Of a stretch of DNA of 64,000 nt, positions 1 to 64,000 are shown in pieces (the stretch's first letter is position 1; each line of letters opens with the position of its first letter). The stretch covers positions 79,170-143,169 of the forward strand of contig UCJH01000025.1 in the NCBI GenBank assembly GCA_900472785.1, written 5' to 3'. The notes beneath the pieces were generated by a model. That model saw only the letters and a program-made list of their open reading frames with translations, was not told where the DNA came from and searched no databases. The position numbers and the translations under genes are program-made. The DNA is from Hyphomicrobiales bacterium. GTDB lineage: Bacteria > Pseudomonadota > Alphaproteobacteria > Rhizobiales > Rhizobiaceae.

Positions 1-626
1 TGGGCGGCGGCACAACGACGATTTCGGTCTTTGCAGAAGGCAAGCTGGTTCATGCCGACGCCGTCTCGCTCGGCGGACACCACGTCACGACCGATCTGGC
101 GCGCGGTCTTTCGACCCGCATCGAGGATGCGGAGCGGCTCAAGGTCGTCCATGGTTCGGCACTGCCGAACAGCACGGACGAGCGCGACATCGTCTCGGTG
201 CCGCCGATCGGCGAGGACGACCGCGACCAGCCGACGCATGTGCCGCGGGCGCTCGTGTCGCGCATCGTGCGCGCCCGCATCGAGGAGACCCTCGAACTCA
301 TTCGCGACCGTATCCAGCGCTCGGGCTTCAGCCCGATCGTCGGCAAGCGGATCGTGCTCACCGGCGGCGCCAGCCAACTGACGGGCCTGCCGGAAGCGGC
401 TCGCCGCATTCTGGCGCGCAACGTTCGCATCGGTCGTCCGCTCGGTGTGTCGGGTCTGCCGGCAGCCGCCAAAGGCCCGGCGTTCTCGACCGCCGTCGGC
501 CTGATGATCTATCCGCAGGTCGCGGAGATGGAAACCCATGCGGCGCAGGGCGGCCTGCTCTCGTCGCTGGCAGGAAACAACAGCCGGATCGCCCGCGTGG
601 GCCAATGGCTGAAGGAAAGTTTTTGA
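1..626 (+). CDS. ftsA: cell division protein FtsA, 3' part (5' end outside window)
   Basis: Partial gene: about 207 C-terminal residues, read in the frame starting at base 3. FtsA is the actin-like ATPase that anchors FtsZ filaments to the inner membrane and recruits later divisome proteins. Visible actin-fold features are a phosphate-binding type GGGTT stretch at the start, LTGGASQL about 85 residues before the end, and the C-terminal amphipathic helix ending GQWLKESF, which corresponds to the FtsA membrane-targeting tail. It lies 112 bases upstream of ftsZ on the same strand, the standard end of the dcw cluster. The assignment rests on family motifs plus synteny. Confidence 0.95.
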   Translation, partial: GGGTTTISVFAEGKLVHADAVSLGGHHVTTDLARGLSTRIEDAERLKVVHGSALPNSTDERDIVSVPPIGEDDRDQPTHVPRALVSRIVRARIEETLELIRDRIQRSGFSPIVGKRIVLTGGASQLTGLPEAARRILARNVRIGRPLGVSGLPAAAKGPAFSTAVGLMIYPQVAEMETHAAQGGLLSSLAGNNSRIARVGQWLKESF

Positions 627-738
627 GCCTTGCAGTCGCGGAAGAACAGGAAACTTTCGCGATTGCTGGAAATTTGAAGAGTTTTAGAGATTTGGCCGGC
701 TCGGCAAGGCGGCCAGAAACCAGGAAGGAACGGGTACT

Positions 739-2502
739 ATGACGATCAACTTGCAAAAGCCGGATATCACCGAGCTGAAGCCGCGCATCACCGTGTTCGG
801 CGTCGGCGGCGGCGGCGGCAACGCTGTCAACAACATGATCACCGCAGGTCTCCAGGGTGTCGACTTCGTCGTCGCCAATACGGACGCCCAGGCGCTGACC
901 ATGACCAAGGCTGAACGGATCATCCAGATGGGTGTCGCCGTAACCGAAGGTCTCGGCGCCGGTTCGCAGCCGGAAGTCGGCCGTGCGGCCGCTGAAGAAT
1001 GCATCGACGAAATTATCGACCACCTGAACGGCACCCACATGTGCTTCGTCACCGCCGGCATGGGGGGCGGTACCGGTACCGGTGCTGCTCCGGTCGTCGC
1101 TCAGGCGGCCCGCAACAAGGGCATCCTGACGGTCGGCGTCGTCACCAAGCCGTTCCATTTCGAAGGCCAGCGCCGCATGCGCCTTGCCGACATGGGCATT
1201 TCCGAACTGCAGAAGTCCGTCGATACCCTGATCGTCATCCCGAACCAGAACCTGTTCCGGATCGCCAACGACAAGACCACGTTCGCCGACGCGTTTGCGA
1301 TGGCCGACCAGGTTCTGTATTCCGGTGTTGCCTGCATCACCGACCTGATGGTCAAGGAAGGTCTGATCAACCTCGACTTCGCGGACGTTCGCTCCGTGAT
1401 GCGCGAAATGGGCCGCGCCATGATGGGCACCGGCGAAGCCTCGGGCGAAGGCCGCGCGATGGCTGCTGCCGAAGCCGCGATTGCCAACCCGCTGCTCGAC
1501 GAAACCTCGATGAAGGGCGCGCAAGGCCTGCTGATCTCGATCACCGGTGGTCGCGACCTGACGCTGTTCGAAGTCGACGAAGCTGCGACCCGCATCCGCG
1601 AGGAAGTGGATCCGGATGCCAACATCATCCTGGGTGCAACCTTCGATGAAGAACTGGAAGGCCTGATCCGCGTGTCGGTCGTCGCCACGGGCATCGACCG
1701 CACAGCCGCGGAGGTGGCCGACAGGAATGCCAGCTTTCGCCCGGTAGCCAAGCCGATCGTTCGTCCGTCCATCGCCATCCCGGCCGCCCAGCCGCAGGCG
1801 GTTGCCGTGCAGCAGCCGGCTCCGGCGCATGTCGCGGTACAGCCGGCTCCGGTTGCACAGCAGCCGGCAAGCCAGCCGGTCGAGCAGAGCGACGCCATCG
1901 CAGAAGCGATCCGTCAGGCAGAACTGGAACGCGAACTGTTCCTGTCGATGCCGCGCGGCGGCGCAACGGCCCCCGTACAGCAGGCGCAGGACGATTTCCG
2001 TCCGCAGAGCAAGCTGTTCGGCGGCGCAGCCCCGGCGGAGCAGCCTGTGGTTAATGTCGCGACGCCGGTCCAGGCTCCTGTCTTCCAGGCGCCGCAGCCC
2101 GTTGTTGCACGTCAGGAGCCCATCGCCCCGGTCGTCCGTCAGCAGGCCGAACAGGTCCGCATGCCGAAGGTGGAAGATTTTCCGCCGCTGGTGAAGGCTG
2201 AGGCCGATCACCGTGCCCAGCCTGCCGCGGTCCCGCAGGAAGAGCGCGGCCCTATGGGTCTTTTGAAGCGGATCACCAATTCGCTCGGCCGTCGCGACGA
2301 GGAAGAACACAATGTAACGGCAGACATGACTGCGGCAGCGCCGAGCGCGGCATCGCAGCAGCGCCGTCCGCTGTCGGCGGAAGCGAGCCTTTATGCGCCG
2401 CGCCGCGGGCAGCTTGACGATCATGGTCGCGTGACCCCGTCGCGCGCCCAGGATGACGATCAGCTCGAAATTCCGGCGTTCCTGCGCCGGCAGTCGAACT
2501 GA
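739..2502 (+). CDS. ftsZ: cell division GTPase FtsZ
   Basis: Bacterial tubulin that polymerises into the Z ring at midcell. The GTPase domain occupies roughly residues 1-320 and shows the glycine-rich loop near residue 25 ([11 protein letters not shown]) and the tubulin signature [11 protein letters not shown] near residue 110. After it comes a Pro/Gln/Ala/Val-rich linker of about 240 residues, much longer than the E. coli linker, and the conserved C-terminal peptide [10 protein letters not shown], which binds FtsA and other partners. The total of 587 residues fits the long FtsZ of Rhizobiales. The ATG is preceded by a good ribosome-binding site (aaggaa). A strong terminator follows at about 2531. 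Confidence 0.98.
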
Positions 2503-2827
2503 TATTTTACCCGCCTTCCACCTTGCCGAAATGCCCGGGCGAAAACCCGGGCATTTTTTTATGTTTGCAAAGGAAAATCCGTGGTTTGCCGGTAATTTTG
2601 TGCAGCGTAACAAAGCGAAAGAAACAGTGATTTGGAATGACAGGCCGCTGCAATTATCTTGAGGCTAGGGACTGACGGGGCAGCATGCGATTCGACACAT
2701 CGCTGACGTTCAAGTTTGGCGGATGACGACCTGATGGTCGCTATCCGGTGGTTGTCTTTGCGCCGCTCGTCAAAGGTCCGGAAAAGATTTGGCAGCATAT
2801 GCCATACTATCGTGAAAGTGAAAGAGC
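2503..2827. other. ftsZ-lpxC intergenic region
   Basis: About 325 bases without a convincing gene. It holds the ftsZ terminator near its start and must carry the lpxC promoter. No clear -35/-10 pair with normal spacing was recognised, and short frames here are shadows. Confidence 0.5.
2531..2560 (+). terminator. rho-independent terminator after ftsZ
   Basis: Perfect 9-bp stem atgcccggg / cccgggcat with a six-base loop, followed immediately by a run of seven T. It lies 28 bases after the ftsZ stop and separates ftsZ from lpxC. Confidence 0.93.
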
Positions 2828-3790
2828 ATGGGACTTGGAGTTGGACTGCTGGGGTTTCAGACCACGATTGCACACGCTGTAACCCTGCGCGGAACGGGCG
2901 TTCATTCCGGCTCAGAAGTTGCGATCACCTTCCATCCGGCCGATGCCGACAGCGGCATCGTCTTCCAGCGGATGGTCGATGAGACCGTGATCAGCGAATA
3001 CAAGGCCGTATCCTCGCAGGTCGGCAACACCGATCTTTGCACCGTTCTCGGCTTTTCGGCGTCCACCTCGATCGCCACCATCGAACATGTCATGGCTGCG
3101 ATCTACGCGCTTGGCCTCGACAACCTACTGATCGAAGTGCACGGCGCGGAAATGCCGATCATGGACGGAAGCTCCGCCCCTTTCATCGAGGCGATCGAGC
3201 AGACCGGCATCAAGGCACTGGCCGTCAAGCGCCGTTATATCCGCATCATCAAGCCGGTCCGGATCGAATCGGGTGCCTCCTGGTCGGAGTTCGTTCCATA
3301 TGACGGCATGCGTTTCGAGGTGGAGATCGATTTCGATTGCCCGCTGATCGGACGCCAGTCCTGGAAGGGCGACATGACCCCGTCCGTTTTCAAGACGGAA
3401 CTGTCGCGCGCCCGCACCTTCGGTTTCATGCGCGATGTCGAGCGTCTTTGGGCGTCCGGGCATGCGCTGGGCTCGTCGCTCGAAAATTCCGTCGTGATCT
3501 CCGATGACAACACGGTCATCAATGTCGAAGGACTGCGTTACGCCAAGGACGAATTCGTCCGTCACAAGACGCTCGATGCCGTCGGCGATCTGGCTTTGGC
3601 TGGTGCGCCCTTTATCGGCTGCTATCGTTCCTATCGCGGCGGCCACAAGATGAACTCCCATGCGCTGAAGGCGCTTTTGAGCGATCGCAGCGCCTATGAG
3701 GTCGTCGAAACCGCGACCCCGCGCCAGCGGGTGGCTGCGCGCGACGTCGTTGCCATTCACGCGCCGGAATTCGCGCCTTGGTCGGCATGA
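2828..3790 (+). CDS. lpxC: UDP-3-O-acyl-N-acetylglucosamine deacetylase LpxC
   Basis: Zinc-dependent deacetylase catalysing the committed step of lipid A synthesis in the cytoplasm. Zinc ligands and catalytic residues are visible: His in TIEHVMAA (about residue 80), HKTLDAVGDLALAG (His and Asp, about residue 240) and His in GGHKMNSHALKAL (about residue 270). The length of 320 is normal for the rhizobial form, slightly longer than E. coli LpxC. It starts with ATG and has its own terminator at 3819, so it seems to be transcribed alone despite its place after ftsZ. Confidence 0.97.
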   Translation: MGLGVGLLGFQTTIAHAVTLRGTGVHSGSEVAITFHPADADSGIVFQRMVDETVISEYKAVSSQVGNTDLCTVLGFSASTSIATIEHVMAAIYALGLDNLLIEVHGAEMPIMDGSSAPFIEAIEQTGIKALAVKRRYIRIIKPVRIESGASWSEFVPYDGMRFEVEIDFDCPLIGRQSWKGDMTPSVFKTELSRARTFGFMRDVERLWASGHALGSSLENSVVISDDNTVINVEGLRYAKDEFVRHKTLDAVGDLALAGAPFIGCYRSYRGGHKMNSHALKALLSDRSAYEVVETATPRQRVAARDVVAIHAPEFAPWSA

Positions 3791-3818
3791 AGCTGTTTGC
3801 GCAGTGTTTTATGGAAGG

Positions 3819-3843
3819 AGCCGGCCTTTGGGCCGGCTTTTTC
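3819..3843 (+). terminator. rho-independent terminator after lpxC
   Basis: Perfect stem agccggcc / ggccggct with loop tttg, followed by a T-run. It sits 29 bases after the lpxC stop. Confidence 0.93.
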
Positions 3844-3968
3844 ATGATGTGCCTGCCACAAAATTGCGTTAATCCGTCCGCATGACGTTGCGGTCTTGTT
3901 GCATCTTGCACTAAAACGCGGTTGATAGGCGGCGGTAGCTTTACGGCCGCACGATTTGGGATTGTCTT

Positions 3969-4835
3969 ATGGTATTTGCAGGTTCCGTCGATATGAAGAA
4001 AACAGCGCGCGTTGTTTTGGTTGCGTTCGCTGCCTGCGCGGCAAGCGTGCTTGTTACCGGTTGCCAGAACGATCCGGACATCGACATCACCAAGCTGACG
4101 GCAGAGACCGATCCGCCGGAGGTCCTCTACAATCAGGGCCTCGCCAACCTGAGCGCCGGCAAGGCGACGGAGGCCGGCCGCAAGTTCGAAGCGATCGACA
4201 AGCAGCATCCCTTCTCCGAATATGCCCGCAAGGCGCTCGTCATGAATGCCTTCGTGACCTACCGCCAAGGCCAGTATGCCGAGGCGATCACGGCCGCGAG
4301 CCGTTACCTCAATCTCTATCCGCAGTCGGAAGACGCGGCCTATGCGCAATACATCATCGGTCTTGCCTATTCCCGCCAGATCCCGGGCGTGACGCAGGAC
4401 CAGCGCACGGCGCTGAAGACCATCGAGGCGATGCAGATCGTCGTCGATAAATATCCCGATTCGGAATATGTCGAGGATGCGCAGGCCAAGATCCGCTTTG
4501 CCCGCGACCAACTGTCCGGCAAGGAAATGCAGGTCGGCCGCTACTATCTGGAGCGCAAGGAATACCTGGCAGCGCTGACGCGCTTCCGCACGGTGGTCGA
4601 GACCTATCCCAACACCAATCAGGTCGAGGAAGCGCTCGCACGCCTCGTCGAAACCTACTATGCCATGGGTATCGTCAGCGAGGCGCAGACAGCTGCCGCC
4701 GTGCTGGGGCACAACTATCCGGACAGCGAATGGTACGCCGACAGCTACAAGCTTCTGCAGACCGGTGGCCTGGAACCGCGTGAAAACAACGGCTCCTGGA
4801 TTTCGCGTGCCGGCAAGAAGCTGTTGGGCGTCTGA
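3969..4835 (+). CDS. bamD: outer membrane assembly lipoprotein BamD (ComL)
   Basis: TPR-type lipoprotein of the BAM complex, which folds beta-barrel proteins into the outer membrane. A signal peptide ends in the lipobox LVTGC, followed by TPR-like helical pairs ([36 protein letters not shown] and later repeats). The start is uncertain: the frame opens at ATG 3969, but the ATG at 3993 (MKKTARVV) gives a more typical lipoprotein signal peptide. The next gene, recN, begins 20 bases downstream on the same strand, so the two are probably co-transcribed, an arrangement common in alphaproteobacteria. Confidence 0.94.
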
Positions 4836-4855
4836 CCTCAAGAGATTAAGAACGC

Positions 4856-6529
4856 ATGCTGGCACAGCTCTCGATCCGCGATATCGTCCTGATCGAACGG
4901 CTTGATCTTTCCTTCGATGCCGGTCTCTCGGTGCTGACCGGCGAAACCGGCGCCGGCAAGTCCATCCTGCTTGACAGCCTGTCGCTGGCGCTCGGCGGCC
5001 GTGGTGATGGCTCGCTGGTGCGTCACGGCTCCGACAAGGGCCAGGTGACGGCGGTCTTCGACGTGCCGATGATCCATGCCGCGCGGCTTCTGGTTCGCGA
5101 AAACGGCATCGATGATGACGGCGAGCTGATTTTTCGGCGTGTCCAGTCTGCCGATGGCCGCACCCGCGCCTATATCAACGATCAGCCCGTTTCCGTGCAG
5201 TTGATGCGCCAGGCCGGCCAGCTGCTGGTGGAAATCCATGGCCAGCATGACGATCGGGCGCTCGTCGATACCGACGCGCACCGTACGCTGCTTGATGCTT
5301 TTGGCGGGCTGACGGAGGAAGCGCTTGCCGTCGGCGGTCTTTACCGCACATGGCGCGATGCCGAGCGCACACTGAAGAAGCACCGCGAGAAAGTCGAGGC
5401 CGCCGCCCGCGAGGCCGACTATTTGCGTTCCTCCGTCGAGGAGCTGGAAGTGCTGTCGCCGCAGGATGGCGAGGAGGACGATCTGGCCGAGCGGCGTTCG
5501 CGCATGATGAAGGCCGAGCGCATTGCGGTCGATATCAACGAGGCCAGCGAGTTCCTCAACGGAAATGCGTCGCCCGTGCCGTTGATCGCATCGCTGGTTC
5601 GCCGGCTCGAGCGCAAGAGCCATGAAGCGCCTGGGCTGCTTGAGGAAACCGTCGAGCGGCTGGATACGGCGCTCAACCACCTGTCCGATGCGCAAATGGC
5701 CGTGGAGGCCGCCCTGCGCAAGACGGAATATGATCCGAAGGAGCTGGAGCGCGTCGAGGAGCGGTTGTTCGCGCTGCGCGCCGCTGCCCGCAAATATTCG
5801 GTTCCGGTCACCGAACTTCCGGCCTTGGCCGTGCGCATGATTTCGGATCTGGCTGATCTCGATGCCGGCGAGGAGAAGCTGAAGCAATTGCAGCAGCAAC
5901 TGGGCTTGGCCAAGGCTGCCTTCGATGCTGCGGCCTCCAGCCTGTCTGCCAAGCGCCATCACACGGCCGACGCCCTATCCCAAGCCGTCATGGCCGAACT
6001 ACCGGCGCTGAAGCTGGAGCGTGCCCGTTTTATGGCGGAAGTCTCGACAGGGCCGGATGCGGCAAGCGTCGATGGTATCGATGTCGTCGAGTTCCATGTC
6101 CAGACAAACCCGGGCACGCGGCCCGGGCCGATCATGAAGGTGGCGTCGGGCGGCGAATTGTCCCGTTTTCTTCTGGCGCTCAAGGTGGCGCTGGCCGACC
6201 GCGGATCGGCGCCGACGCTCGTTTTCGACGAAATCGACACAGGCGTCGGCGGCGCGGTTGCGGATGCGATCGGCCAGCGGCTGAAGCGGCTGTCCGCCAC
6301 CGTTCAGGTGCTGTCCGTCACCCACGCCCCGCAGGTCGCGGCCCGCGCCGCCACCCATCTCCTGATATCCAAGGGACCATCGGCGGAAAAATCCGAGACC
6401 ATCTCCACCCGTGTCGCCCGCATGGACGACAAGGCCCGCACGGAAGAAATCGCCCGCATGCTGGCCGGCGCTTCGGTAACGGAAGAGGCGAGGGCGGCGG
6501 CGGCACGGCTGCTGGCGGGGAACAGCTAA
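4856..6529 (+). CDS. recN: DNA repair protein RecN
   Basis: SMC-like ATPase of double-strand break repair. The N-terminal Walker A is GETGAGKS (about residue 30). A long charged helical middle (about residues 160-370) forms the coiled-coil arms. The C-terminal half carries the ABC signature SGGELSRFLLALK and Walker B TLVFDEIDTGVGG, then a His switch region (SVTHAPQVAA). The length of 557 matches the family. It starts with ATG and is closely linked behind bamD; ligA follows after about 118 bases. Confidence 0.97.
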   Translation: MLAQLSIRDIVLIERLDLSFDAGLSVLTGETGAGKSILLDSLSLALGGRGDGSLVRHGSDKGQVTAVFDVPMIHAARLLVRENGIDDDGELIFRRVQSADGRTRAYINDQPVSVQLMRQAGQLLVEIHGQHDDRALVDTDAHRTLLDAFGGLTEEALAVGGLYRTWRDAERTLKKHREKVEAAAREADYLRSSVEELEVLSPQDGEEDDLAERRSRMMKAERIAVDINEASEFLNGNASPVPLIASLVRRLERKSHEAPGLLEETVERLDTALNHLSDAQMAVEAALRKTEYDPKELERVEERLFALRAAARKYSVPVTELPALAVRMISDLADLDAGEEKLKQLQQQLGLAKAAFDAAASSLSAKRHHTADALSQAVMAELPALKLERARFMAEVSTGPDAASVDGIDVVEFHVQTNPGTRPGPIMKVASGGELSRFLLALKVALADRGSAPTLVFDEIDTGVGGAVADAIGQRLKRLSATVQVLSVTHAPQVAARAATHLLISKGPSAEKSETISTRVARMDDKARTEEIARMLAGASVTEEARAAAARLLAGNS

Positions 6530-6566
6530 GACAAGCGGCCATGCTGATTCTTGAAAAGGTGAATGA

Positions 6567-8807
<2,241 letters not shown>

Positions 8808-8856
8808 TCGCATTTCTTCGCGGCCTGAGCACTTTTCCTGATGCTCCGTCTCGTTT

Positions 8857-8891
8857 ATGACACCCGGAGATTTATGACAGTTTCGTGACAA
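8857..8891 (-). promoter_or_regulatory. Pho box (PhoB-binding site) before the DUF47-pit operon
   Basis: On the minus strand the sequence reads ttgtcac-N4-ctgtcat, two heptamers with the 11-bp period of a PhoB box, and a third half-site gtgtcat further on. On the plus strand these are gtgacaa (8885), atgacag (8874) and atgacac (8857). The box ends about 24 bases before the chosen start of the DUF47 gene, which suits repression. In Sinorhizobium meliloti the orfA-pit operon is known to be negatively controlled by PhoB; applying that here is inference from the site and gene order. Confidence 0.7.
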
Positions 8892-8914
8892 TGGCGAAAA
8901 CGGGTGGGTGTTCA

Positions 8915-9559
8915 ATGCTGGGTTGGTTTCGCAAGCTCTTGCCGCGGGAAGACAAGTTCTTCGAGCTTTTCGAGGCGCATTCGCAAACAGTGCTCGCCGC
9001 CGCAGAGGCCCTCAAAGCGCTTCTTTCCGGCGAAGGCGATGCCGAGGACAATTGCAACCGGATCGTCGTGCTGGAGGACAAGGCTGACAACATTACGCGC
9101 GATGTCATGCTTGCTGTCCGCCGCAGCTTCATCACGCCGTTCGACCGTGGCGATATCAAGGATCTGATCCAGTCGATGGACGATGCCATCGACATGATGC
9201 ACAAGACGGTCAAGACGATCCGGCTCTATGAGCAGAAGACCTTCGATCCCGGCATGCGCGAAATGGGTGTCCTCGTGGTCGAGGCTGCCCGGCTGATTTC
9301 GGAAGCCATCCCGTTGCTCGACAAGGTCAATGCCAATTCGACGCGTCTTAATGCGATCGCCGAAGAGGTGACCCGGGTCGAGGGCCGGTCGGACGAACTG
9401 CATGATGCTGGCCTGAAGGACCTGTTCAAGCGCCATGGCGCTTCGAACCCCATGGCATACATCATCGGCAGCGAGATCTATGGAGAACTGGAGAAAGTCG
9501 TTGACCGATTCGAGGACGTGGCCAATGAGATCAGCGGCATCGTGATCGAGAACGTCTGA
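8915..9559 (+). CDS. DUF47 / PhoU-like phosphate transport accessory protein
   Basis: Helical PhoU-like protein that accompanies PiT transporters and modulates their activity (the orfA of the rhizobial orfA-pit operon). It starts WFRKLLPREDKFFELFEAH and continues with long amphipathic helices, with family motifs such as LEDKADNITRDV and PFDRGDIKDLIQSMDDAIDMM, where acidic residues suit metal binding. The ATG at 8915 gives the normal family N-terminus; in-frame upstream starts at 8885 (GTG) and 8891 (ATG) would run into the Pho box. The stop overlaps the pit start (TGATG), so translation is probably coupled. Confidence 0.93.
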   Translation: MLGWFRKLLPREDKFFELFEAHSQTVLAAAEALKALLSGEGDAEDNCNRIVVLEDKADNITRDVMLAVRRSFITPFDRGDIKDLIQSMDDAIDMMHKTVKTIRLYEQKTFDPGMREMGVLVVEAARLISEAIPLLDKVNANSTRLNAIAEEVTRVEGRSDELHDAGLKDLFKRHGASNPMAYIIGSEIYGELEKVVDRFEDVANEISGIVIENV

Positions 9560-10560
9560 TGGAGGCCACGCTCGCCTTACCGCTGCTGATCGGTCTCATC
9601 GGCTTCGCGCTGTTTTTCGATTTCCTGAACGGCCTGCACGACGCCGCAAATTCGATTGCTACGATCGTGTCGACGCGCGTGCTCAGACCGCAATACGCGG
9701 TCATGTGGGCGGCCTTCTTCAATTTCATCGCTTTCCTGTTTTTCGGCCTGCACGTCGCAGAAACCTTGGGAAAGGGCATCATTGATCCGTCCATCGTCAC
9801 GCCGCAGGTGATCTTCGCTGCCCTGATGGGCGCGATTATCTGGAACATCGTCACCTGGATTTACGGCATTCCGTCGAGCTCGTCGCATGCGCTGGTCGGC
9901 GGTCTTGTGGGGGCGGGTCTTGCCAGCACCGGTGGTGATGCGGTGGTGCTCAGCGGCCTTGTGAAGACGGTTGCCGCCATTTTCATGTCGCCGATGATCG
10001 GCTTCCTGCTGGCGCTTATCCTGGTTCTGATCGTTTCCTGGCTATTCGTGCGCCAGACCCCGTTCGCCGTCGACAAGACCTTCCGCATCATGCAGTTCGT
10101 CTCCGCGTCGCTCTACTCGCTCGGCCATGGCGGCAATGACGCGCAGAAGACCATGGGCATCATCGCCGTTCTTTTGTTCAGCCAAGGCTATCTCGGGCCG
10201 GAATTCAGCGTGCCGTTCTGGGTGGTCATCAGCTGCCAGTCGGCGATGGCGCTCGGAACGCTGTTCGGCGGCTGGCGCATCGTGCATACGATGGGCTCGA
10301 AGATCACGCGCCTCAATCCGATGCAGGGCTTTTGCGCCGAAACCGGCGGAGCGATCACGCTGTTTGCCGCGACCTGGCTCGGCATTCCCGTTTCGACCAC
10401 CCATACGATCACGGGCGCGATCGTCGGCGTCGGTGCCGCGCGGCGCGTCTCGGCCGTGCGCTGGGGGCTGGCCGGCAACATCGTTATCGCCTGGATCATC
10501 ACGCTCCCGGCCGCAGCCCTTATATCGGCGCTCACCTTCTTCCTTACCGGCTTTTTGTAA
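9559..10560 (+). CDS. pit: low-affinity inorganic phosphate transporter (PiT family)
   Basis: Cation-coupled phosphate permease of the inner membrane. The two inverted PiT signatures are both present: DFLNGLHDAANSIAT near residue 22 and LGHGGNDAQKTMGI near residue 190. Many hydrophobic segments are visible across 333 residues. It overlaps the DUF47 gene by one base and shares its Pho box control region. In rhizobia this is the uptake route used when phosphate is plentiful. Confidence 0.96.
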   Translation: MEATLALPLLIGLIGFALFFDFLNGLHDAANSIATIVSTRVLRPQYAVMWAAFFNFIAFLFFGLHVAETLGKGIIDPSIVTPQVIFAALMGAIIWNIVTWIYGIPSSSSHALVGGLVGAGLASTGGDAVVLSGLVKTVAAIFMSPMIGFLLALILVLIVSWLFVRQTPFAVDKTFRIMQFVSASLYSLGHGGNDAQKTMGIIAVLLFSQGYLGPEFSVPFWVVISCQSAMALGTLFGGWRIVHTMGSKITRLNPMQGFCAETGGAITLFAATWLGIPVSTTHTITGAIVGVGAARRVSAVRWGLAGNIVIAWIITLPAAALISALTFFLTGFL

Positions 10561-10753
10561 ATTCCAAAGATCCGGCGGCTTGAACGACAGACTGACTCAA
10601 CGGCAGGCCTGTGCCTGTCGTTACGGCCGCAGGGCCACGCCTGCATCCTCGATCGCGATAGATTGGCCGCGACATCCGGCACCAAATAGTGCCAGTATGG
10701 CGATAGGCGGACGAAGAGCCGCCGGAGAATCGAACCGGAGGAACACGCAAGCG

Positions 10754-11482
10754 ATGAAACTGGCTACTCTCAAAGACTCGACCCGCGATGGAAAACTCGT
10801 CGTCGTCTCCAAGGATCTCACCCGGTGCTCCGAAGTCGGCCATATCGCCCGCACGCTGCAGGCTGCGCTGGACGATTGGGCGCATGTTTCGCCGCGCCTC
10901 GAACGGGTCGCGCTCGGCCTGGAAACCGGTTCGCAACCGACGATGCGTTTCCACGAGCATGACGCGGCCTCGCCGCTGCCGCGCGCCTTTTCATGGACGG
11001 GCGGTGCCGGATTCTTCGACGGCCCGCGTGATTCCGTTCATGTCACAGGTCAGACGTCGCTGAGTTCGGCCGTGCAGGCGGCGGTGATCGTCGATGATAC
11101 GGAGGCAGGCTCGAAGGGCGGTGGCATCGTCCTCGTCATGCTGGCGCATAGCGTCCTTAGCGATGGATCTCCGATCGCCACGACGTTCTCGCCGGTCGCG
11201 GTCACGCCCGATGAAATTGAAGGCTGGGACAATGGCAATGCCGTCCTGCCGGTGATCGTCGGCCGCAACGGCAAGGCAGCCAAGACGACGGAGACCGTTG
11301 ATTTCAACAGCGTCGTGACCACCGCGGCTGGCGTGCGCGCTCTGGGCGCCGGCAGTGTTTTAGCGGCGGACACGGGAGCTGCAACCGCTGTTGCTGCGGG
11401 CGATGTCGTGCGCGTCGAAGTGAACGACCGCACCGGCCACAGCATTTTTGGGGCCATCGAGCAGACGGTCCAGGCCGGATAG
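10754..11482 (+). CDS. short FAH-like protein, probable pseudoenzyme
   Basis: The N-terminus (MKLATLKDSTRDGKLVVVSK) and C-terminus (GHSIFGAIEQTV) match fumarylacetoacetate hydrolase-family proteins, as do SPLPRAF, TFSPVAVTPDEI and GAGSVLA in the right order. The protein has only 242 residues against about 330 in related full-length members; segments are missing after SPLPRAF and near the C-terminal third. The position that normally holds the metal-binding Glu-x-Glu reads SSAVQAAVIVDD, and the later Asp ligand region reads VMLAHSVLSDG, so the metal site appears lost. The frame is open, with ATG at 10754. It lies between pit and panC; no specific role can be given. Confidence 0.8.
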   Translation: MKLATLKDSTRDGKLVVVSKDLTRCSEVGHIARTLQAALDDWAHVSPRLERVALGLETGSQPTMRFHEHDAASPLPRAFSWTGGAGFFDGPRDSVHVTGQTSLSSAVQAAVIVDDTEAGSKGGGIVLVMLAHSVLSDGSPIATTFSPVAVTPDEIEGWDNGNAVLPVIVGRNGKAAKTTETVDFNSVVTTAAGVRALGAGSVLAADTGAATAVAAGDVVRVEVNDRTGHSIFGAIEQTVQAG

Positions 11483-11652
11483 CCGCGAAAGCGGTTTCCC
11501 TTTGTTCATCGTTGCGGGCAATTCTTGAATTGTCTTTTTGCACTGCACACGTTAGGGAAACCGCGCTGGCTTCCGCTCGGGAATGCAGGGAGCCAGTCTG
11601 AAAGCCTGCCGCCGTCGAACGGCGACAGGCCGTGCGGATTGGAGGGTCCGAT

Positions 11653-12528
11653 ATGGAAACTGTCACCACCATCGCCGAGTTGCGCGCCCGGCTTGCTGGC
11701 CATCGCCGCGCCGGCAAGACAATCGGCCTTGTCCCGACCATGGGTTACCTGCATATCGGCCATATGCATCTGGTGGCGCGTGCGCGGTCAGAAAACGACA
11801 TTGTCGTTGCGACCATCTTCGTCAATCCGCTGCAGTTCGGCGCGAATGAAGACCTGACGAAATATCCCCGCGATCTGCCGCGCGACCAGTCTATGCTGGA
11901 AGAGGGCGGCGTGGATTTCCTGTTTGCGCCTGCCGTGTCCGAGATGTATCCGCGCCCCATGGAAACCGTCGTCGATGTGCCGACGCTCGGTTCCGAACTC
12001 GAAGGTTCCGTTCGTCCGGGCCATTTTGCCGGCGTCGCCACCGTCGTCACCAAGCTCTTCAATATCGCCCAGCCGGACCGCGCCTATTTCGGCGAAAAGG
12101 ATTTCCAGCAGTTGCAGATCATCCGCCGCATGGTCGGGGATCTGGCGCAGCCGGTCGAGGTCATCGGCGTGGCGACCGTGCGCGAGGCGGACGGTCTCGC
12201 CTGCTCGTCGCGCAACGTCTACCTGACGCAGGAAGAGCGACGCGCGGCCGGGATCCTGCCGAAGGCGTTGGACGAGGCGGAACGGCTGATTGCCGGTGGC
12301 GTCACGGACGTTGCGACGCTTGAAAAAGCGATCATGGATTTTATCGCCACCGAGCCACTGGCGCGGCCTGAAGTTGTTGCCCTGCGCGACCCCGACACCC
12401 TGCATGTTTTGACGGAAATCGGCGAAAAGCCGGTTCTTCTGTTGCTTTTTGTCCGCTTCGGGAGCACGAAGCTGCTCGATAACCGGGTTTTCAACCCGAA
12501 AACTGCAAAATTTGCGAAGGTAGCGTGA
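11653..12528 (+). CDS. panC: pantothenate synthetase PanC
   Basis: ATP-dependent condensation of pantoate with beta-alanine, the last step of pantothenate synthesis. The nucleotidyl-transferase motif [14 protein letters not shown] (HIGH) lies near residue 35, followed by FVNPLQF and [11 protein letters not shown], all standard for PanC. The ATG at 11653 is preceded by ggagg, better than the in-frame start at 11632. The length is 291. panB begins two bases after the stop, so panC-panB form an operon. Confidence 0.96.
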
Positions 12529-12530
12529 GC

Positions 12531-13358
12531 ATGAGTGTACAGGCAGTGAAGCGGCGCCTGAGCCCCGGCAATATCGAAGCGCTGAAGGGCGAGCGTCCGA
12601 TCGTCAGCCTGACGGCCTATACGACGCCGATTGCGCGATTGCTCGATCCGCATGTCGATTTCATGCTGGTCGGCGATTCGCTCGGCATGGTGCTCTATGG
12701 CCTCGATTCGACCGTCGGCGTGACGCTCGACATGATGATCGCCCATGGCCAGGCAGTCATGCGCGGCTCCGAGAAGGCCTGTGTCGTGGTCGACCTGCCG
12801 TTCGGTTCCTACCAGGAATCCAAGGAACAGGCGTTTTCCAGTGCGGCGCGCATTCTGAAAGAGACTGGTTGCAGCGCAGTCAAGCTCGAGGGCGGCGCCG
12901 AAATGGCCGAGACCGTCGATTTTCTGACCCAGCGCGGTATTCCGGTGCTCGGCCATGTCGGGCTGATGCCGCAGCTTGTGAACACCATGGGCGGCTATCG
13001 CTCGCTCGGACGCAACGACAAGGAAGCCGCCAAGATCAGGCGCGATGCCAAGGCGATCGACGATGCCGGGGCCTTCGCCATCGTCGTCGAGGGCACGATC
13101 GAGCCGCTGGCGCGCGAGATTTCCGCATCCCTGCGCGCACCCACCATCGGCATCGGCGCGTCGCCCGCCTGTGACGGGCAGATCCTCGTTTCGGATGACA
13201 TGCTCGGCATCTTCAGCGATTTCAAGCCGCGCTTCGTCAAGCATTTTGCCGAGTTAGCACCGCAGATGTCGGCCGCCTTCGAAGCCTATGCCAATGAGGT
13301 CAAGGCGCGAACCTTCCCGGGCATCGAGCATACGTTTCAGGTCAAGCCCAAGGCCTGA
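12531..13358 (+). CDS. panB: 3-methyl-2-oxobutanoate hydroxymethyltransferase PanB
   Basis: First committed step of pantothenate synthesis: ketopantoate from 2-ketoisovalerate and methylene-THF. Family motifs: [24 protein letters not shown] (metal-binding Asp), [11 protein letters not shown] and [11 protein letters not shown]. The length is 275 from the ATG at 12531; a GTG at 12525 overlapping the panC stop is a less likely start. Its substrate ketoisovalerate comes from the valine pathway, which starts with ilvBN, also in this window. Confidence 0.96.
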
Positions 13359-13369
13359 CGTCGGATTTC

Positions 13370-13408
13370 GCAGCGATCCGGAGTTTGATCAGCAATTCGG
13401 ATCGCTGC
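13370..13408 (+). terminator. stem-loop after panB
   Basis: Perfect 11-bp stem gcagcgatccg / cggatcgctgc with a 17-base loop, starting 12 bases after the panB stop. There is no T-run, so it may be a processing or stability structure rather than an intrinsic terminator. Confidence 0.5.
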
Positions 13409-13518
13409 ATCAATCTTATTGAATTGTTTGCGCGCCCTCCGCGCCCTATCTGTGCGTTCAACAGTTCGCACGTCTCGCGAAGCGTTCGGCCCTTGGTTTC
13501 CGCTCCGGAAAGTTTCCT

Positions 13519-14253
13519 ATGACGAAAAACGATTTCTGGCTGGGTGTCCGCGGCGGGTTTCCAGTCATGGTCTCGGCATCGCCGTTCGGCGCGCTGTTCG
13601 GTGCGCTCGCCGTCGACAATGGCTTCTCGGTCTTCGATGCGGTGTTCATGAGCGCGACGGTCTATGCCGGCGCCAGCCAGATGGTCGGCATCGAATTGTT
13701 CGGCAACAAGGTCCAGCCATGGCTGATCGTGCTGTCGATTTTCGCCGTCAACTTCCGACATATCCTCTATTCGGCTTCGATCACCCGCCACATCGGTCAT
13801 TTCTCCGCCGTGCAGAAAATCTTCACCTTCTTCCTGCTGGTCGATCCGCAATATGCCGAAACGGAGAAGCGCAGCGAACGCGGCGAGCCCGTCACCTTCA
13901 GCTGGTATCTTGGGTTCGCGATGATCATCTACATTCCCTGGCAGGTCATGACATTTCTCGGCGCTGTCTTCGGCCAGATGATCGGCGACCCGCGCGCCAT
14001 CGGTCTCGACGTGCTCTTGCCGATCTACTTCATGGCGCTCGTCCTCGGTTTCCGCCAGCGCGACAACTGGCTTCCCGTCGTGGCGACGAGTTCGCTGGCT
14101 TCGATCGCGGCCATGCACTTCGTCGGCTCGCCCTGGCATGTCAGCATCGGCGCGGTCGCCGGCATTCTCCTGGCCGCGTGCCTGCCGCTGCCGGCACAGC
14201 CTGAAGAACCCGCGGCTCTGGAAAAGCCCCTGACTTCGGAAATGGAGGCGTGA
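13519..14253 (+). CDS. azlC: AzlC family branched-chain amino acid exporter, large subunit
   Basis: Multi-span inner-membrane protein of the AzlC family, which with AzlD exports branched-chain amino acids. Family features: GGFPVMVSASPFGALFGALA at the N-terminus, SATVYAGASQMVGIELF and VNFRHILYSASI in the first third, then several hydrophobic segments to residue 230. The hydrophilic tail (PEEPAALEKPL) is short. azlD follows within a few bases. The substrate is inferred from the family. Confidence 0.92.
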   Translation: MTKNDFWLGVRGGFPVMVSASPFGALFGALAVDNGFSVFDAVFMSATVYAGASQMVGIELFGNKVQPWLIVLSIFAVNFRHILYSASITRHIGHFSAVQKIFTFFLLVDPQYAETEKRSERGEPVTFSWYLGFAMIIYIPWQVMTFLGAVFGQMIGDPRAIGLDVLLPIYFMALVLGFRQRDNWLPVVATSSLASIAAMHFVGSPWHVSIGAVAGILLAACLPLPAQPEEPAALEKPLTSEMEA

Positions 14254-14255
14254 TC

Positions 14256-14570
14256 GTGGACCAGTCCGAACACCTGCACCTGATCGCCATCATCCTTGCG
14301 GCAGCGCTCGCGACCTTCCTGACGCGCATCGGCGGCTACGTGATGATCATGCAGATGAAGCGCATTCCGCCGCGTATGGAGGCAGCGCTGAACGCGGTTC
14401 CCGCCGCCGTCCTTTCGACGCTGGTCGCGCCGGCCTTCGTCTATGGCGGCTGGGACGTCGCCGCCGCCATGCTGGTGGCGTTTTTCGTCGGCCTGCGCTT
14501 GTCCTCGCTCTGGATGCTGTTGGCCGGATGGCTGGTGGTCATGGCCATTCGGCATTTTACTGGGGTTTAA
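14256..14570 (+). CDS. azlD: AzlD family transporter, small subunit
   Basis: Small membrane protein of about 104 residues with about four hydrophobic segments (LIAIILAAALATFLTRIGGY, AVPAAVLSTLVAPAF, LWMLLAGWLVVMAI). The start is judged to be the GTG at 14256 because ggagg lies seven bases upstream; the GTG at 14250 is too close to that site. It overlaps the end of the convergent aminopeptidase gene by four bases. Confidence 0.9.
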   Translation: MDQSEHLHLIAIILAAALATFLTRIGGYVMIMQMKRIPPRMEAALNAVPAAVLSTLVAPAFVYGGWDVAAAMLVAFFVGLRLSSLWMLLAGWLVVMAIRHFTGV

Positions 14571-16402
14571 CGAACAAGCGGCTCCGTCGCCGCGGTCAGC
14601 CAGTCGCGCACCGCTTCCCCTTCGATCAGCGGCATCAGCTTCGTCCGCGTCTCGGCGTGGTAGGCGTTCATCCAGTCGAGTTCCTCGTCGGTCAAAAGCG
14701 ATGTCACGATCAGCCGGCGGTCGATCGGGCAGAAGGTCAGCGTCGTGAAGCCGAGCATGGGCAGGTCACCGCCATCAATCGTTGCCGCCTCGAAGACATG
14801 GACGAGATTTTCGATGCGGATGCCGAAGGCGCCGGGGCGGTAGTAGCCGGGTTCGTTCGACAGGATCATACCGGGCAGCAATTCCTGCATGGCGGCGCGG
14901 GAAATCCGCTGCGGCCCCTCATGCACGGAGAGATAGGAGCCGACGCCATGGCCTGTGCCATGGGCGAAATCGGCACTGGCCTTCCACAGGGCGATGCGCG
15001 CCAGCGGATCGAGATCGACACCGCGCGAACCCTTGGGGAAGCGCGCCGTGCTGATGGCGATCATGCCTTTCAGGACCAGCGTGAAGAAACGTTTCTGTTC
15101 GGCCGGTACGGCACCGATGGCCACCGTGCGGGTGATGTCCGTGGTGCCGTTGATATATTGCCCGCCGGAATCGATCAGGAACATCGTGCCGTCCGCGATC
15201 GCCTGGTCGCTGTCGGTGGTGACGCGGTAGTGCATGATGGCGGCATGGGCGCCGGCACCGGAGATCGTGTCGAAGGATATGTCCTTCAGCGGGTTCTGCA
15301 TGCGCTCCCCAACGGTGCGGCGGCAGGCTTCCAGCTGGTTGACTGCGGCGATCTCCGTGACCATCCCCGGGGTCGTTCCGTCGAGCCAGGCGAGAAATTC
15401 GACCATGGCGGCCCCATCCTGAAGATGGGCCTTTTCCGATCCCTCGATTTCGGCGGTATTCTTGCGCGCGCGGGGCAGGCGGGCGGGATCGATCGCTTCG
15501 ACGACGCTGCCGCCACTGGTGCGGATGATTTCCGCCAGTGCGAAGGGCGCGTGATCCGGGTCAATCATCACCTTGCCACCCCCTTGCGAAATCGCGGCGA
15601 TGCGCTCCTCGAAGGTTGCCGGTGCCACCATGTCGCAAAGCTGGGTCAGATAGGCCTCTTCCTCGATACCGGTCTTGCGCTTGTCGAGAAACAGTTCGGC
15701 GCGGCCGTCGGTATGGACGATTGCGCGGGCGAGCGGATGCGGCGTATGCGGCACGTCATTGCCGCGGATGTTGAAAGTCCAGGCGATCGACGAGGGGTCC
15801 GTGAGAACGACCGCAGCCGCGCCCGTATCGGCAAGGCCAGCGGCCATCGTCGCCAGCTTGTCCTTCGCCAAGACGCCGGAATGATCGAGCGGCTGAATCT
15901 TGACGCGGCCCAGCGGGGCTGCCGGCCGGTCCGTCCAGATCCGGTCGAGCGGGTTGTGATCGAGAAAAACCAGCGCTCCGTCAACACTGGACAGCGCCTT
16001 TTCGAGCTTGCGAACCTCCGCCCCGGTGTGGAGCCAGGGATCGATGCCGAGACGAAAACCCTTTGGCGCGTTTTTCTCCAGCCAGACGGAGGGTGGCGCG
16101 CCGATCAGGTCGCCACCTTCGAAAACCGTGCCATCGACCTGTTCTGCAAGCTGCGTCACGTAGCGGCCATCGACGAAGACGATCGCCTGGGTGCGCGTGA
16201 TCAGGGCGATACCGGCAGAACCGGTAAAGCCCGTCAGCCAGGACAGGCGCTCGGCGCTTGCCGGCACGTATTCGCCCTGGAATTCGTCCGCGCGGGGCAC
16301 CAGAAATCCATCGACGCCAAGATCTGCGAGTGCGGTGCGCAGCGTATCGGTGCGCTGCCTGCCGAATTGCGGAGTGGAGGTGACGTCGAAGGACTGGAAC
16401 AT
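14567..16402 (-). CDS. Xaa-Pro aminopeptidase (M24B, long three-domain form)
   Basis: Cytosolic metallopeptidase that removes N-terminal residues before proline. It has two creatinase-like N-terminal domains (residues 1-310) and a C-terminal pita-bread domain. Dimetal ligands are visible: Asp in FLIDSGGQ, Asp in GTTDITRTV, His in GTGHGVGSYLSVHEGP, Glu in SNEPGYY and Glu in IRIENLVHV. At 611 residues it is the long aminopeptidase P type, like eukaryotic XPNPEP1, rather than the 440-residue E. coli PepP. It is convergent with azlD and overlaps it by four bases. Confidence 0.95.
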   Translation of the reverse strand: MFQSFDVTSTPQFGRQRTDTLRTALADLGVDGFLVPRADEFQGEYVPASAERLSWLTGFTGSAGIALITRTQAIVFVDGRYVTQLAEQVDGTVFEGGDLIGAPPSVWLEKNAPKGFRLGIDPWLHTGAEVRKLEKALSSVDGALVFLDHNPLDRIWTDRPAAPLGRVKIQPLDHSGVLAKDKLATMAAGLADTGAAAVVLTDPSSIAWTFNIRGNDVPHTPHPLARAIVHTDGRAELFLDKRKTGIEEEAYLTQLCDMVAPATFEERIAAISQGGGKVMIDPDHAPFALAEIIRTSGGSVVEAIDPARLPRARKNTAEIEGSEKAHLQDGAAMVEFLAWLDGTTPGMVTEIAAVNQLEACRRTVGERMQNPLKDISFDTISGAGAHAAIMHYRVTTDSDQAIADGTMFLIDSGGQYINGTTDITRTVAIGAVPAEQKRFFTLVLKGMIAISTARFPKGSRGVDLDPLARIALWKASADFAHGTGHGVGSYLSVHEGPQRISRAAMQELLPGMILSNEPGYYRPGAFGIRIENLVHVFEAATIDGGDLPMLGFTTLTFCPIDRRLIVTSLLTDEELDWMNAYHAETRTKLMPLIEGEAVRDWLTAATEPLVR

Positions 16403-16523
16403 GGGGAGTATCCTGAAAGAAGGGCTGCGGTCGCGTCCGGACAGACGAACACGACGAATCTGACCGGTTGTGTCTTTACTCTAGCGGAAAGGCGGGGGCA
16501 GGGGAAAGCCTGTCGTTTGGCGG

Positions 16524-17051
16524 TCAGGTCTTGAGGAAGCGATCGATGGCCGACCGGGTCAGGCGCTGATTGTTTCGATACCAATCGTCGTTCGAAAAGA
16601 ACACAGGCTCGCTCTCGTCCCAGCCGCTGCAGCTGAAATCGGACTGCCGGGCGAAGAAAGAGACGAAATCCCGCTCGTTCGTCCAGCGGGCGATTGGCTC
16701 CCCGACATTGTAGCCGCCATCGTAGATATCGGCGAGAATCACATCATCGTCCATACGGATCAGCCCGTGGCCGCAGAACTCCTTGTGAAATTCATGCACG
16801 AGACCCGTGCCGGACTTTGCGGCCATCAGCCTGGTCCACAGTGATTGGGCAAGTTCTTTGCCATACGGCTTTGTGCTGAGCTGGTCGCGAAGCGCAATGC
16901 TGCGCAGGCTCGGCCTGTCCTCGGTTATCTCGGGGAGCGACTTTCCTGCGGAGGGGCGGATTTTGGACTTGGCTTGCATCGAGCGGATTACGGTCGCGAA
17001 GGCCCAGACGATCAGAAACAGGGAAATCAGGGGAATGATCGTCGCAAGCAT
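16524..17051 (-). CDS. membrane-anchored protein of unknown function
   Basis: Not recognised. 175 residues from an ATG with a good ggag site; an in-frame longer form to 17111 is less likely. One N-terminal transmembrane segment (IIPLISLFLIVWAFATVI) is followed by a soluble domain with several aromatic residues (YGKELAQSLWTRLM, FCGHGLIRMDDDVILADIYD, SFFARQSDFSCSGWDE). The soluble part probably faces the cytoplasm given the positive residues right after the membrane span. It lies behind the aminopeptidase gene on the same strand, 121 bases upstream of that gene. Confidence 0.75.
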   Translation of the reverse strand: MLATIIPLISLFLIVWAFATVIRSMQAKSKIRPSAGKSLPEITEDRPSLRSIALRDQLSTKPYGKELAQSLWTRLMAAKSGTGLVHEFHKEFCGHGLIRMDDDVILADIYDGGYNVGEPIARWTNERDFVSFFARQSDFSCSGWDESEPVFFSNDDWYRNNQRLTRSAIDRFLKT

Positions 17052-17229
17052 GCTGATCTCCGCTTTGGGTCCTTTCTCAATTATCATACTTATGCACTTT
17101 GTGCATGGCACCCATGCTGGATAGCCCCTATCTCATTTTCGAATGCGGTTTATAAGGGCGCCCAACGAACACGGACGAAAGCCTGTTGTTCACGCGAATG
17201 CCGAAAGGCAAGAGCTGCATGGTCTGAAT

Positions 17230-17410
17230 ATGGTTGGTTGCCCTTCTCCTCCTCCCTCCGGGTGGCCAATTTCAGATCGTGAAGGGTCCGCTTGAGCGCT
17301 CCTCCTCCTCAAGCTCGCGGACATGGTCGGCTTGCCGACCAGCGGGCGGTGCCTCTGGCATCGCCTTTGTTTCGAAAGGCCGTCTGTCATGATCGACAGG
17401 CGGCCTTTTG
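17230..17410 (+). ncRNA. candidate trans-acting small RNA with anti-Shine-Dalgarno loops
   Basis: In an apparently gene-free 387-base region, five consecutive hairpins can be drawn. HP1: ttggttgccc (17234) with gggtggccaa (17260), loop of 16 pyrimidines containing cctccctcc. HP2: gcttgag (17290) with ctcaagc (17308), loop cgctcctcctc. HP3: ggtcgg-cttg-ccgacc (17325-17340). HP4: ggcggtgcc / ggcatcgcc (17345-17365), then tttgttt. HP5: ggccgtctgtc / gacaggcggcc (17378-17405), then tttt. CU-rich loops complementary to ribosome-binding sites are a hallmark of rhizobial sRNAs such as the alpha-r14 family. Strand is set by the loops and the 3' T-run. Ends are estimates and no promoter was identified. 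Confidence 0.6.
17378..17409 (+). terminator. terminator hairpin of the candidate sRNA / prmA 3' region
   Basis: 11-bp stem ggccgtctgtc / gacaggcggcc (one G-U pair), six-base loop, then tttt on the plus strand and ttt on the minus strand. It can serve the candidate sRNA and, in the other direction, prmA. Confidence 0.75.
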
Positions 17411-17438
17411 GCTTTTCAGGATGTCGGCTTTTGTGTCC

Positions 17439-18317
17439 CTATGCGCGGTCGAGATGGATGGTCACCCAGCCATTGCGCCAGATCGTGCGGACATGGCGCA
17501 GATGGGCGCCATTATAGGCCGACAGCACTTTCCAGCGCTGCGAGGCGAGGATGCCCGAGAGGATGACGGAGCCGCCCGGCGCCAAGTGCGACGCCAGCTG
17601 CGGCGCCATCCGGATCAGCGGACGGGCCAGGATATTGGCGATGATCAGGTCGAACGGCCCATGAGCCGCGAAGGCCGGCGAATGAAAGCCGGGCGCGGTG
17701 ACCATGCGGACGCCCGTTGAAATGCCGTTGCGACGCACGTTTTCTGCGGCGACGCGGGTGGCGATCGGATCGATATCTGTGGCAAGCACCGGCACCGCCT
17801 TCAGTTTGCGGGCGGCAATGGCGAGCACGCCGCTGCCGGTGCCGAGATCAAGCACCTTGGTCACCTTGCGCGAGCGCATCACCTGCTCGATGACCTCGAG
17901 GCAGCCGGCCGTCGTTCCATGATGTCCTGTGCCGAAAGCCTGACCGGCGTCGATCTCGATGCTGACATCGCCCGGGCGGATCTTGTCGCGATCATGCGAA
18001 CCATGGACGACGAAACGTCCGGCATGGACGGGAGAGAGGCCCTCCAGCGACTTGGCGATCCAGTCTTCATCCGGAATGACCTCCCGCTCGATCGTCTTAT
18101 CCGGAAAGTGGGGCTCCAGCACCTCAGCAAGACGGGCGCGCATCGCCTCTTCCTCATCCAGGTCGAGATAAAGCGAAGCCTCCCAGATGTCGTTCTTTTC
18201 ATCCATTTCCATCGTCGCAATCGCGTAGCCGTCTTCCTCGAAGGCATCGCTCATCAGCTGCAGGATGATTTCGGACTGGATTTCGGTGGTGGTGACGAAC
18301 AGGCGGATATCGGCCAA
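17439..18317 (-). CDS. prmA: ribosomal protein L11 methyltransferase PrmA
   Basis: SAM-dependent trimethylation of ribosomal protein L11. The C-terminal Rossmann methyltransferase has motif I VLDLGTGSGVLAIAA (about residue 155) and the acceptor-site motif DLIIANILARPL (about residue 225, the NxL/NPPY-like position). It is preceded by an N-terminal substrate-recognition domain and the linker AFGTGHHGTTAGCLE typical of PrmA. The length of 292 is as expected. It is transcribed toward the candidate sRNA. Confidence 0.93.
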   Translation of the reverse strand: MADIRLFVTTTEIQSEIILQLMSDAFEEDGYAIATMEMDEKNDIWEASLYLDLDEEEAMRARLAEVLEPHFPDKTIEREVIPDEDWIAKSLEGLSPVHAGRFVVHGSHDRDKIRPGDVSIEIDAGQAFGTGHHGTTAGCLEVIEQVMRSRKVTKVLDLGTGSGVLAIAARKLKAVPVLATDIDPIATRVAAENVRRNGISTGVRMVTAPGFHSPAFAAHGPFDLIIANILARPLIRMAPQLASHLAPGGSVILSGILASQRWKVLSAYNGAHLRHVRTIWRNGWVTIHLDRA

Positions 18318-18441
18318 GGTCTGTATCCTTAAAATGGGCTTTGCGTGGCGCTATCACGACGGGCAGGCGCTGGTAAAGCGTGAAGCACTCATTCGCTCGG
18401 GACCGGAACGGTTCCCGGCCGATTCAACCCTTCTGTCGGCC

Positions 18442-19041
18442 TCAACCCTTCGACAGGTTCTCCAGCTTCTTGACGGCGCTATCCGGGTTTTCGCCATAGG
18501 CTATCGTGCCTGTGAAATGCCCCGTCGCATCCAGAAGGAAGACGGATGCCGTGTGGTCCATCGTATAGTCGCCATCCGGCTTGGCTTCGTCGAGCGGAAT
18601 TTTCTTCGCGTAGACGCGGAAACCCTTGACCATGTCCATGACCTTGTCGGCAGGACCGGAAATGCCGGTGATGCGCTTGGAAACGTTGGAAACGTATTGG
18701 CCGAGAATCTCCGGCGTGTCGCGCTCCGGATCGACGGTGATGAAATAGGCCTGCAGCTTTTTGCCGTCCGGATCGACTTTCTCGAGCCAGCCGTTCAGCT
18801 CGAACAGGGTCGTCGGGCAGACTTCCGGGCAATGGGTGAAGCCGAAGAACAGCGCCGTCGGCTTGCCGGTGAAGGCTGCCTGCGTAATCGGCTTTCCATC
18901 CTGCGCGACCAGCTCGAACGGTACGCCGAACGGGCCGGAGGACGCCGTATCGTTGGAGGATGTCAACTCATAGGACAGCCAGCCGAGTACGGCGGCAACC
19001 ACGAGTACGGCGGCCCAGAGGACGATGCGAAGAGCTTTCAT
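18442..19041 (-). CDS. SCO1/SenC family copper chaperone
   Basis: Membrane-anchored thioredoxin-fold protein that delivers copper to the CuA site of cytochrome c oxidase. An N-terminal transmembrane helix (IVLWAAVLVVAAVLGWLSY) is followed by the copper ligands CPEVCP (Cys-x3-Cys) in GFTHCPEVCPTTL and the partner His in YTMDHTASVFLL. 199 residues is normal for the family. A 45-residue membrane protein is encoded about 100 bases upstream on the same strand. Confidence 0.95.
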   Translation of the reverse strand: MKALRIVLWAAVLVVAAVLGWLSYELTSSNDTASSGPFGVPFELVAQDGKPITQAAFTGKPTALFFGFTHCPEVCPTTLFELNGWLEKVDPDGKKLQAYFITVDPERDTPEILGQYVSNVSKRITGISGPADKVMDMVKGFRVYAKKIPLDEAKPDGDYTMDHTASVFLLDATGHFTGTIAYGENPDSAVKKLENLSKG

Positions 19042-19148
19042 GATGATATCCGGATCTTGGCGGCAAAAAATAATTGCCTCCAGATAGCCGTTTGCGAGGA
19101 CTGGCGCAAACGCTCCGGCCCCGTAGCGTCAAAATGTGACAGCTTGGC

Positions 19149-19286
19149 CTAGAGGCACCAGGCCATTCCATTCTGGGCAAGCGCCAGGAAGATATCGGCC
19201 CCGTGGTCGAGCCAGCCCCGGAAGGCAAAAGCAGACACGAGCAGGAAAATGCCCCCGAACAGGGCAAATTTGACCAATGTCGGCAT
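19149..19286 (-). CDS. small transmembrane protein (45 aa)
   Basis: A short gene on the minus strand from ATG 19286 to TAG 19149. The product starts MPTLVKFALFGG and contains one long hydrophobic stretch (ALFGGIFLLVSAFAF), then RGWLDHGADIFLALAQNG. A good ribosome-binding site (aagga) lies about ten bases upstream. It precedes the SCO1-type gene on the same strand. No function is recognised; small single-span proteins like this sometimes accompany oxidase-assembly genes, but that is only a possibility. Confidence 0.6.
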   Translation of the reverse strand: MPTLVKFALFGGIFLLVSAFAFRGWLDHGADIFLALAQNGMAWCL

Positions 19287-19404
19287 TTGATTAAGGTCCT
19301 TTTTCCGTCACTGCCATTCTAGCATATCGCGATGGTTTTGAAAGCGGATCCGGCCTGCGCCACTCGTGTCAGCCGTGGTCAATCGTTACAATGGGGTTAT
19401 TATT

Positions 19405-19419
19405 TTAGCAAAAGTTTAA
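19405..19419 (+). promoter_or_regulatory. possible CtrA-like site upstream of mcp
   Basis: ttag-N7-ttaa, one mismatch from the CtrA consensus TTAA-N7-TTAA, about 150 bases before the mcp start. CtrA controls motility and chemotaxis genes in many alphaproteobacteria. A single imperfect site is weak evidence. Confidence 0.25.
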
Positions 19420-19570
19420 TCTGTCTTTGCAATCGTGTAGCGGCGTCGGGAGGCGACTCGTCTCCTGAATGACATGACGTCAGCCGGTTGCCATCGAGTC
19501 CGGATATCGCATTCGTCCATCAATTCAGCCCGCAGAAATCCTGGCGGCCTGGCAACCGGATCGATATTGA

Positions 19571-21568
19571 ATGAACTCGATGACAAAACTCGATAAAAAA
19601 TTGACCGTCAATCAGCGCCTGACGACGCTTGGCATCGCGGCATTTTTCGGATTTGGGTCCATGCTCGCCATCGGCTGGTACCAGAATTCCCACGTTGATG
19701 CCGCACTGGACAAGGCTGTCGAAGCGCAGGCTGCCATCAAGAACGCCAGCGATCTGCGGCTCGCAAATCTCGAGCTGGTCCTCGTGGCCATGGATACGAT
19801 CATCGATCGCGAAGAGCGCATAATCCAGCCAGAGCGCGTCAAGACGATCGAACAATCCTTGAAGATTATCGCTGACGGGAAGGCCGCGGCAATGGCCTTG
19901 GCGGGTGAGGTCGGCAAGCCTGATATCATGGCGACGTTCGACGCCGACTTGGCGGCGCTGACCAATGCGATTCAGATAGACCTGAAGAAGATGGTTGAGG
20001 ACGGCGCGCCGGCTGAAGCCTATGCCGCTCTCGATGATGCCATCGATGGCGGCGGAGAGCGCTTGAACGCCACGATGACCAAGCTGACGGAAGAGGCGAG
20101 CACGCTGCTTGCCGCGCGTGTCGGCGAAGCAACAACCCTTTCGGCGAATTCGATCCTTTTCCAGTTCATTGCCGGCTTCTTCGCGATGTCGTCCCTTTTG
20201 GCGATGTTGTATTTTCATGGAAACGTCCTTCGCCGCGGCATTTTCGCCGTCCGTGACAGCATGAAGCGCATTCTGTCCGGCGACTTTGCCGCGACTGTCG
20301 AGGCGGTGAACCGCAGTGACGAAATCGGCGAGATGGCCCGCTCCGTCGAAATGTTCCGGAGCGCCGCTGTCGAGAAACAGGAGCTTGAAGGCGAAACGGC
20401 GGCCAACCGCCGCCAGAACGAGGCTGAACGCCAGGCCAATGAAAGCGCTCGGTCGGAGGAAGCCCGCCAGGTCAAGGATGCCGTCGGTGAACTCGGTCGC
20501 GGCCTCAACCGCCTTGCCGAAGGCGATCTGATGGCGTCGATCGAAAGCCCGTTCCGGGCAGACCTCGAATCGTTGCGTCTCGACTTCAACCAGACAGTCG
20601 AGCACCTTCAGCATGTGCTTGGCAATGTGCGAGAAAATACCATTTCGATCCAATCCAACAGCCAGCAGATGCGTGGCGCGGCCGACGATCTGGCCAAGCG
20701 GACCGAGCAGCAGGCCGGCTCGCTTGAGGAAACATCGGCGGCACTCGAACAGATCACCGCGACGGTGCGCACCGCCACCCAGCGGGCGGAAGAAGCCAGC
20801 AAGATGGTCGGGGAGACCCGTGCCAAAGCAGAGGAATCGGGCCGTATCGTCGGCGATGCGATTTCCGCGATGGCCCGTATTGAAGATGCCTCGACCGAGA
20901 TCGGCAAGATCATCAACGTCATCGACGAGATCGCGTTCCAGACCAACCTTCTGGCGCTGAATGCCGGCGTTGAGGCAGCGCGTGCGGGCGAGGCCGGCAA
21001 GGGCTTTGCCGTCGTCGCGCAGGAAGTGCGCGAACTGGCCCAGCGCGCCGCCGGTGCAGCCAAGGATATCAAGGCGCTGGTCAGCCGCTCCAGCACCGAG
21101 GTCGGCAATGGCGTCAGGCTTGTCCAGGCGACGGGCGAGACGCTCGGCCAGATCGGTGCGAGCGTGGTGCGCATCAATGAACACATGAGTTCGATCGTCA
21201 GCGCCGCCCGCGAACAATCGACCGGTCTGCAGGAAATCAACACCGCCGTCGGACGGCTCGATCAGATGACGCAGCAGAATGCCGCGATGGTCGAGGAGAC
21301 CAACGCCGTCAGCCACACGCTGGCGCAGGATGCCGAAAGCCTGACCTCGATCGTCGGCCAGTTCCAGCTGGGCGGTGGCCGGGCAGCTCAATCCCGCCCG
21401 CAGTCGCAGCCCCAACCGGTCCGCGCTGTGGCGCCGGCGACGGCCTTGCGTCCAACCCCATCTCCCGCAAAAGCCCTGATGGGCAAGCTCGCGGGTGCCT
21501 TTAACAGCAGCCATGCGGCGCCTGTGGCAAAAGCCTCCGGTTCCGCCGAAAACTGGGAAGAGTTCTGA
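19571..21568 (+). CDS. methyl-accepting chemotaxis protein with CheR/CheB tether
   Basis: Transmembrane chemoreceptor. TM1 lies near residues 18-36, a helical periplasmic sensor region to about 190, TM2 near 195-217, then HAMP (NVLRRGIFAVRDSMKRI), a second HAMP-like linker (LGRGLNRLAEGDLMA) and the cytoplasmic signalling hairpin with the conserved tip [20 protein letters not shown]. The protein ends NWEEF, close to the NWETF pentapeptide that recruits CheR and CheB, after a flexible Pro/Ala/Gln tail. cheW begins two bases after the stop. The ligand is unknown. Confidence 0.96.
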   Translation: MNSMTKLDKKLTVNQRLTTLGIAAFFGFGSMLAIGWYQNSHVDAALDKAVEAQAAIKNASDLRLANLELVLVAMDTIIDREERIIQPERVKTIEQSLKIIADGKAAAMALAGEVGKPDIMATFDADLAALTNAIQIDLKKMVEDGAPAEAYAALDDAIDGGGERLNATMTKLTEEASTLLAARVGEATTLSANSILFQFIAGFFAMSSLLAMLYFHGNVLRRGIFAVRDSMKRILSGDFAATVEAVNRSDEIGEMARSVEMFRSAAVEKQELEGETAANRRQNEAERQANESARSEEARQVKDAVGELGRGLNRLAEGDLMASIESPFRADLESLRLDFNQTVEHLQHVLGNVRENTISIQSNSQQMRGAADDLAKRTEQQAGSLEETSAALEQITATVRTATQRAEEASKMVGETRAKAEESGRIVGDAISAMARIEDASTEIGKIINVIDEIAFQTNLLALNAGVEAARAGEAGKGFAVVAQEVRELAQRAAGAAKDIKALVSRSSTEVGNGVRLVQATGETLGQIGASVVRINEHMSSIVSAAREQSTGLQEINTAVGRLDQMTQQNAAMVEETNAVSHTLAQDAESLTSIVGQFQLGGGRAAQSRPQSQPQPVRAVAPATALRPTPSPAKALMGKLAGAFNSSHAAPVAKASGSAENWEEF

Positions 21569-21570
21569 TC

Positions 21571-22038
21571 ATGAACAACAATGCCATCAAGCAGTCCGGT
21601 GCCTATCTCGAAATCGTTTCGTTCCATCTGGGCGATCAGGAATTCTGCATCGACATCATGGCGATCCGCGAAATCCGTGGATGGGCTCCGGTAACGCCGA
21701 TGCCGCACACGCCGCCTTACGTGCTGGGCCTCATCAACCTGCGCGGCGCGGTCATTCCGGTCATCGACATGGCTTGCCGTCTCGGCATGAAGATGACGGA
21801 GCCGTCGGAGCGCTCCGCGATCATCGTCACCGACATCGCCGGCAAGCTGGTCGGCCTGCTGGTCGAGCAGGTTTCCGACATGATGACGATCAAGAGCGAG
21901 GCGCTGCAGCCCGCACCGGAGATCATCCCGGAAGCGCAGCGTGCCTTCTGCCGCGGCATCGTGGCGCTGGAAAAGACCATGGTCTGCTTCCTCAACCTCG
22001 ATACCGTCATCGCCGACGAGCTGGCCCAGGCCGCCTGA
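21571..22038 (+). CDS. cheW: chemotaxis coupling protein CheW
   Basis: Scaffold linking receptors to CheA. CheW motifs are visible: FHLGDQEFCIDIMAIREI, GWAPVTPMPHTPPYVLGLIN and LRGAVIPVIDM. The length of 155 is standard. It is translated just after the mcp gene, which suggests a dedicated receptor-coupler pair away from the main che operon. Confidence 0.96.
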   Translation: MNNNAIKQSGAYLEIVSFHLGDQEFCIDIMAIREIRGWAPVTPMPHTPPYVLGLINLRGAVIPVIDMACRLGMKMTEPSERSAIIVTDIAGKLVGLLVEQVSDMMTIKSEALQPAPEIIPEAQRAFCRGIVALEKTMVCFLNLDTVIADELAQAA

Positions 22039-22063
22039 TCAGGTTTCGGCATCCCGGAAAATC

Positions 22064-22087
22064 GACCGTCGGATTTTTCCGGCGGTC
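22064..22087 (+). terminator. stem-loop after cheW
   Basis: Nine-base stem gaccgtcgg / ccggcggtc (one G-U pair) 25 bases after the cheW stop. The T content downstream is poor, so it is a weak terminator candidate. Confidence 0.4.
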
Positions 22088-22187
22088 TTGCCGTTTTCTG
22101 TTCGCGGCTGATGAATTCCTGCTTATGTTTGCCCCTGTTGACGTGAGGCGCTGAGTGCTGTCGCGAATTCCACAGGAGAACGCCGCT

Positions 22188-22814
22188 TTGAAATGCCTTT
22201 TGCTTGTCGATATCCAGGTCGGGTTCTGCACCGGCGGAAATCTCGCCGTGCCGGGCGGTGAAGAGGTCGTACCGGTCGCCAACCGGCTGATCGCCTCCGG
22301 AGCTTACGATCTGATCGTCGCTTCCCAGGACTGGCACCCTGCCGACCACGGCAGTTTCGCCTCGCAGCATCCGGGCGCGAAACCTTTCGAGATGGGCACG
22401 CTCAATGGCAAGCCGCAAATGCTCTGGCCGGATCATTGCGTCCAGGGAACGCGCGACGCGGAGTTTCATCCCGATCTCGCGGTCTCTGCGATCGATCATG
22501 TCCAGCGCAAGGGGCAGGACCCCAATGTCGACAGCTATTCGGCCTTCCGCGACAACGACCAGTCCGCCCTGACGGGTTTGTCGGACTATCTTTCGGCAAA
22601 AGGTGTGACTGCGCTCGATATCTGCGGTCTGGCCACGGATTATTGTGTCAGCGCATCGGCAATGGATGCGCGGGCGATGCTTGAAGGTGTCACGGTTCGC
22701 TTCATTTCGGACGCCAGCCGCGGCATCGACCCGGCCGGCGTTGCAGACACCTGCGCCGCGATGCAGGCGGCCGGTATCGTCATCGTGACCGCTGCGGACT
22801 GTGTCGCCTCTTAA
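22188..22814 (+). CDS. pncA: nicotinamidase / pyrazinamidase PncA
   Basis: Isochorismatase-fold hydrolase that deamidates nicotinamide for NAD salvage. Catalytic Asp in LLLVDIQVGF, metal-site DWHPADHGSFASQHPG, VQGTRDAEFHPDL, and catalytic Cys in CGLATDYCVSASAMDA. The start is taken as the TTG at 22188 because an aggag site lies nine bases upstream and the product then begins as PncA proteins usually do; a GTG at 22155 would add eleven residues. 208 residues. Confidence 0.93.
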   Translation: MKCLLLVDIQVGFCTGGNLAVPGGEEVVPVANRLIASGAYDLIVASQDWHPADHGSFASQHPGAKPFEMGTLNGKPQMLWPDHCVQGTRDAEFHPDLAVSAIDHVQRKGQDPNVDSYSAFRDNDQSALTGLSDYLSAKGVTALDICGLATDYCVSASAMDARAMLEGVTVRFISDASRGIDPAGVADTCAAMQAAGIVIVTAADCVAS

Positions 22815-22932
22815 AGCGCCGGCTCACGACCGTGTGATCGCAGTTGATCGGCGCACCCGAAACTATCTTTCCGGTTGGACGTTTTTTGCCTGTGTAAGAC
22901 GAGCAAACAAGCAGAAGACAGGAGAAACGACC

Positions 22933-23250
22933 ATGAGAAAGTCCCTCACCATCACTGCCGCAGCACTGATTTCCGCCGTTGCGGCGGGCGCCGCCTTTGC
23001 CGCTCCCGGTGATCGCGAATTTTACCCCGGTGCATCGCGTGGCGATATGAACATGGAGCGTGGTGCGGATGCCTATGGTGCTCCCGCCGCGACAACCTAT
23101 GATGACGGGGCTGTCGATACGATGAGCACTGGCAGCATCTCCCGCGGTGATGGCGTGCGTGGCCCGTATATTTACGGGGACAGCCAGGTTAACAAGACCT
23201 ACGAGCCGGGTGCCGGCGATTATTACCAGGGCGCAACCGCGCCGCGCTAA
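22933..23250 (+). CDS. small exported protein of unknown function
   Basis: Not recognised beyond its export signal. A Sec signal peptide (MRKSLTITAAALISAVAAG, cleavage after AFA) is followed by about 80 residues rich in Gly, Asp, Tyr and Ala (FYPGASRGDMNMERGADAYG, ISRGDGVRGPYIYG). There is no cysteine in the mature part. The ATG at 22933 has an aggagaa site; the longer open frame from 22801 is not credible. A stem-loop follows the stop. Confidence 0.8.
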   Translation: MRKSLTITAAALISAVAAGAAFAAPGDREFYPGASRGDMNMERGADAYGAPAATTYDDGAVDTMSTGSISRGDGVRGPYIYGDSQVNKTYEPGAGDYYQGATAPR

Positions 23251-23271
23251 TCACTGGTAGCGTAACTGCTG

Positions 23272-23303
23272 GAGCTCTCTCCGCCCGACGGGGAGAGCTC
23301 TTT
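23272..23303 (+). terminator. stem-loop between the exported protein gene and creA
   Basis: Stem gagctctc / gagagctc, extendable by pairing of cc with gg, followed by ttt. It is placed between convergent genes. Confidence 0.55.
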
Positions 23304-23312
23304 GCGTTTATG

Positions 23313-23810
23313 CTACTTCGGCTCGCCATTCTTCCAGGTGACGGGCTGGCCGAACAGCGGGATGGTCGAGATCGACATTTTTGCGGAGCCATCGGTCAGT
23401 TCGCGGGAATGGGCGAGATAGATCAGCGTATTGTTGGCCTTATCGTAGATCCGGTTGACCACGAGCTTCTTCCAGATCAGCGAAAGCCCTTCGCGAAAGA
23501 CTTCCTCGCCTTCTTCGGAAAGATCGATGTCGCCGATCTCCACGGGCCCCGTCTGCCGGCAGGCGATCGAATTGTTGGACGGATCCTCGAACCAGTTGCC
23601 GTTCTTCAGCCGATCGATGACGCTGCGGTCGAAATAGGTGACGTGGCAGGTGACCCCGGTGATCTTCGGATCGCGAACGGCATCAATGGTAATGTCGTTG
23701 CCGAGCCAGTCGACGCCGACCTGACCGACGGTTTCGGCACGCACGGGCAGGGCTGCCGCCACAAGGCCGAATACGGTGCAGGTGGTCAGGAAAAGGCGGT
23801 GCAGTGACAT
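23313..23810 (-). CDS. creA: CreA family exported protein
   Basis: Periplasmic protein of the CreA family, whose molecular function is not established. Signal peptide (LFLTTCTVFGLVAAALPVRA), then the family core: VGVDWLGNDITIDAVRDPKI, GVTCHVTYFDRS, DPSNNSIACRQTGP and TLIYLAHSRELTDGSAKMS. Two conserved Cys probably form a disulfide. The ATG at 23810 with ggaga upstream is preferred to the longer frame. 165 residues. Confidence 0.92.
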   Translation of the reverse strand: MSLHRLFLTTCTVFGLVAAALPVRAETVGQVGVDWLGNDITIDAVRDPKITGVTCHVTYFDRSVIDRLKNGNWFEDPSNNSIACRQTGPVEIGDIDLSEEGEEVFREGLSLIWKKLVVNRIYDKANNTLIYLAHSRELTDGSAKMSISTIPLFGQPVTWKNGEPK

Positions 23811-23903
23811 CGGGTATCTCCAGTGATCGATGTCAGCAGAGATAGGCAAGCGGCGACCTTATGCAAGGCCGTGTATGGTTTCGGTGCCGGATAAGGCAGT
23901 CCG

Positions 23904-25163
23904 TCAACCGATCGACGTCCGGGGCGTCGCACCGAAGGCTTCGGTTTCGGCGAGGCGCATCTGGGTCGCGGCGGCATTGAGGGCCTGCGCACTGGTGGCA
24001 ACGTCGGCATGGGTTTTGTCCGCAAGAACGTGGCGATCCCGGCCTGCCGCCTTGGCCTCGTAGAGCGCGACGTCCGCACGGATCATCATTTCGGCCGAGG
24101 TCCCTTCCTGTTCTGCCATGGCGATACCGGCGCTGACGGTCAGGCGGATCTGGGTGCCCTGCGGCGTGGTGACCGGCGCCTTTCGCACAGCGGAACAAAG
24201 CGCTTCTGCGAACTTCACCACGTCTGTGTCGTTGAGGCCCGCCAGCACGATGCCGAATTCCTCGCCGCCGAGGCGCCCCATGTAGCCGCGACTGCCGAGA
24301 TGTTTGCCGACGGTGCGCGTAAACTGCGCCAGTGCCGCATCGCCACCGGCATGGCCGTAGCGATCGTTGATCTGCTTGAACCGGTCGAGGTCGAGCAGCA
24401 GGAAGGCCATCGGTCTCTTGAACCGGTTGGTGGCCTCGAAGGTTCGCTCGAAACGCGCCATGAAGGCCCGGCGCGACAGCACCCCTGTCAGATCGTCATG
24501 GGCGATCGTATGGCGCAGGACCGCGATCATCCGGCCCTGGACCATGAGGATGATCGACAGGAAGAACAGTGGCAGAAACAGAATTCGCGCCGCGGGAAGC
24601 GCGACCGTCCATAGCCGCGGATCGGTGACGCCAGGAAAGGTTTCGATCCCCGTGAGGAGAATGAACACCCGGAGCATGTGAAACAGCGCGACGCCGCAGG
24701 CAGCAACGAGGCAAACGATCATGTAGGCCGAGATGCTTTTTTCCTTCGGCCAATCGGCAAGGATGGTCGCTGCGACGAGCAAGAAGATAATCGCGATGGT
24801 TCCACCGCTGACGAGACCGCGACCGATCGGCGTGTCTATTTCATAGGTGAAGATGGCCAGGCCGAGCACGGGCAAAAGGGTGCCTGCCAGAATGATCAGC
24901 GCATCGGGAGCCGGGCGGTCGAAGAACTGGCGAAAGCCGGCCAGTGTCGTCAGGCTTGCAGCGATCATCAGGCCAACGCCGAAAATTCCGGAAAACCAGC
25001 GCGGCGCGATCCCGTCGAACATCATGATGCAGATCGACGCAGCGGCCAGCCCGCAGGCAACGGAAAAACGGCCGACACCGGCGACACCTGCGGTGCGCAG
25101 CGACAGCAGGACCGGGAACATGATCGCTATGGCCATGGCGGAAATGGCGAAAAGAAAGCTCAT
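23904..25163 (-). CDS. membrane-bound diguanylate cyclase (GGDEF)
   Basis: Makes cyclic di-GMP. About six to seven hydrophobic segments fill residues 1-220, so it probably has a membrane sensor part without a recognised domain name. The GGDEF domain covers about 240-400 with DLDRFKQINDRYGHAGGD and the active-site loop GRLGGEEFG. The RxxD inhibitory site is not present at the expected place, so product inhibition may be lacking. The ATG at 25163 (MSFLFAIS) is preferred over the longer frame to 25229. 419 residues. Confidence 0.92.
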   Translation of the reverse strand: MSFLFAISAMAIAIMFPVLLSLRTAGVAGVGRFSVACGLAAASICIMMFDGIAPRWFSGIFGVGLMIAASLTTLAGFRQFFDRPAPDALIILAGTLLPVLGLAIFTYEIDTPIGRGLVSGGTIAIIFLLVAATILADWPKEKSISAYMIVCLVAACGVALFHMLRVFILLTGIETFPGVTDPRLWTVALPAARILFLPLFFLSIILMVQGRMIAVLRHTIAHDDLTGVLSRRAFMARFERTFEATNRFKRPMAFLLLDLDRFKQINDRYGHAGGDAALAQFTRTVGKHLGSRGYMGRLGGEEFGIVLAGLNDTDVVKFAEALCSAVRKAPVTTPQGTQIRLTVSAGIAMAEQEGTSAEMMIRADVALYEAKAAGRDRHVLADKTHADVATSAQALNAAATQMRLAETEAFGATPRTSIG

Positions 25164-25831
25164 GGGCACATTGTCCTGTCGTCTTTTGCCTGCTTGAAAA
25201 ATCTGGGTCCGGCACGCGTATAAGCCCAAATTGGTAGTTAGGGCCGCTTAATTTTTCCCAGCGAAATTCATTGCAATTTTAACGAACGCGGCCATTGCCC
25301 TTAAATTTCCACTGGTTTTGAGAGTTGCGCTCGAGCGACCCGACAACGGCGAATCACTGGTGCGGGCGATGTGCAATCCGCGCGTGAAAATGCTGGCGAT
25401 TGCCCGTATTCGAACTTGCCAAGGCCGGTATCGGTGGGTTTTCGCCGTCTCGACAGGCTTTTTATATCGCTAGTTCTAGTAGGGTGCGCGTCCCTGTCCT
25501 TATTCTTGCCTGAAATACAGGGTCTGAGGCACGGGCAAACGCAGCGTCCTTCAGCCTGGATCGAACGTGCCTCTTTCTCAAGCGGCGTCCGGTCATGTCC
25601 AAGGCGGACCGAAGCGTCCAGGACGGGAGGTCCAGTTTCCGACGTCCCCATTGCATATACGCAGTTTCGGTTTCCCTGTGGTCATGCTCCCTCGAAAATC
25701 GCGGAGCCAGCGTAAAGGAATTGGTTACCATACTTTGTCATTCTTCTGATCAACCGGCATGTTCGGGCAAGCGCGGCCTTTCGCGTCTTGCCGACATCGG
25801 ACCGGCTTCGTCGGCGGCGCATGGTGTTGCC
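25164..25831. other. gene-poor region upstream of the DUF2778 gene
   Basis: About 670 bases with no convincing gene. Frames at 25371-25715 and 25595 onward are open but lack a good ribosome-binding site, and their composition is not protein-like. No repeat or RNA structure was recognised. Confidence 0.4.
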
Positions 25832-27034
25832 ATGAGATTGAGTAATGCGTTTCAGGTAACCAGTATCATGGCGTCTGCGGTCCAAAAGTTCAGCCCCATT
25901 GTCTCCCAAAACGGAGCAATCCGCCAAAAATCGGCGACACGTTTTCTGTCCGGAGCTACCGTCATCGGCTTTGCCGCTGCCGCCTCCGTATGGATGATCG
26001 CGACGCTTGCGGCCATGCACGCCGCCGGCCCTTCGCTGCCTTCCGGCAAACCGGTGCGGCTCGAAGCCTCGCTCGGCCTCAACCCGATCATCCGCGCGCT
26101 GCCGCAGGAGCGCAGCGTGCGGCTCACCAAGTTCTCGCGCCTGACCGTTCTGCCGCGCATCAACATGGTTGCCACGGCCGATACCATACCGCAAAAGGCC
26201 AGCGTCGCCGTTGCGATGGCCAAGCCAGGCGCTGTCTTTGCGGAAAAGATGCAGGCGCTGGCCAAGGTCATCCCGACCCGCGACAAGGACATCATTACTG
26301 GCTCGACGCCGGTGGTCGCCTCCGCGCTGGTGGAACAGGCGTCCCTGAAGGACGAGATCCTGCCGAAGCCCTTTAATCTTGTGATGTCCGACCAGGCCGT
26401 CGAGCTTTCGCGTGTCCTGCCGGACCTCGGGCCGCTGCCTTTGCGTCGTCCCGTGGGTTCCATGGATGCCGATCTGGGCAAGCCGGGTGCCAAGGACAAG
26501 AAGCCCGCGGTCAAGGAACTCGCCTATGCCAAGCCGGGCCTTCCGGACATGGACGATGAGGACGACGATATCGTTCGTCCGTCCTTCCGCGGCAAGAAGG
26601 GCGTGGCCTATTATGATATCTCGGCCGGTGTCGTCTATATGCCGAACGGCGAAAAGCTCGAGGCGCATTCCGGGATCGGCAAGCTGCGCGACGATCCCAA
26701 TTCGGTGCATGTCAAGATGAAGGGGGCGACGCCGCCCGGGACCTACAAGGTGACGATGCGCGAAGCGCTGTTCCATGGCGTCGAAGCCGTTCGCCTGACG
26801 CCCACCAACGGCATCGCCCCCCATGGCCGCGTCGGCCTGCTGGCCCACAGCTACCTTCTGCGCAAGCGCGGCGACAGCCATGGCTGCGTCGCCTTCGCCA
26901 ACTATCCGAAGTTCCTCAAGGCCTTCAAGCGCGGCGAGATCAGCCATATGGTCATCGTCAAGAGCATGAAGGGCGGCTTCTCGACGCCGAAGAAGACACT
27001 GGCCTCGCTGTTCCGGTCCTCCAAGCTCGAATAG
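25832..27034 (+). CDS. DUF2778 (Tlde1-like) L,D-transpeptidase-related protein
   Basis: Membrane-anchored or exported protein whose C-terminal domain (about residues 250-390) matches DUF2778: VAYYDISAGVVYMPNGEKLE, HSGIGKLRDDP, TPPGTYKVTMREALFHGVEA and the catalytic-type motif GDSHGCVAFANY with His and Cys. This family contains the Tlde1 peptidoglycan-acting effectors; housekeeping members are frequent in Rhizobiales. One hydrophobic segment lies near residue 45-65. The start is uncertain (ATG 25832 or 25868) and the ribosome-binding sites are weak. A strong terminator follows. Confidence 0.83.
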   Translation: MRLSNAFQVTSIMASAVQKFSPIVSQNGAIRQKSATRFLSGATVIGFAAAASVWMIATLAAMHAAGPSLPSGKPVRLEASLGLNPIIRALPQERSVRLTKFSRLTVLPRINMVATADTIPQKASVAVAMAKPGAVFAEKMQALAKVIPTRDKDIITGSTPVVASALVEQASLKDEILPKPFNLVMSDQAVELSRVLPDLGPLPLRRPVGSMDADLGKPGAKDKKPAVKELAYAKPGLPDMDDEDDDIVRPSFRGKKGVAYYDISAGVVYMPNGEKLEAHSGIGKLRDDPNSVHVKMKGATPPGTYKVTMREALFHGVEAVRLTPTNGIAPHGRVGLLAHSYLLRKRGDSHGCVAFANYPKFLKAFKRGEISHMVIVKSMKGGFSTPKKTLASLFRSSKLE

Positions 27035-27630
27035 GGCCGGAGGACGGCTTACGCCTTACAAAAATCCGGGTTTGGCCATGGCCATGTCCCGGATTTTTTG
27101 TGCGTTTTCTACAGTTTTTTTCCCCACGATCCCATCGTCTTAGTTTTCAAAGAGCAGTCTGACGGGCGCTGAGAGCTGCCGCGTTTGCAAAATAAAAGTG
27201 ACACCTCTCGGCGTCCGCGTTTCTGTGGTTTTTGCCCGGTCGCTCATTCCGCTACGGCCGCTTCCAGCCCTCAATCTATCGCAGCCCGCAGCAGCATCAG
27301 CCTGCGGAGGGGAGCTTTCGGCCAAACCCCGAATGTGAGAACGTACGTCCTTTCCCCAAACGAGGCGCCGGCCCCGCCTCGCTGCCACGGCTGGCTGTGT
27401 ATCCGTGGCGCGAGCGGCGGAGTAAGGCCTGGGGGAAGGGCGGGAATTTGCGGGGATGAGTTTTTTGCGACCTGGTCCGTTCCGAGCTTCGGGGCCGGGC
27501 TTGGGGGAGCTTTGCTGCGCGGCGTTGGGGAACGTGATCGTGGACCCTCGGGTCTAGGCCCGGGACCCACGGTCAAGCATCGTCATATACGGTCGGCAAC
27601 GCTAAGACCGTCGCCACTGAAGGGGTTCAT
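27035..27630. repeat. gene-free block, possible rhizobial intergenic repeat
   Basis: About 600 bases between a terminator and the end of the chemoreceptor gene. Frames open on both strands have low-complexity, GC-driven translations. The right half is rich in inverted repeats, e.g. gaccc-tc-gggtc at 27543 overlapping gggtc...gaccc up to about 27569, and it is strongly skewed to G on the plus strand. The look is that of a dispersed intergenic element, but this cannot be shown from one copy. Confidence 0.35.
27061..27099 (+). terminator. rho-independent terminator after the DUF2778 gene
   Basis: Perfect stem aatccggg / cccggatt with a 17-base loop containing a smaller ggccatggcc palindrome, followed by a T-run. 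Confidence 0.9.
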
Positions 27631-29355
27631 TCAGGCCGCACGGCTCCTGTTGACGCCGGGTGCTGCGTTGCGAACCGGGGCCTGGGCACTCGGATCGCGG
27701 GGGCCTTCGCGGCGGTTCAGCTTGAAGAGCCCGACAAGCTCCGTCAGGGTATGGGCGCCCTGTGCAAGGGCGCGGCTGATATCGGTCGTCCGCTCGCTCA
27801 TCGCGGCGTTTTCCTGCGTCATGCGGTCGAGTTCGTTGACGGCCTTGTTGATTTCGCGAAGCCCGACGGACTGTTCCTGTGCGGCCGTGGCGATCGCATC
27901 GACGTTCTGATCGATCGCCTTGACCAGATCCTCGATATCCTGAAGAGCGGTGCCCGTCTTGCCGACCAGCCGGACGCCTTCCTGCACTTCCGTGCCGGAA
28001 TTGTTGATCAGGGCCTTGATCTCCTTCGCAGCCTTGGCAGAGCGCTGGGCGAGTTCGCGGACTTCCTGGGCGACGACCGCGAAGCCCTTGCCAGCTTCAC
28101 CGGCGCGGGCCGCCTCGACGCCCGCGTTCAGTGCGAGGAGGTTGGTCTGGAAGGCGATTTCGTCGATCACGCCGATGATTTGGCTGATTTCCCGTGATGC
28201 CGTCTCGATCCGCTGCATCGCCGTGACGGTTTCCTGAACCACGGTGGTCGATGCGGCCGTCGACAGACGTGCGCTCTGAACCAGCTTGCGCGTCTCCTGT
28301 GTATTGTCCGTGGAAGAGCGAACGGTGGCTGTGATCTGGTCAAGCGCTGCGGATGTCTCCTCAAGCGCTGCCGCCTGCTGCTGCGAGCGTTCGGCGAGAT
28401 GTTCCGCCGCTTCGCGCATCTGCTGGCTGCTGTTGCCGAGGTCCCGTGTCTGGCTGAGCACGTTGACCAGGGTTTTTTGGAATTCAGCGATCGAGGTGTT
28501 GAAGTCCCGGCGCAGCGTTTCAAACTCGCCGACCAAGGGTTCGTCCAGCGTCATGCGGATATTGCATTGGGACAGGCGCTCCAGCGCCGAGCCGATTTCT
28601 TCGACGGCATGCATGCGATCGGTCACGTCGGTGGCGAACTTGACCACCTTGGAGACGTTGCCATTGTCGTCCATCACCGGATTGTAGGATGCCTGGATAA
28701 AGACGCGTTTGCCGCCCTTGCCTATGCGCAGAAACTGGTCGGTGGCAAATTTTCCGGCCCGCAGGTCCTCCCAGAAGGATTTGTAAGCTTCGGATTGCGC
28801 GAAACTCGGCTCGCAGAACATCGCATGATGCTTGCCCTGGATTTCCGGAAGCGAATAGCCAAGAACGGAGAGAAAGTTTTCGTTGGCCGTCAGAATCCGG
28901 CCATCCGGCGTGAACTCGATCACGGCTTGGGCACGGGACAGGGCGGCCAGCTTGCCGTCGTCCTCGGCGCTCTTCAACTTGGCGGCAGTGATGTCCGTGG
29001 CGAACTTGACGACCTTGTAGGGCTTTCCGCGGCGGAAGACCGGATTGTAGGACGCCTCGATCCAGATTTCCCGTCCGCCTTTTCCGACCCGCTTATACTG
29101 GCACCGGTCATATTCGCCCTTGGCGAGCTTTGCCCAGAATGCCTTGTACTGCGGTGAATTGACCTCTTCGGGCAGCACGAACATGCTGTGATGGTGGCCG
29201 ACGATCTCGGAAGGCTGATAACCGACCGCCTTGCAGAAGTTTTCGTTCGCGCTCAGAATTTTGCCGGTAAGATCAAATTCGATGATGGCCTGCGAACGGC
29301 TCATCGCATCAAGGATTGCTTTGGTATCAAAGCCGAAAGTCGGAAAGCCAGCCAT
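27631..29355 (-). CDS. soluble PAS-PAS methyl-accepting chemotaxis protein
   Basis: Cytoplasmic chemoreceptor of 574 residues with no transmembrane segment. Two PAS domains in tandem (about residues 15-125 and 135-250), each with [10 protein letters not shown] or [10 protein letters not shown] and a C-terminal SYNPV...KVVKFATD cap, then the MCP hairpin with the tip [20 protein letters not shown]. No C-terminal NWETF-like pentapeptide is present. The repeated PAS units are alike, pointing to a duplication. It probably senses redox or an internal ligand through PAS, as in the Aer2/BdlA type; the ligand is unknown. Confidence 0.95.
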
Positions 29356-29592
29356 CGTACACCTCTATAGGCAGCGTCTCGCCAAGGACGCCGTAGTGGC
29401 GATCAAGATGCACAGAAAACAGTAAACCGATTATTTATATACGCATCGCTAATGTTCGCGATATGATACGGGCGGTCAGTTGTCAGTATCGGGAATGCTG
29501 CCTGAACACCTTAGGATTGCTGCCTGTCTGAAAAGGTGAATCTCCTATTATAATCTACTGTAGAAGCGATATGTTTTTTAGGTATCGCTCGA

Positions 29593-32067
29593 TTATACTC
29601 TTTCCACGAATCCGTCGAGCACCTTCTTCTGTCCGGCCCGGTCGAAATCGATCGTCAGCTTGTTGCCTTCGATGCCGACGATATTGCCGTTTCCGAACTT
29701 GATATGGAAGACGCGGTCGCCCACCGCGAATTTGGAGGGCTCGTCGATCTTCGACTTGGCGACAAGTTCGCCGTCGATGGTGCGGGCCTTGGGGCCGCTT
29801 TCGCCGTAACCGATGCGCTCGATCGAGACGCCGGAGCGGTTGCCCCAGTTGTCGCGGGTGGCCTCTGTCCTGTTGGCCTGGGCGCGTTTCCAACCCGGAG
29901 TGGAATAGGAGTTGGTGAAGGGCTCCTGCTTGTCGAAGCGGGACTGGCCGTAGCCGCCGCGATTGTAGCCGCCGTAGGACTGTTCGGTTTCCGCGACATC
30001 GACATGGGTGACCGGCAGCTCGTCGAGGAAGCGCGACGGCAGGGTCGATTGCCAGAGGCCATGGATGCGGCGGTTGGAAACGAACCAGATATGGCAGCGG
30101 CGCTTGGCGCGGGTCAGCCCGACATAGGCGAGGCGGCGTTCTTCCTCCAGCCCGGAGCGGCCGCCCTCGTCGAGCGCGCGCTGGTGTGGAAACAGGCCTT
30201 CCTCCCAGCCGGGCAAAAAGACGGTCTCGAATTCCAGGCCCTTGGCCGAATGCAGCGTCATGATCGAGACGGCGTCGAGGTTTTCGTTGGTCTCGGCATC
30301 CATGACCAGCGCAATATGTTCGAGGAAGCCGCGCATGCTTTCGAACTGCTCCATCGAGCGGATGAGTTCCTTGAGGTTTTCAAGCCGGCCCGGTGCCTCC
30401 GCCGACTTGTCGTTCTTCCACATGTCCGTGTAGCCGGACTCTTCCAGAATGATTTCCGCAAGCTCGGTGTGCGGCGTGTTTTCCAGGAGGCCCTGCCAGC
30501 GGTGGAAATTGGTGACGACGTCGAACAGCGATTTGCGGGCCTTCGCCTTCAATTCGTCGGTCTCGATCATGTCGGCGGCGGCGGCCAGCATCGGCACGTC
30601 GCGGGCGCGCGCATAATCGTGGAGTGCGCGGATGGTGGTGTCGCCCAGCCCGCGCTTGGGCGTGTTGACGATGCGCTCGAAGGCAAGATCGTCGGCGTCC
30701 TGGCAGACGAGGCGGAAATAGGCCAGCGCATCGCGGATTTCGAGGCGCTCATAGAAGCGCGGGCCACCGATGACGCGGTAGTTGAGCCCGAGCGTCACGA
30801 AGCGGTCTTCGAATTCGCGCATCTGGAAGGAGGCGCGCACGAGGATCGCCATGTCGTTCAGATTGTGTTTCTGTCGCTGAAGCTGCTCGATTTCCTCGCC
30901 GACGGCGCGGGCTTCCTCTTCACTGTCCCAGGCGGCGTGGACCTGCACCTTCCGGTCGTCCGGATCGGAACGGTCGGTGAACAGCGTCTTGCCGAGCCGG
31001 CCTTCGTTATGGGCGATCAGATGGGCGGCAGCGCCGAGGATATGTTCGGTCGAGCGGTAGTTGCGCTCGAGCTTGATGACCTTGGCGCCGATGAAATCCT
31101 TCTCGAAGCGAAGGATGTTGTCGACCTCCGCGCCGCGCCAGCCATAGATCGACTGATCGTCGTCGCCGACGCAGCAGACGTTCTGCGGCACGCCCTTGGG
31201 GCGCTGGGCGAGCAATCTCAGCCACATATACTGCGCGGTGTTGGTGTCCTGATACTCGTCGACGAGGATATAGCGGAATTTCTGGTGGTATTCCTTGAGC
31301 ACGTCGGGATGTTCGCGGAACATTTTTATCGGATGCAGGAGGAGATCGCCGAAATCGCAGGCATTCAATGTCTTCAGGCGGGCCTGATAGGCGGCGTAGA
31401 GTTCGCGACCCTTGCCGTTGGCGAAGGCACGGGCATCACCCTCGGGGATATCAGCCGGGCCGAAACCCTTGTTCTTCCAGCCATCGATCATCTGGGCGAA
31501 CTGCTTGGCCGGCCAGCGCTTGTCGTCGATGCCTTCGGCCTGGATCAGCTGCTTGATCAGCCGCACCACGTCGTCGGTATCGAGGATGGTGAAGGCAGAG
31601 CGCAGGCCGCACAGTTCGGCATGGCGGCGCAGGAGCTTGACGCCGATCGAGTGGAACGTGCCCATCCACGGCATGCCCTCGACGGCGCCGCCGACCAGCA
31701 CGCCGACGCGTTCCTTCATCTCGCGCGCCGCCTTGTTGGTGAAGGTGACGGCGAGGATCTGGCTGGGGAAGGCTTTTGCTGAGGCGAGGATATGGGCGAT
31801 GCGGGTGGTGAGCACGCGGGTCTTGCCGGTTCCGGCGCCGGCGAGAACCAGCACGGGACCATCGATGGTCTCCACCGCGTCGCGTTGTTCCGGGTTCAGG
31901 CCCGACAGGTAATCCGGCCGGCGGCCGACGTCGCGGGCCGCCATGGCACGCGCGGCGATGCCGCCCATCGGCGCTGGCGCGGGTGTTCCCTGCTCGGGCC
32001 GTTCCGGCCTGTTGCGCGGGGCCGGCTCCTCATCGAAGAACGGAATATCGTCAAAACCATTGCTCAT
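29593..32067 (-). CDS. uvrD: UvrD/PcrA-type superfamily 1 DNA helicase
   Basis: ATP-driven 3'-5' helicase for excision and mismatch repair. Motifs: Q-motif region LNPEQRDAVETIDGP, Walker A GAGTGKTRVLT, motif II VDEYQDTN, motif III GDDDQSIYGWRGA, motif V/VI MTLHSAKGLEFETVFLPG and RRLAYVGLTRAKRR. The C-terminal 60 residues (VGDRVFHIKFGNGNIVGIEG) form the Tudor-like RNA-polymerase-binding domain seen in PcrA and UvrD. The start ATG 32067 is followed by a disordered acidic/proline N-terminus. 824 residues. Confidence 0.95.
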   Translation of the reverse strand: MSNGFDDIPFFDEEPAPRNRPERPEQGTPAPAPMGGIAARAMAARDVGRRPDYLSGLNPEQRDAVETIDGPVLVLAGAGTGKTRVLTTRIAHILASAKAFPSQILAVTFTNKAAREMKERVGVLVGGAVEGMPWMGTFHSIGVKLLRRHAELCGLRSAFTILDTDDVVRLIKQLIQAEGIDDKRWPAKQFAQMIDGWKNKGFGPADIPEGDARAFANGKGRELYAAYQARLKTLNACDFGDLLLHPIKMFREHPDVLKEYHQKFRYILVDEYQDTNTAQYMWLRLLAQRPKGVPQNVCCVGDDDQSIYGWRGAEVDNILRFEKDFIGAKVIKLERNYRSTEHILGAAAHLIAHNEGRLGKTLFTDRSDPDDRKVQVHAAWDSEEEARAVGEEIEQLQRQKHNLNDMAILVRASFQMREFEDRFVTLGLNYRVIGGPRFYERLEIRDALAYFRLVCQDADDLAFERIVNTPKRGLGDTTIRALHDYARARDVPMLAAAADMIETDELKAKARKSLFDVVTNFHRWQGLLENTPHTELAEIILEESGYTDMWKNDKSAEAPGRLENLKELIRSMEQFESMRGFLEHIALVMDAETNENLDAVSIMTLHSAKGLEFETVFLPGWEEGLFPHQRALDEGGRSGLEEERRLAYVGLTRAKRRCHIWFVSNRRIHGLWQSTLPSRFLDELPVTHVDVAETEQSYGGYNRGGYGQSRFDKQEPFTNSYSTPGWKRAQANRTEATRDNWGNRSGVSIERIGYGESGPKARTIDGELVAKSKIDEPSKFAVGDRVFHIKFGNGNIVGIEGNKLTIDFDRAGQKKVLDGFVERV

Positions 32068-32119
32068 GCGGCTCAATGTAGTGATTCGGAGCCGAAAGGC
32101 CAGAATTGGCGTTCCTCTT

Positions 32120-32557
32120 TTATTCTCTATCAACCGCTGCCGGCGCCTGGGCTGCATTATCCATGTCGAAAACCGGATCGACGGGGATCTGCAGCGCTGT
32201 TGCAAGCTGGTTGGTGCGCGAAGCCAGCGAAATTACCCGCAGCAGGTCGGCATGCTGATCGGCGGTCATGCCCTTCGCCTTTGCCGCCGCCGTATGGGAA
32301 TGGGCACAATAGCTGCAGCCATTGGTGACGGACACGGCGATATAGAGCATTTCCTTGACCAGCGGATCGAGCGCCGAGGGCTGCGCCATCACGGCCTTGA
32401 CATCGGCCCAGGTCTTTTCGAGCAGGGCGGCGTCGAAGGCGAGATAGAGCCACATATTGTTGATGAAATCCGATTTGCGGGTGGCGCGGATGTCGTCGAA
32501 GACGGCTTTGACGCGTGGGTCGGATTGCGGGTCGGGTCTTTTCGAAATCGTGCTCAT
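32120..32557 (-). CDS. carboxymuconolactone decarboxylase / AhpD-like protein
   Basis: Small helical alkylhydroperoxidase-like protein. The redox motif CSYCAHSH (Cys-x2-Cys-x3-His) sits in VTNGCSYCAHSHTAAAKAKG, as in AhpD-type members rather than true carboxymuconolactone decarboxylase. 145 residues from ATG 32557, which has a ggagg site; the upstream frame is not needed. It is divergent from the RND efflux operon. The substrate is unknown. Confidence 0.9.
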   Translation of the reverse strand: MSTISKRPDPQSDPRVKAVFDDIRATRKSDFINNMWLYLAFDAALLEKTWADVKAVMAQPSALDPLVKEMLYIAVSVTNGCSYCAHSHTAAAKAKGMTADQHADLLRVISLASRTNQLATALQIPVDPVFDMDNAAQAPAAVDRE

Positions 32558-32768
32558 GGCAATGTGCCTCCCTTTGACAACAAGGTTTACTGGTCCGGAA
32601 ACCGACCGCAACAAGAAAACGTCTTTTATTACAATTGCGTAATGATGGCATTCTAGGATTGCCGGGTCTCTTGCAAAAGGGGATAGTTGCTCCAGTTGAC
32701 GCGGTCACACGCATGACGCCTGCGTGCCCTGACGGCCGGGAAGACATAATTTTCATTTGGAGACGTGC

Positions 32769-34025
32769 ATGAAGCTCTGGAAGCAGCTGGTGATCAGTCT
32801 GGTTATCCTTGTCATCGGCGTGGTGGCCTGGATACGCTTCGTGCCGGGTGCCGCCGCCATGCTGGAAAAGGCCGGTGTCTCGGCGCCTATCATCGAGGCG
32901 ATCGCCAAGCCGCAGCCGGAGGAGCAGGCAAACGGCCAAGGGCGGCGCGGGCAAGGTCAGAACGGGCAGGAGCGAAACGGGCAGGGCCGACAGGGCGGCA
33001 ACCAGACGCCGATCGTCGTGACCCAGGCTGCAGACATGGCCGTCGTCAACGACCGGCTGAACGCCATCGGCAACGGCGACGCCATACTATCCGTCACCGT
33101 GACCCCGCTTGCCACCGGCAACCTGACAGAGGTTCTCGTCAAGTCCGGCGACCTGATCGAGAAGGGTCAGGTCGTTGCCCGTCTCGACAGCGACGACCAG
33201 AAGGTGGCGGCGGCGCAGGCGCGGCTCAACCGCGACAATGCCGCCGAAAAGGTCGAGCGCAACCGCAAGCTCGGCAATGCCGTGGCGATCGTCGCGATCC
33301 GCGATGCCGAGTTCGCGCTACAAGGCGCGGAGCTCGCGCTGCAGACGGCCGAACTCGACCTGAAGCGCCGCGACATCGTCGCGCCGTCCAAGGGCATCGT
33401 CGGCATCATCACCGTCAATCCGGGTGACTACGTCACCACATCGACGCCGATCGCCGTTGTCGACGATCGCTCGCAGATCCTCGTCGATTTCTGGGTGCCG
33501 GAGCGTTTTGCCAACAAGATTTTCGTCGGACAGACGATGTCGGCGAGCGCGATCGCGCAGCCGGGATCGCAGCTCTCCGGCGTCATCCACGCCATCGACA
33601 ACCGTATCGACCAGGCAAGCCGCACGCTCAGGGTCCGGGCGCGGATCGACAATCCCGACGATACGTTGCGCGCCGGCATGTCCTTTTCGGTGTCGCTGAC
33701 GTTCGACGGCGACCAGTATCCAACCGTCAATCCGCTGTCGATCCAGTGGAGCGCCGACGGCTCCTATGTCTGGCGCGTGGCAAACGACAAGACGGAGAAG
33801 GTGCCGGTCAAGATCATCCAGCGCAATGCCGACAAGGTGCTGGTCGATGCAAAACTTGCCAAGGGCGACGTGGTCGTCATGGAAGGCGTGCAGCGGCTGC
33901 GCGAGGGCGGCACTGTGGAGATCGCCGGCGGGCCGGCAGCGGCTTCGTCTTCGGACGGCAAGCCGGCGGACAGGAAGCGCGAGGACAAGCAACAGAAGGT
34001 CTCGGAAGCGGAGGCTGGCCAGTGA
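32769..34025 (+). CDS. RND efflux periplasmic adaptor (membrane fusion protein)
   Basis: Bridges an RND pump to an outer-membrane channel. N-terminal anchor (LVISLVILVIGVVAWIRF), a Gln/Gly/Asn-rich low-complexity stretch of about 25 residues, then the lipoyl halves (TEVLVKSGDLIEKGQVVARL and VAPSKGIVGIITVNPGDYV), an alpha hairpin between them (AAQARLNRDNAAEKVERNRK) and a beta-barrel domain. ATG 32769 has a ggag site. Its stop overlaps the pump gene by four bases (GTGA). No outer-membrane factor gene is nearby. Confidence 0.94.
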   Translation: MKLWKQLVISLVILVIGVVAWIRFVPGAAAMLEKAGVSAPIIEAIAKPQPEEQANGQGRRGQGQNGQERNGQGRQGGNQTPIVVTQAADMAVVNDRLNAIGNGDAILSVTVTPLATGNLTEVLVKSGDLIEKGQVVARLDSDDQKVAAAQARLNRDNAAEKVERNRKLGNAVAIVAIRDAEFALQGAELALQTAELDLKRRDIVAPSKGIVGIITVNPGDYVTTSTPIAVVDDRSQILVDFWVPERFANKIFVGQTMSASAIAQPGSQLSGVIHAIDNRIDQASRTLRVRARIDNPDDTLRAGMSFSVSLTFDGDQYPTVNPLSIQWSADGSYVWRVANDKTEKVPVKIIQRNADKVLVDAKLAKGDVVVMEGVQRLREGGTVEIAGGPAAASSSDGKPADRKREDKQQKVSEAEAGQ

Positions 34026-37000
34026 GCGGGGACGACAGGAAAAATACCAGCGGAAAGGCCGGCTTCACGGCGCTCTTCGTCCGCCGCCCGATTTTCGCCC
34101 TTGTCGTCAACACGTTGATCGTCGTTGCGGGACTGGCTGCGCTCAACGGCATCGAAATCCGAGAATTGCCGCAGGTCGACCAGCCGGTGGTTTCGGTCAA
34201 CACCCAGTTCGACGGCGCATCGCCCGAGACCGTGGACCGGGAGCTGACCTCGGTCATCGAGGGCGCGGTATCGCGCGTGCAGGGCATCAAGGACATTTCC
34301 TCGACCTCGCAATTTGCCCAGAGCCGGGTGACGCTGCAGTTTTCCGACACGACCGATATCGGCCAGGCGGCCAACGACATTCGCGACGCGCTGGGACGGA
34401 TCACCAACCAGCTGCCGGAGGATGCCGACGAGCCGCGCATCGTCAAGGCCGACGCGGACAGCCAGCCGATCATGCGGCTGGCGCTGACCTCCGACACGCA
34501 GTCGATGGAAGACCTGACGCTTCTGGCCGAAAACGAGATCACCGACCGTCTGGCGGCCGTCGAGGGCGTTGCCGACGTGCAGATCAACGGCGACCAGGAG
34601 AAGATTTTCCGCATCGACGTCGACCAGTCCAAGCTGGCCGGGCGCGGCGTCACCGTCGCCAACCTGCGCACGGCGCTGGCGACGGCCTCGATGGATGTTC
34701 CCGCGGGATCGCTGACCAGCGTCGACCAGGATATCTCCGTGCGCGCCACCGCCGACCTGCAGACGCCGGACCAGTTCGAGAACCTGATCATCGGCCCGAA
34801 TGTGCGCCTGCGCGACGTCGCGACCGTGACGCTCGGCCCGGATGTCGGCACCTCGTCGCTGCGCTCGAACGGCAAGCAGGGGATCGGGCTCGGCATCATC
34901 CGGCAGGCGCAGTCCAATACGCTCGATATCTCGCAAGGGGTGAGGTCGGCCGTCGGAACGATCGCCTCGATCCTGCCCGAGGGTACCCATCTGGAGGTCA
35001 CCAGCGACGACGCCGTGTTCATCGAGGGCGCTATTCACGAGGTGGAGATCGCGCTCGCGGTCGCCGTCGTCATCGTCACCATCGTCATCTACATGTTCCT
35101 GCTCGATTGGCGGGCGACGCTCATTCCGACCATCACCATGCCGATCGCGCTGATCGGCACCTGCGCCGCCATCTACCTCGCCGGGTTCTCGATCAACATC
35201 CTGACGCTGCTCGCCATCGTCCTGGCGACCGGGCTCGTGGTGGACGACGCGATCGTCGTCCTGGAAAACATCGTCCGGCGGCGCGGCGAGGGTATGGGGC
35301 CGCGTGCCGCCGCCGTGCATGGCACGCTGGAGGTCTTCTTCGCCGTTATCGCCACAACCGCGACGCTGGCGGCGGTGTTCATTCCGTTGTCCTTTCTGCC
35401 CGGTCAGACGGGTGGGCTCTTCCGCGAGTTCGGCTTCGTGCTCGCCTTCGCGATCCTTTTGTCCTCCTTCATCTCTCTGACGCTCTGCCCGATGCTGGCC
35501 TCGCGCATGCTCGCCGCCGAGGGGCATGAGAAGGCGCACACGGGCCTGCTTGCCCGCTTCGGCGGGGCAGCTGCGGGCTTCTACAGGGTGTCGCTGCGCG
35601 CCTGCCTCAATGCACCGTTGATCGTCTTCATTATCGCGGCAGCGTTTACGGCTGCGGGTGCCGGCGCCTTCACGCTTTTGAAATCGGAGCTGACGCCGAC
35701 GGAGGATCGCGCGCGCGTCATGCTGCGCGTGCAGGCGCCGCAGGGCGTTTCGCTCGAATATACCCAGGCGCAGATGCGGCGCGTCGAGGACGGTCTGCAG
35801 CTGCTGGTCAAGGCCGGCGAGATCGCCAACGTCTTTTCGATCTCGGGACAGGGCGGTTCCGTCAACAGCGGCTTCATGGTGCTGACACTGGCGCCTTGGG
35901 GCGATCGCGCGCGCACCCAGCAGCAGATTTCGGCCGATATCGCCCGGATGACCGCGAAAATCCCGTCGATCCGCGCGTTCCCGATGCAGCCCAACAGTCT
36001 TGGCATCCGCGGCGCCGGCAACGGCCTGCAGGTAGCGCTGATCGGCAACGACTATACCAAGCTGGGTGCGGCGGCGGCAACGCTGGTGCGGCAGATGGAA
36101 GACAGCGGCCGCTTCGAAAACGTGCGTCTCAACTATGAGGCCAACCAGGCGCAGCTTTCCGTGACTATCGACCGCGAGCGCGCCTCCGATCTCGGCATCG
36201 ACATCACCGGGCTGTCGTCGGCGCTGCAGGCCATGCTCGATGGCAACAGTGTGCTCGACGTCTATGTCGAGGGGGAATCCTATCCGGTCAAGCTCTTGTC
36301 CACCACCAACCCGATCAACGACCCGACCGACCTGCAGAACATCTTTTTGAAGACCGGCGACGGCCGGATCGTGCCAATGTCGACGATCGCCAGCGTTGAG
36401 GAAAAAGCCGTGGCACCGCAGCTGTCGCGCGAAGAGCAGCTGCGCTCGGTCTCGCTGTCCGCCGGCCTCAAGGACGGGCTGGCACTCGGCGATGCGCTGC
36501 GCATGGTCGAGACGATGGCACAACCCTTGTTGCCGCCCGGATCGCGCGTGCTGCCGCTTGCCGAAGCCGCGAGCCTGGACGAAAACGCCAATGGGTTGTT
36601 TATCACCTTCGGCTTTGCCATCGTCATCATCTTCCTGGTGCTGGCCGCCCAGTTCGAAAGCTTCGTCAGCGGCCTGATCATCATGTCGACGGTGCCGCTC
36701 GGGCTTGCCTGTGCCGTCTTCGCGATGCTCGCCACCGGCAATTCGCTGAACATCTACAGCCAGATCGGACTTGTGCTTCTCGTCGGCATCATGGCGAAAA
36801 ACGGCATCCTGATCGTCGAGTTCGCCAACCAGCTGCGCGACCGCGGGCAGGACCTGCGATCGGCGATCGAAAATGCCGCCAATATTCGCCTGCGCCCGGT
36901 GATGATGACGATGATCGCCACGATCGTCGGCGCCGTGCCGCTGGTGCTGGCGAGCGGCGCCGGCGCCGAAGCCCGCATCGCGCTCGGCTGGGTGCTGGTG

Positions 37001-37150
37001 GGCGGCCTCGGGCTGGCAACGGTGGTGACGCTCTATCTGACCCCCGTCGCCTACCTCGTCATCGGCCGCTTCACAAAGCCGCACGCCGACGAGGAACGGC
37101 GCCTGCAACAGGAGCTGGACGCGGCGGAGGCGCTGCAGCCGGCGGAGTGA
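34022..37150 (+). CDS. RND efflux transporter, inner-membrane pump (HAE1/AcrB type)
   Basis: Proton-driven multidrug exporter of 1042 residues with twelve expected membrane spans in two halves. TM1 is FALVVNTLIVVAGLAALNG; the porter domain begins NTQFDGASPETVDRELTS. TM4 carries the essential paired aspartates in GLVVDDAIVVLENIVRRR; the second half has GIMAKNGILIVEFANQLRD. The start is GTG 34022, seven bases after a ggagg and overlapping the adaptor stop. No adjacent regulator gene was found. A weak stem-loop (cggcaa / ttgccg) lies at 37159. Confidence 0.96.
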   Translation: MSGDDRKNTSGKAGFTALFVRRPIFALVVNTLIVVAGLAALNGIEIRELPQVDQPVVSVNTQFDGASPETVDRELTSVIEGAVSRVQGIKDISSTSQFAQSRVTLQFSDTTDIGQAANDIRDALGRITNQLPEDADEPRIVKADADSQPIMRLALTSDTQSMEDLTLLAENEITDRLAAVEGVADVQINGDQEKIFRIDVDQSKLAGRGVTVANLRTALATASMDVPAGSLTSVDQDISVRATADLQTPDQFENLIIGPNVRLRDVATVTLGPDVGTSSLRSNGKQGIGLGIIRQAQSNTLDISQGVRSAVGTIASILPEGTHLEVTSDDAVFIEGAIHEVEIALAVAVVIVTIVIYMFLLDWRATLIPTITMPIALIGTCAAIYLAGFSINILTLLAIVLATGLVVDDAIVVLENIVRRRGEGMGPRAAAVHGTLEVFFAVIATTATLAAVFIPLSFLPGQTGGLFREFGFVLAFAILLSSFISLTLCPMLASRMLAAEGHEKAHTGLLARFGGAAAGFYRVSLRACLNAPLIVFIIAAAFTAAGAGAFTLLKSELTPTEDRARVMLRVQAPQGVSLEYTQAQMRRVEDGLQLLVKAGEIANVFSISGQGGSVNSGFMVLTLAPWGDRARTQQQISADIARMTAKIPSIRAFPMQPNSLGIRGAGNGLQVALIGNDYTKLGAAAATLVRQMEDSGRFENVRLNYEANQAQLSVTIDRERASDLGIDITGLSSALQAMLDGNSVLDVYVEGESYPVKLLSTTNPINDPTDLQNIFLKTGDGRIVPMSTIASVEEKAVAPQLSREEQLRSVSLSAGLKDGLALGDALRMVETMAQPLLPPGSRVLPLAEAASLDENANGLFITFGFAIVIIFLVLAAQFESFVSGLIIMSTVPLGLACAVFAMLATGNSLNIYSQIGLVLLVGIMAKNGILIVEFANQLRDRGQDLRSAIENAANIRLRPVMMTMIATIVGAVPLVLASGAGAEARIALGWVLVGGLGLATVVTLYLTPVAYLVIGRFTKPHADEERRLQQELDAAEALQPAE

Positions 37151-37158
37151 TGTCCGAA

Positions 37159-37179
37159 CGGCAAATCGATTGCCGCTTT
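37159..37179 (+). terminator. weak stem-loop after the RND pump gene
   Basis: Six-base stem cggcaa / ttgccg with loop atcga, followed by cttt. Weak candidate. Confidence 0.35.
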
Positions 37180-37363
37180 CGATGACCGATTTCCTTTGCC
37201 TGTGACCCGCCAGTCTCACTTGCGTACCAATCCTGTCGCATAGAGCGAACCTTGATTATGAGGTTCTGGACAAATCGATTTCGATTTGCACAGTAGCGCC
37301 TTGAAATCAAAGAGGTTCCAAGTGTCGCGCCGGATGGTGTGGCCGGCCTCTGGAGGAGAAGCG

Positions 37364-38773
37364 ATGGCACTGAAGGCGATCCGGATGGGAGACCGCAACG
37401 AGGCGGGTATTGCTGCTGTCTTGCGGCTGCTTGGCGCGCGCTTCGGTCCGCGCTTCCAGACCAGCGAAGCCATACGCGCCCAGCACGCCCACACGACCAC
37501 CTATATTCCGGCTCAGTTGCCCGATGGTGTGGTCTTTCCGGACGATGCCGGAGAAGTTCGCGAGATCGTGACGATCGCCAGCGACCATCGCGTTCCGCTG
37601 ATCGCCTTTGGGACTGGCTCCTCGCTCGAAGGCCATATCAATGCACCGTTCGGTGGCATCAGCGTCGATATGAGCCGGATGGACAGGGTTCTGTCCGTCA
37701 ATGCCGGCGATCTCGACTGCACGGTCGAGCCCGGCGTGACGCGCGAGGCGCTGAACACCTATCTGCGCGACACCGGCCTGTTTTTCCCGATCGATCCGGG
37801 TGCCAACGCCTCGCTCGGCGGCATGGCCTCGACGCGGGCATCCGGGACGAACGCGGTGCGCTACGGCACGATGAAGGACAATGTGCTGGCTCTGACTGCG
37901 GTAACGGCGGGTGGCAGGCAGGTGCGGACGGCGCACCGCGCGAAAAAATCTTCGGCCGGATACGACCTGACGCGGCTGTTCGTCGGCGCCGAAGGCACGC
38001 TCGGCATCATCACCTCGATCACGCTTCGCCTGCAGGGAATTCCGGAGACGATCGCCGGTGGCGTCTGCCCCTTTCCCAGCATCGGCGATGCCTGCAACGC
38101 CGTGATGCTGACCATCCAGTCCGGCATTCCCGTGGCGCGGATCGAATTGCTGGACGCCCTGCAGATGAAGGCGAGCAACGGCTATTCCGGTTTGAGTTTT
38201 GCTGAAGTGCCGACGCTGTTTCTGGAGTTCCACGGCAGCCCCGAAAGTGTCGCGCTGCAATCGAAGCAGTTTGCCGAGATCGCGGCGGAGTTTGGCGGAA
38301 CGGACTTCTTATGGACTGCCAACGCCGAAGAGCGGGCGAAGCTCTGGAAGGCGCGCCACAACGCCTATTGGGCGCAGAAGAGTCTCGCGCCGGGACTTGC
38401 CATCCTGTCGACGGATGTCTGCGTGCCGATCTCGCGGCTCGCCGATTGCGTCGAGGCGACACAGGACGATATTCTCGCCCATGGCCTGATTGCCCCGATC
38501 GTCGGCCATGCGGGCGATGGCAATTTCCATGTCGGGCTGTTGTTCGACGACAAGGATGCCGCCGACGTCGCCAAGGCAGAGGCGTTCGTTGCGCGTCTCA
38601 ACGACCGTGCCTTGTCGATGGACGGCACCTGCACCGGAGAACATGGCATCGGCCAAGGCAAGATGCCATTCCTCGAAGCGGAGCTCGGTGATGCGCTCGA
38701 CCTGATGCGGCAGGTGAAGCGCGCGATCGATCCGGACAATATCTTCAACCCGGGCAAGATCTTTTCGCTTTGA
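37364..38773 (+). CDS. FAD-linked oxidase, GlcD / D-lactate dehydrogenase type
   Basis: Flavoprotein of the FAD_binding_4 / FAD-oxidase_C family that oxidises D-2-hydroxyacids such as D-lactate or glycolate. FAD-binding motifs: AFGTGSSLEGHINA, GATREA-like segment (VEPGVTREALNTYL), DPGANASLGGMASTRASGTN and GAEGTLGIITSITLRL. The C-terminal substrate domain has GHAGDGNFHVGLLF and GTCTGEHGIGQGKMPFLEAE. No Fe-S cysteines are seen. ATG 37364 follows a ggagga site. 469 residues; the exact substrate is not determined. Confidence 0.94.
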   Translation: MALKAIRMGDRNEAGIAAVLRLLGARFGPRFQTSEAIRAQHAHTTTYIPAQLPDGVVFPDDAGEVREIVTIASDHRVPLIAFGTGSSLEGHINAPFGGISVDMSRMDRVLSVNAGDLDCTVEPGVTREALNTYLRDTGLFFPIDPGANASLGGMASTRASGTNAVRYGTMKDNVLALTAVTAGGRQVRTAHRAKKSSAGYDLTRLFVGAEGTLGIITSITLRLQGIPETIAGGVCPFPSIGDACNAVMLTIQSGIPVARIELLDALQMKASNGYSGLSFAEVPTLFLEFHGSPESVALQSKQFAEIAAEFGGTDFLWTANAEERAKLWKARHNAYWAQKSLAPGLAILSTDVCVPISRLADCVEATQDDILAHGLIAPIVGHAGDGNFHVGLLFDDKDAADVAKAEAFVARLNDRALSMDGTCTGEHGIGQGKMPFLEAELGDALDLMRQVKRAIDPDNIFNPGKIFSL

Positions 38774-38865
38774 AACCATGATATGGGGTGGCATGCGTCG
38801 TGAATAACGCTAGGTTCCGGAATATCGGAAATGGCTTCATAAAAGAGAGATAGGGCTTCTCACAG

Positions 38866-41800
38866 GTGCTTGCGCGAATTCTGGTTTTCATCGGTGGGTT
38901 GATGGTCGTGGCGTTGTTTGCGGCGCTGATCGCACCGATGTTCGTGGACTGGACCGATTTCCGCAAGGATTTCGAGCGTGAGGCCAGCCGGATCATGGGC
39001 AAGCCGGTGGTCGTTCATGGCACGGTCGACGCCCGCCTGATCCCGTTTCCCTCGGTGACACTCAATGATGTGCGCGTTGGCCAGTCGGAGACCGGCGAGC
39101 CGCTGATCCAGGTGTCGCGCTTTTCCATGGATGCCGAGCTTGCGCCGTTCCTGTCCGGCGAGGCGCTGATTTTCGATATGCGCCTGGAGGCGCCGAGAGC
39201 GAAGATCCGGCTGCTGCCGGACGGCACGCTGGACTGGGCGCGGGGCCGGAAGGCCTCGATCCCGGCAAAGAACGTCGTGCTCGAAAGCGTCTCGATCACC
39301 GGCGGCCAGATCGATTTCATCGACGAGCAGACCGGACGCACCCGCCGCATTGCCGATCTCTCCGCCGATCTTTCGGCACGCTCGCTGGCCGGTCCCTGGA
39401 AGATCGAAGGGCGTGCCGCCCTGGACGGAGAGGCCGGCAGCTTTGCCTTTTCCAGCAACGAGGCGGACGAGGCCGGCACGCTCGGCCTGCGGGCGCGCCT
39501 GACGCCCGACAAGCGACCCTTCGGCGTCGAGCTCGACGGCGATCTGAAGATCGTCGACCTGAAACCGGTCTATCAGGGCAAGTTCACGCTGACCGAAAAC
39601 CGGCAGAATGCCGAGGAGCAGAAGACCGATGCCGACGAGGCGCGCAATGCGCTGCGCGTCACCGGCGGTTTCGAGCTGACCAACGAACGCATTCGCGTGC
39701 CGGAATACAGGCTTGAAGTCGGGCCGAAGGACGATCCCTATCTGGTGACCGGCGAGGCGACGCTCGATACCGGCAAGGAGCCGGAATTCCTGCTTTTGGC
39801 CGACGGCCAGCAAATCGACGTCAGCCGCATCGGCAATACCGGAGAGGCCGGCAAGACCGGACGCGATCCAGCCGTTTCGGTGCGCGAACGCCTGGCCGCC
39901 ATGCTGGCGATCGCGGCCGATATCCCGATTCCGCAGGTGCCGGGCCGGGCGAGCCTGAAGCTGCCGGCGATCGTCATCGGTGACACGACCGTGCGCGACG
40001 TGCGGCTTGACCTGCGTCCGGACGGGGCCGGATGGATGATCGACAACGCCGTGGCGCTTCTGCCGGGCCGCACCCAGCTCGAGGCCAAGGGCAGGTTGAA
40101 CCTGCGCGGCCAGCGGGCCTTCCGCGGCGAACTGCTGGTCGCCTCGAACCAGCCTTCTGGGCTGGCGACCTGGCTTGCGGGCTCCGTCGATCCCGCGATC
40201 CGGACGCTGAAGACCGCCGGCTTTTCCGCGACGGTCAACCTGACGGACACGCTGCAGCAGTTCGAGCGGCTGGAGGTGGCGGCCGGTCCTGCCGTCCTGC
40301 GCGGCCGCATCGAGCGACAGGCTCTGGACGGGGTGCCTCCCAGTCTGTCGCTGCAGCTCAAGGGCAACAGGATAGACCTCGAAGCGCTGCAGGCACTGGC
40401 CGGGCTTGTCGCCGGTGATGCGTCAAGCGAGACGCTGTTGTCGCATGCCATCGCCGCCGATCTGTCCGCCGACGAATTCTCCGCCTTCGGCGAGGCGGCG
40501 CAAAACGTCCAGCTGGTGGCGACGCTGAAGAACGGGCAGTTGCAGGCAGAGCGCGTCTCGATCGGCGCGCTGGCGGGGGCGCAGGTGGCTTTGTCGGGCC
40601 GGATGAGCGGCCAGCTGACGGCGCCGGTGATTTCCGCGAAAATGAAGCTTGCCTCCCCGGACCTGACGCCATTCCTGCAAATGATCGAACGCCATGCGGC
40701 CAGCCACCCGGCGCTTGCGCGGCTGGCGCGGAGCGGACCCTATTATACCGATGCGGCGCTCGACCTGACGCTAACGGCCGGAAGCAAGGACGGCAATGCG
40801 CTGGTGACCTTCGGCGTGCTGGGAACGGCAAACGGAACGAACATCGCCGCCAATTATCAAGCGCCTGATGTCGCGCAGGCCCTGGCGGGGCAGGGCATTC
40901 TTCTGGAAGCCACCCTGGAAAATCAGTCTACGCCGATTCTTCTGGGGCAGACCGGATTCGATCCCTTGCCGTTTGACGCCGACGCCAACGGTATCCTGTC
41001 CCTGAAACTGCAGAGCACCGATGCCGACAAGGCGAACGGAGCGCTGACGTTTACCACGGAGAAAACTTCGATCAGCGCCAAGGGTGACGTCAATCTCTCG
41101 CGTGACAACTTTCTGGACGGCGCCCTCAAGCTGACGATGCAGAGCGAGGATTTCGAACCCTTCCTGCTTCTTCAGGGAATCGGCCTTCCGCAGATGGGCA
41201 GCGGCCTGCCGCTGACGGCAACTGCCGACGTGGTGACGACGGGAGACGCGGTCGCCCTGTCGAACATAGAGGGTAAGGCGGACAACAATATTTTCACCGG
41301 CGGGTTCGCCCTCGATCGCAAAACCGCGGGAAGCCCTGTGAAGGGGCAGATCGCTGTTGATACGCTCGACCTTGCGTGGCTTGCCGAAAGCATTGTCGGG
41401 CCGGTCGAGGATGCGGTTTCGGGCGACCTTTCCGATGTTCCGGTCGCGCGGCCGGCCTGGACCGGGCTCGACGTCAATCTGGATGTCGCGGCCAAGCAGT
41501 TCTGGCCCGATCTTTTCGCGCCGATGGCGAATTTCTCCGGCAAGCTTGCCTGGAAGGGCGATCAGGTCGAGGTGACGGAGGCCGCAGGCGACTGGCTGGG
41601 CGGCAAGGTCGAGGGACGCATGCTGCTCGGCAATGGCGACGGCTCCGCCTTCTTCCAGACCCGGCTGAACCTCAAGGGCGGCGATCTGGCGAGCACGGCC
41701 TGGAAAGTGGCCGGCACACCGGTGGCGGAGGGCAAGTTCGACCTGTCGCTGGCGCTGGAAGCCTCCGGCAAGACGATCAGGGCCATGGCGGAATCGGCCA

Positions 41801-42702
41801 GCGGATCGGGTACGGCAACGATCGACGGCCTGACCGTGCATGGCTTGAATACCGCGGCATTGCCGGCGGTGATGACGGCGGCGGACGGCTTGAAGGGCGA
41901 GATCACGCCCAAGGCGATCGAGCGGGCCGTGGCGGGTGCGGTTCTTGGCGGCCAGTCCGTGCTCGGCGCGGTGAAGGTGCCCTTCAGCATCGCAGGCGGC
42001 ACCGTGCGCGCGCAGAATGTTGCGGCGGGCGATGCCGCGGCCGCGCTGTCCGCCGATGCGGAGGTGACGTTTCCGGAAAACCGGATCAACGCAACAATCA
42101 AGGTGAACTATCGCCCCGGCGAAGAGGCGCTTGCCGGCGCGGAGGCGCAGGTAAGCCTCGGCTATGCAGGCCTTCTTCAATCGCCCGGTGTGACGCTCGA
42201 TGTAACCGACCTGTCGAATTTCCTCTCTCTGCGGGCCTTCGAGCGTGAGCGCCGCCGGGTCGAGACGCTGCAGGCGAATGTCCTTGAAAAGCAGCGCCTG
42301 CGCCGGGAAGTGGCGCTCTACAAGGCCAATGCCGCAAGCCGCGAGGCTGAGCGCCTGCGGGCCGAGGAGGAAGAACGCCGCCGCAAGGCCGCCGCAGAAG
42401 AGGCCGCGCGCCTGAAGCAGGAGGCGCAAGCCAGGGCGCTTGCCGAAAAGCAGGCTGCGGAAGAGGCGGCGAAGGCTGCGGCGGCGCAAGCGGCCGTCGA
42501 CAAGGCTGCCGCGGAGAATGCCGCTGCCGAAAAAGCGGCGCGGCAGGCCGCCGACGATGCCGCCCGCAAGGCGCTGGACCTGCAGAACCAGTCGGTATTG
42601 CCTGTCGATCCTTCACAGGAGGTCGAGCGTAACGAGCTGCCGCCGGTTATCAACAAGCCATTGAACTTCGATGGGCTGCCGGGCGTTCAGGTCCAGCCAT
42701 AG
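38866..42702 (+). CDS. large AsmA-like protein with C-terminal charged coiled coil
   Basis: AsmA/TamB-like inner-membrane protein, 1278 residues. An N-terminal signal-anchor (ILVFIGGLMVVALFAALIAP) is followed by the AsmA start (FRKDFEREASRIMGKPVVVH, ARLIPFPSVTLNDVRVG) and a very long repeat of beta-rich periplasmic segments; the AsmA C-terminal region spans about residues 930-1140. The last 130 residues are a highly charged Ala/Glu/Arg/Lys helix (EEEERRRKAAAEEAARLKQE) and a short Pro-rich end. Such proteins are thought to transfer lipid to the outer membrane. GTG start at 38866. Confidence 0.88.
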   Translation: MLARILVFIGGLMVVALFAALIAPMFVDWTDFRKDFEREASRIMGKPVVVHGTVDARLIPFPSVTLNDVRVGQSETGEPLIQVSRFSMDAELAPFLSGEALIFDMRLEAPRAKIRLLPDGTLDWARGRKASIPAKNVVLESVSITGGQIDFIDEQTGRTRRIADLSADLSARSLAGPWKIEGRAALDGEAGSFAFSSNEADEAGTLGLRARLTPDKRPFGVELDGDLKIVDLKPVYQGKFTLTENRQNAEEQKTDADEARNALRVTGGFELTNERIRVPEYRLEVGPKDDPYLVTGEATLDTGKEPEFLLLADGQQIDVSRIGNTGEAGKTGRDPAVSVRERLAAMLAIAADIPIPQVPGRASLKLPAIVIGDTTVRDVRLDLRPDGAGWMIDNAVALLPGRTQLEAKGRLNLRGQRAFRGELLVASNQPSGLATWLAGSVDPAIRTLKTAGFSATVNLTDTLQQFERLEVAAGPAVLRGRIERQALDGVPPSLSLQLKGNRIDLEALQALAGLVAGDASSETLLSHAIAADLSADEFSAFGEAAQNVQLVATLKNGQLQAERVSIGALAGAQVALSGRMSGQLTAPVISAKMKLASPDLTPFLQMIERHAASHPALARLARSGPYYTDAALDLTLTAGSKDGNALVTFGVLGTANGTNIAANYQAPDVAQALAGQGILLEATLENQSTPILLGQTGFDPLPFDADANGILSLKLQSTDADKANGALTFTTEKTSISAKGDVNLSRDNFLDGALKLTMQSEDFEPFLLLQGIGLPQMGSGLPLTATADVVTTGDAVALSNIEGKADNNIFTGGFALDRKTAGSPVKGQIAVDTLDLAWLAESIVGPVEDAVSGDLSDVPVARPAWTGLDVNLDVAAKQFWPDLFAPMANFSGKLAWKGDQVEVTEAAGDWLGGKVEGRMLLGNGDGSAFFQTRLNLKGGDLASTAWKVAGTPVAEGKFDLSLALEASGKTIRAMAESASGSGTATIDGLTVHGLNTAALPAVMTAADGLKGEITPKAIERAVAGAVLGGQSVLGAVKVPFSIAGGTVRAQNVAAGDAAAALSADAEVTFPENRINATIKVNYRPGEEALAGAEAQVSLGYAGLLQSPGVTLDVTDLSNFLSLRAFERERRRVETLQANVLEKQRLRREVALYKANAASREAERLRAEEEERRRKAAAEEAARLKQEAQARALAEKQAAEEAAKAAAAQAAVDKAAAENAAAEKAARQAADDAARKALDLQNQSVLPVDPSQEVERNELPPVINKPLNFDGLPGVQVQP

Positions 42703-42863
42703 GAAGGACGCTGCCAGGCCGGGGACTGGCGGCCGGCTCCATCAGAGGCGAGCAATCGAAAGCCTGTGGTGCAGTGAAGCCGATACCTTCAATTTGTGAC
42801 GATGCCTGAAGGGATTTTATACTATTTGCTTGCATGCTCATATTCAGGAGCGGAGAGAAGCGA

Positions 42864-43715
42864 ATGGCGTCCTTGCACAGCATCGTTCATTCCCGTGGTA
42901 TCGGATGGATCGCGGCCTGTACGATGGGTGGAACGGTCATCTGCACGGCGGTATCGCTTGCCATCACCTCTGTTTTCATAGCACCTTTCGGTCCTCAGGT
43001 GATGCATGTATCGCTGGGCCTTGCATTCTGGATTCCCATTCTTCTCGCCATTCCGCTGTTTTCCTACATCGGCATCAAGCTGCAGCAACTGTCGCAGGCC
43101 AACTACCTGCTGAAGCAGGCGAACCGGATCGACGGCCTGACACGGTGCCTGAACCGGACGACGTTTACAGCGGAGGTCAGCGCGGTCTTTGCGGCGAGAA
43201 CTGCGGAGAAATCGAAACGGACCTCCGGGCTGCTGATCATCGACGCCGATCATTTCAAGCAGATCAACGATCGCTTCGGTCATCTGTCCGGCGATCATGT
43301 CCTGGTCTCCATCGCCACCGTGATCCGCTTGGCGGTTCATGGCGGCGATCTTGTCGGACGTCTCGGCGGCGAGGAATTCGGTGTCTTCCTGGCGGATGCT
43401 TCCCCCGCTTCGCTGCTGGAGGTCGCGGAGCGAATTCGCGAGACGATCGCGGCGCGGGGCGGTGGGCCGGACGGCGCGAATGTGCCGGTGACTGTCAGCA
43501 TAGGCGGCACGTGTTTTGCCTATCCCGTTCAGTACGAGGACATTTTCCGGATTGCCGACGAGCAGCTTTATCGAGCGAAGAATGCCGGCCGCAACCAGGT
43601 CAGCCTGCCGGATTTGTCGGACAGGGCGGATCTGATGGTGCGAAACCTGCTGCTCGCCGGCCGCGACCTGCAGCGCGAGCATGCAGCCCTGTCGGCACTG
43701 GCTGCACGGGCGTAG
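42864..43715 (+). CDS. diguanylate cyclase (GGDEF) with N-terminal membrane segments
   Basis: Two hydrophobic segments (IAACTMGGTVICTAVSLAIT and SLGLAFWIPILLAIPLFSYI) precede a GGDEF domain (about residues 95-260). Catalytic motifs IIDADHFKQINDRFGHLSGD and GRLGGEEFGVF are intact. At the I-site position the sequence is HGGD, so the first residue of RxxD is His and feedback binding may be weakened. ATG 42864 has an appropriate ggag-rich upstream; an upstream ATG at 42834 is less likely. 283 residues. Confidence 0.92.
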   Translation: MASLHSIVHSRGIGWIAACTMGGTVICTAVSLAITSVFIAPFGPQVMHVSLGLAFWIPILLAIPLFSYIGIKLQQLSQANYLLKQANRIDGLTRCLNRTTFTAEVSAVFAARTAEKSKRTSGLLIIDADHFKQINDRFGHLSGDHVLVSIATVIRLAVHGGDLVGRLGGEEFGVFLADASPASLLEVAERIRETIAARGGGPDGANVPVTVSIGGTCFAYPVQYEDIFRIADEQLYRAKNAGRNQVSLPDLSDRADLMVRNLLLAGRDLQREHAALSALAARA

Positions 43716-43778
43716 CACGAGGGATCGACGGCAGGAACTTATCAGGAGCGGCTCGCTCATAAGTCCTTGGTCCAACAA

Positions 43779-44006
43779 TCAGCCGTTTCTTTGTGTAGCG
43801 CTGTTCCTGACCCATTCGAGCACATGAACCCGAAGCGCGGACGACAGGTTGCTGCCGCCGCTGCGACTGTCGTCAATTTCGGCGATCAGTCTTGCGAGCG
43901 GAATGTCGCGCACTGCCGCGATGCTGTTCAGTTCTTCCCAGAAGGGCTCCTCCAGCGAGAAGCTGGTGCGATGGCCGTGCAGTGTCGCGGAATGTTTGCG
44001 GATCAA
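43779..44006 (-). CDS. ribbon-helix-helix domain protein
   Basis: 75-residue protein of the rhizobial RHH family (RHH_4-like): HSATLHGHRTSFSLEEPFWE gives the strand-helix pattern and the rest LNSIAAVRDIPLARLIAEID the second helix. Probably a DNA-binding dimer; target unknown. It starts at TTG 44006 with aagga eight bases upstream. It is the last gene of a set sspB - DUF4169 - RHH on the minus strand. Confidence 0.82.
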   Translation of the reverse strand: MIRKHSATLHGHRTSFSLEEPFWEELNSIAAVRDIPLARLIAEIDDSRSGGSNLSSALRVHVLEWVRNSATQRNG

Positions 44007-44093
44007 CGGCTGTCCTTGAGAAAAGGATTCAACGGCTTTTGGTTCTGATTCAGAGTGGTCGGCTATCGCCTTGATAAGCCAACAATAAAGCTT

Positions 44094-44297
44094 TCAGTCA
44101 GATTTGTCCTTGCCGTCCGGTTTTTCGCGCTTCGACTGATCCAGCTGCGTCTCGGCCTTGTCGTTGAGCGCGCGCGTCAGCGATTTTTCCGCCTTGGTGC
44201 GGCCGAAGGAGATCCGGTTCTGCTCCGCCTGCCGGTCCTTGTCGGCGCGCACCTTCTGCTTGCGGAATTGGCGCAGATTGACGACGTCGCCGGTCAT
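44094..44297 (-). CDS. DUF4169 family small basic protein
   Basis: 67 residues, strongly charged, found in alphaproteobacteria next to sspB. The N-terminus reads MTGDVVNLRQFRKQKVRADK, then NRISFGRTKAEKSLTRALND and a Lys/Asp-rich tail; it is probably helical. The segment VVNLRQFRKQK is much like VISLDSFRKKN at the SspB C-terminus. The gene starts 17 bases after the sspB stop, suggesting coupling. Function unknown. Confidence 0.85.
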   Translation of the reverse strand: MTGDVVNLRQFRKQKVRADKDRQAEQNRISFGRTKAEKSLTRALNDKAETQLDQSKREKPDGKDKSD

Positions 44298-44314
44298 GAC
44301 GGGCCTCGCGGTGA

Positions 44315-44833
44315 TCAGTTCTTCTTGCGGAAGGAATCGAGCGAGATCACCGAGCCGCCCGGTTTCTTGTCATCATCGGACTTTTCGCCCGCCTCGCCAG
44401 CGCTCTCGGTCTTTTCGACGGGCGCAACCGGATAGGCGGTGATCTCCGCGGTGGTTATCTCGTCTTCGTCGATCGCCGCCACATCGAACTCAAGCTCGAA
44501 ATTGACGGATGGATCGTAGAAGCCGCGGATGGCGTTGAACGGGATAACCAGCTTTTCCGGGGTGTCGGAGAAGGAGAGGCCGATCTCGAAATGGGTGTCG
44601 GTGATCTTCAGGTCCCAGAACTGATGCTGGACGACGATGGTCATCTGCTCAGCATATTTCGCCTTGAGATGCTGCGAGATACGCACGCCGGGAGCGCCGG
44701 TGAGGAATGTAATGAAAAAGTGATGATCGCCGGGGAGGGAACCCGTGGCTGCGACCTCCGTCAGGACCTTTCGGATGACGCTGCGCAGGGCGTCCTGTGC
44801 GAGAATGTCGTAGCGGATATGGTCTTGGGCCAT
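44315..44833 (-). CDS. sspB: ClpXP adaptor SspB (alpha-type)
   Basis: Adaptor that binds the ssrA tag and delivers tagged proteins to ClpXP. The substrate-binding core (residues 1-115) shows YDILAQDALRSVIRKVLTEV, HHFFITFLTGAPGVRIS and FSDTPEKLVIPFNAIRGFYDP. An acidic, disordered linker follows and the C-terminal tail GGSVISLDSFRKKN corresponds to the ClpX-binding (XB) peptide. ATG 44833 is chosen over a TTG at 44860. The tmRNA gene lies just upstream on the same strand, so tag maker and tag reader are neighbours. 172 residues. Confidence 0.95.
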   Translation of the reverse strand: MAQDHIRYDILAQDALRSVIRKVLTEVAATGSLPGDHHFFITFLTGAPGVRISQHLKAKYAEQMTIVVQHQFWDLKITDTHFEIGLSFSDTPEKLVIPFNAIRGFYDPSVNFELEFDVAAIDEDEITTAEITAYPVAPVEKTESAGEAGEKSDDDKKPGGSVISLDSFRKKN

Positions 44834-44964
44834 CAGATTCCCGTCTTTCTTGAAACTCAACTGTTACACTGCATGCCGAGCTGCACTTTATGCCATTGGC
44901 GCAAACCCGAGGAAAGACCCGATACCCCGAGTCATCGCAACATCTATAGACCATTTCGAAAGAT

Positions 44965-45300
44965 TGGAGAAGGTGAAGGCTTCTGTTGCCAGGTGCCTTC
45001 GGACCCCGCCTTACGGTGCGAACCGGAAGGACTTGATTTGAAGTGTCACACTGCGATTAAGCAGCGAGACGAGCTTCCGCATAGTTGTCGTTTGCAACTA
45101 CAAGTTTAGCCCGATAACGGTGGTACAATGCCGAGCAAAAAGTCGATCTTTACGCCCTTGTCGATCCTATTTCGCCCCCATCAAAAGCCGGTCACGCTTG
45201 GTTTCGACCGGTTTTTGGTGGAGGCGCCGGGTACCGCCCCCGGGTCCAATGGGTTTATTTCACCGCCTGTTTATCACCATAGCCGCCCGAAGACGGCACG
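44965..45300 (-). ncRNA. ssrA: tmRNA, circularly permuted two-piece form
   Basis: On the minus strand the order is acceptor piece, spacer, coding piece. The acceptor piece (about 45297 to 45216) ends ggcgcctccacca with an encoded CCA. After a 36-base spacer the coding piece begins at 45179 with gggggcgaaatagg. The two ends pair as a 7-bp tRNA-like acceptor stem with a G3-U70 wobble, the alanine identity element. The tag frame at 45095-45060 encodes ANDNYAEARLAA and is followed by TAA (45057-45059). The 3' end near 44965 and 5' end near 45300 are estimates. No protein gene is needed in this region. Confidence 0.95.
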
Positions 45301-45308
45301 ATTGATAT

Positions 45309-45345
45309 AGGTGTTTCCCTTCCGCATGAAAAGGGCTTTGCGGAA
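45309..45345 (-). promoter_or_regulatory. possible ssrA promoter
   Basis: On the minus strand cttttc-N17-ctatat lies just upstream of the estimated tmRNA 5' end. The -10 is good for alphaproteobacteria, while the -35 is only a partial match to CTTGAC. Confidence 0.35.
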
Positions 45346-45453
45346 AATACCTGTCACAATCCTCCTGGGGATATGAGGGACAAGCGGCTTTAGGATTTGG
45401 TTCGCGGCCGGCTTGCGCGTAATTTACCGGCAAACGAATCGGCGGCGACCACC

Positions 45454-46248
45454 ATGCAGCAATATCTCGACCTTCTCAGCCATGTGATGGAGCACGGTTC
45501 CGACCGCGGCGACCGGACGGGCACCGGAACGCGATCGGTTTTCGGCCATCAGATGCGCTTCGATCTGTCGAAGGGCTTTCCGGTCCTGACGACCAAGAAG
45601 CTGCATTTGCGTTCGATCATCCATGAACTGCTCTGGTTCCTCAAAGGCGACACCAACATCGCCTATCTCAAGGCCAATGGCGTCAGCATCTGGGATGAAT
45701 GGGCCGACGAGAACGGTGAACTCGGCCCGGTCTACGGCTACCAGTGGCGTTCCTGGCCGACCCATGACGGCCGACATCTCGACCAGATCGAAGGCTTGCT
45801 CCAAGGGATCTGGAAAAACCCGAGTTCGCGCCGGCACATCGTCTCGGCCTGGAATCCGGCGCTTGTCGAGGAGATGGCGCTGCCGCCCTGCCATTGCCTG
45901 TTCCAGTTCTACGTCGCCGACGGCAAGCTCTCCTGCCAGCTCTATCAGCGCTCGGCCGATATCTTCCTCGGCGTGCCATTCAATATCGCCTCTTACGCGC
46001 TGCTCGTGCTGATGGTGGCGCAGGTCTGCGATCTGAAGCCGGGGGATTTCGTCCACACGCTCGGCGATGCTCATATCTATCACAATCATTTCGACCAAGC
46101 CCGCGAGCAGCTGACACGGCGGCCAAGGGCATTGCCGCAGATGAAGCTCAATCCGGATGTGAAAGACCTTTTTTCGTTTAAATTCGAAGATTTTGAGCTT
46201 GTCGGTTACGAAGCCGATTCAAACATCCGAGCGCCGATTGCGGTGTGA
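45454..46248 (+). CDS. thyA: thymidylate synthase ThyA
   Basis: Reductive methylation of dUMP to dTMP with methylene-THF. 264 residues, as in E. coli. Motifs: [19 protein letters not shown] at the N-terminus, catalytic Cys in [32 protein letters not shown], and [13 protein letters not shown] 45454 (MQQYLDLL) matches the family start; the open frame upstream is not used. It precedes folA, which regenerates THF from the DHF that ThyA makes. Confidence 0.97.
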
Positions 46249-46263
46249 CTAGGATGCACATAC

Positions 46264-46320
46264 CATTGTGACGCTTTACCGCTTGAGTTGGCGTCACCGA
46301 CAATGTCGTGATTGTTTTTC
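46264..46320 (+). terminator. terminator-like stem-loop after thyA
   Basis: gtgacgc (46268) pairs with gcgtcac (46291), and flanking cattg with caatg, followed by the T-rich gattgtttttcctttt. It would partly isolate thyA from the next gene. Confidence 0.55.
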
Positions 46321-46323
46321 CTT

Positions 46324-46340
46324 TTCATGTCTGACATGAA
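46324..46340. promoter_or_regulatory. perfect inverted repeat upstream of folA (possible operator)
   Basis: ttcatgtc-t-gacatgaa, an 8-bp perfect dyad with one central base, 13 bases before a TTGACA hexamer at 46353. The geometry suits a regulator binding site, but a small hairpin in the RNA is also possible. No -10 at good spacing was found for the TTGACA. Confidence 0.4.
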
Positions 46341-46410
46341 GCCGCCCAAGAGTTGACAAAATTGCTTAGCCCAAAGGGTGCGTTTAGTGTCTGGAAAGTC
46401 TCGTGCGAAA

Positions 46411-47079
46411 ATGCCATCAGCCGTGTCGGTTGTGGCAAGAAGTTATCCAGATAGAATCATCGGCATCGATAACACCTTGCCGTGGCGTCTTGGTACTGAT
46501 TTGAAAAATTTCAAAGCTCTGACGCAAGGTAACGCTATAGTTATGGGGCGTAAAACTTTTGAGTCGCTTGGCAGGCCGCTGCCAAATCGTTTGAATATCG
46601 TGCTTTCACGAGAAAAAATTGCAGATACAGACAATGTAAAGTGGGCTCAAGATCCTGAAACGGCGCTTCTGCTTGCTGATTTTTATTCTATATGCAAAGG
46701 AAATAAGCAATTTTTTGTAATAGGCGGCGAAAAAGTTTACTCTATATTTGACGACTACATTAATAAGATATTTTTAACAGAGGTTTTTTGCGGGCCCATA
46801 AATGGTGACGCGAAATTCGACTTCGATTTCCCCGTAGACGAATGGTTCTATCGGTTTGAGAAGGAATTCCCCAAATCGCCCGTTGATGAATTCCCCTTTC
46901 GCATCTCTTACATGGTCAGAAGAAAGCAGAAGCATCGGGATCGGATGATTTCTGAATTCAAGACTAGAAACCCATTGTTTGACGGAAATTGGGAGCTTTA
47001 CACTCAGGAGTTGTCGCAAAAGGCGGAGCAGGAAGTCGAGTATGCGCAGTTAAGCTTCATTGAGCGCTTGGGGGGCTGA
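46411..47079 (+). CDS. folA: dihydrofolate reductase, AT-rich and C-terminally extended
   Basis: Reduces dihydrofolate with NADPH. DHFR motifs are clear: IIGIDNTLPWRLGTDLKNFK, VMGRKTFESLGRPLPNRLNI and FFVIGGEKVYSIF. After the usual end, about 60 extra residues follow (HRDRMISEFKTRNPLFDGNW, charged, helical). Codon use is far richer in A/T than in all neighbours, pointing to recent acquisition at the place where rhizobia keep their own folA. ATG 46411 puts the first strand at the normal place; GTG starts at 46387 and 46378 are possible. 222 residues. Confidence 0.88.
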   Translation: MPSAVSVVARSYPDRIIGIDNTLPWRLGTDLKNFKALTQGNAIVMGRKTFESLGRPLPNRLNIVLSREKIADTDNVKWAQDPETALLLADFYSICKGNKQFFVIGGEKVYSIFDDYINKIFLTEVFCGPINGDAKFDFDFPVDEWFYRFEKEFPKSPVDEFPFRISYMVRRKQKHRDRMISEFKTRNPLFDGNWELYTQELSQKAEQEVEYAQLSFIERLGG

Positions 47080-47110
47080 TGGCCTGTTGCGGTCTTTAAC
47101 TGCATAAACC

Positions 47111-47140
47111 TGCGGCAAACTGAACTATTTTGCCGCATTT
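47111..47140 (+). terminator. stem-loop after folA
   Basis: Perfect 9-bp stem tgcggcaaa / tttgccgca with a nine-base loop, followed by ttt. It lies 31 bases after the folA stop and before hflK. Confidence 0.65.
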
Positions 47141-47261
47141 ACGGTGAACTTGGATGCGCTGCGTTGAAAGCGGTTCGCCAGATACCTATAACGGGTTCAC
47201 GTTGCGACCGGCGCCTCTCGCGCGACGGTGCGGCTTGGGAGTTTTAACAGAAGAGGTATTG

Positions 47262-48386
47262 ATGCCCTGGAGCAATCAAAATGGCGGCGGCGGCCCATGG
47301 GGCGGCGGCGGCGGCGGTAACGGCAACAACAAAGGCCCGTGGGGCCAAGGGCCGAACCGTCCGCGCGGCGGCGGCGGTGGCCGGGGCAATGGCGGGCCGC
47401 CGGACCTCGAGGAAATCCTGCGCCGTGGCCAGGACCAGTTGAAGAACGTCGTTCCGGGTGGCTTCAACGGTGGCGTCGTCGTGATCGGCGCGCTTCTTGT
47501 GCTCGGCTTCCTGCTGATGAATTCCATCTACACCGTCCAGCCGGACGAGCGCGGCGTCGAGATGCGCTTCGGCAAGCCTAAGGAAGAAATTTCCATGCCG
47601 GGGCTGCATTTCCATTTCTGGCCGCTCGAAACGGTCGAACTGGTGAAGATCACCGAGCAGCAGCAGAACATCGGCTCGAAATCGGGCGTCGGCAACCAGG
47701 CCGCGGCCGGGCTGATGCTGTCGGGTGACCAGAACATCGTCAACGTCCAGTTTTCCGTTCTGTTTTCCGTGACCGACCCGAAGGCCTATCTCTTCAATGT
47801 CGAGGATCCGGCTGACACCCTTCAGCAGGTCTCTGAAAGTGCGATGCGTGAAGTCGTCGGCCGTCGTCCGGCCCAGGACATCTTCCGCGACAACCGCCAG
47901 GCGATCGCCGCCGACGTGAAGACCACCATCCAGGCGACCATGGATACCTACGGCGCCGGAATTTCGGTCAATACCGTTGCCATCGAGGATGCGGCGCCGC
48001 CGCGCGAAGTGGCGGACGCGTTCGACGAAGTGCAGCGCGCCGAGCAGGACGAGGATCGCTTCGTCGAAGAGGCCAACCAGTACTCCAACCAGGTTCTCGG
48101 TCGCGCCCGCGGTCAGGCCGCGCAGAATCGTGAAGAGGCGGCGGCCTACAAGGGGCGTGTCGTCAAGGAAGCGGAAGGCGAGGCGCAGCGCTTCATCTCC
48201 GTCTACGACCAATATGTGAAGGCGCCGGACGTGACCCGCAAGCGGCTCTATCTTGAGACGATGCAGGACGTTCTGGGCAAGTCGAAGAAGGTCATCATCG
48301 ACGAGAAGGACGGCCAGGGCGTGGTGCCCTATCTGCCGCTCAATGAAATCGTCAAACCGGCCACGACGACCGGAGGGGTACAATAA
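47262..48386 (+). CDS. hflK: FtsH modulator HflK
   Basis: Membrane SPFH/band-7 protein that with HflC encloses the FtsH protease and limits its access to membrane substrates. The Gly/Asn/Pro-rich cytosolic N-terminus (PWSNQNGGGGPWGGGG) is followed by a transmembrane segment (GVVVIGALLVLGFLLMNSIY) and the SPFH domain (VQPDERGVEMRFGKPKEEIS). ATG 47262 is preferred over the longer frame. 374 residues. hflC overlaps its stop by one base. Confidence 0.96.
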   Translation: MPWSNQNGGGGPWGGGGGGNGNNKGPWGQGPNRPRGGGGGRGNGGPPDLEEILRRGQDQLKNVVPGGFNGGVVVIGALLVLGFLLMNSIYTVQPDERGVEMRFGKPKEEISMPGLHFHFWPLETVELVKITEQQQNIGSKSGVGNQAAAGLMLSGDQNIVNVQFSVLFSVTDPKAYLFNVEDPADTLQQVSESAMREVVGRRPAQDIFRDNRQAIAADVKTTIQATMDTYGAGISVNTVAIEDAAPPREVADAFDEVQRAEQDEDRFVEEANQYSNQVLGRARGQAAQNREEAAAYKGRVVKEAEGEAQRFISVYDQYVKAPDVTRKRLYLETMQDVLGKSKKVIIDEKDGQGVVPYLPLNEIVKPATTTGGVQ

Positions 48387-49303
48387 TGAACAATCGTATC
48401 CCCTATATCCTGATTGTCTGCGCCATCGCGCTGATCGGCATCTATTCGTCGGTTTTCGTCGTCAATGCGCGCCAGCAGGCCATCGTTGTCCGTTTCGGCC
48501 AGATCAAGGAAGTGAAGAGCGAGCCGGGCCTCTACTTCAAGCTGCCCTTCGCCTTCATGGATGCCGATCGCGTCCAATATGTCGAAAAGCAGGCCCTGCG
48601 ATTTGATCTCGACAACATCCGTGTCCAGGTTTCGGGCGGCAAGTTCTATGAGGTCGATGCCTTCGTCGTCTACAAGATCGCCGATGCGCGGCGTTTCCGC
48701 GAGACGGTGTCCGGTGACCGGGAATCGGCCGAATCGCGGCTTCGCACCCGTCTCGACGCGTCTTTGCGCCGGGTCTACGGTCTGCGCGGCTTTGAATCCG
48801 CACTGTCCGAAGAACGCGCCTCGATGATGCGCGAAGTGCGCACCGACCTGAAGACCGACGCCGAATCGCTGGGTCTCAACATCGAGGATGTCCGCATCCG
48901 CCGCACGGACCTGACACAGGAAGTCTCGCAGCAGACCTTCGACCGAATGAAGGCTGAGCGACTGGCGGAGGCCGAACTGATCCGTGCCCGTGGTAATGAA
49001 GAAGGCCAGCGCCGCCGCGCCATCGCCGACCGTCAGGTTGTCGAGTTCGTTGCGGAAGCCCAGCGCGATTCGGAAATCCTGCGAGGCGAGGGCGAAGCCG
49101 AGCGGACCCGTATATTTGCCGATGCCTTTGCCCGCGATCCTGGCTTCTTCGAGTTTTATCGCTCGATGACCGCCTATGGTGCGGCGATCGGCAGCCCGGA
49201 CACGACGCTGGTCCTGTCGCCGGACTCGGAGTTCTTCCGGTATTTCAACAATTCGGACGGAACGCCGAAACCGGCAGCAACCGCACCTGCGGCGGCAAAC
49301 TGA
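48386..49303 (+). CDS. hflC: FtsH modulator HflC
   Basis: Partner of HflK in the HflKC complex. N-terminal signal anchor (YILIVCAIALIGIYSSVFVV), band-7 start VNARQQAIVVRFGQIKEVKS and the HflC-typical RRTDLTQEVSQQTFDRMKAE. The start ATG overlaps the hflK stop (TAATG) with a cggagggg site before it. 305 residues. The small genes that follow look like the same operon. Confidence 0.96.
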   Translation: MNNRIPYILIVCAIALIGIYSSVFVVNARQQAIVVRFGQIKEVKSEPGLYFKLPFAFMDADRVQYVEKQALRFDLDNIRVQVSGGKFYEVDAFVVYKIADARRFRETVSGDRESAESRLRTRLDASLRRVYGLRGFESALSEERASMMREVRTDLKTDAESLGLNIEDVRIRRTDLTQEVSQQTFDRMKAERLAEAELIRARGNEEGQRRRAIADRQVVEFVAEAQRDSEILRGEGEAERTRIFADAFARDPGFFEFYRSMTAYGAAIGSPDTTLVLSPDSEFFRYFNNSDGTPKPAATAPAAAN

Positions 49304-49311
49304 GCTGGATC

Positions 49312-49497
49312 ATGAGCGATTTTCTGACAGGAATCGCATTTTTCCTGATAATCGAGGGGCTGGTGTACGCACTGGCCCCTTTGGTTTTGGTGGAAATGGC
49401 AAAGCGGCTGCCGGACATTCCGGAACAGCATTTGCGTATTTTCGGACTGGTCTCGGTCGTTGCGGGCGTTGCGCTCGTGTGGTTGTTGCGAGGATAG
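49312..49497 (+). CDS. DUF2065 small membrane protein
   Basis: 61 residues with two hydrophobic helices (FLTGIAFFLIIEGLVYALAP and IFGLVSVVAGVALVWLL) around a loop with AKRLPDIPEQHLR. This matches DUF2065, often found with hflKC. It starts eight bases after hflC. Function unknown; perhaps an accessory of the HflKC-FtsH complex. Confidence 0.9.
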   Translation: MSDFLTGIAFFLIIEGLVYALAPLVLVEMAKRLPDIPEQHLRIFGLVSVVAGVALVWLLRG

Positions 49498-49500
49498 AGA

Positions 49501-49887
49501 ATGACACACAAACTGCTCATCCGTCTGGTGGACGCGGAATATGCGATCACGCGGCTGACGATCGGCACGCCGCTGCCGGAATGGCTGATGGGACAGGGCT
49601 TCTGGGCCGTCTCCAGTTCGAGGGAGGAGATGACGCTGGTCTGCCGCGCGGCCCGCGTGCCTTCCAGCATCCAGTCCTCCGGCGGCTGGCGCTGTTTCCG
49701 GATCGAACAGCACTTTACCTTCGATGTGCCGGGCATCCTTTCCTCCGTTCTCGGTCCGCTTTCGGCGGCCGGGGTCGGCATCTTCGCCAACTCGACGTTC
49801 AGCACCGACTACGTCTTCATCATCGGTTCCGATCTCGACAAGGCTGTCGCCGCACTGAAGCAGCACGGCCACGAGATCATGACCTGA
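49501..49887 (+). CDS. ACT-domain protein (CASTOR/ACT_7-like)
   Basis: 128 residues, cytoplasmic. The C-terminal ACT-like repeat has HFTFDVPGILSSVLGPLSAA and IFANSTFSTDYVFIIGSDLD. Related proteins are small amino-acid-binding modules; the ligand here is unknown. It starts three bases after the DUF2065 stop, so it is co-translated with the hfl genes, which is not an obvious functional link. Confidence 0.8.
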   Translation: MTHKLLIRLVDAEYAITRLTIGTPLPEWLMGQGFWAVSSSREEMTLVCRAARVPSSIQSSGGWRCFRIEQHFTFDVPGILSSVLGPLSAAGVGIFANSTFSTDYVFIIGSDLDKAVAALKQHGHEIMT

Positions 49888-50091
49888 GATACAGCGCCGA
49901 CTTGCTCGGCAAGCAGGCTTCGTTGACGAAAAGATGACTGGACGCTTCCCGAAACCGCCTTATCTTCGCACCAATGATAGCGGTGCTGCGGCGGTGTGCT
50001 GAATAAGCCTTCTCCGGCAAACGTTTCCTATCAAGACTATCGCAGGCGGCCTTGTGGCGGCCGTTGCAAAAATTCAAATCGAGAGGACTCC

Positions 50092-51648
50092 ATGGACCTG
50101 TCCCACCGTTCGCGCTTCTTCCGTTCCGCCGTTCTGGCGACGGGCCTTGCCCTGTTGGTCACGACCGTTTCGGCGCCGCTGTCCGTTGCGCAGGCACAGG
50201 GCGCCCCGACGCAGCATGGACCGGAATCGGTTGCCGACCTCGCAGAAGGCCTGCTGGATGCCGTCGTCAATATTTCCACCTCGCAAAACGTCAAGAACGA
50301 CGACCAGGCGGTCATGCCGCAGGTGCCGGAAGGTTCGCCCTTCCAGGATTTCTTCGACGAATTCTTCAAGGGCGGCAAAGGCGGCGAGGGCAATGAACGC
50401 CAGCGCAAGGTCGAATCGCTCGGGTCCGGCTTCGTCATCGACCCGTCCGGCTTCATCGTCACCAACAACCACGTGATCGAGGGTGCCGACGACATCGAGG
50501 TCAATTTCGCCAATGGCTCGAAGCTGAAGGCCAAGCTGATCGGCACCGATACCAAGACCGACCTTGCCGTGCTGAAGGTCGAGCCGAAGAAACCGCTGAC
50601 GGCGGTGCCTTTCGGCGATTCGCGCAAGATGCGCATCGGCGACTGGGTGATGGCAATCGGCAACCCGTTCGGGCTTGGCGGTACTGTAACGGTCGGCATC
50701 GTTTCGGCGCGGGGCCGCAATATCAATGCCGGCCCCTACGACAATTTCATCCAGACCGATGCGGCGATCAACAAGGGCAATTCCGGTGGGCCGCTGTTCA
50801 ACATGAAGGGCGAAGTCATCGGCATCAACACGGCGATCATCTCGCCGACCGGCGGCTCGATCGGCATCGGCTTCTCCGTACCGACGGAACTGGCGCAGAA
50901 TGTCATCAGCCAGCTTCGGGAGTTCGGCGAGACGCACCGCGGCTGGCTCGGCGTGCGGATTCAGCCGGTCACCGACGACATTGCCGAAAGCCTGAAGATG
51001 GACGTGCCGAAGGGCGCGCTCGTCGCCGGCATCATCAAGGGCGGGCCGGTGGAGAAGGGCGAGATCAAGACCGGCGACGTGATCGTCAAGTTCGACGGTC
51101 GTGACGTCCTGGAAATGCGCGATCTGCCGCGTGCCGTGGCCGAAAGCCCTGTCGGCAAGGCCGTCGATGTCGTCATCATCCGTGATGGGAAGGAGCAGAC
51201 CGTGCAGGTCACGCTCGGACGCCTCGAAGATGGCGAGCATGCCGCAAGCGCTGCAGCAACGCCGGGAGCCGACGAGATCGTTCCGGAAAGCGAAATGGAA
51301 GAGGGGACGGATCAGACCGAGCCGCCAGCAGCGGACACGAAGCCCGCGACCGACAAGGTGCTGGGCATGACGCTGACGACGCTCGACGACGCAAGCCGCA
51401 CCACTTATGGCATATCCGCGGATGTGGAAGGCGTCGTGATTTCTGATGTCGATCCGCAATCCGCGGCAGCCGAACGGCGCGTTGCCTCCGGAGATGTCAT
51501 TGTCGAGATCGGCCAGGAAGCGATGAAAACACCGGACGATGTATCGGCCCGTATCGAAGAGCTGAAGTCTGCCGGCCGCCGCAACGCGCTGTTGATGATC
51601 GCCAACAAAACCGGCGAATTGCGTTTCGTGACCGTGCGGATGGAATAG
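50092..51648 (+). CDS. degP: periplasmic serine protease DegP/HtrA (MucD-like)
   Basis: Periplasmic chaperone-protease. Signal peptide (FRSAVLATGLALLVTTVSAP, cleavage near AQA), trypsin-like domain with triad His in VTNNHVIEGADD, Asp in DTKTDLAVLKV and Ser in NKGNSGGPLF, then two PDZ domains (GWLGVRIQPVTDDIAESL; TTLDDASRTTYGISADVEGV). 518 residues. ATG 50092 with a gaggact site is chosen. It follows the hfl genes. Confidence 0.96.
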   Translation: MDLSHRSRFFRSAVLATGLALLVTTVSAPLSVAQAQGAPTQHGPESVADLAEGLLDAVVNISTSQNVKNDDQAVMPQVPEGSPFQDFFDEFFKGGKGGEGNERQRKVESLGSGFVIDPSGFIVTNNHVIEGADDIEVNFANGSKLKAKLIGTDTKTDLAVLKVEPKKPLTAVPFGDSRKMRIGDWVMAIGNPFGLGGTVTVGIVSARGRNINAGPYDNFIQTDAAINKGNSGGPLFNMKGEVIGINTAIISPTGGSIGIGFSVPTELAQNVISQLREFGETHRGWLGVRIQPVTDDIAESLKMDVPKGALVAGIIKGGPVEKGEIKTGDVIVKFDGRDVLEMRDLPRAVAESPVGKAVDVVIIRDGKEQTVQVTLGRLEDGEHAASAAATPGADEIVPESEMEEGTDQTEPPAADTKPATDKVLGMTLTTLDDASRTTYGISADVEGVVISDVDPQSAAAERRVASGDVIVEIGQEAMKTPDDVSARIEELKSAGRRNALLMIANKTGELRFVTVRME

Positions 51649-51689
51649 CGGCGCAGTCCGCGCCTCGGTTTTTCCAAGAATGGTATCGG

Positions 51690-51714
51690 AGGCGGGCTGG
51701 TCAGCCCGCCTTTT
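51690..51714 (+). terminator. terminator after degP, overlapping the convergent GNAT gene end
   Basis: Perfect 9-bp stem aggcgggct / agcccgcct with loop ggtc, then tttt. The last bases of the GNAT gene (minus strand) lie within the hairpin. Confidence 0.85.
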
Positions 51715-52279
51715 CGATATTTAGCCCCAGCGTCCAATCGTTCCGCGACAGGCTGTAGAGAACATGCCGCTTGAGATGCGGATGCGTGTCCGGAACGCGG
51801 GGATGGTCGAAATCACGGGCCGGATCGTGCCGCAGGCCAAGCCGCCTCATCACGGCGGTGGAGCGCTTGTTCTTGGCAACGGCGAAGGAGACGATCTCGT
51901 CCAGTCCCCGTTCGGCGAAACCATGGTGGAGCAGGGCCTTGCCTGCTTCGGTAACATAGCCCTTGCCCCAGAACGGGAGAGCCAGCCGCAAGCCGATCTC
52001 GACCGTGCCGTGCGGCAGGAATGGTTCGAGATCGGTCACGGCAAGCCCGCAGAAGCCGATCGGCGTGTCTCCGTTTTTCAGCGCAACGGCAAAGAAACCC
52101 AAGTCTGTCGCTTCGATGCGTTGTCGCGCCTCGTCCATCAAGGCATCCGCTTCTGCCCGTTCGCGCCGGCGCGGAAAGAACTCCATGACCGTCGGATCGG
52201 CATTGATCTCAGCGAACAAGGCCCGGTCGGTGTCGAGCCAGTTGCGGATGCGCAGGCGTTCTGTCTCGATCGGTTTCAT
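51701..52279 (-). CDS. GNAT acetyltransferase (RimJ/RimL-like)
   Basis: 192 residues. TERLRIRNWLDTDRALFAEI is the usual start of Acetyltransf_3 proteins, followed by the acetyl-CoA loop region LALPFWGKGYVTEAGKALL and FAVAKNKRSTAVMRRLGL. The substrate is unknown. Its stop is 8 bases from serB's stop region on the other side; the ATG lies eight bases from the serB end, same strand, so the two may be one transcript. Confidence 0.92.
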   Translation of the reverse strand: MKPIETERLRIRNWLDTDRALFAEINADPTVMEFFPRRRERAEADALMDEARQRIEATDLGFFAVALKNGDTPIGFCGLAVTDLEPFLPHGTVEIGLRLALPFWGKGYVTEAGKALLHHGFAERGLDEIVSFAVAKNKRSTAVMRRLGLRHDPARDFDHPRVPDTHPHLKRHVLYSLSRNDWTLGLNIEKAG

Positions 52280-52287
52280 TGCATCCT

Positions 52288-53175
52288 CTAGCCGACGAAA
52301 TCCGTCTTCCGGTATCCCTGGATGTAGAGCAGGGCCGTCAGGTCGGCATGGTCGATCCGTATTTTGGCCTGCGCCGAGACCGTCGGTTTCGCATGCAGCG
52401 CAACACCGGCACCGGCAAGCTGGATCATGCCGAGGTCGTTGGCGCCATCGCCGACAGCCATGGCGTCGTCTGTGGTGATTCCGAGTGTGCGGACAATGTC
52501 GATCAGCGCATCGACCTTGGCCTGCTTGCCGAGAATGGGCTCGGCGACTTCTCCTGTCAGATGGCCATCCTTCTCAAGCAGCACGTTGGCGCGGTTTTCA
52601 TGAAAGCCGAGCGTCGCTGCGATGGGACCGGTGAAGACGGTAAAGCCGCCGGAGACCAGAGCGGTGTAGAACCCCTTGGCTTTCATGGTGGCGATGAGTT
52701 GAGGCCCGCCGGGGGTGAGCGTGATGCGTTTTGCGATTACGTCCTCGACCACGGCAACGGCTAGGCCCTTCAACAGCGTGACCCGTTCAATCAGGGCGGG
52801 TTCGAAGGCGATCTCGCCGTTCATGGCGCGTGCCGTGATGGCCGCGACCTTGTCCTTCAGGCCGACCTCGGCGGCGAGTTCGTCTATGCACTCCTGGCCG
52901 ATCATGGTGGAATCCATGTCCGCGATCAGAAGTTTCTTGCGGCGCGTTTCGGCGCGCTGGACGACGACATCCACCTTTGCCGAACCGATCGCGGCGCGCA
53001 GCCCGGCTTCCGCAGCAAGCGGATCGGCGCCGTCGCGCAGGACGATATCGCAGGCCACACCATCGGCAAGCCAGTACAGGCCAGACGAGGGCACCGCGGA
53101 TTCGGCTGCCTCCGCCAATCCGGGCTTGAGAACAGGATTTGACGGATTGGCAACAAGCGTGGCAACGAAGGCCAT
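52288..53175 (-). CDS. serB: phosphoserine phosphatase SerB
   Basis: Last step of serine synthesis. HAD phosphatase: nucleophile Asp in LIADMDSTMIGQECIDE, then GGFTVFTGPIAA (Ser motif II), and VGDGANDLGMIQLAGAG (motif IV). An N-terminal domain of about 80 residues precedes. ATG 53175 gives the family start (MAFVATLVANP). The start codon overlaps that of miaA on the other strand. 295 residues. Confidence 0.95.
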   Translation of the reverse strand: MAFVATLVANPSNPVLKPGLAEAAESAVPSSGLYWLADGVACDIVLRDGADPLAAEAGLRAAIGSAKVDVVVQRAETRRKKLLIADMDSTMIGQECIDELAAEVGLKDKVAAITARAMNGEIAFEPALIERVTLLKGLAVAVVEDVIAKRITLTPGGPQLIATMKAKGFYTALVSGGFTVFTGPIAATLGFHENRANVLLEKDGHLTGEVAEPILGKQAKVDALIDIVRTLGITTDDAMAVGDGANDLGMIQLAGAGVALHAKPTVSAQAKIRIDHADLTALLYIQGYRKTDFVG

Positions 53176-54070
53176 GATAAGAAACCTTGAAAACGGACAG
53201 GATGCGATCCTGATAACCGGGCCGACCGCCAGCGGCAAGTCCGCTCTTGCCGTGCGGCTGGCGAGAGAGCACGGCGGCGTGGTCATCAATGCCGATAGCA
53301 TGCAGGTTTATGACACGCTGCGGGTTCTGACCGCCCGGCCTGCGGAAGAGGACATGGAGGGCGTGCCGCATCATCTCTATGGTCACGTGCCGGCTGGCCG
53401 GCATTATTCCACCGGCGAGTGGTTTCGCGATGCCGTCGAAGTTCTGGACACTGTTCGGAGTTCCGGCAGGATACCGGTCTTTGTCGGTGGCACGGGGCTA
53501 TATTTCAAAGCCCTTGCCGGCGGTCTCTCCAATATGCCGGACGTGCCGGCCGATATCCGCTCCGCCTTTCGCACGCGGCTGATCACCGAGGGGCCGGAGC
53601 CGCTGCATGCGCTTCTGGCGCAAAAGGATCCCGATACGGCAGCCCTTCTTCGTCCGGGCGACGGGCAGCGCATCGTGCGGGCCTTGGAAATATTTGCGGC
53701 GACCGGCCAATCGATCCGTGTGTTCCAGGCGCGCCAGGGACCTGTCGCGATCGATCCGGACCGGGCGATGAAGGTGATCGTCCTGCCGGATCGGGCAATC
53801 CTGCGCCAGCGGATCAACCGGCGGTTCGAGCAGATGCTCGATACCGGCGCCGTGGAAGAGGTGAGGACGTTGCTGGCGCTCGATCTCAAGCCGGAGATGC
53901 CGGTGATGAAGGCGATCGGCGTGCGGCAGATCGCAGCCATGCTCGATGGGACGATGTCCCGCGACACCGTCATAGAGACGGCGTCAGCCGCTACGCGGCA
54001 ATATGCAAAGCGACAGATGACATGGTTTCGCAACCAGCTCGATGAAAGCTGGGAGATCGTTGCCCCGTAA
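53174..54070 (+). CDS. miaA: tRNA dimethylallyltransferase MiaA
   Basis: Transfers dimethylallyl to A37 of tRNAs reading UNN codons. P-loop LITGPTASGKSALAVRLA, then VINADSMQVYDTLRVLTARP, GGTGLYFKALAGGLS and QYAKRQMTWFRNQ. 298 residues. The ATG 53174 overlaps the serB start codon by two bases; a gaagg lies a few bases upstream inside serB. A long upstream reading frame is a shadow of serB. Confidence 0.95.
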   Translation: MIRNLENGQDAILITGPTASGKSALAVRLAREHGGVVINADSMQVYDTLRVLTARPAEEDMEGVPHHLYGHVPAGRHYSTGEWFRDAVEVLDTVRSSGRIPVFVGGTGLYFKALAGGLSNMPDVPADIRSAFRTRLITEGPEPLHALLAQKDPDTAALLRPGDGQRIVRALEIFAATGQSIRVFQARQGPVAIDPDRAMKVIVLPDRAILRQRINRRFEQMLDTGAVEEVRTLLALDLKPEMPVMKAIGVRQIAAMLDGTMSRDTVIETASAATRQYAKRQMTWFRNQLDESWEIVAP

Positions 54071-54152
54071 CCTGGGATTCACCGTCTTGCTTGACCGGTT
54101 TTTGGGGAGTTTTTGCAATGTTGGACCAGCAAGCAAACCCAAGGAAATCTCC

Positions 54153-54362
54153 ATGAAAAGGCTCCCGGTCCAGTCGAAAATTATCAAGTCTGTCTACTTC
54201 AGCCAGGAAGACGGTCGCCTGCTCGTATGCTTCAAGAGCGGCGAGGAGCGGCTCTTCGAAGGCGTCCTTGAAGACCAGGCCCTATCCATGGTGACCGCAC
54301 CATCGCCGGGGCAACATTACATCGAGCATATTCGCACGAAGTTTAAGCGGCTGGCGGCGTAA
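54153..54362 (+). CDS. KTSC domain protein
   Basis: 69-residue protein consisting only of a KTSC-like fold: SKIIKSVYFSQEDGRLLVCF, GEERLFEGVLEDQAL and YIEHIRTKFKRLA. KTSC domains are short modules found alone or fused to larger proteins; function not settled. ATG 54153 has an aaggaaat site. It lies 82 bases after miaA. Confidence 0.82.
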   Translation: MKRLPVQSKIIKSVYFSQEDGRLLVCFKSGEERLFEGVLEDQALSMVTAPSPGQHYIEHIRTKFKRLAA

Positions 54363-54433
54363 AGATATTTGATTTTGGTCTGGACGTTTGCCGGTTTCGA
54401 GCCACTTATAAGATATCGAAACTCTGGAGGCAG

Positions 54434-54718
54434 ATGATGCGTGACGGTTTTCTGAAAATGAGTGCGATTGCCACGGCCGTGGTGTCATACGCTGTATGCT
54501 TTCCGGCGATCGCCGCCGATCCGATCTATGATGCGGAGTCTCCCCGCGTGGTCAGGCATTATCGGGAGCAGCGCCCCGTCCGCACTGCCTATGTGCGCAC
54601 GACCGGGCTGGAGTGCGGTGACCTTCTCATCAAGTACAGGCGTCCGTACGAGCCCCACTCCGAAATCGTGCAGATCTGTCATCCTCCGATCTATGTCGAT
54701 ACCCGCGTAGCCTATTGA
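54434..54718 (+). CDS. small exported protein of unknown function
   Basis: 94 residues. Signal peptide (FLKMSAIATAVVSYAVCFPA, cleavage near AIAA), then a short mature part rich in Arg and Tyr (SPRVVRHYREQRPVRTAYVR) with two Cys (LECGDLLI and QICHPPIY) that may form a disulfide. Strong ggagg before ATG 54434. Not recognised. A GC-rich stem-loop (ccccgcc / ggcgggg at 54771) lies downstream. Confidence 0.72.
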   Translation: MMRDGFLKMSAIATAVVSYAVCFPAIAADPIYDAESPRVVRHYREQRPVRTAYVRTTGLECGDLLIKYRRPYEPHSEIVQICHPPIYVDTRVAY

Positions 54719-54770
54719 TCGCCGCGCGACCAACCGGTTGCACGACTGACCGATATCCCGACATGCCGAA

Positions 54771-54792
54771 CCCCGCCTCATCGGCGGGGATT
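54771..54792 (+). terminator. stem-loop after the small exported protein gene
   Basis: 7-bp stem ccccgcc / ggcgggg, loop tcatc, followed by attt. Modest terminator. Confidence 0.5.
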
Positions 54793-55008
54793 TCCGGATA
54801 TGGTTGTGAATGTCCGCACGACGGCGGCTCGTGAGCACGTCATCAGGATACGGGCGATATTTCAGCTCTTTTATAAGGGCGGGTCGGATTTCAATCCGTA
54901 TTTCTTTAAATATCAGCCTCGGAATGCCGTATCGCATTAACCAGATGTGCAGCTTGTCGTTGCCTCTTTCCAGGATTGTCGCATTAATCGTCCATGGAGG
55001 AACTGGCT

Positions 55009-55209
55009 ATGGATGATATACCAAGCTATTCCGCATATTACGAATTTATCGATGATCACAAGACATTCGGATACAAGCGCCTGGACGACGCTGTGATCAT
55101 ATCCGAGCCGTCCCGCTTGCGGCGCGCGCTACACATGTTGTCCGAGTGGTTCGCTTTCGCCCCACACAAAAAGGTCAATCCCGTCGTGAAGAACTCGCGG
55201 GTCGTGTGA
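55009..55209 (+). CDS. small hypothetical protein
   Basis: 66 residues from ATG 55009, with ggagg eight bases upstream; an ATG at 54994 would put that site inside the gene. No signal peptide and no known motif: YSAYYEFIDDHKTFGYKRLD, then SRLRRALHMLSEWFAFAPHK and a basic end. Support is the ribosome-binding site and reasonable composition only. Confidence 0.5.
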   Translation: MDDIPSYSAYYEFIDDHKTFGYKRLDDAVIISEPSRLRRALHMLSEWFAFAPHKKVNPVVKNSRVV

Positions 55210-55381
55210 GCGATTGAGATTCCCGGCTGAATCCTAACTTGATGACTTCGTGTGCCATCCGCAGGCGCCGCGTACCCGCGTTTTGGTTATCTTACGGACT
55301 GAGGATCTACTCACGTCCGTCTGCCATGATCGCATGCGCCCAAAGCGACGCGCCGCCCAGCGCGGCTAGGGACCAGGCGCG

Positions 55382-57436
55382 CTACTTCCGGATAATGCTG
55401 CTCAGCGGTTTTTTCAGCAGGCTTTCGCGCAGCGATGGTGCGCGTGCCGGCGGGTCGCCAGACGGGGCAAGCGCCGGAGGATCGCGCAACGGCGTGCGAT
55501 AGGGATCGGCCGGATGTCTGACGGCCGGATCGTCCGATAGAAGCTGATTGCGGATCTGGTTGAAACGATCAAGCTGCGGATTTGGCGGGCCGTCGGCGCG
55601 GGGCAGCATGCCGGAGTTGTAAGGCTCCGGCGCGGGCAGGGATGCCGGCTGCGTCATGCGGGTGCCGATATCGTCTTCTTCCCGGTCATAGGCGTCGTCG
55701 ATGTCATCCGCCGTCGCCGGCTTCTGGCTGGCAAGGTAGCTCTGCTGGAACCCGGAAATATCCGGACCTGCCATGGCGCGCATGCGGCTGACGATATTGC
55801 GCAGGTCGACCGTCGCCGGATTGTCGTCAGTGATCTTCGCGGTCGCGCCGTTGGCCTTCGGCAGCCGTTCCTCGACCACGCGGGTGAAGCGCATGCGCAT
55901 CGGCACCGCGACGGCCTCGCCGAAGGCGATGGCTTCGCCATTGCCGATCGACGAGATGAAGCTTGTCGTCGATGCCGACGAATTGGAGATTGCCGCGCGG
56001 ATGATGTCCTGGTCTCGATCGTTGGCAAGGCGCATCGCGAAAACCGTCGAGCATTGCGACAGGATCGTCGGGTCGAGTTCGCCGGGACGCTGCGTGATGA
56101 TGCCGAGCGAAACGCCGTATTTGCGGCCTTCCTTGGCGATCCGCGCAATGGCCTGCCGGGTCGGCAGGAAGCCAAGAGTGGGATCGGTCGGGACATAGCG
56201 GTGCGCTTCTTCGCAGACGACCAGCATATGCACGCCGCCGTTGCTCCAAAGACCGATCTCGAACGCCATGCGGCAGAGAACCGAAGCCACCGAATTGACG
56301 ACTTCGGACGGAATGCCGGCAAGCTGGAAAGTCGCGATCGGCCGTCCGTCGCCTGGGATGCGGAATATCTTGGCAATGGTCTCGAGGATTGTGTCGGTGA
56401 TCGTGTTCGAGGAGAACATGAAATTATAGCGCGGATCGTTGATCGCGGCGATCACCTTGATCTTCAGCGAGCGCAGATGCGGTTTCTCGCTGCGACCTTC
56501 CAAGCGCCCGATGCGCTCGTCGATCATCGCCAAGAGATCGGCCATGCGATAGGGGACGGGGGTGTCGGCGGTGATCGAGCTCTTTTCCGTCGTGCGGCGC
56601 ATCAGGCTGGAATCCATCGAGCCCTTAAAGGCCTTCTTGGCGTCCGGAATGACGTCGCGCAGGACGTCAAGTTCCTCTGGCACCGGCGGCCGACCGCGGA
56701 AAATGACTTCGGCGAACTCTTCCAGCTTCATCAGCCAGAACGGCAGGTCCAGCGTATCGGTATCGATGACGACCGCGAGATCCGGAAAGGCGGCGGCAAA
56801 CTCGTTGTGCGGATCGAGGATCAGCACGCGCAGCTTAGGGTCGCAGGCAATCGCCTTGTTGAGCAAGAGCGACACGGCGGTGGATTTGCCGACGCCGGTG
56901 GTGCCGACGATGGCGAAATGTTTGGACAGCATCGAGGGCACGTGGATCGCCGCATCGAGCGTCTCGTCCTGCGTCAGCTTGCCGATGATGCAGGTCTCGT
57001 CCTTGCCGGTGTCGTAGATGCGGGCGAGATCGGCCGTGCGGATGCGGTGGGCGATAGCACCGAGATAGGGATACTGGCTGATACCGGCGGAAAATTCCTC
57101 GCGGCCGCTCGGCGCAACATAGACCTCGCCCATCAGTTCGACTTCGATGCGGAAGAGGTTGTCGATTTCCTCGCCCCAGTCGTTCGTTGCAGTCTGCATC
57201 GAATAGACGAGGGCGACGACACGGTTGTCGCCGACGGAGATCGAAATCAGCCGACCGACTGACCAAAGCTCCGTCAGGGACGTTTCGCCACCTTCCGCAA
57301 GGGCGGCGATCGTCGCGCGCGCGCCGCTGCACGCAACGACGCGGCCGAGAAAGCGATTGCCACGCTTCAGGGTGTCACGCCGCTCCTGCTCCCCGGCGCT
57401 TATCGATGTATGAAGCTCATTATTCAGCAAACGCAA
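55382..57436 (-). CDS. HerA-like (DUF87) ATPase
   Basis: 684-residue FtsK/HerA-type motor. N-terminal HAS barrel (RFLGRVVACSGARATI...), Walker A AIVGTTGVGKSTAVSLLLNK, Walker B LRVLILDPHNEFAA, VVCEEAHRYVP and the HerA motif TQRPGELDPTILSQCSTVFA. A disordered Pro/Asp-rich C-terminal tail of about 100 residues follows. Archaeal HerA works with NurA in DNA-end processing; no nuclease gene is adjacent here, so the role in bacteria is open. TTG start at 57436 with gagg upstream. Divergent from ilvBN. Confidence 0.9.
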   Translation of the reverse strand: MRLLNNELHTSISAGEQERRDTLKRGNRFLGRVVACSGARATIAALAEGGETSLTELWSVGRLISISVGDNRVVALVYSMQTATNDWGEEIDNLFRIEVELMGEVYVAPSGREEFSAGISQYPYLGAIAHRIRTADLARIYDTGKDETCIIGKLTQDETLDAAIHVPSMLSKHFAIVGTTGVGKSTAVSLLLNKAIACDPKLRVLILDPHNEFAAAFPDLAVVIDTDTLDLPFWLMKLEEFAEVIFRGRPPVPEELDVLRDVIPDAKKAFKGSMDSSLMRRTTEKSSITADTPVPYRMADLLAMIDERIGRLEGRSEKPHLRSLKIKVIAAINDPRYNFMFSSNTITDTILETIAKIFRIPGDGRPIATFQLAGIPSEVVNSVASVLCRMAFEIGLWSNGGVHMLVVCEEAHRYVPTDPTLGFLPTRQAIARIAKEGRKYGVSLGIITQRPGELDPTILSQCSTVFAMRLANDRDQDIIRAAISNSSASTTSFISSIGNGEAIAFGEAVAVPMRMRFTRVVEERLPKANGATAKITDDNPATVDLRNIVSRMRAMAGPDISGFQQSYLASQKPATADDIDDAYDREEDDIGTRMTQPASLPAPEPYNSGMLPRADGPPNPQLDRFNQIRNQLLSDDPAVRHPADPYRTPLRDPPALAPSGDPPARAPSLRESLLKKPLSSIIRK

Positions 57437-57549
57437 AACCTCTGCATATTAAAGGCGGAGCTTAGCGCAAGGGATTTAATAAGACGTTTCGGGGGCTTGC
57501 ATGTTTCTGTATCGTTTCAAGTCCCGTAAGGCCGCGACGGGAAAATTCG

Positions 57550-57578
57550 TTGACGGCCCGGATGTTTGCGTCTATCAA
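57550..57578 (+). promoter_or_regulatory. probable promoter of the ilv leader
   Basis: TTGACG at 57550, spacer of 17, TATCAA at 57573. The start of transcription would fall at about 57585, two bases before the leader ATG. An inverted repeat tcccgt / acggga lies just upstream (57522-57542). Confidence 0.6.
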
Positions 57579-57586
57579 TCCCAGCC

Positions 57587-57643
57587 ATGAAAAAACTCTT
57601 TGCAATTCTTGTGGTGGGACGGCGCATGGGCAGGGTGGTGTAA
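57587..57643 (+). CDS. ilvBN operon leader peptide (18 aa)
   Basis: Short frame from ATG 57587 to TAA 57641 encoding MKKLFAILVVGRRMGRVV. It holds the run Ile-Leu-Val-Val and two further Val near the end, the regulatory amino acids made by the downstream operon, so a shortage of charged tRNAs would stall ribosomes here. It is not preceded by a clear ribosome-binding site and sits almost at the predicted transcript start, so it may be translated from a nearly leaderless RNA. It lies 99 bases before ilvB. Confidence 0.85.
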   Translation: MKKLFAILVVGRRMGRVV

Positions 57644-57669
57644 CCATCCGGCGATAGCCACCCATGCGC
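57622..57669 (+). promoter_or_regulatory. attenuator upstream stem of the ilv leader
   Basis: gcgcatggg (57622) pairs perfectly with cccatgcgc (57661), and gggtgg (57633) with ccaccc (57658). The first arm lies inside the leader frame, so ribosome position decides which pairs form. The exact competing antiterminator was not fully worked out. Confidence 0.6.
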
Positions 57670-57675
57670 GATACG

Positions 57676-57699
57676 AGGCTCCTGACGGGGCCTTTTTTT
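57676..57699 (+). terminator. attenuator terminator before ilvB
   Basis: aggctcc / ggggcct stem (one G-U pair), loop tgac, then seven T. It lies 32 bases after the leader stop and 42 bases before the ilvB start, the layout of a classical attenuator. Confidence 0.88.
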
Positions 57700-57741
57700 A
57701 TGCCTTGAAACCAGCTAATCACCTTCGGAAAAACGCAAGTC

Positions 57742-59568
57742 ATGGACGGAAACAGGCCAATGAGCGGGACAGACACACAGACGACAGGAAACCAGGCGGC
57801 AGGAAGCCAGATGACGGGCGCGGAAATCGTCCTTCAGGCTCTGCGGGACAATGGCGTGAAGCACATCTTCGGCTATCCCGGTGGCGCCGTCCTGCCGATC
57901 TATGACGAGATCTTCCAGCAGGAAGATATCCAGCACATCCTCGTCCGCCACGAGCAGGGCGCCGGTCACATGGCCGAAGGTTATGCGCGCTCGACCGGCA
58001 AGGTCGGCGTCATGCTGGTGACCTCCGGTCCGGGGGCGACCAATGCGGTGACGCCGCTGCAGGACGCGCTGATGGACAGTATTCCGCTGGTCTGCCTGAC
58101 CGGCCAGGTCCCGACATCGCTGATCGGCTCGGACGCTTTCCAGGAATGCGATACGGTCGGCATCACGCGCCCCTGCACCAAGCACAATTGGCTGGTCAAG
58201 GACGTCAACGAACTCGCCGGCATCATCCATGAAGCCTTCCGTATCGCCCAGTCCGGTCGTCCGGGTCCGGTCGTCGTCGATATTCCGAAGGATGTCCAGT
58301 TCGCCACCGGCATCTATACGCCGCCGTCTGCCGTTCCGATCCAGGTCAGCTATCAGCCGAAGACGCAGGGCGACCTGAAGCGGATCGAGGAGGCCGTCGC
58401 TTTGATGAAGTCGGCGCGGCGTCCGGTCATCTATTCCGGTGGTGGCGTCGTCAATTCCGGGCCGGAAGCCTCGCAGTTGCTGCGGGAGCTGGTCGAGCTC
58501 ACCAATTTCCCGATCACATCGACGCTGATGGGCTTGGGTGCCTATCCGGCATCCGGCAAGAACTGGCTCGGCATGCTCGGCATGCACGGCACCTACGAAG
58601 CCAACATGGCGATGCACGACTGCGACGTCATGGTCTGCATCGGCGCGCGCTTCGACGACCGCATCACCGGCCGCCTGAACGCGTTCTCGCCGAATTCCAA
58701 GAAGATCCATATCGACATCGACCCATCGTCGATCAACAAGAACGTTCGGGTCGACGTTCCGATCCTCGGCGATATCGGCAATGTTCTGGAAGACATGGTT
58801 CGCCTGTGGCGGGCGTCTGCCAAGGACGCGGACAAGACGCGTCTGGAGGAGTGGTGGACCGGGATCGCCCGTTGGCGCGGTCGCAACTCGCTCGCCTACA
58901 AGATGAGCGACGACGTCATCATGCCGCAATACGCGATCCAGCGTCTGTATGAGCTGACCAAGCATCGCGACACCTACATCACCACGGAAGTCGGCCAGCA
59001 CCAGATGTGGGCGGCGCAGTTTTATGGGTTCGAGCATCCCAACCGCTGGATGACCTCGGGCGGCCTCGGCACCATGGGCTACGGCTTCCCGGCGGCGATC
59101 GGCGTCCAGGTCGCCCATCCCGACAGCCTCGTTATCGACATTGCGGGCGATGCCTCGATCCAGATGTGCATCCAGGAAATGTCCTGTGCCGTCCAGCATA
59201 ACCTGCCGGTCAAGATTTTCATCCTGAACAACCAGTACATGGGCATGGTCCGCCAGTGGCAGCAGCTGCTGCACGGCAACCGCCTGTCGAACTCCTATAC
59301 CGAGGCCATGCCTGATTTCGTCAAACTGGCGGAGGCCTATGGGGGCGTCGGCATCCGCTGCGACAAGCCGGCCGATCTCGATGGCGCCATCCAGGAGATG
59401 ATCGACAGCCCCGCGCCGGTGATCTTCGATTGCCGCGTCGCCAATCTCGCCAACTGCTTTCCGATGATTCCGTCGGGCAAGGCGCACAACGAGATGCTTC
59501 TGCCGGACGAGGCGACGGACGAGGCGGTCGCCAACGCGATCGACGCCAAGGGCCGTTCGCTGGTTTGA
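57742..59568 (+). CDS. ilvB: acetolactate synthase large subunit
   Basis: ThDP-dependent first common step of Val/Leu/Ile synthesis. Catalytic Glu in ILVRHEQGAGHMAEGYARS, ThDP motif IDIAGDASIQMCIQE with HNLPVKIFILNN, and FAD region ARFDDRITGRLNAFS. 608 residues. The start may be ATG 57742 or ATG 57760 (MSGTDTQ). Expression is controlled by the leader and terminator upstream. ilvN follows 23 bases downstream. The valine branch also feeds PanB. Confidence 0.96.
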   Translation: MDGNRPMSGTDTQTTGNQAAGSQMTGAEIVLQALRDNGVKHIFGYPGGAVLPIYDEIFQQEDIQHILVRHEQGAGHMAEGYARSTGKVGVMLVTSGPGATNAVTPLQDALMDSIPLVCLTGQVPTSLIGSDAFQECDTVGITRPCTKHNWLVKDVNELAGIIHEAFRIAQSGRPGPVVVDIPKDVQFATGIYTPPSAVPIQVSYQPKTQGDLKRIEEAVALMKSARRPVIYSGGGVVNSGPEASQLLRELVELTNFPITSTLMGLGAYPASGKNWLGMLGMHGTYEANMAMHDCDVMVCIGARFDDRITGRLNAFSPNSKKIHIDIDPSSINKNVRVDVPILGDIGNVLEDMVRLWRASAKDADKTRLEEWWTGIARWRGRNSLAYKMSDDVIMPQYAIQRLYELTKHRDTYITTEVGQHQMWAAQFYGFEHPNRWMTSGGLGTMGYGFPAAIGVQVAHPDSLVIDIAGDASIQMCIQEMSCAVQHNLPVKIFILNNQYMGMVRQWQQLLHGNRLSNSYTEAMPDFVKLAEAYGGVGIRCDKPADLDGAIQEMIDSPAPVIFDCRVANLANCFPMIPSGKAHNEMLLPDEATDEAVANAIDAKGRSLV

Positions 59569-59591
59569 TGAAATAGGAAAGAGACAAGACA

Positions 59592-60164
59592 ATGAACGCA
59601 CATCTTCAGCCGACCGGCTCGGCCTATTTCATCGCCAAGGAAACCGAAAAGGCGGAGAACCATACGCTTTCGGTTCTCGTCGATAACGAACCGGGCGTAC
59701 TTGCCCGCGTCATCGGCCTGTTTTCCGGCCGCGGTTACAATATCGAGAGCCTGACGGTCTCCGAGACCGAACACCAGTCGCATCTGTCGCGCATCACCGT
59801 TGTGACGCGCGGTACGCCGCATGTGCTGGAGCAGATCAAGGCACAGCTCGAACGGATCGTTCCCGTTCACCGCGTCGTTGACCTGACGGTGCGCGCCGCC
59901 GAGCTTGGCCACGATCGGCCGATCGAACGCGAAGTGGCGCTGGTCAAGGTCAACGGGCAGGGCGAAAGCCGGGCCGAATCGCTTCGGCTGGCCGATGCCT
60001 TTCACGCAAAGGTCATCGACGCCACGCTGGAACATTTCATCTTCGAAATCACCGGCAAATCGTCCAAGATCGACCAGTTCGTCGCGATCATGAAGCCGCT
60101 CGGCGTCATTGAAGTCTGCCGCACCGGCGTCGCCGCCATGAACCGCGGCCCTCAGGGTATGTAA
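59592..60164 (+). CDS. ilvN: acetolactate synthase small (regulatory) subunit
   Basis: Activates the large subunit and gives feedback inhibition by valine. N-terminal ACT domain (HTLSVLVDNEPGVLARVIGL, SGRGYNIESLTVSETEHQSH) and the C-terminal ALS_ss_C domain (REVALVKVNGQGESRAESLR). 190 residues, long IlvH-like form. Same operon as ilvB. The Sel1-like gene starts three bases after the stop. Confidence 0.96.
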   Translation: MNAHLQPTGSAYFIAKETEKAENHTLSVLVDNEPGVLARVIGLFSGRGYNIESLTVSETEHQSHLSRITVVTRGTPHVLEQIKAQLERIVPVHRVVDLTVRAAELGHDRPIEREVALVKVNGQGESRAESLRLADAFHAKVIDATLEHFIFEITGKSSKIDQFVAIMKPLGVIEVCRTGVAAMNRGPQGM

Positions 60165-60167
60165 GAC

Positions 60168-60869
60168 ATGTGGCCGATGATCCGAGTTCTGGCGGCATCG
60201 GCCATTTTCGCTTTCTGCGTCACGACGGCGATAGCAGCCGGTCTGCAGACGAATGTCGCGCAAGATGACCGTTCCGGCGTGCTCGATATCGTCGGCGCGC
60301 AGGCCGAAGCAAGCGACGAAATACAACCGAACTTCAAGACCTGCCCGGCTGATATCGCAGATGTCTCACGTCCCCTGTGGCGCCGCTTCGTTGCGGAGGA
60401 AGCGGTCGACCGCAGCAAATGCGAGGCGGATATCCGAGCCTGCTACCGCTCCTGTATGGAGGAACGCAACGCCAGCGCCTGCTTGTCCCTCGGCTACACG
60501 CTGGAAGCTGCCGAACCCATCGTGACCCCGCTTCGGGCGCAAATGATGTATGCTCAAGCTTGCGCTGCAGGTAGCAGCGGTGGCTGCACCAACCGGGGAG
60601 CCGGCATTCGCAACGGACAGTTTGAAGGCGACCCGATACTGAGCGCCGATCCTAAGGAACTGTACGGCTGTTTGCTGCGGACATTCGCCGTGACCTGTGG
60701 CAAGGACGATGCATGGGGATGCACGATGCTCGGCCAGTCCTATCAATATGGAGAAGGCGCCGCTGCTGATATGCTCGCGGCAAAGCGCTTCTATGAAAAA
60801 TCCTGTTTTATTGCTGAAGATTTCGCTGCCTGTGATTTTGCACGCAGGCAAATGAAGGATTTCGAATAG
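60168..60869 (+). CDS. exported Cys-rich Sel1-like repeat protein
   Basis: Signal peptide (IRVLAASAIFAFCVTTAIAA), then Sel1-like repeats with cysteine pairs (CYRSCMEERNASACLSLGYT, QACAAGSSGGCTNRGAGI, CGKDDAWGCTMLGQSYQYGE, EKSCFIAEDFAACDFA). The pattern of a Cys at each repeat end recalls Helicobacter cysteine-rich (Hcp) proteins with disulfide-locked helices. Probably periplasmic, binding partner unknown. It starts three bases after ilvN, so it would be read with the ilv operon. 233 residues. Confidence 0.85.
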   Translation: MWPMIRVLAASAIFAFCVTTAIAAGLQTNVAQDDRSGVLDIVGAQAEASDEIQPNFKTCPADIADVSRPLWRRFVAEEAVDRSKCEADIRACYRSCMEERNASACLSLGYTLEAAEPIVTPLRAQMMYAQACAAGSSGGCTNRGAGIRNGQFEGDPILSADPKELYGCLLRTFAVTCGKDDAWGCTMLGQSYQYGEGAAADMLAAKRFYEKSCFIAEDFAACDFARRQMKDFE

Positions 60870-60872
60870 CGC

Positions 60873-61718
60873 TCAGATCATCTCCAAGGGCACTTTCTGG
60901 ACCGGCGGCGGGAAGGCCTTGTCGAGGATGGTCAAATCGTCCGCGGTCAGTTCGATCTCGATGCTTCCACGGTTTTCCCGCGCCCGTTCCGGCATGCCGG
61001 TCTTCGGAATGACGATAACGCCGGGATTGCGGATCAGGAAGGCGAGCGCGACCTGGGCGACCGTGGCCTGATGCGCCTTGGCGATGTGGATCAGGTCGGG
61101 GTGACGCAACAGCCGGCCTTCGTCGAGCGGCGAATAGGCCATGATGGGAATGCCGGCCGTCTGGCTGTTTCGCAGCAGGTCGTGCTCGATACCGCGGCGG
61201 GCGAGATTGTAGAGCACCTGGTTTGTGGCGACATTGCCACCGTCGGTCACGCCGCCGAGTTCCTCCATGTCATCGGTGTCGAAGTTCGAGACGCCCCATT
61301 CGGCAATCTTGCCGGCGGCCTTCAGCGTTTCGAAGGCCTCGACTGTTTCTGAAAGCCGGTAGCGTCCGCGCCAGTGCAACAGGTAGAGATCGATCCGATC
61401 GATGCCGAGCCTTTTCAGGCTGGCCTCGCAGGCCTTGACGGTCCCTTCGCGGCTGGCATTGGAGGGCAACACCTTGCTGACGATGAAAGCATCGTCACGC
61501 CGGCCCCGTATCGCTTCCGCCACCACCCGTTCCGCGCCGCCATCGGCGTACATCTCCGCCGTGTCTATCAGCGTCATGCCAAGATCGAGACCATGCCGCA
61601 GGCTCTTGGCTTCGTCGGCGAAGGTCCTCTTGCTTTCGCCCATATGCCATGTGCCCTGACCGATGACCGGCACGGCTTGACCGGAGGGGAAGGCGGTCGT
61701 GGGAATAGGCTCCGGCAT
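60873..61718 (-). CDS. aldo/keto reductase
   Basis: NADPH-dependent oxidoreductase of the AKR family, TIM barrel. Catalytic residues: Asp in [16 protein letters not shown], Tyr in the same motif, Lys in [14 protein letters not shown] and His in [12 protein letters not shown]. Cofactor end: [17 protein letters not shown]. 281 residues from ATG 61718. The natural substrate is unknown. Convergent with the Sel1-like gene, stops three bases apart. Confidence 0.94.
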
Positions 61719-61905
61719 CGATATTCTCCTTAACTGTGACGAATGTTCTAGAGGCGGCCGATGTTTCATTTATGGCATATTCTTCAAAGGCAAAGGCCTG
61801 GAAAAGAGAAAGCATGCGTGGTTCCGGCTTTTTGTCACCGTGACAAGTTTGATCTGGCGGAAGAGAATGGGTCAATTATGCTGACCTAAATTTCGGGAGG
61901 ATTCC

Positions 61906-62499
61906 ATGCCGTATGACACGCTTCTGGCGTTGATCCTGTTTGCCTTCACGACGTCGATCACGCCGGGGCCGAACAACATGATGCTGTTCGCATCGGGTGT
62001 GAATTTCGGCTTCATGCGGACGATACCGCATATGATCGGGATCGGAACCGGCTTCCTGTCGCTGTTGATCGCGGTCGGGCTTGGTCTTGGCGCGCTGCTG
62101 CATTCGGTGCCGCTTCTTTACACCGTGTTGAAGTTCACCGGTTGCGCCTATCTGATCTATATCGCCTGGAAGATCGGCAGTTCGCGCAGCCTCAGCGATG
62201 GCAAGACGGGTGCCATGCCGATGACTTTTCTGCAGGCCGCGGCCTTCCAGTGGGTCAATCCCAAGGCCTGGGTCATGGCCGTTTCGGCAATGGCCACCTA
62301 TACCAGCGAAGGCAATTACCTGATGAGCGTTGCGATTGTTGGTGTCACCTTCGCGGTCGTCAACGTTCCCAGCGTTTCGACCTGGGCGGGGTTCGGCTCG
62401 GCGCTCCGGCAGTGGTTGTCCGATCCCGTGCGGCTGAAATGGTTCAACATCACGATGGCGGTCTTGCTCGTCGTCAGCCTTTGGCCGATGTTGCGCTAG
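61906..62499 (+). CDS. LysE family amino acid exporter
   Basis: Six-span membrane exporter. The LysE/RhtB start LILFAFTTSITPGPNNMMLF is followed by FGFMRTIPHMIGIGTGFLSL and AFQWVNPKAWVMAVSAMATY. 197 residues. A regulator gene is not adjacent. The substrate cannot be named. Confidence 0.93.
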   Translation: MPYDTLLALILFAFTTSITPGPNNMMLFASGVNFGFMRTIPHMIGIGTGFLSLLIAVGLGLGALLHSVPLLYTVLKFTGCAYLIYIAWKIGSSRSLSDGKTGAMPMTFLQAAAFQWVNPKAWVMAVSAMATYTSEGNYLMSVAIVGVTFAVVNVPSVSTWAGFGSALRQWLSDPVRLKWFNITMAVLLVVSLWPMLR

Positions 62500-62513
62500 C
62501 GATGCGGGAATAG

Positions 62514-63314
62514 GTGGGACACAGCGTGCCGGGCTTCATCATATCGATCATTACCGGGATCCTGTTCGTCACGGGCGCACTCGCCGTCGTGTTCAGCTGT
62601 TATGCGCTGGCGCGCAGGGTGCTGGCGCCCGGAGCGGAAGGCGACAGAACGCACGATGCCGCCGGGACGATCGCCGTGCGCATCGCCGCCCTGCACGGAC
62701 TGATCCTTGCGCTGGTCTATGCGCAGGAACTCGACGACTACAAGGGCATCCGCAACAACCTGATGGAGGAATCAGTCGCCATCGCCGACGTCTACAACGA
62801 TGCCGGACGCTATGGCGGCCCCCTGGTCGTGCCGGTTCAGGAGGGGCTTGCGCGCTATCTGATGCTGGTCGTCGGCGAGGAATGGGAGATGCTCGGCCAT
62901 CGCAAGGGTCTCTCGTCGAAGGCCTGGGCGGAATGGGACGGGGTTTACGACAGGCTTCTCGACCTGACGCCGGCAACGGATCGGCAACGCTATCTCGCCG
63001 AGCGCATGCGCAACCGCATCACCGAGGTCGCCCGGTTCCGGCAGATCCGCGAACAGACTGCCGGCGGCGGGTTCAGCGGCCTGTTCTGGGGGCCGGCACT
63101 GATCGGCCTGGCGCTTCTGGCGATCCCCTTCTATGTCTACCGTCCGACGCGAACGCACCTGTTCCTGCTGTCGATCTTCGGCGCCTATTCCGGCGTCATT
63201 CTCTTCTTCATCTTCGCCTTTTCCAATCCGTTCGAACAGCCCGGCAAGCTTGAGCCGCGTCCGTTTTTGAACCTGCTGGAGGGCGATATCGGCAAGAGCC
63301 TGCCACCGGATTAG
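62514..63314 (+). CDS. DUF4239-like membrane protein
   Basis: 266 residues with about four membrane spans: two segments near the N-terminus ([20 protein letters not shown] and around [20 protein letters not shown]) and two near the C-terminus ([38 protein letters not shown]). The middle part is helical and charged. The pattern resembles DUF4239 (bestrophin-like) proteins; this is a tentative assignment. GTG start at 62514, or GTG 62526. It ends 23 bases before the nitrile hydratase gene. Confidence 0.7.
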
Positions 63315-63337
63315 GGGTTGAAACAGTCCGGTTCATA

Positions 63338-64000
63338 ATGGCCATCGAGGAAACCATGCAGCACGACGACGATCATCACCACGACCACGACCACGACCAT
63401 GAGCACGACAACCGTTTCTCCGAGATGCAGGCACGGGTGAGGGCGCTGGAAACCGTGCTGACCCAGAAGGGTCTCATCGATCCGGCGGCCATAGATGCGA
63501 TCGTCGAGACCTACGAAACGAAGATCGGGCCGCGCAACGGCGTCCGTGTCGTCGCCAAGGCCTGGACCGAACCCGATTTTGCCGAATGGCTGAAGAGGGA
63601 CGCGACGGCCGCGATCGCCAGCCTTGGCTATACCGGTCGGCAAGGCGAGCATATGCGGGCGGTCTTCAACACTTCGGACACGCATAACCTGATCGTCTGC
63701 ACGCTCTGCTCCTGTTACCCCTGGACGGTGCTCGGGCTGCCGCCGGTCTGGTATAAAGCACCGCCGTACCGGGCGCGCGCCGTCATCGACCCGCGCGGCG
63801 TACTGGCCGAATTCGGTGTGACGCTACCGGAAACGATGAAAATCCGCGTCTGGGATTCGACAGCGGAATTGCGCTATCTCGTCATCCCTGAACGGCCGGA
63901 TGGCACGGAAGACCTTGACGCAGCCCAACTCGCCGATCTGGTGACGCGCGACGCGATGATCGGCACGGGCCTCGCACGGCTACCGGAGATGGCGCGATGA
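63338..64000 (+). CDS. nthA: nitrile hydratase alpha subunit, cobalt-type, His-rich N-terminus
   Basis: Catalytic subunit for hydration of nitriles to amides. The claw-setting metal site is [10 protein letters not shown]; a Thr in this position marks cobalt-containing enzymes rather than iron types. The rest follows the family: [51 protein letters not shown] and TRDAMIGTG near the end. The N-terminus is an extended His/Asp stretch (residues 8-24) that may bind metal. The gene ends exactly at the window edge with TGA; the beta subunit is expected just beyond. Confidence 0.94.

Follow-up and report, generated by a model that had tools for sequence, protein, structure and literature searches.

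The window analysed here, a 64,000-nucleotide stretch of Rhizobiaceae DNA, contains what is, judged by its sequence, a conserved small RNA (sRNA) gene adjoining prmA (plus strand, 17163 to about 17372; Table 1). With a probability of roughly 0.72, we take it to encode a stand-alone Rhizobiaceae sRNA that is activated by LsrB/VtlR, represses translation through anti-Shine-Dalgarno (anti-SD) loops and derives from the 3' UTR of a small-protein gene. Such an RNA would have a promoter to itself, with the LysR-type regulator LsrB/VtlR as its probable activator, and its hairpins would keep two CU-rich loops single-stranded. By pairing with GGAGG-type ribosome-binding sites, these loops would lower the translation of several mRNAs. 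The RNA would be the former 3' UTR of a 51–57-codon gene, whose reading frame was lost while the promoter, hairpins and terminator were kept.

Table 1. Predicted features of the sRNA gene and its surroundings (window positions).
Feature	Position	Strand	Remarks
TGCA-N6-GCAT, LsrB-type box	17093–17106	+	-70 to -57 from predicted start
GCAT-N3-TG-N3-T, VtlR/LsrB-type box	17105–17117	-	-58 to -46 from predicted start
-35 element CTATCT	17128–17133	+	CTAGAC in many relatives; genus alignment
-10 element TATAAG	17151–17156	+	17-nt spacer; genus alignment
sRNA, predicted primary transcript to first terminator	17163–17372	+	~210 nt; ~247 nt if read to second terminator
5' leader hairpin	17167–17191	+	9 pairs, 3 changed on both sides
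Short GCC-NNNN-GGC hairpin	17199–17210	+	Missing from 1/26 genus loci (L002)
Hairpin 1, long stem with anti-SD loop 1 (17244–17259)	17215–17284	+	Covariation
Hairpin 2 with anti-SD loop 2 (17298–17312)	17286–17322	+	Pairing and loop conservation
Hairpin 3, without anti-SD motif	17324–17341	+	5/6 pairs changed on both sides
Hairpin 4 (17344–17366) and TTTGTTT, conserved terminator-like element	17344–17372	+	Alignment, pairing
Second T-run hairpin, between sRNA and convergent prmA	17375–17409		Sequence-variable
prmA, convergent neighbour	17439–18317	-	Pfam PF06325, E = 1.2e-64

Hairpins, boundaries and loops

The preliminary description had placed the RNA at 17230–17410 of the plus strand. The strand was borne out; the 5' boundary, however, was set too late and cut into the first stem, and the conserved -10 element puts the predicted 5' end near 17163. 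At the other end, the tail of hairpin 4 reads TTTGTAT instead of TTTGTTT in part of the relatives in the genus alignment, and the sequence-variable hairpin behind it may stop either the sRNA or prmA.

The five successive hairpins that had been described are present, with a minimum free energy of -89.7 kcal/mol (z -5.49) that none of 200 shuffled sequences reached. Folding of the minus strand was weaker (z -2.81; 1/200 shuffles as low). The structure was followed in two alignments. The genus alignment (26 sequences, 24 distinct) was made with MAFFT and unfitted to any model, the structure being predicted on that same alignment; 99.1% of its cells pair, compared with 31–44% for slid structures, and 12 of 63 pairs changed on both sides, against a shuffle mean of 6.4 (1/500 as high). 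The alignment across many genera comprised 47 matches from 46 loci (45 distinct rows, including one spurious weak match, L067, of 20.6 bits), and leans towards the structure because its rows were fitted to a covariance model. Here 96.3% of the cells pair, against 36–43% when slid, and both sides changed in 34 of 47 pairs, against 22.7 in shuffles (0/500 as high). Among its 45 distinct rows, 20 of the 21 modelled pairs of hairpin 1 (helices 1–2) changed on both sides. Hairpin 2 is paired in 100% of the cells of this alignment, with 7 of 10 pairs invariant.

The terminator-like character of hairpins 4 and 5 and the convergent orientation of prmA would also suit hairpins that act only as terminators between convergent genes, with no sRNA at all. 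This is very improbable, given the conserved promoter, the covarying hairpins and the invariant loops upstream of the terminators. We attach just as little weight to the locus encoding a short peptide, which would be read from a leader ATG as a 9-codon frame (MPKGKSCMV in the window) that recurs in several relatives. The frame is missing or altered in, for example, L002, L007, L024 and L025, and the alignment, read by eye, keeps the GCC-N4-GGC hairpin and not the codons. A leader peptide was rejected on these two grounds.

Loop 1 reads UUCUCCUCCUCCCUCC and loop 2 reads GCUCCUCCUCCUCAA. The proposal of CU-rich anti-SD loops on a structured plus-strand RNA held up well: with the spurious L067 left out, TCCTCC was found in both loops in all 44 distinct rows, and loop 2 carries the longer CTCCTCC in 44/44. 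Loop 1 is kept while its stem diverges (mean column identity 0.904 versus 0.625). The stem and loop of hairpin 2 are equally conserved (0.945 and 0.944), so that this loop does not stand out. Both loops and hairpins persist in close relatives; the loss that had been named as evidence against such an RNA is thus not what was found. Across the 5.4 Mb genome, the pattern CCTCCTCCC-N18..48-CTCCTCC was matched 15 times, with some overlap between the matches, versus 0 for a backwards control, and the 14 of them outside the prmA locus all lie in or overlap alpha-r14 copies.

The anti-SD motifs of NfeR1 and AbcR1/2 are reported to silence target mRNAs (PMC10746234, PMC8844928). By analogy, the loops described here should cover ribosome-binding sites, and we infer base pairing, repression and the existence of targets on that footing. 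Counted against this is that anti-SD loops fit very many ribosome sites, which leaves specificity unaccounted for.

Promoter and LsrB-type boxes

TGCR-N6-GCAT was present within 420 nt upstream of the RNA in 26/26 genus loci and in 55 of the 56 testable loci of a wider pattern scan (58 loci, 2 of them too short). In all 26 genus loci, a -10-like element stands at a distance of 60 nt, counted from the first base of the full combined box, TATGC-N5..8-GCATGGCnCCnAT. This full box is missing from 12 of the 56 testable pattern-scan loci; where it is present, the distance is 60 nt in 43/44 and 61 nt in one. The minus-strand GCAT-N3-TG-N3-T box, in its TG or AG form, was found in 23/26 genus loci.

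The spacing resembles that of published LsrB sites. The TGCA-N6-GCAT that LsrB is reported to bind in the nfeR1 promoter sits at -72 to -60 (PMC10746234), and the published site in PabcR1, for which the available part of the source gives no strand, is at -61 to -49 (PMC8844928); the GCAT-N3-TG-N3-T consensus is from PMC7486931. Two abcR (alpha-r15) copies lie in tandem on contig C76 of the same genome, alongside a LysR-type gene that is presumably lsrB. One carries GCATGTCAGCCAT, a one-letter variant of the box on the same strand as here, between -59 and -47 relative to where its Rfam match begins.

The loose forms of the boxes are common by themselves, with A-N3-C[AT]-N3-ATGC at 14 places and ATGGC-N3-CATGC at 4 in the 64 kb, and TGCA-N6-GCAT occurring twice on the plus strand; the argument for LsrB therefore rests on position and conservation. 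The window, in which the spacing is one base longer, escaped a search for ATCATACTT-N-TGC-N6-GCA that allowed 2 mismatches. With a spacer of N5-8, a ATCATACTT-type box was found at two places, the sRNA promoter and upstream of abcR, a result that is suggestive only, as the distance between box and RNA start is about 65 bp greater at abcR. The predicted boxes stand at distances that match those of nfeR1 and abcR1; we infer binding and control by LsrB, and also transcription of the locus in this organism.

Rfam gave no match at five loci with the box. One such site, L173 (G000:C57:11419-11433), has a GCATGGGAGCCATGC box and, behind it, both a -10-like element and a short terminator-like stretch, part of which reads N; it has no Rfam match and is possibly a further LsrB/VtlR-driven small transcript. 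On the minus strand of the window, an ORF at 16524–17111 has a GTG start at 17111 that overlaps the sRNA promoter boxes. As the L028 homologue begins MAATIIPL, translation probably starts instead at the ATG of MLATIIPL.

Distribution and a possible origin from a small-protein mRNA

In a relatives sample of 61 genomes, 29 matched, comprising the genome of the window with all 25 others of its genus (26/26) and 3 of 11 others of the family; none of 24 genomes of other families did. Within the family, the covariance model R1 found the RNA in 84 of 394 genomes, spread over 21 of 109 genera, with a single match in the genome of the window. An order-wide sample of 249 genomes gave 3 matches, all within the same family. 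The family and order searches used stricter filters, by which weak matches were lost. No match was found outside the family in the samples searched. The 58 loci of the pattern scan came from Pararhizobium, Rhizobium giardinii/herbae, Sinorhizobium/Ensifer (including S. meliloti 4H41), Shinella, other Rhizobium, Neorhizobium, Mycoplana, Xaviernesmea and others. In a survey of 147 loci, prmA was present at 142; 8 sRNA loci were scored there as lacking the loops, presumably owing to a distance of more than 380 nt between the RNA and prmA (529 nt in L102).

An ORF of 51–57 codons lies between the promoter and hairpin 1 in 14 of the 58 pattern-scan loci (13 from one survey and L106 from another), a count in which the upstream sequence of L106 and L134 was cut and unrelated frames were left out. 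The ORF-bearing loci include Rhizobium and Neorhizobium, and the ORF is convergent with prmA. Among eight Rhizobium ORFs, 6 sites vary at codon position 1, 5 at position 2 and 22 at position 3, and the excess at position 3 indicates that the Rhizobium ORF is coding. The hairpins might on these grounds be mainly cis-acting, forming the 3' end of an mRNA for a small protein or of its remnant, since coding ORFs precede the same hairpins in Rhizobium, Neorhizobium and others. We hold this to be improbable: the ORF was not found at the locus in the window's genus, Sinorhizobium or Shinella, yet the loops and promoter are conserved there, which is unexpected for a purely cis role.

Relatives of the Neorhizobium small protein were found in 111 of 199 genomes of the family, covering 66 of its 109 genera; the genome of the window has none. 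Two other genomes of the window's genus were listed; one (G005) has a match on a contig other than that of the sRNA, and the second has none. Among the best 30 small-protein loci, prmA is present in 28, always convergent, and lies within 213 nt behind the match in 27. CTCCTCC follows within 330 nt downstream in 5 of these 30 loci and not in 25. The small proteins tried matched no Pfam or NCBIfam family above the cut-offs. Profile comparison gave a weak likeness to DUF1127 (28 columns, probability 76.5, two-sequence template); with no Pfam match and only this partial likeness, a DUF1127 identity was rejected for the ORF of the relatives. The ORF may correspond to the VtlR-activated small gene atu1667, which is unnamed in the available part of PMC12501420.

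On a prmA tree of 95 rows, presence of the RNA needs one change and presence of the ORF six, of which up to two are inflation from the mis-scoring of L084 (which has the ORF) and L134 (cut off). The tree was a quick one (LG+G4, SH-aLRT only, with key forks at 86–93 and a warning that long branches were numerous), and the ORF-only rows had been picked for having the ORF. Together with the loci that have the ORF without hairpins, these counts make the most economical history, as judged from sequences, one in which a small-protein gene beside prmA acquired anti-SD hairpins in its 3' UTR and the ORF was later lost. That the losses in the window's genus, Sinorhizobium and Shinella/Mycoplana were separate depends on forks that are modestly supported. 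We think it fairly probable that the mRNA of a protein of about 57 residues gained two anti-SD hairpins under LsrB-type control, and that independent ORF losses then left stand-alone RNAs. A further locus, L153, when read by eye, combines a small-protein gene with a hairpin-2-like sequence without anti-SD loop and an upstream GCATGGC-type box; it is a possible intermediate.

If the proposed reading is true, a further anti-SD sRNA would join AbcR1 and NfeR1 in the LsrB circuit, and an S. meliloti transcript of unknown role would gain a hypothesis of function and a family model. The loci would also form a natural series (protein gene, protein gene with RNA, RNA alone) for the conversion of an mRNA into a regulatory RNA. 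As all three stages survive at one syntenic place by prmA, the change could be traced stepwise.

Comparison with known RNAs

The orthologue of the RNA in S. meliloti is probably Sm26/SmelC531, to judge from its mapping. The window holds a permuted alpha-proteobacterial tmRNA at 44972–45336 (minus strand), the S. meliloti counterpart of which served as the mapping anchor. In strain 4H41, 26.6 kb separate the homologue from the tmRNA, which is on the opposite strand; from its predicted start, the homologue measures 239 nt to the second terminator and 195 nt to the first. For strain 1021, SmelC531/Sm26 is reported as 238 nt on the minus strand, 29.9–30.1 kb from the tmRNA start (PMC2873474, Table 4), with the tmRNA on the plus strand (PMC7143759). 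Strand and length thus agree, the RNA being opposite to the tmRNA and 239 nt long by prediction versus 238 nt as reported. The estimated position, 2,317,783, is 3.5 kb from the reported 5' end at 2,321,287, and the identity needs an insertion or deletion between the strains.

Northern blot, microarray and sequencing have all detected Sm26/SmelC531 as an RNA (PMC2573895, PMC2873474), with Northern bands of about 135 and 200 nt and microarray signals under acid, cold, oxidative and salt stress, and its finders aligned it with S. medicae, R. etli and R. leguminosarum (PMC2573895). Its published descriptions differ in part from ours. The predicted start and array probe of Sm26 itself lie 142–191 nt upstream of the SmelC531 5' end, the start predicted by its finders is some 160 nt upstream of ours, it was classed by its finders as a cis-encoded antisense RNA, and its neighbours SMc04453 and SMc01885 were not matched to genes seen in 4H41. 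The available parts of these descriptions give no function, anti-SD loops or LsrB link. No further mention of Sm26/SmelC531 was found in the literature searched, and a tiling-array paper on R. etli leaves prmA unmentioned.

Membership of the alpha-r14 family (RF02344), which the preliminary description had suggested checking in Rfam, was not borne out, with no alpha-r14 match at the gathering score or at E ≤ 5. Nothing at the locus reached a gathering score, and the three matches at E ≤ 5, all to other families, were at chance level (best E 1.3). Elsewhere in the window, an Atu_C8 sRNA (RF02502) was found at 57590–57709 (plus strand, 113.8 bits). The genome has five alpha-r14 copies at other places (92.9–119.3 bits), on which R1 scores 16.0–21.4 bits (E 0.0019–0.032, rough values) versus 174.7 for the window.

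Like NfeR1/alpha-r14, the prmA-adjacent RNA has anti-SD loops, a sigma-70 promoter and TGCA-N6-GCAT near -70. Published alpha-r14/NfeR1 RNAs have three hairpins within about 123 nt, each with an identical CCUCCUCCC in its loop (PMC10746234), and six copies in S. meliloti. Here there are two anti-SD hairpins, with CCUCCUCCC only in loop 1. A further, divergent alpha-r14 copy (an NfeR1-type, 'cuckoo' RNA) would account for CCUCCUCCC in loop 1, for the TGCA-N6-GCAT that also stands upstream of the genome's own alpha-r14 copies on C113 and C80, and for the R1 scores on the five copies, three of them at E below 0.005. We regard it as unlikely, because Rfam finds no match, loop 2 lacks CCUCCUCCC, a separate hairpin lacks the motif and the homologues lead back to a gene beside prmA. 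An alpha-r14 identity was rejected on the Rfam result, the true copies elsewhere and the low R1 scores on them; the small likeness in R1 score fits the shared loop motif, a distant common origin being another possible source.

With AbcR1/AbcR2 (alpha-r15, RF02345), the stand-alone RNA proposed here shares anti-SD motifs and a GCAT-N3-TG-N3-T LsrB-type box near -60. Rfam gave no alpha-r15 match at the prmA-adjacent locus, and the alpha-r15 copies of this genome differ in lying beside the LysR gene on C76. EcpR1 was rejected, as its loop and place differ.

CcsR1-4 and CcaF1 of the Rhodobacter CIN1 locus are described as 'cuckoo' anti-SD RNAs with a DUF1127 protein, CcaF1 (PMC10253847). The ORF-bearing homologues resemble them in that a gene for a very small protein precedes the anti-SD RNA; they differ in that their small protein has no Pfam match and only a weak profile likeness to DUF1127. 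No short DUF1127 gene was found in the window. Elsewhere in the genome, a DUF1127 match lies within about 250 nt of the alpha-r14 RNA on 3 of the 4 contigs with alpha-r14 copies, a CIN1-type arrangement (G000 C79:89295-89710, C80:11200-11326 and C113:13540-13661).

OxyS is reportedly, in a 2022 study, an mRNA turned into an sRNA. The RNA next to prmA would resemble it in being an mRNA that became an sRNA, although the RNA and the host group are unrelated. What is new here, as far as the sequences indicate, is that the same hairpins follow a small-protein gene in some genera and stand alone in others; unlike OxyS, the prmA locus keeps both ORF-bearing and ORF-less states in related genera.
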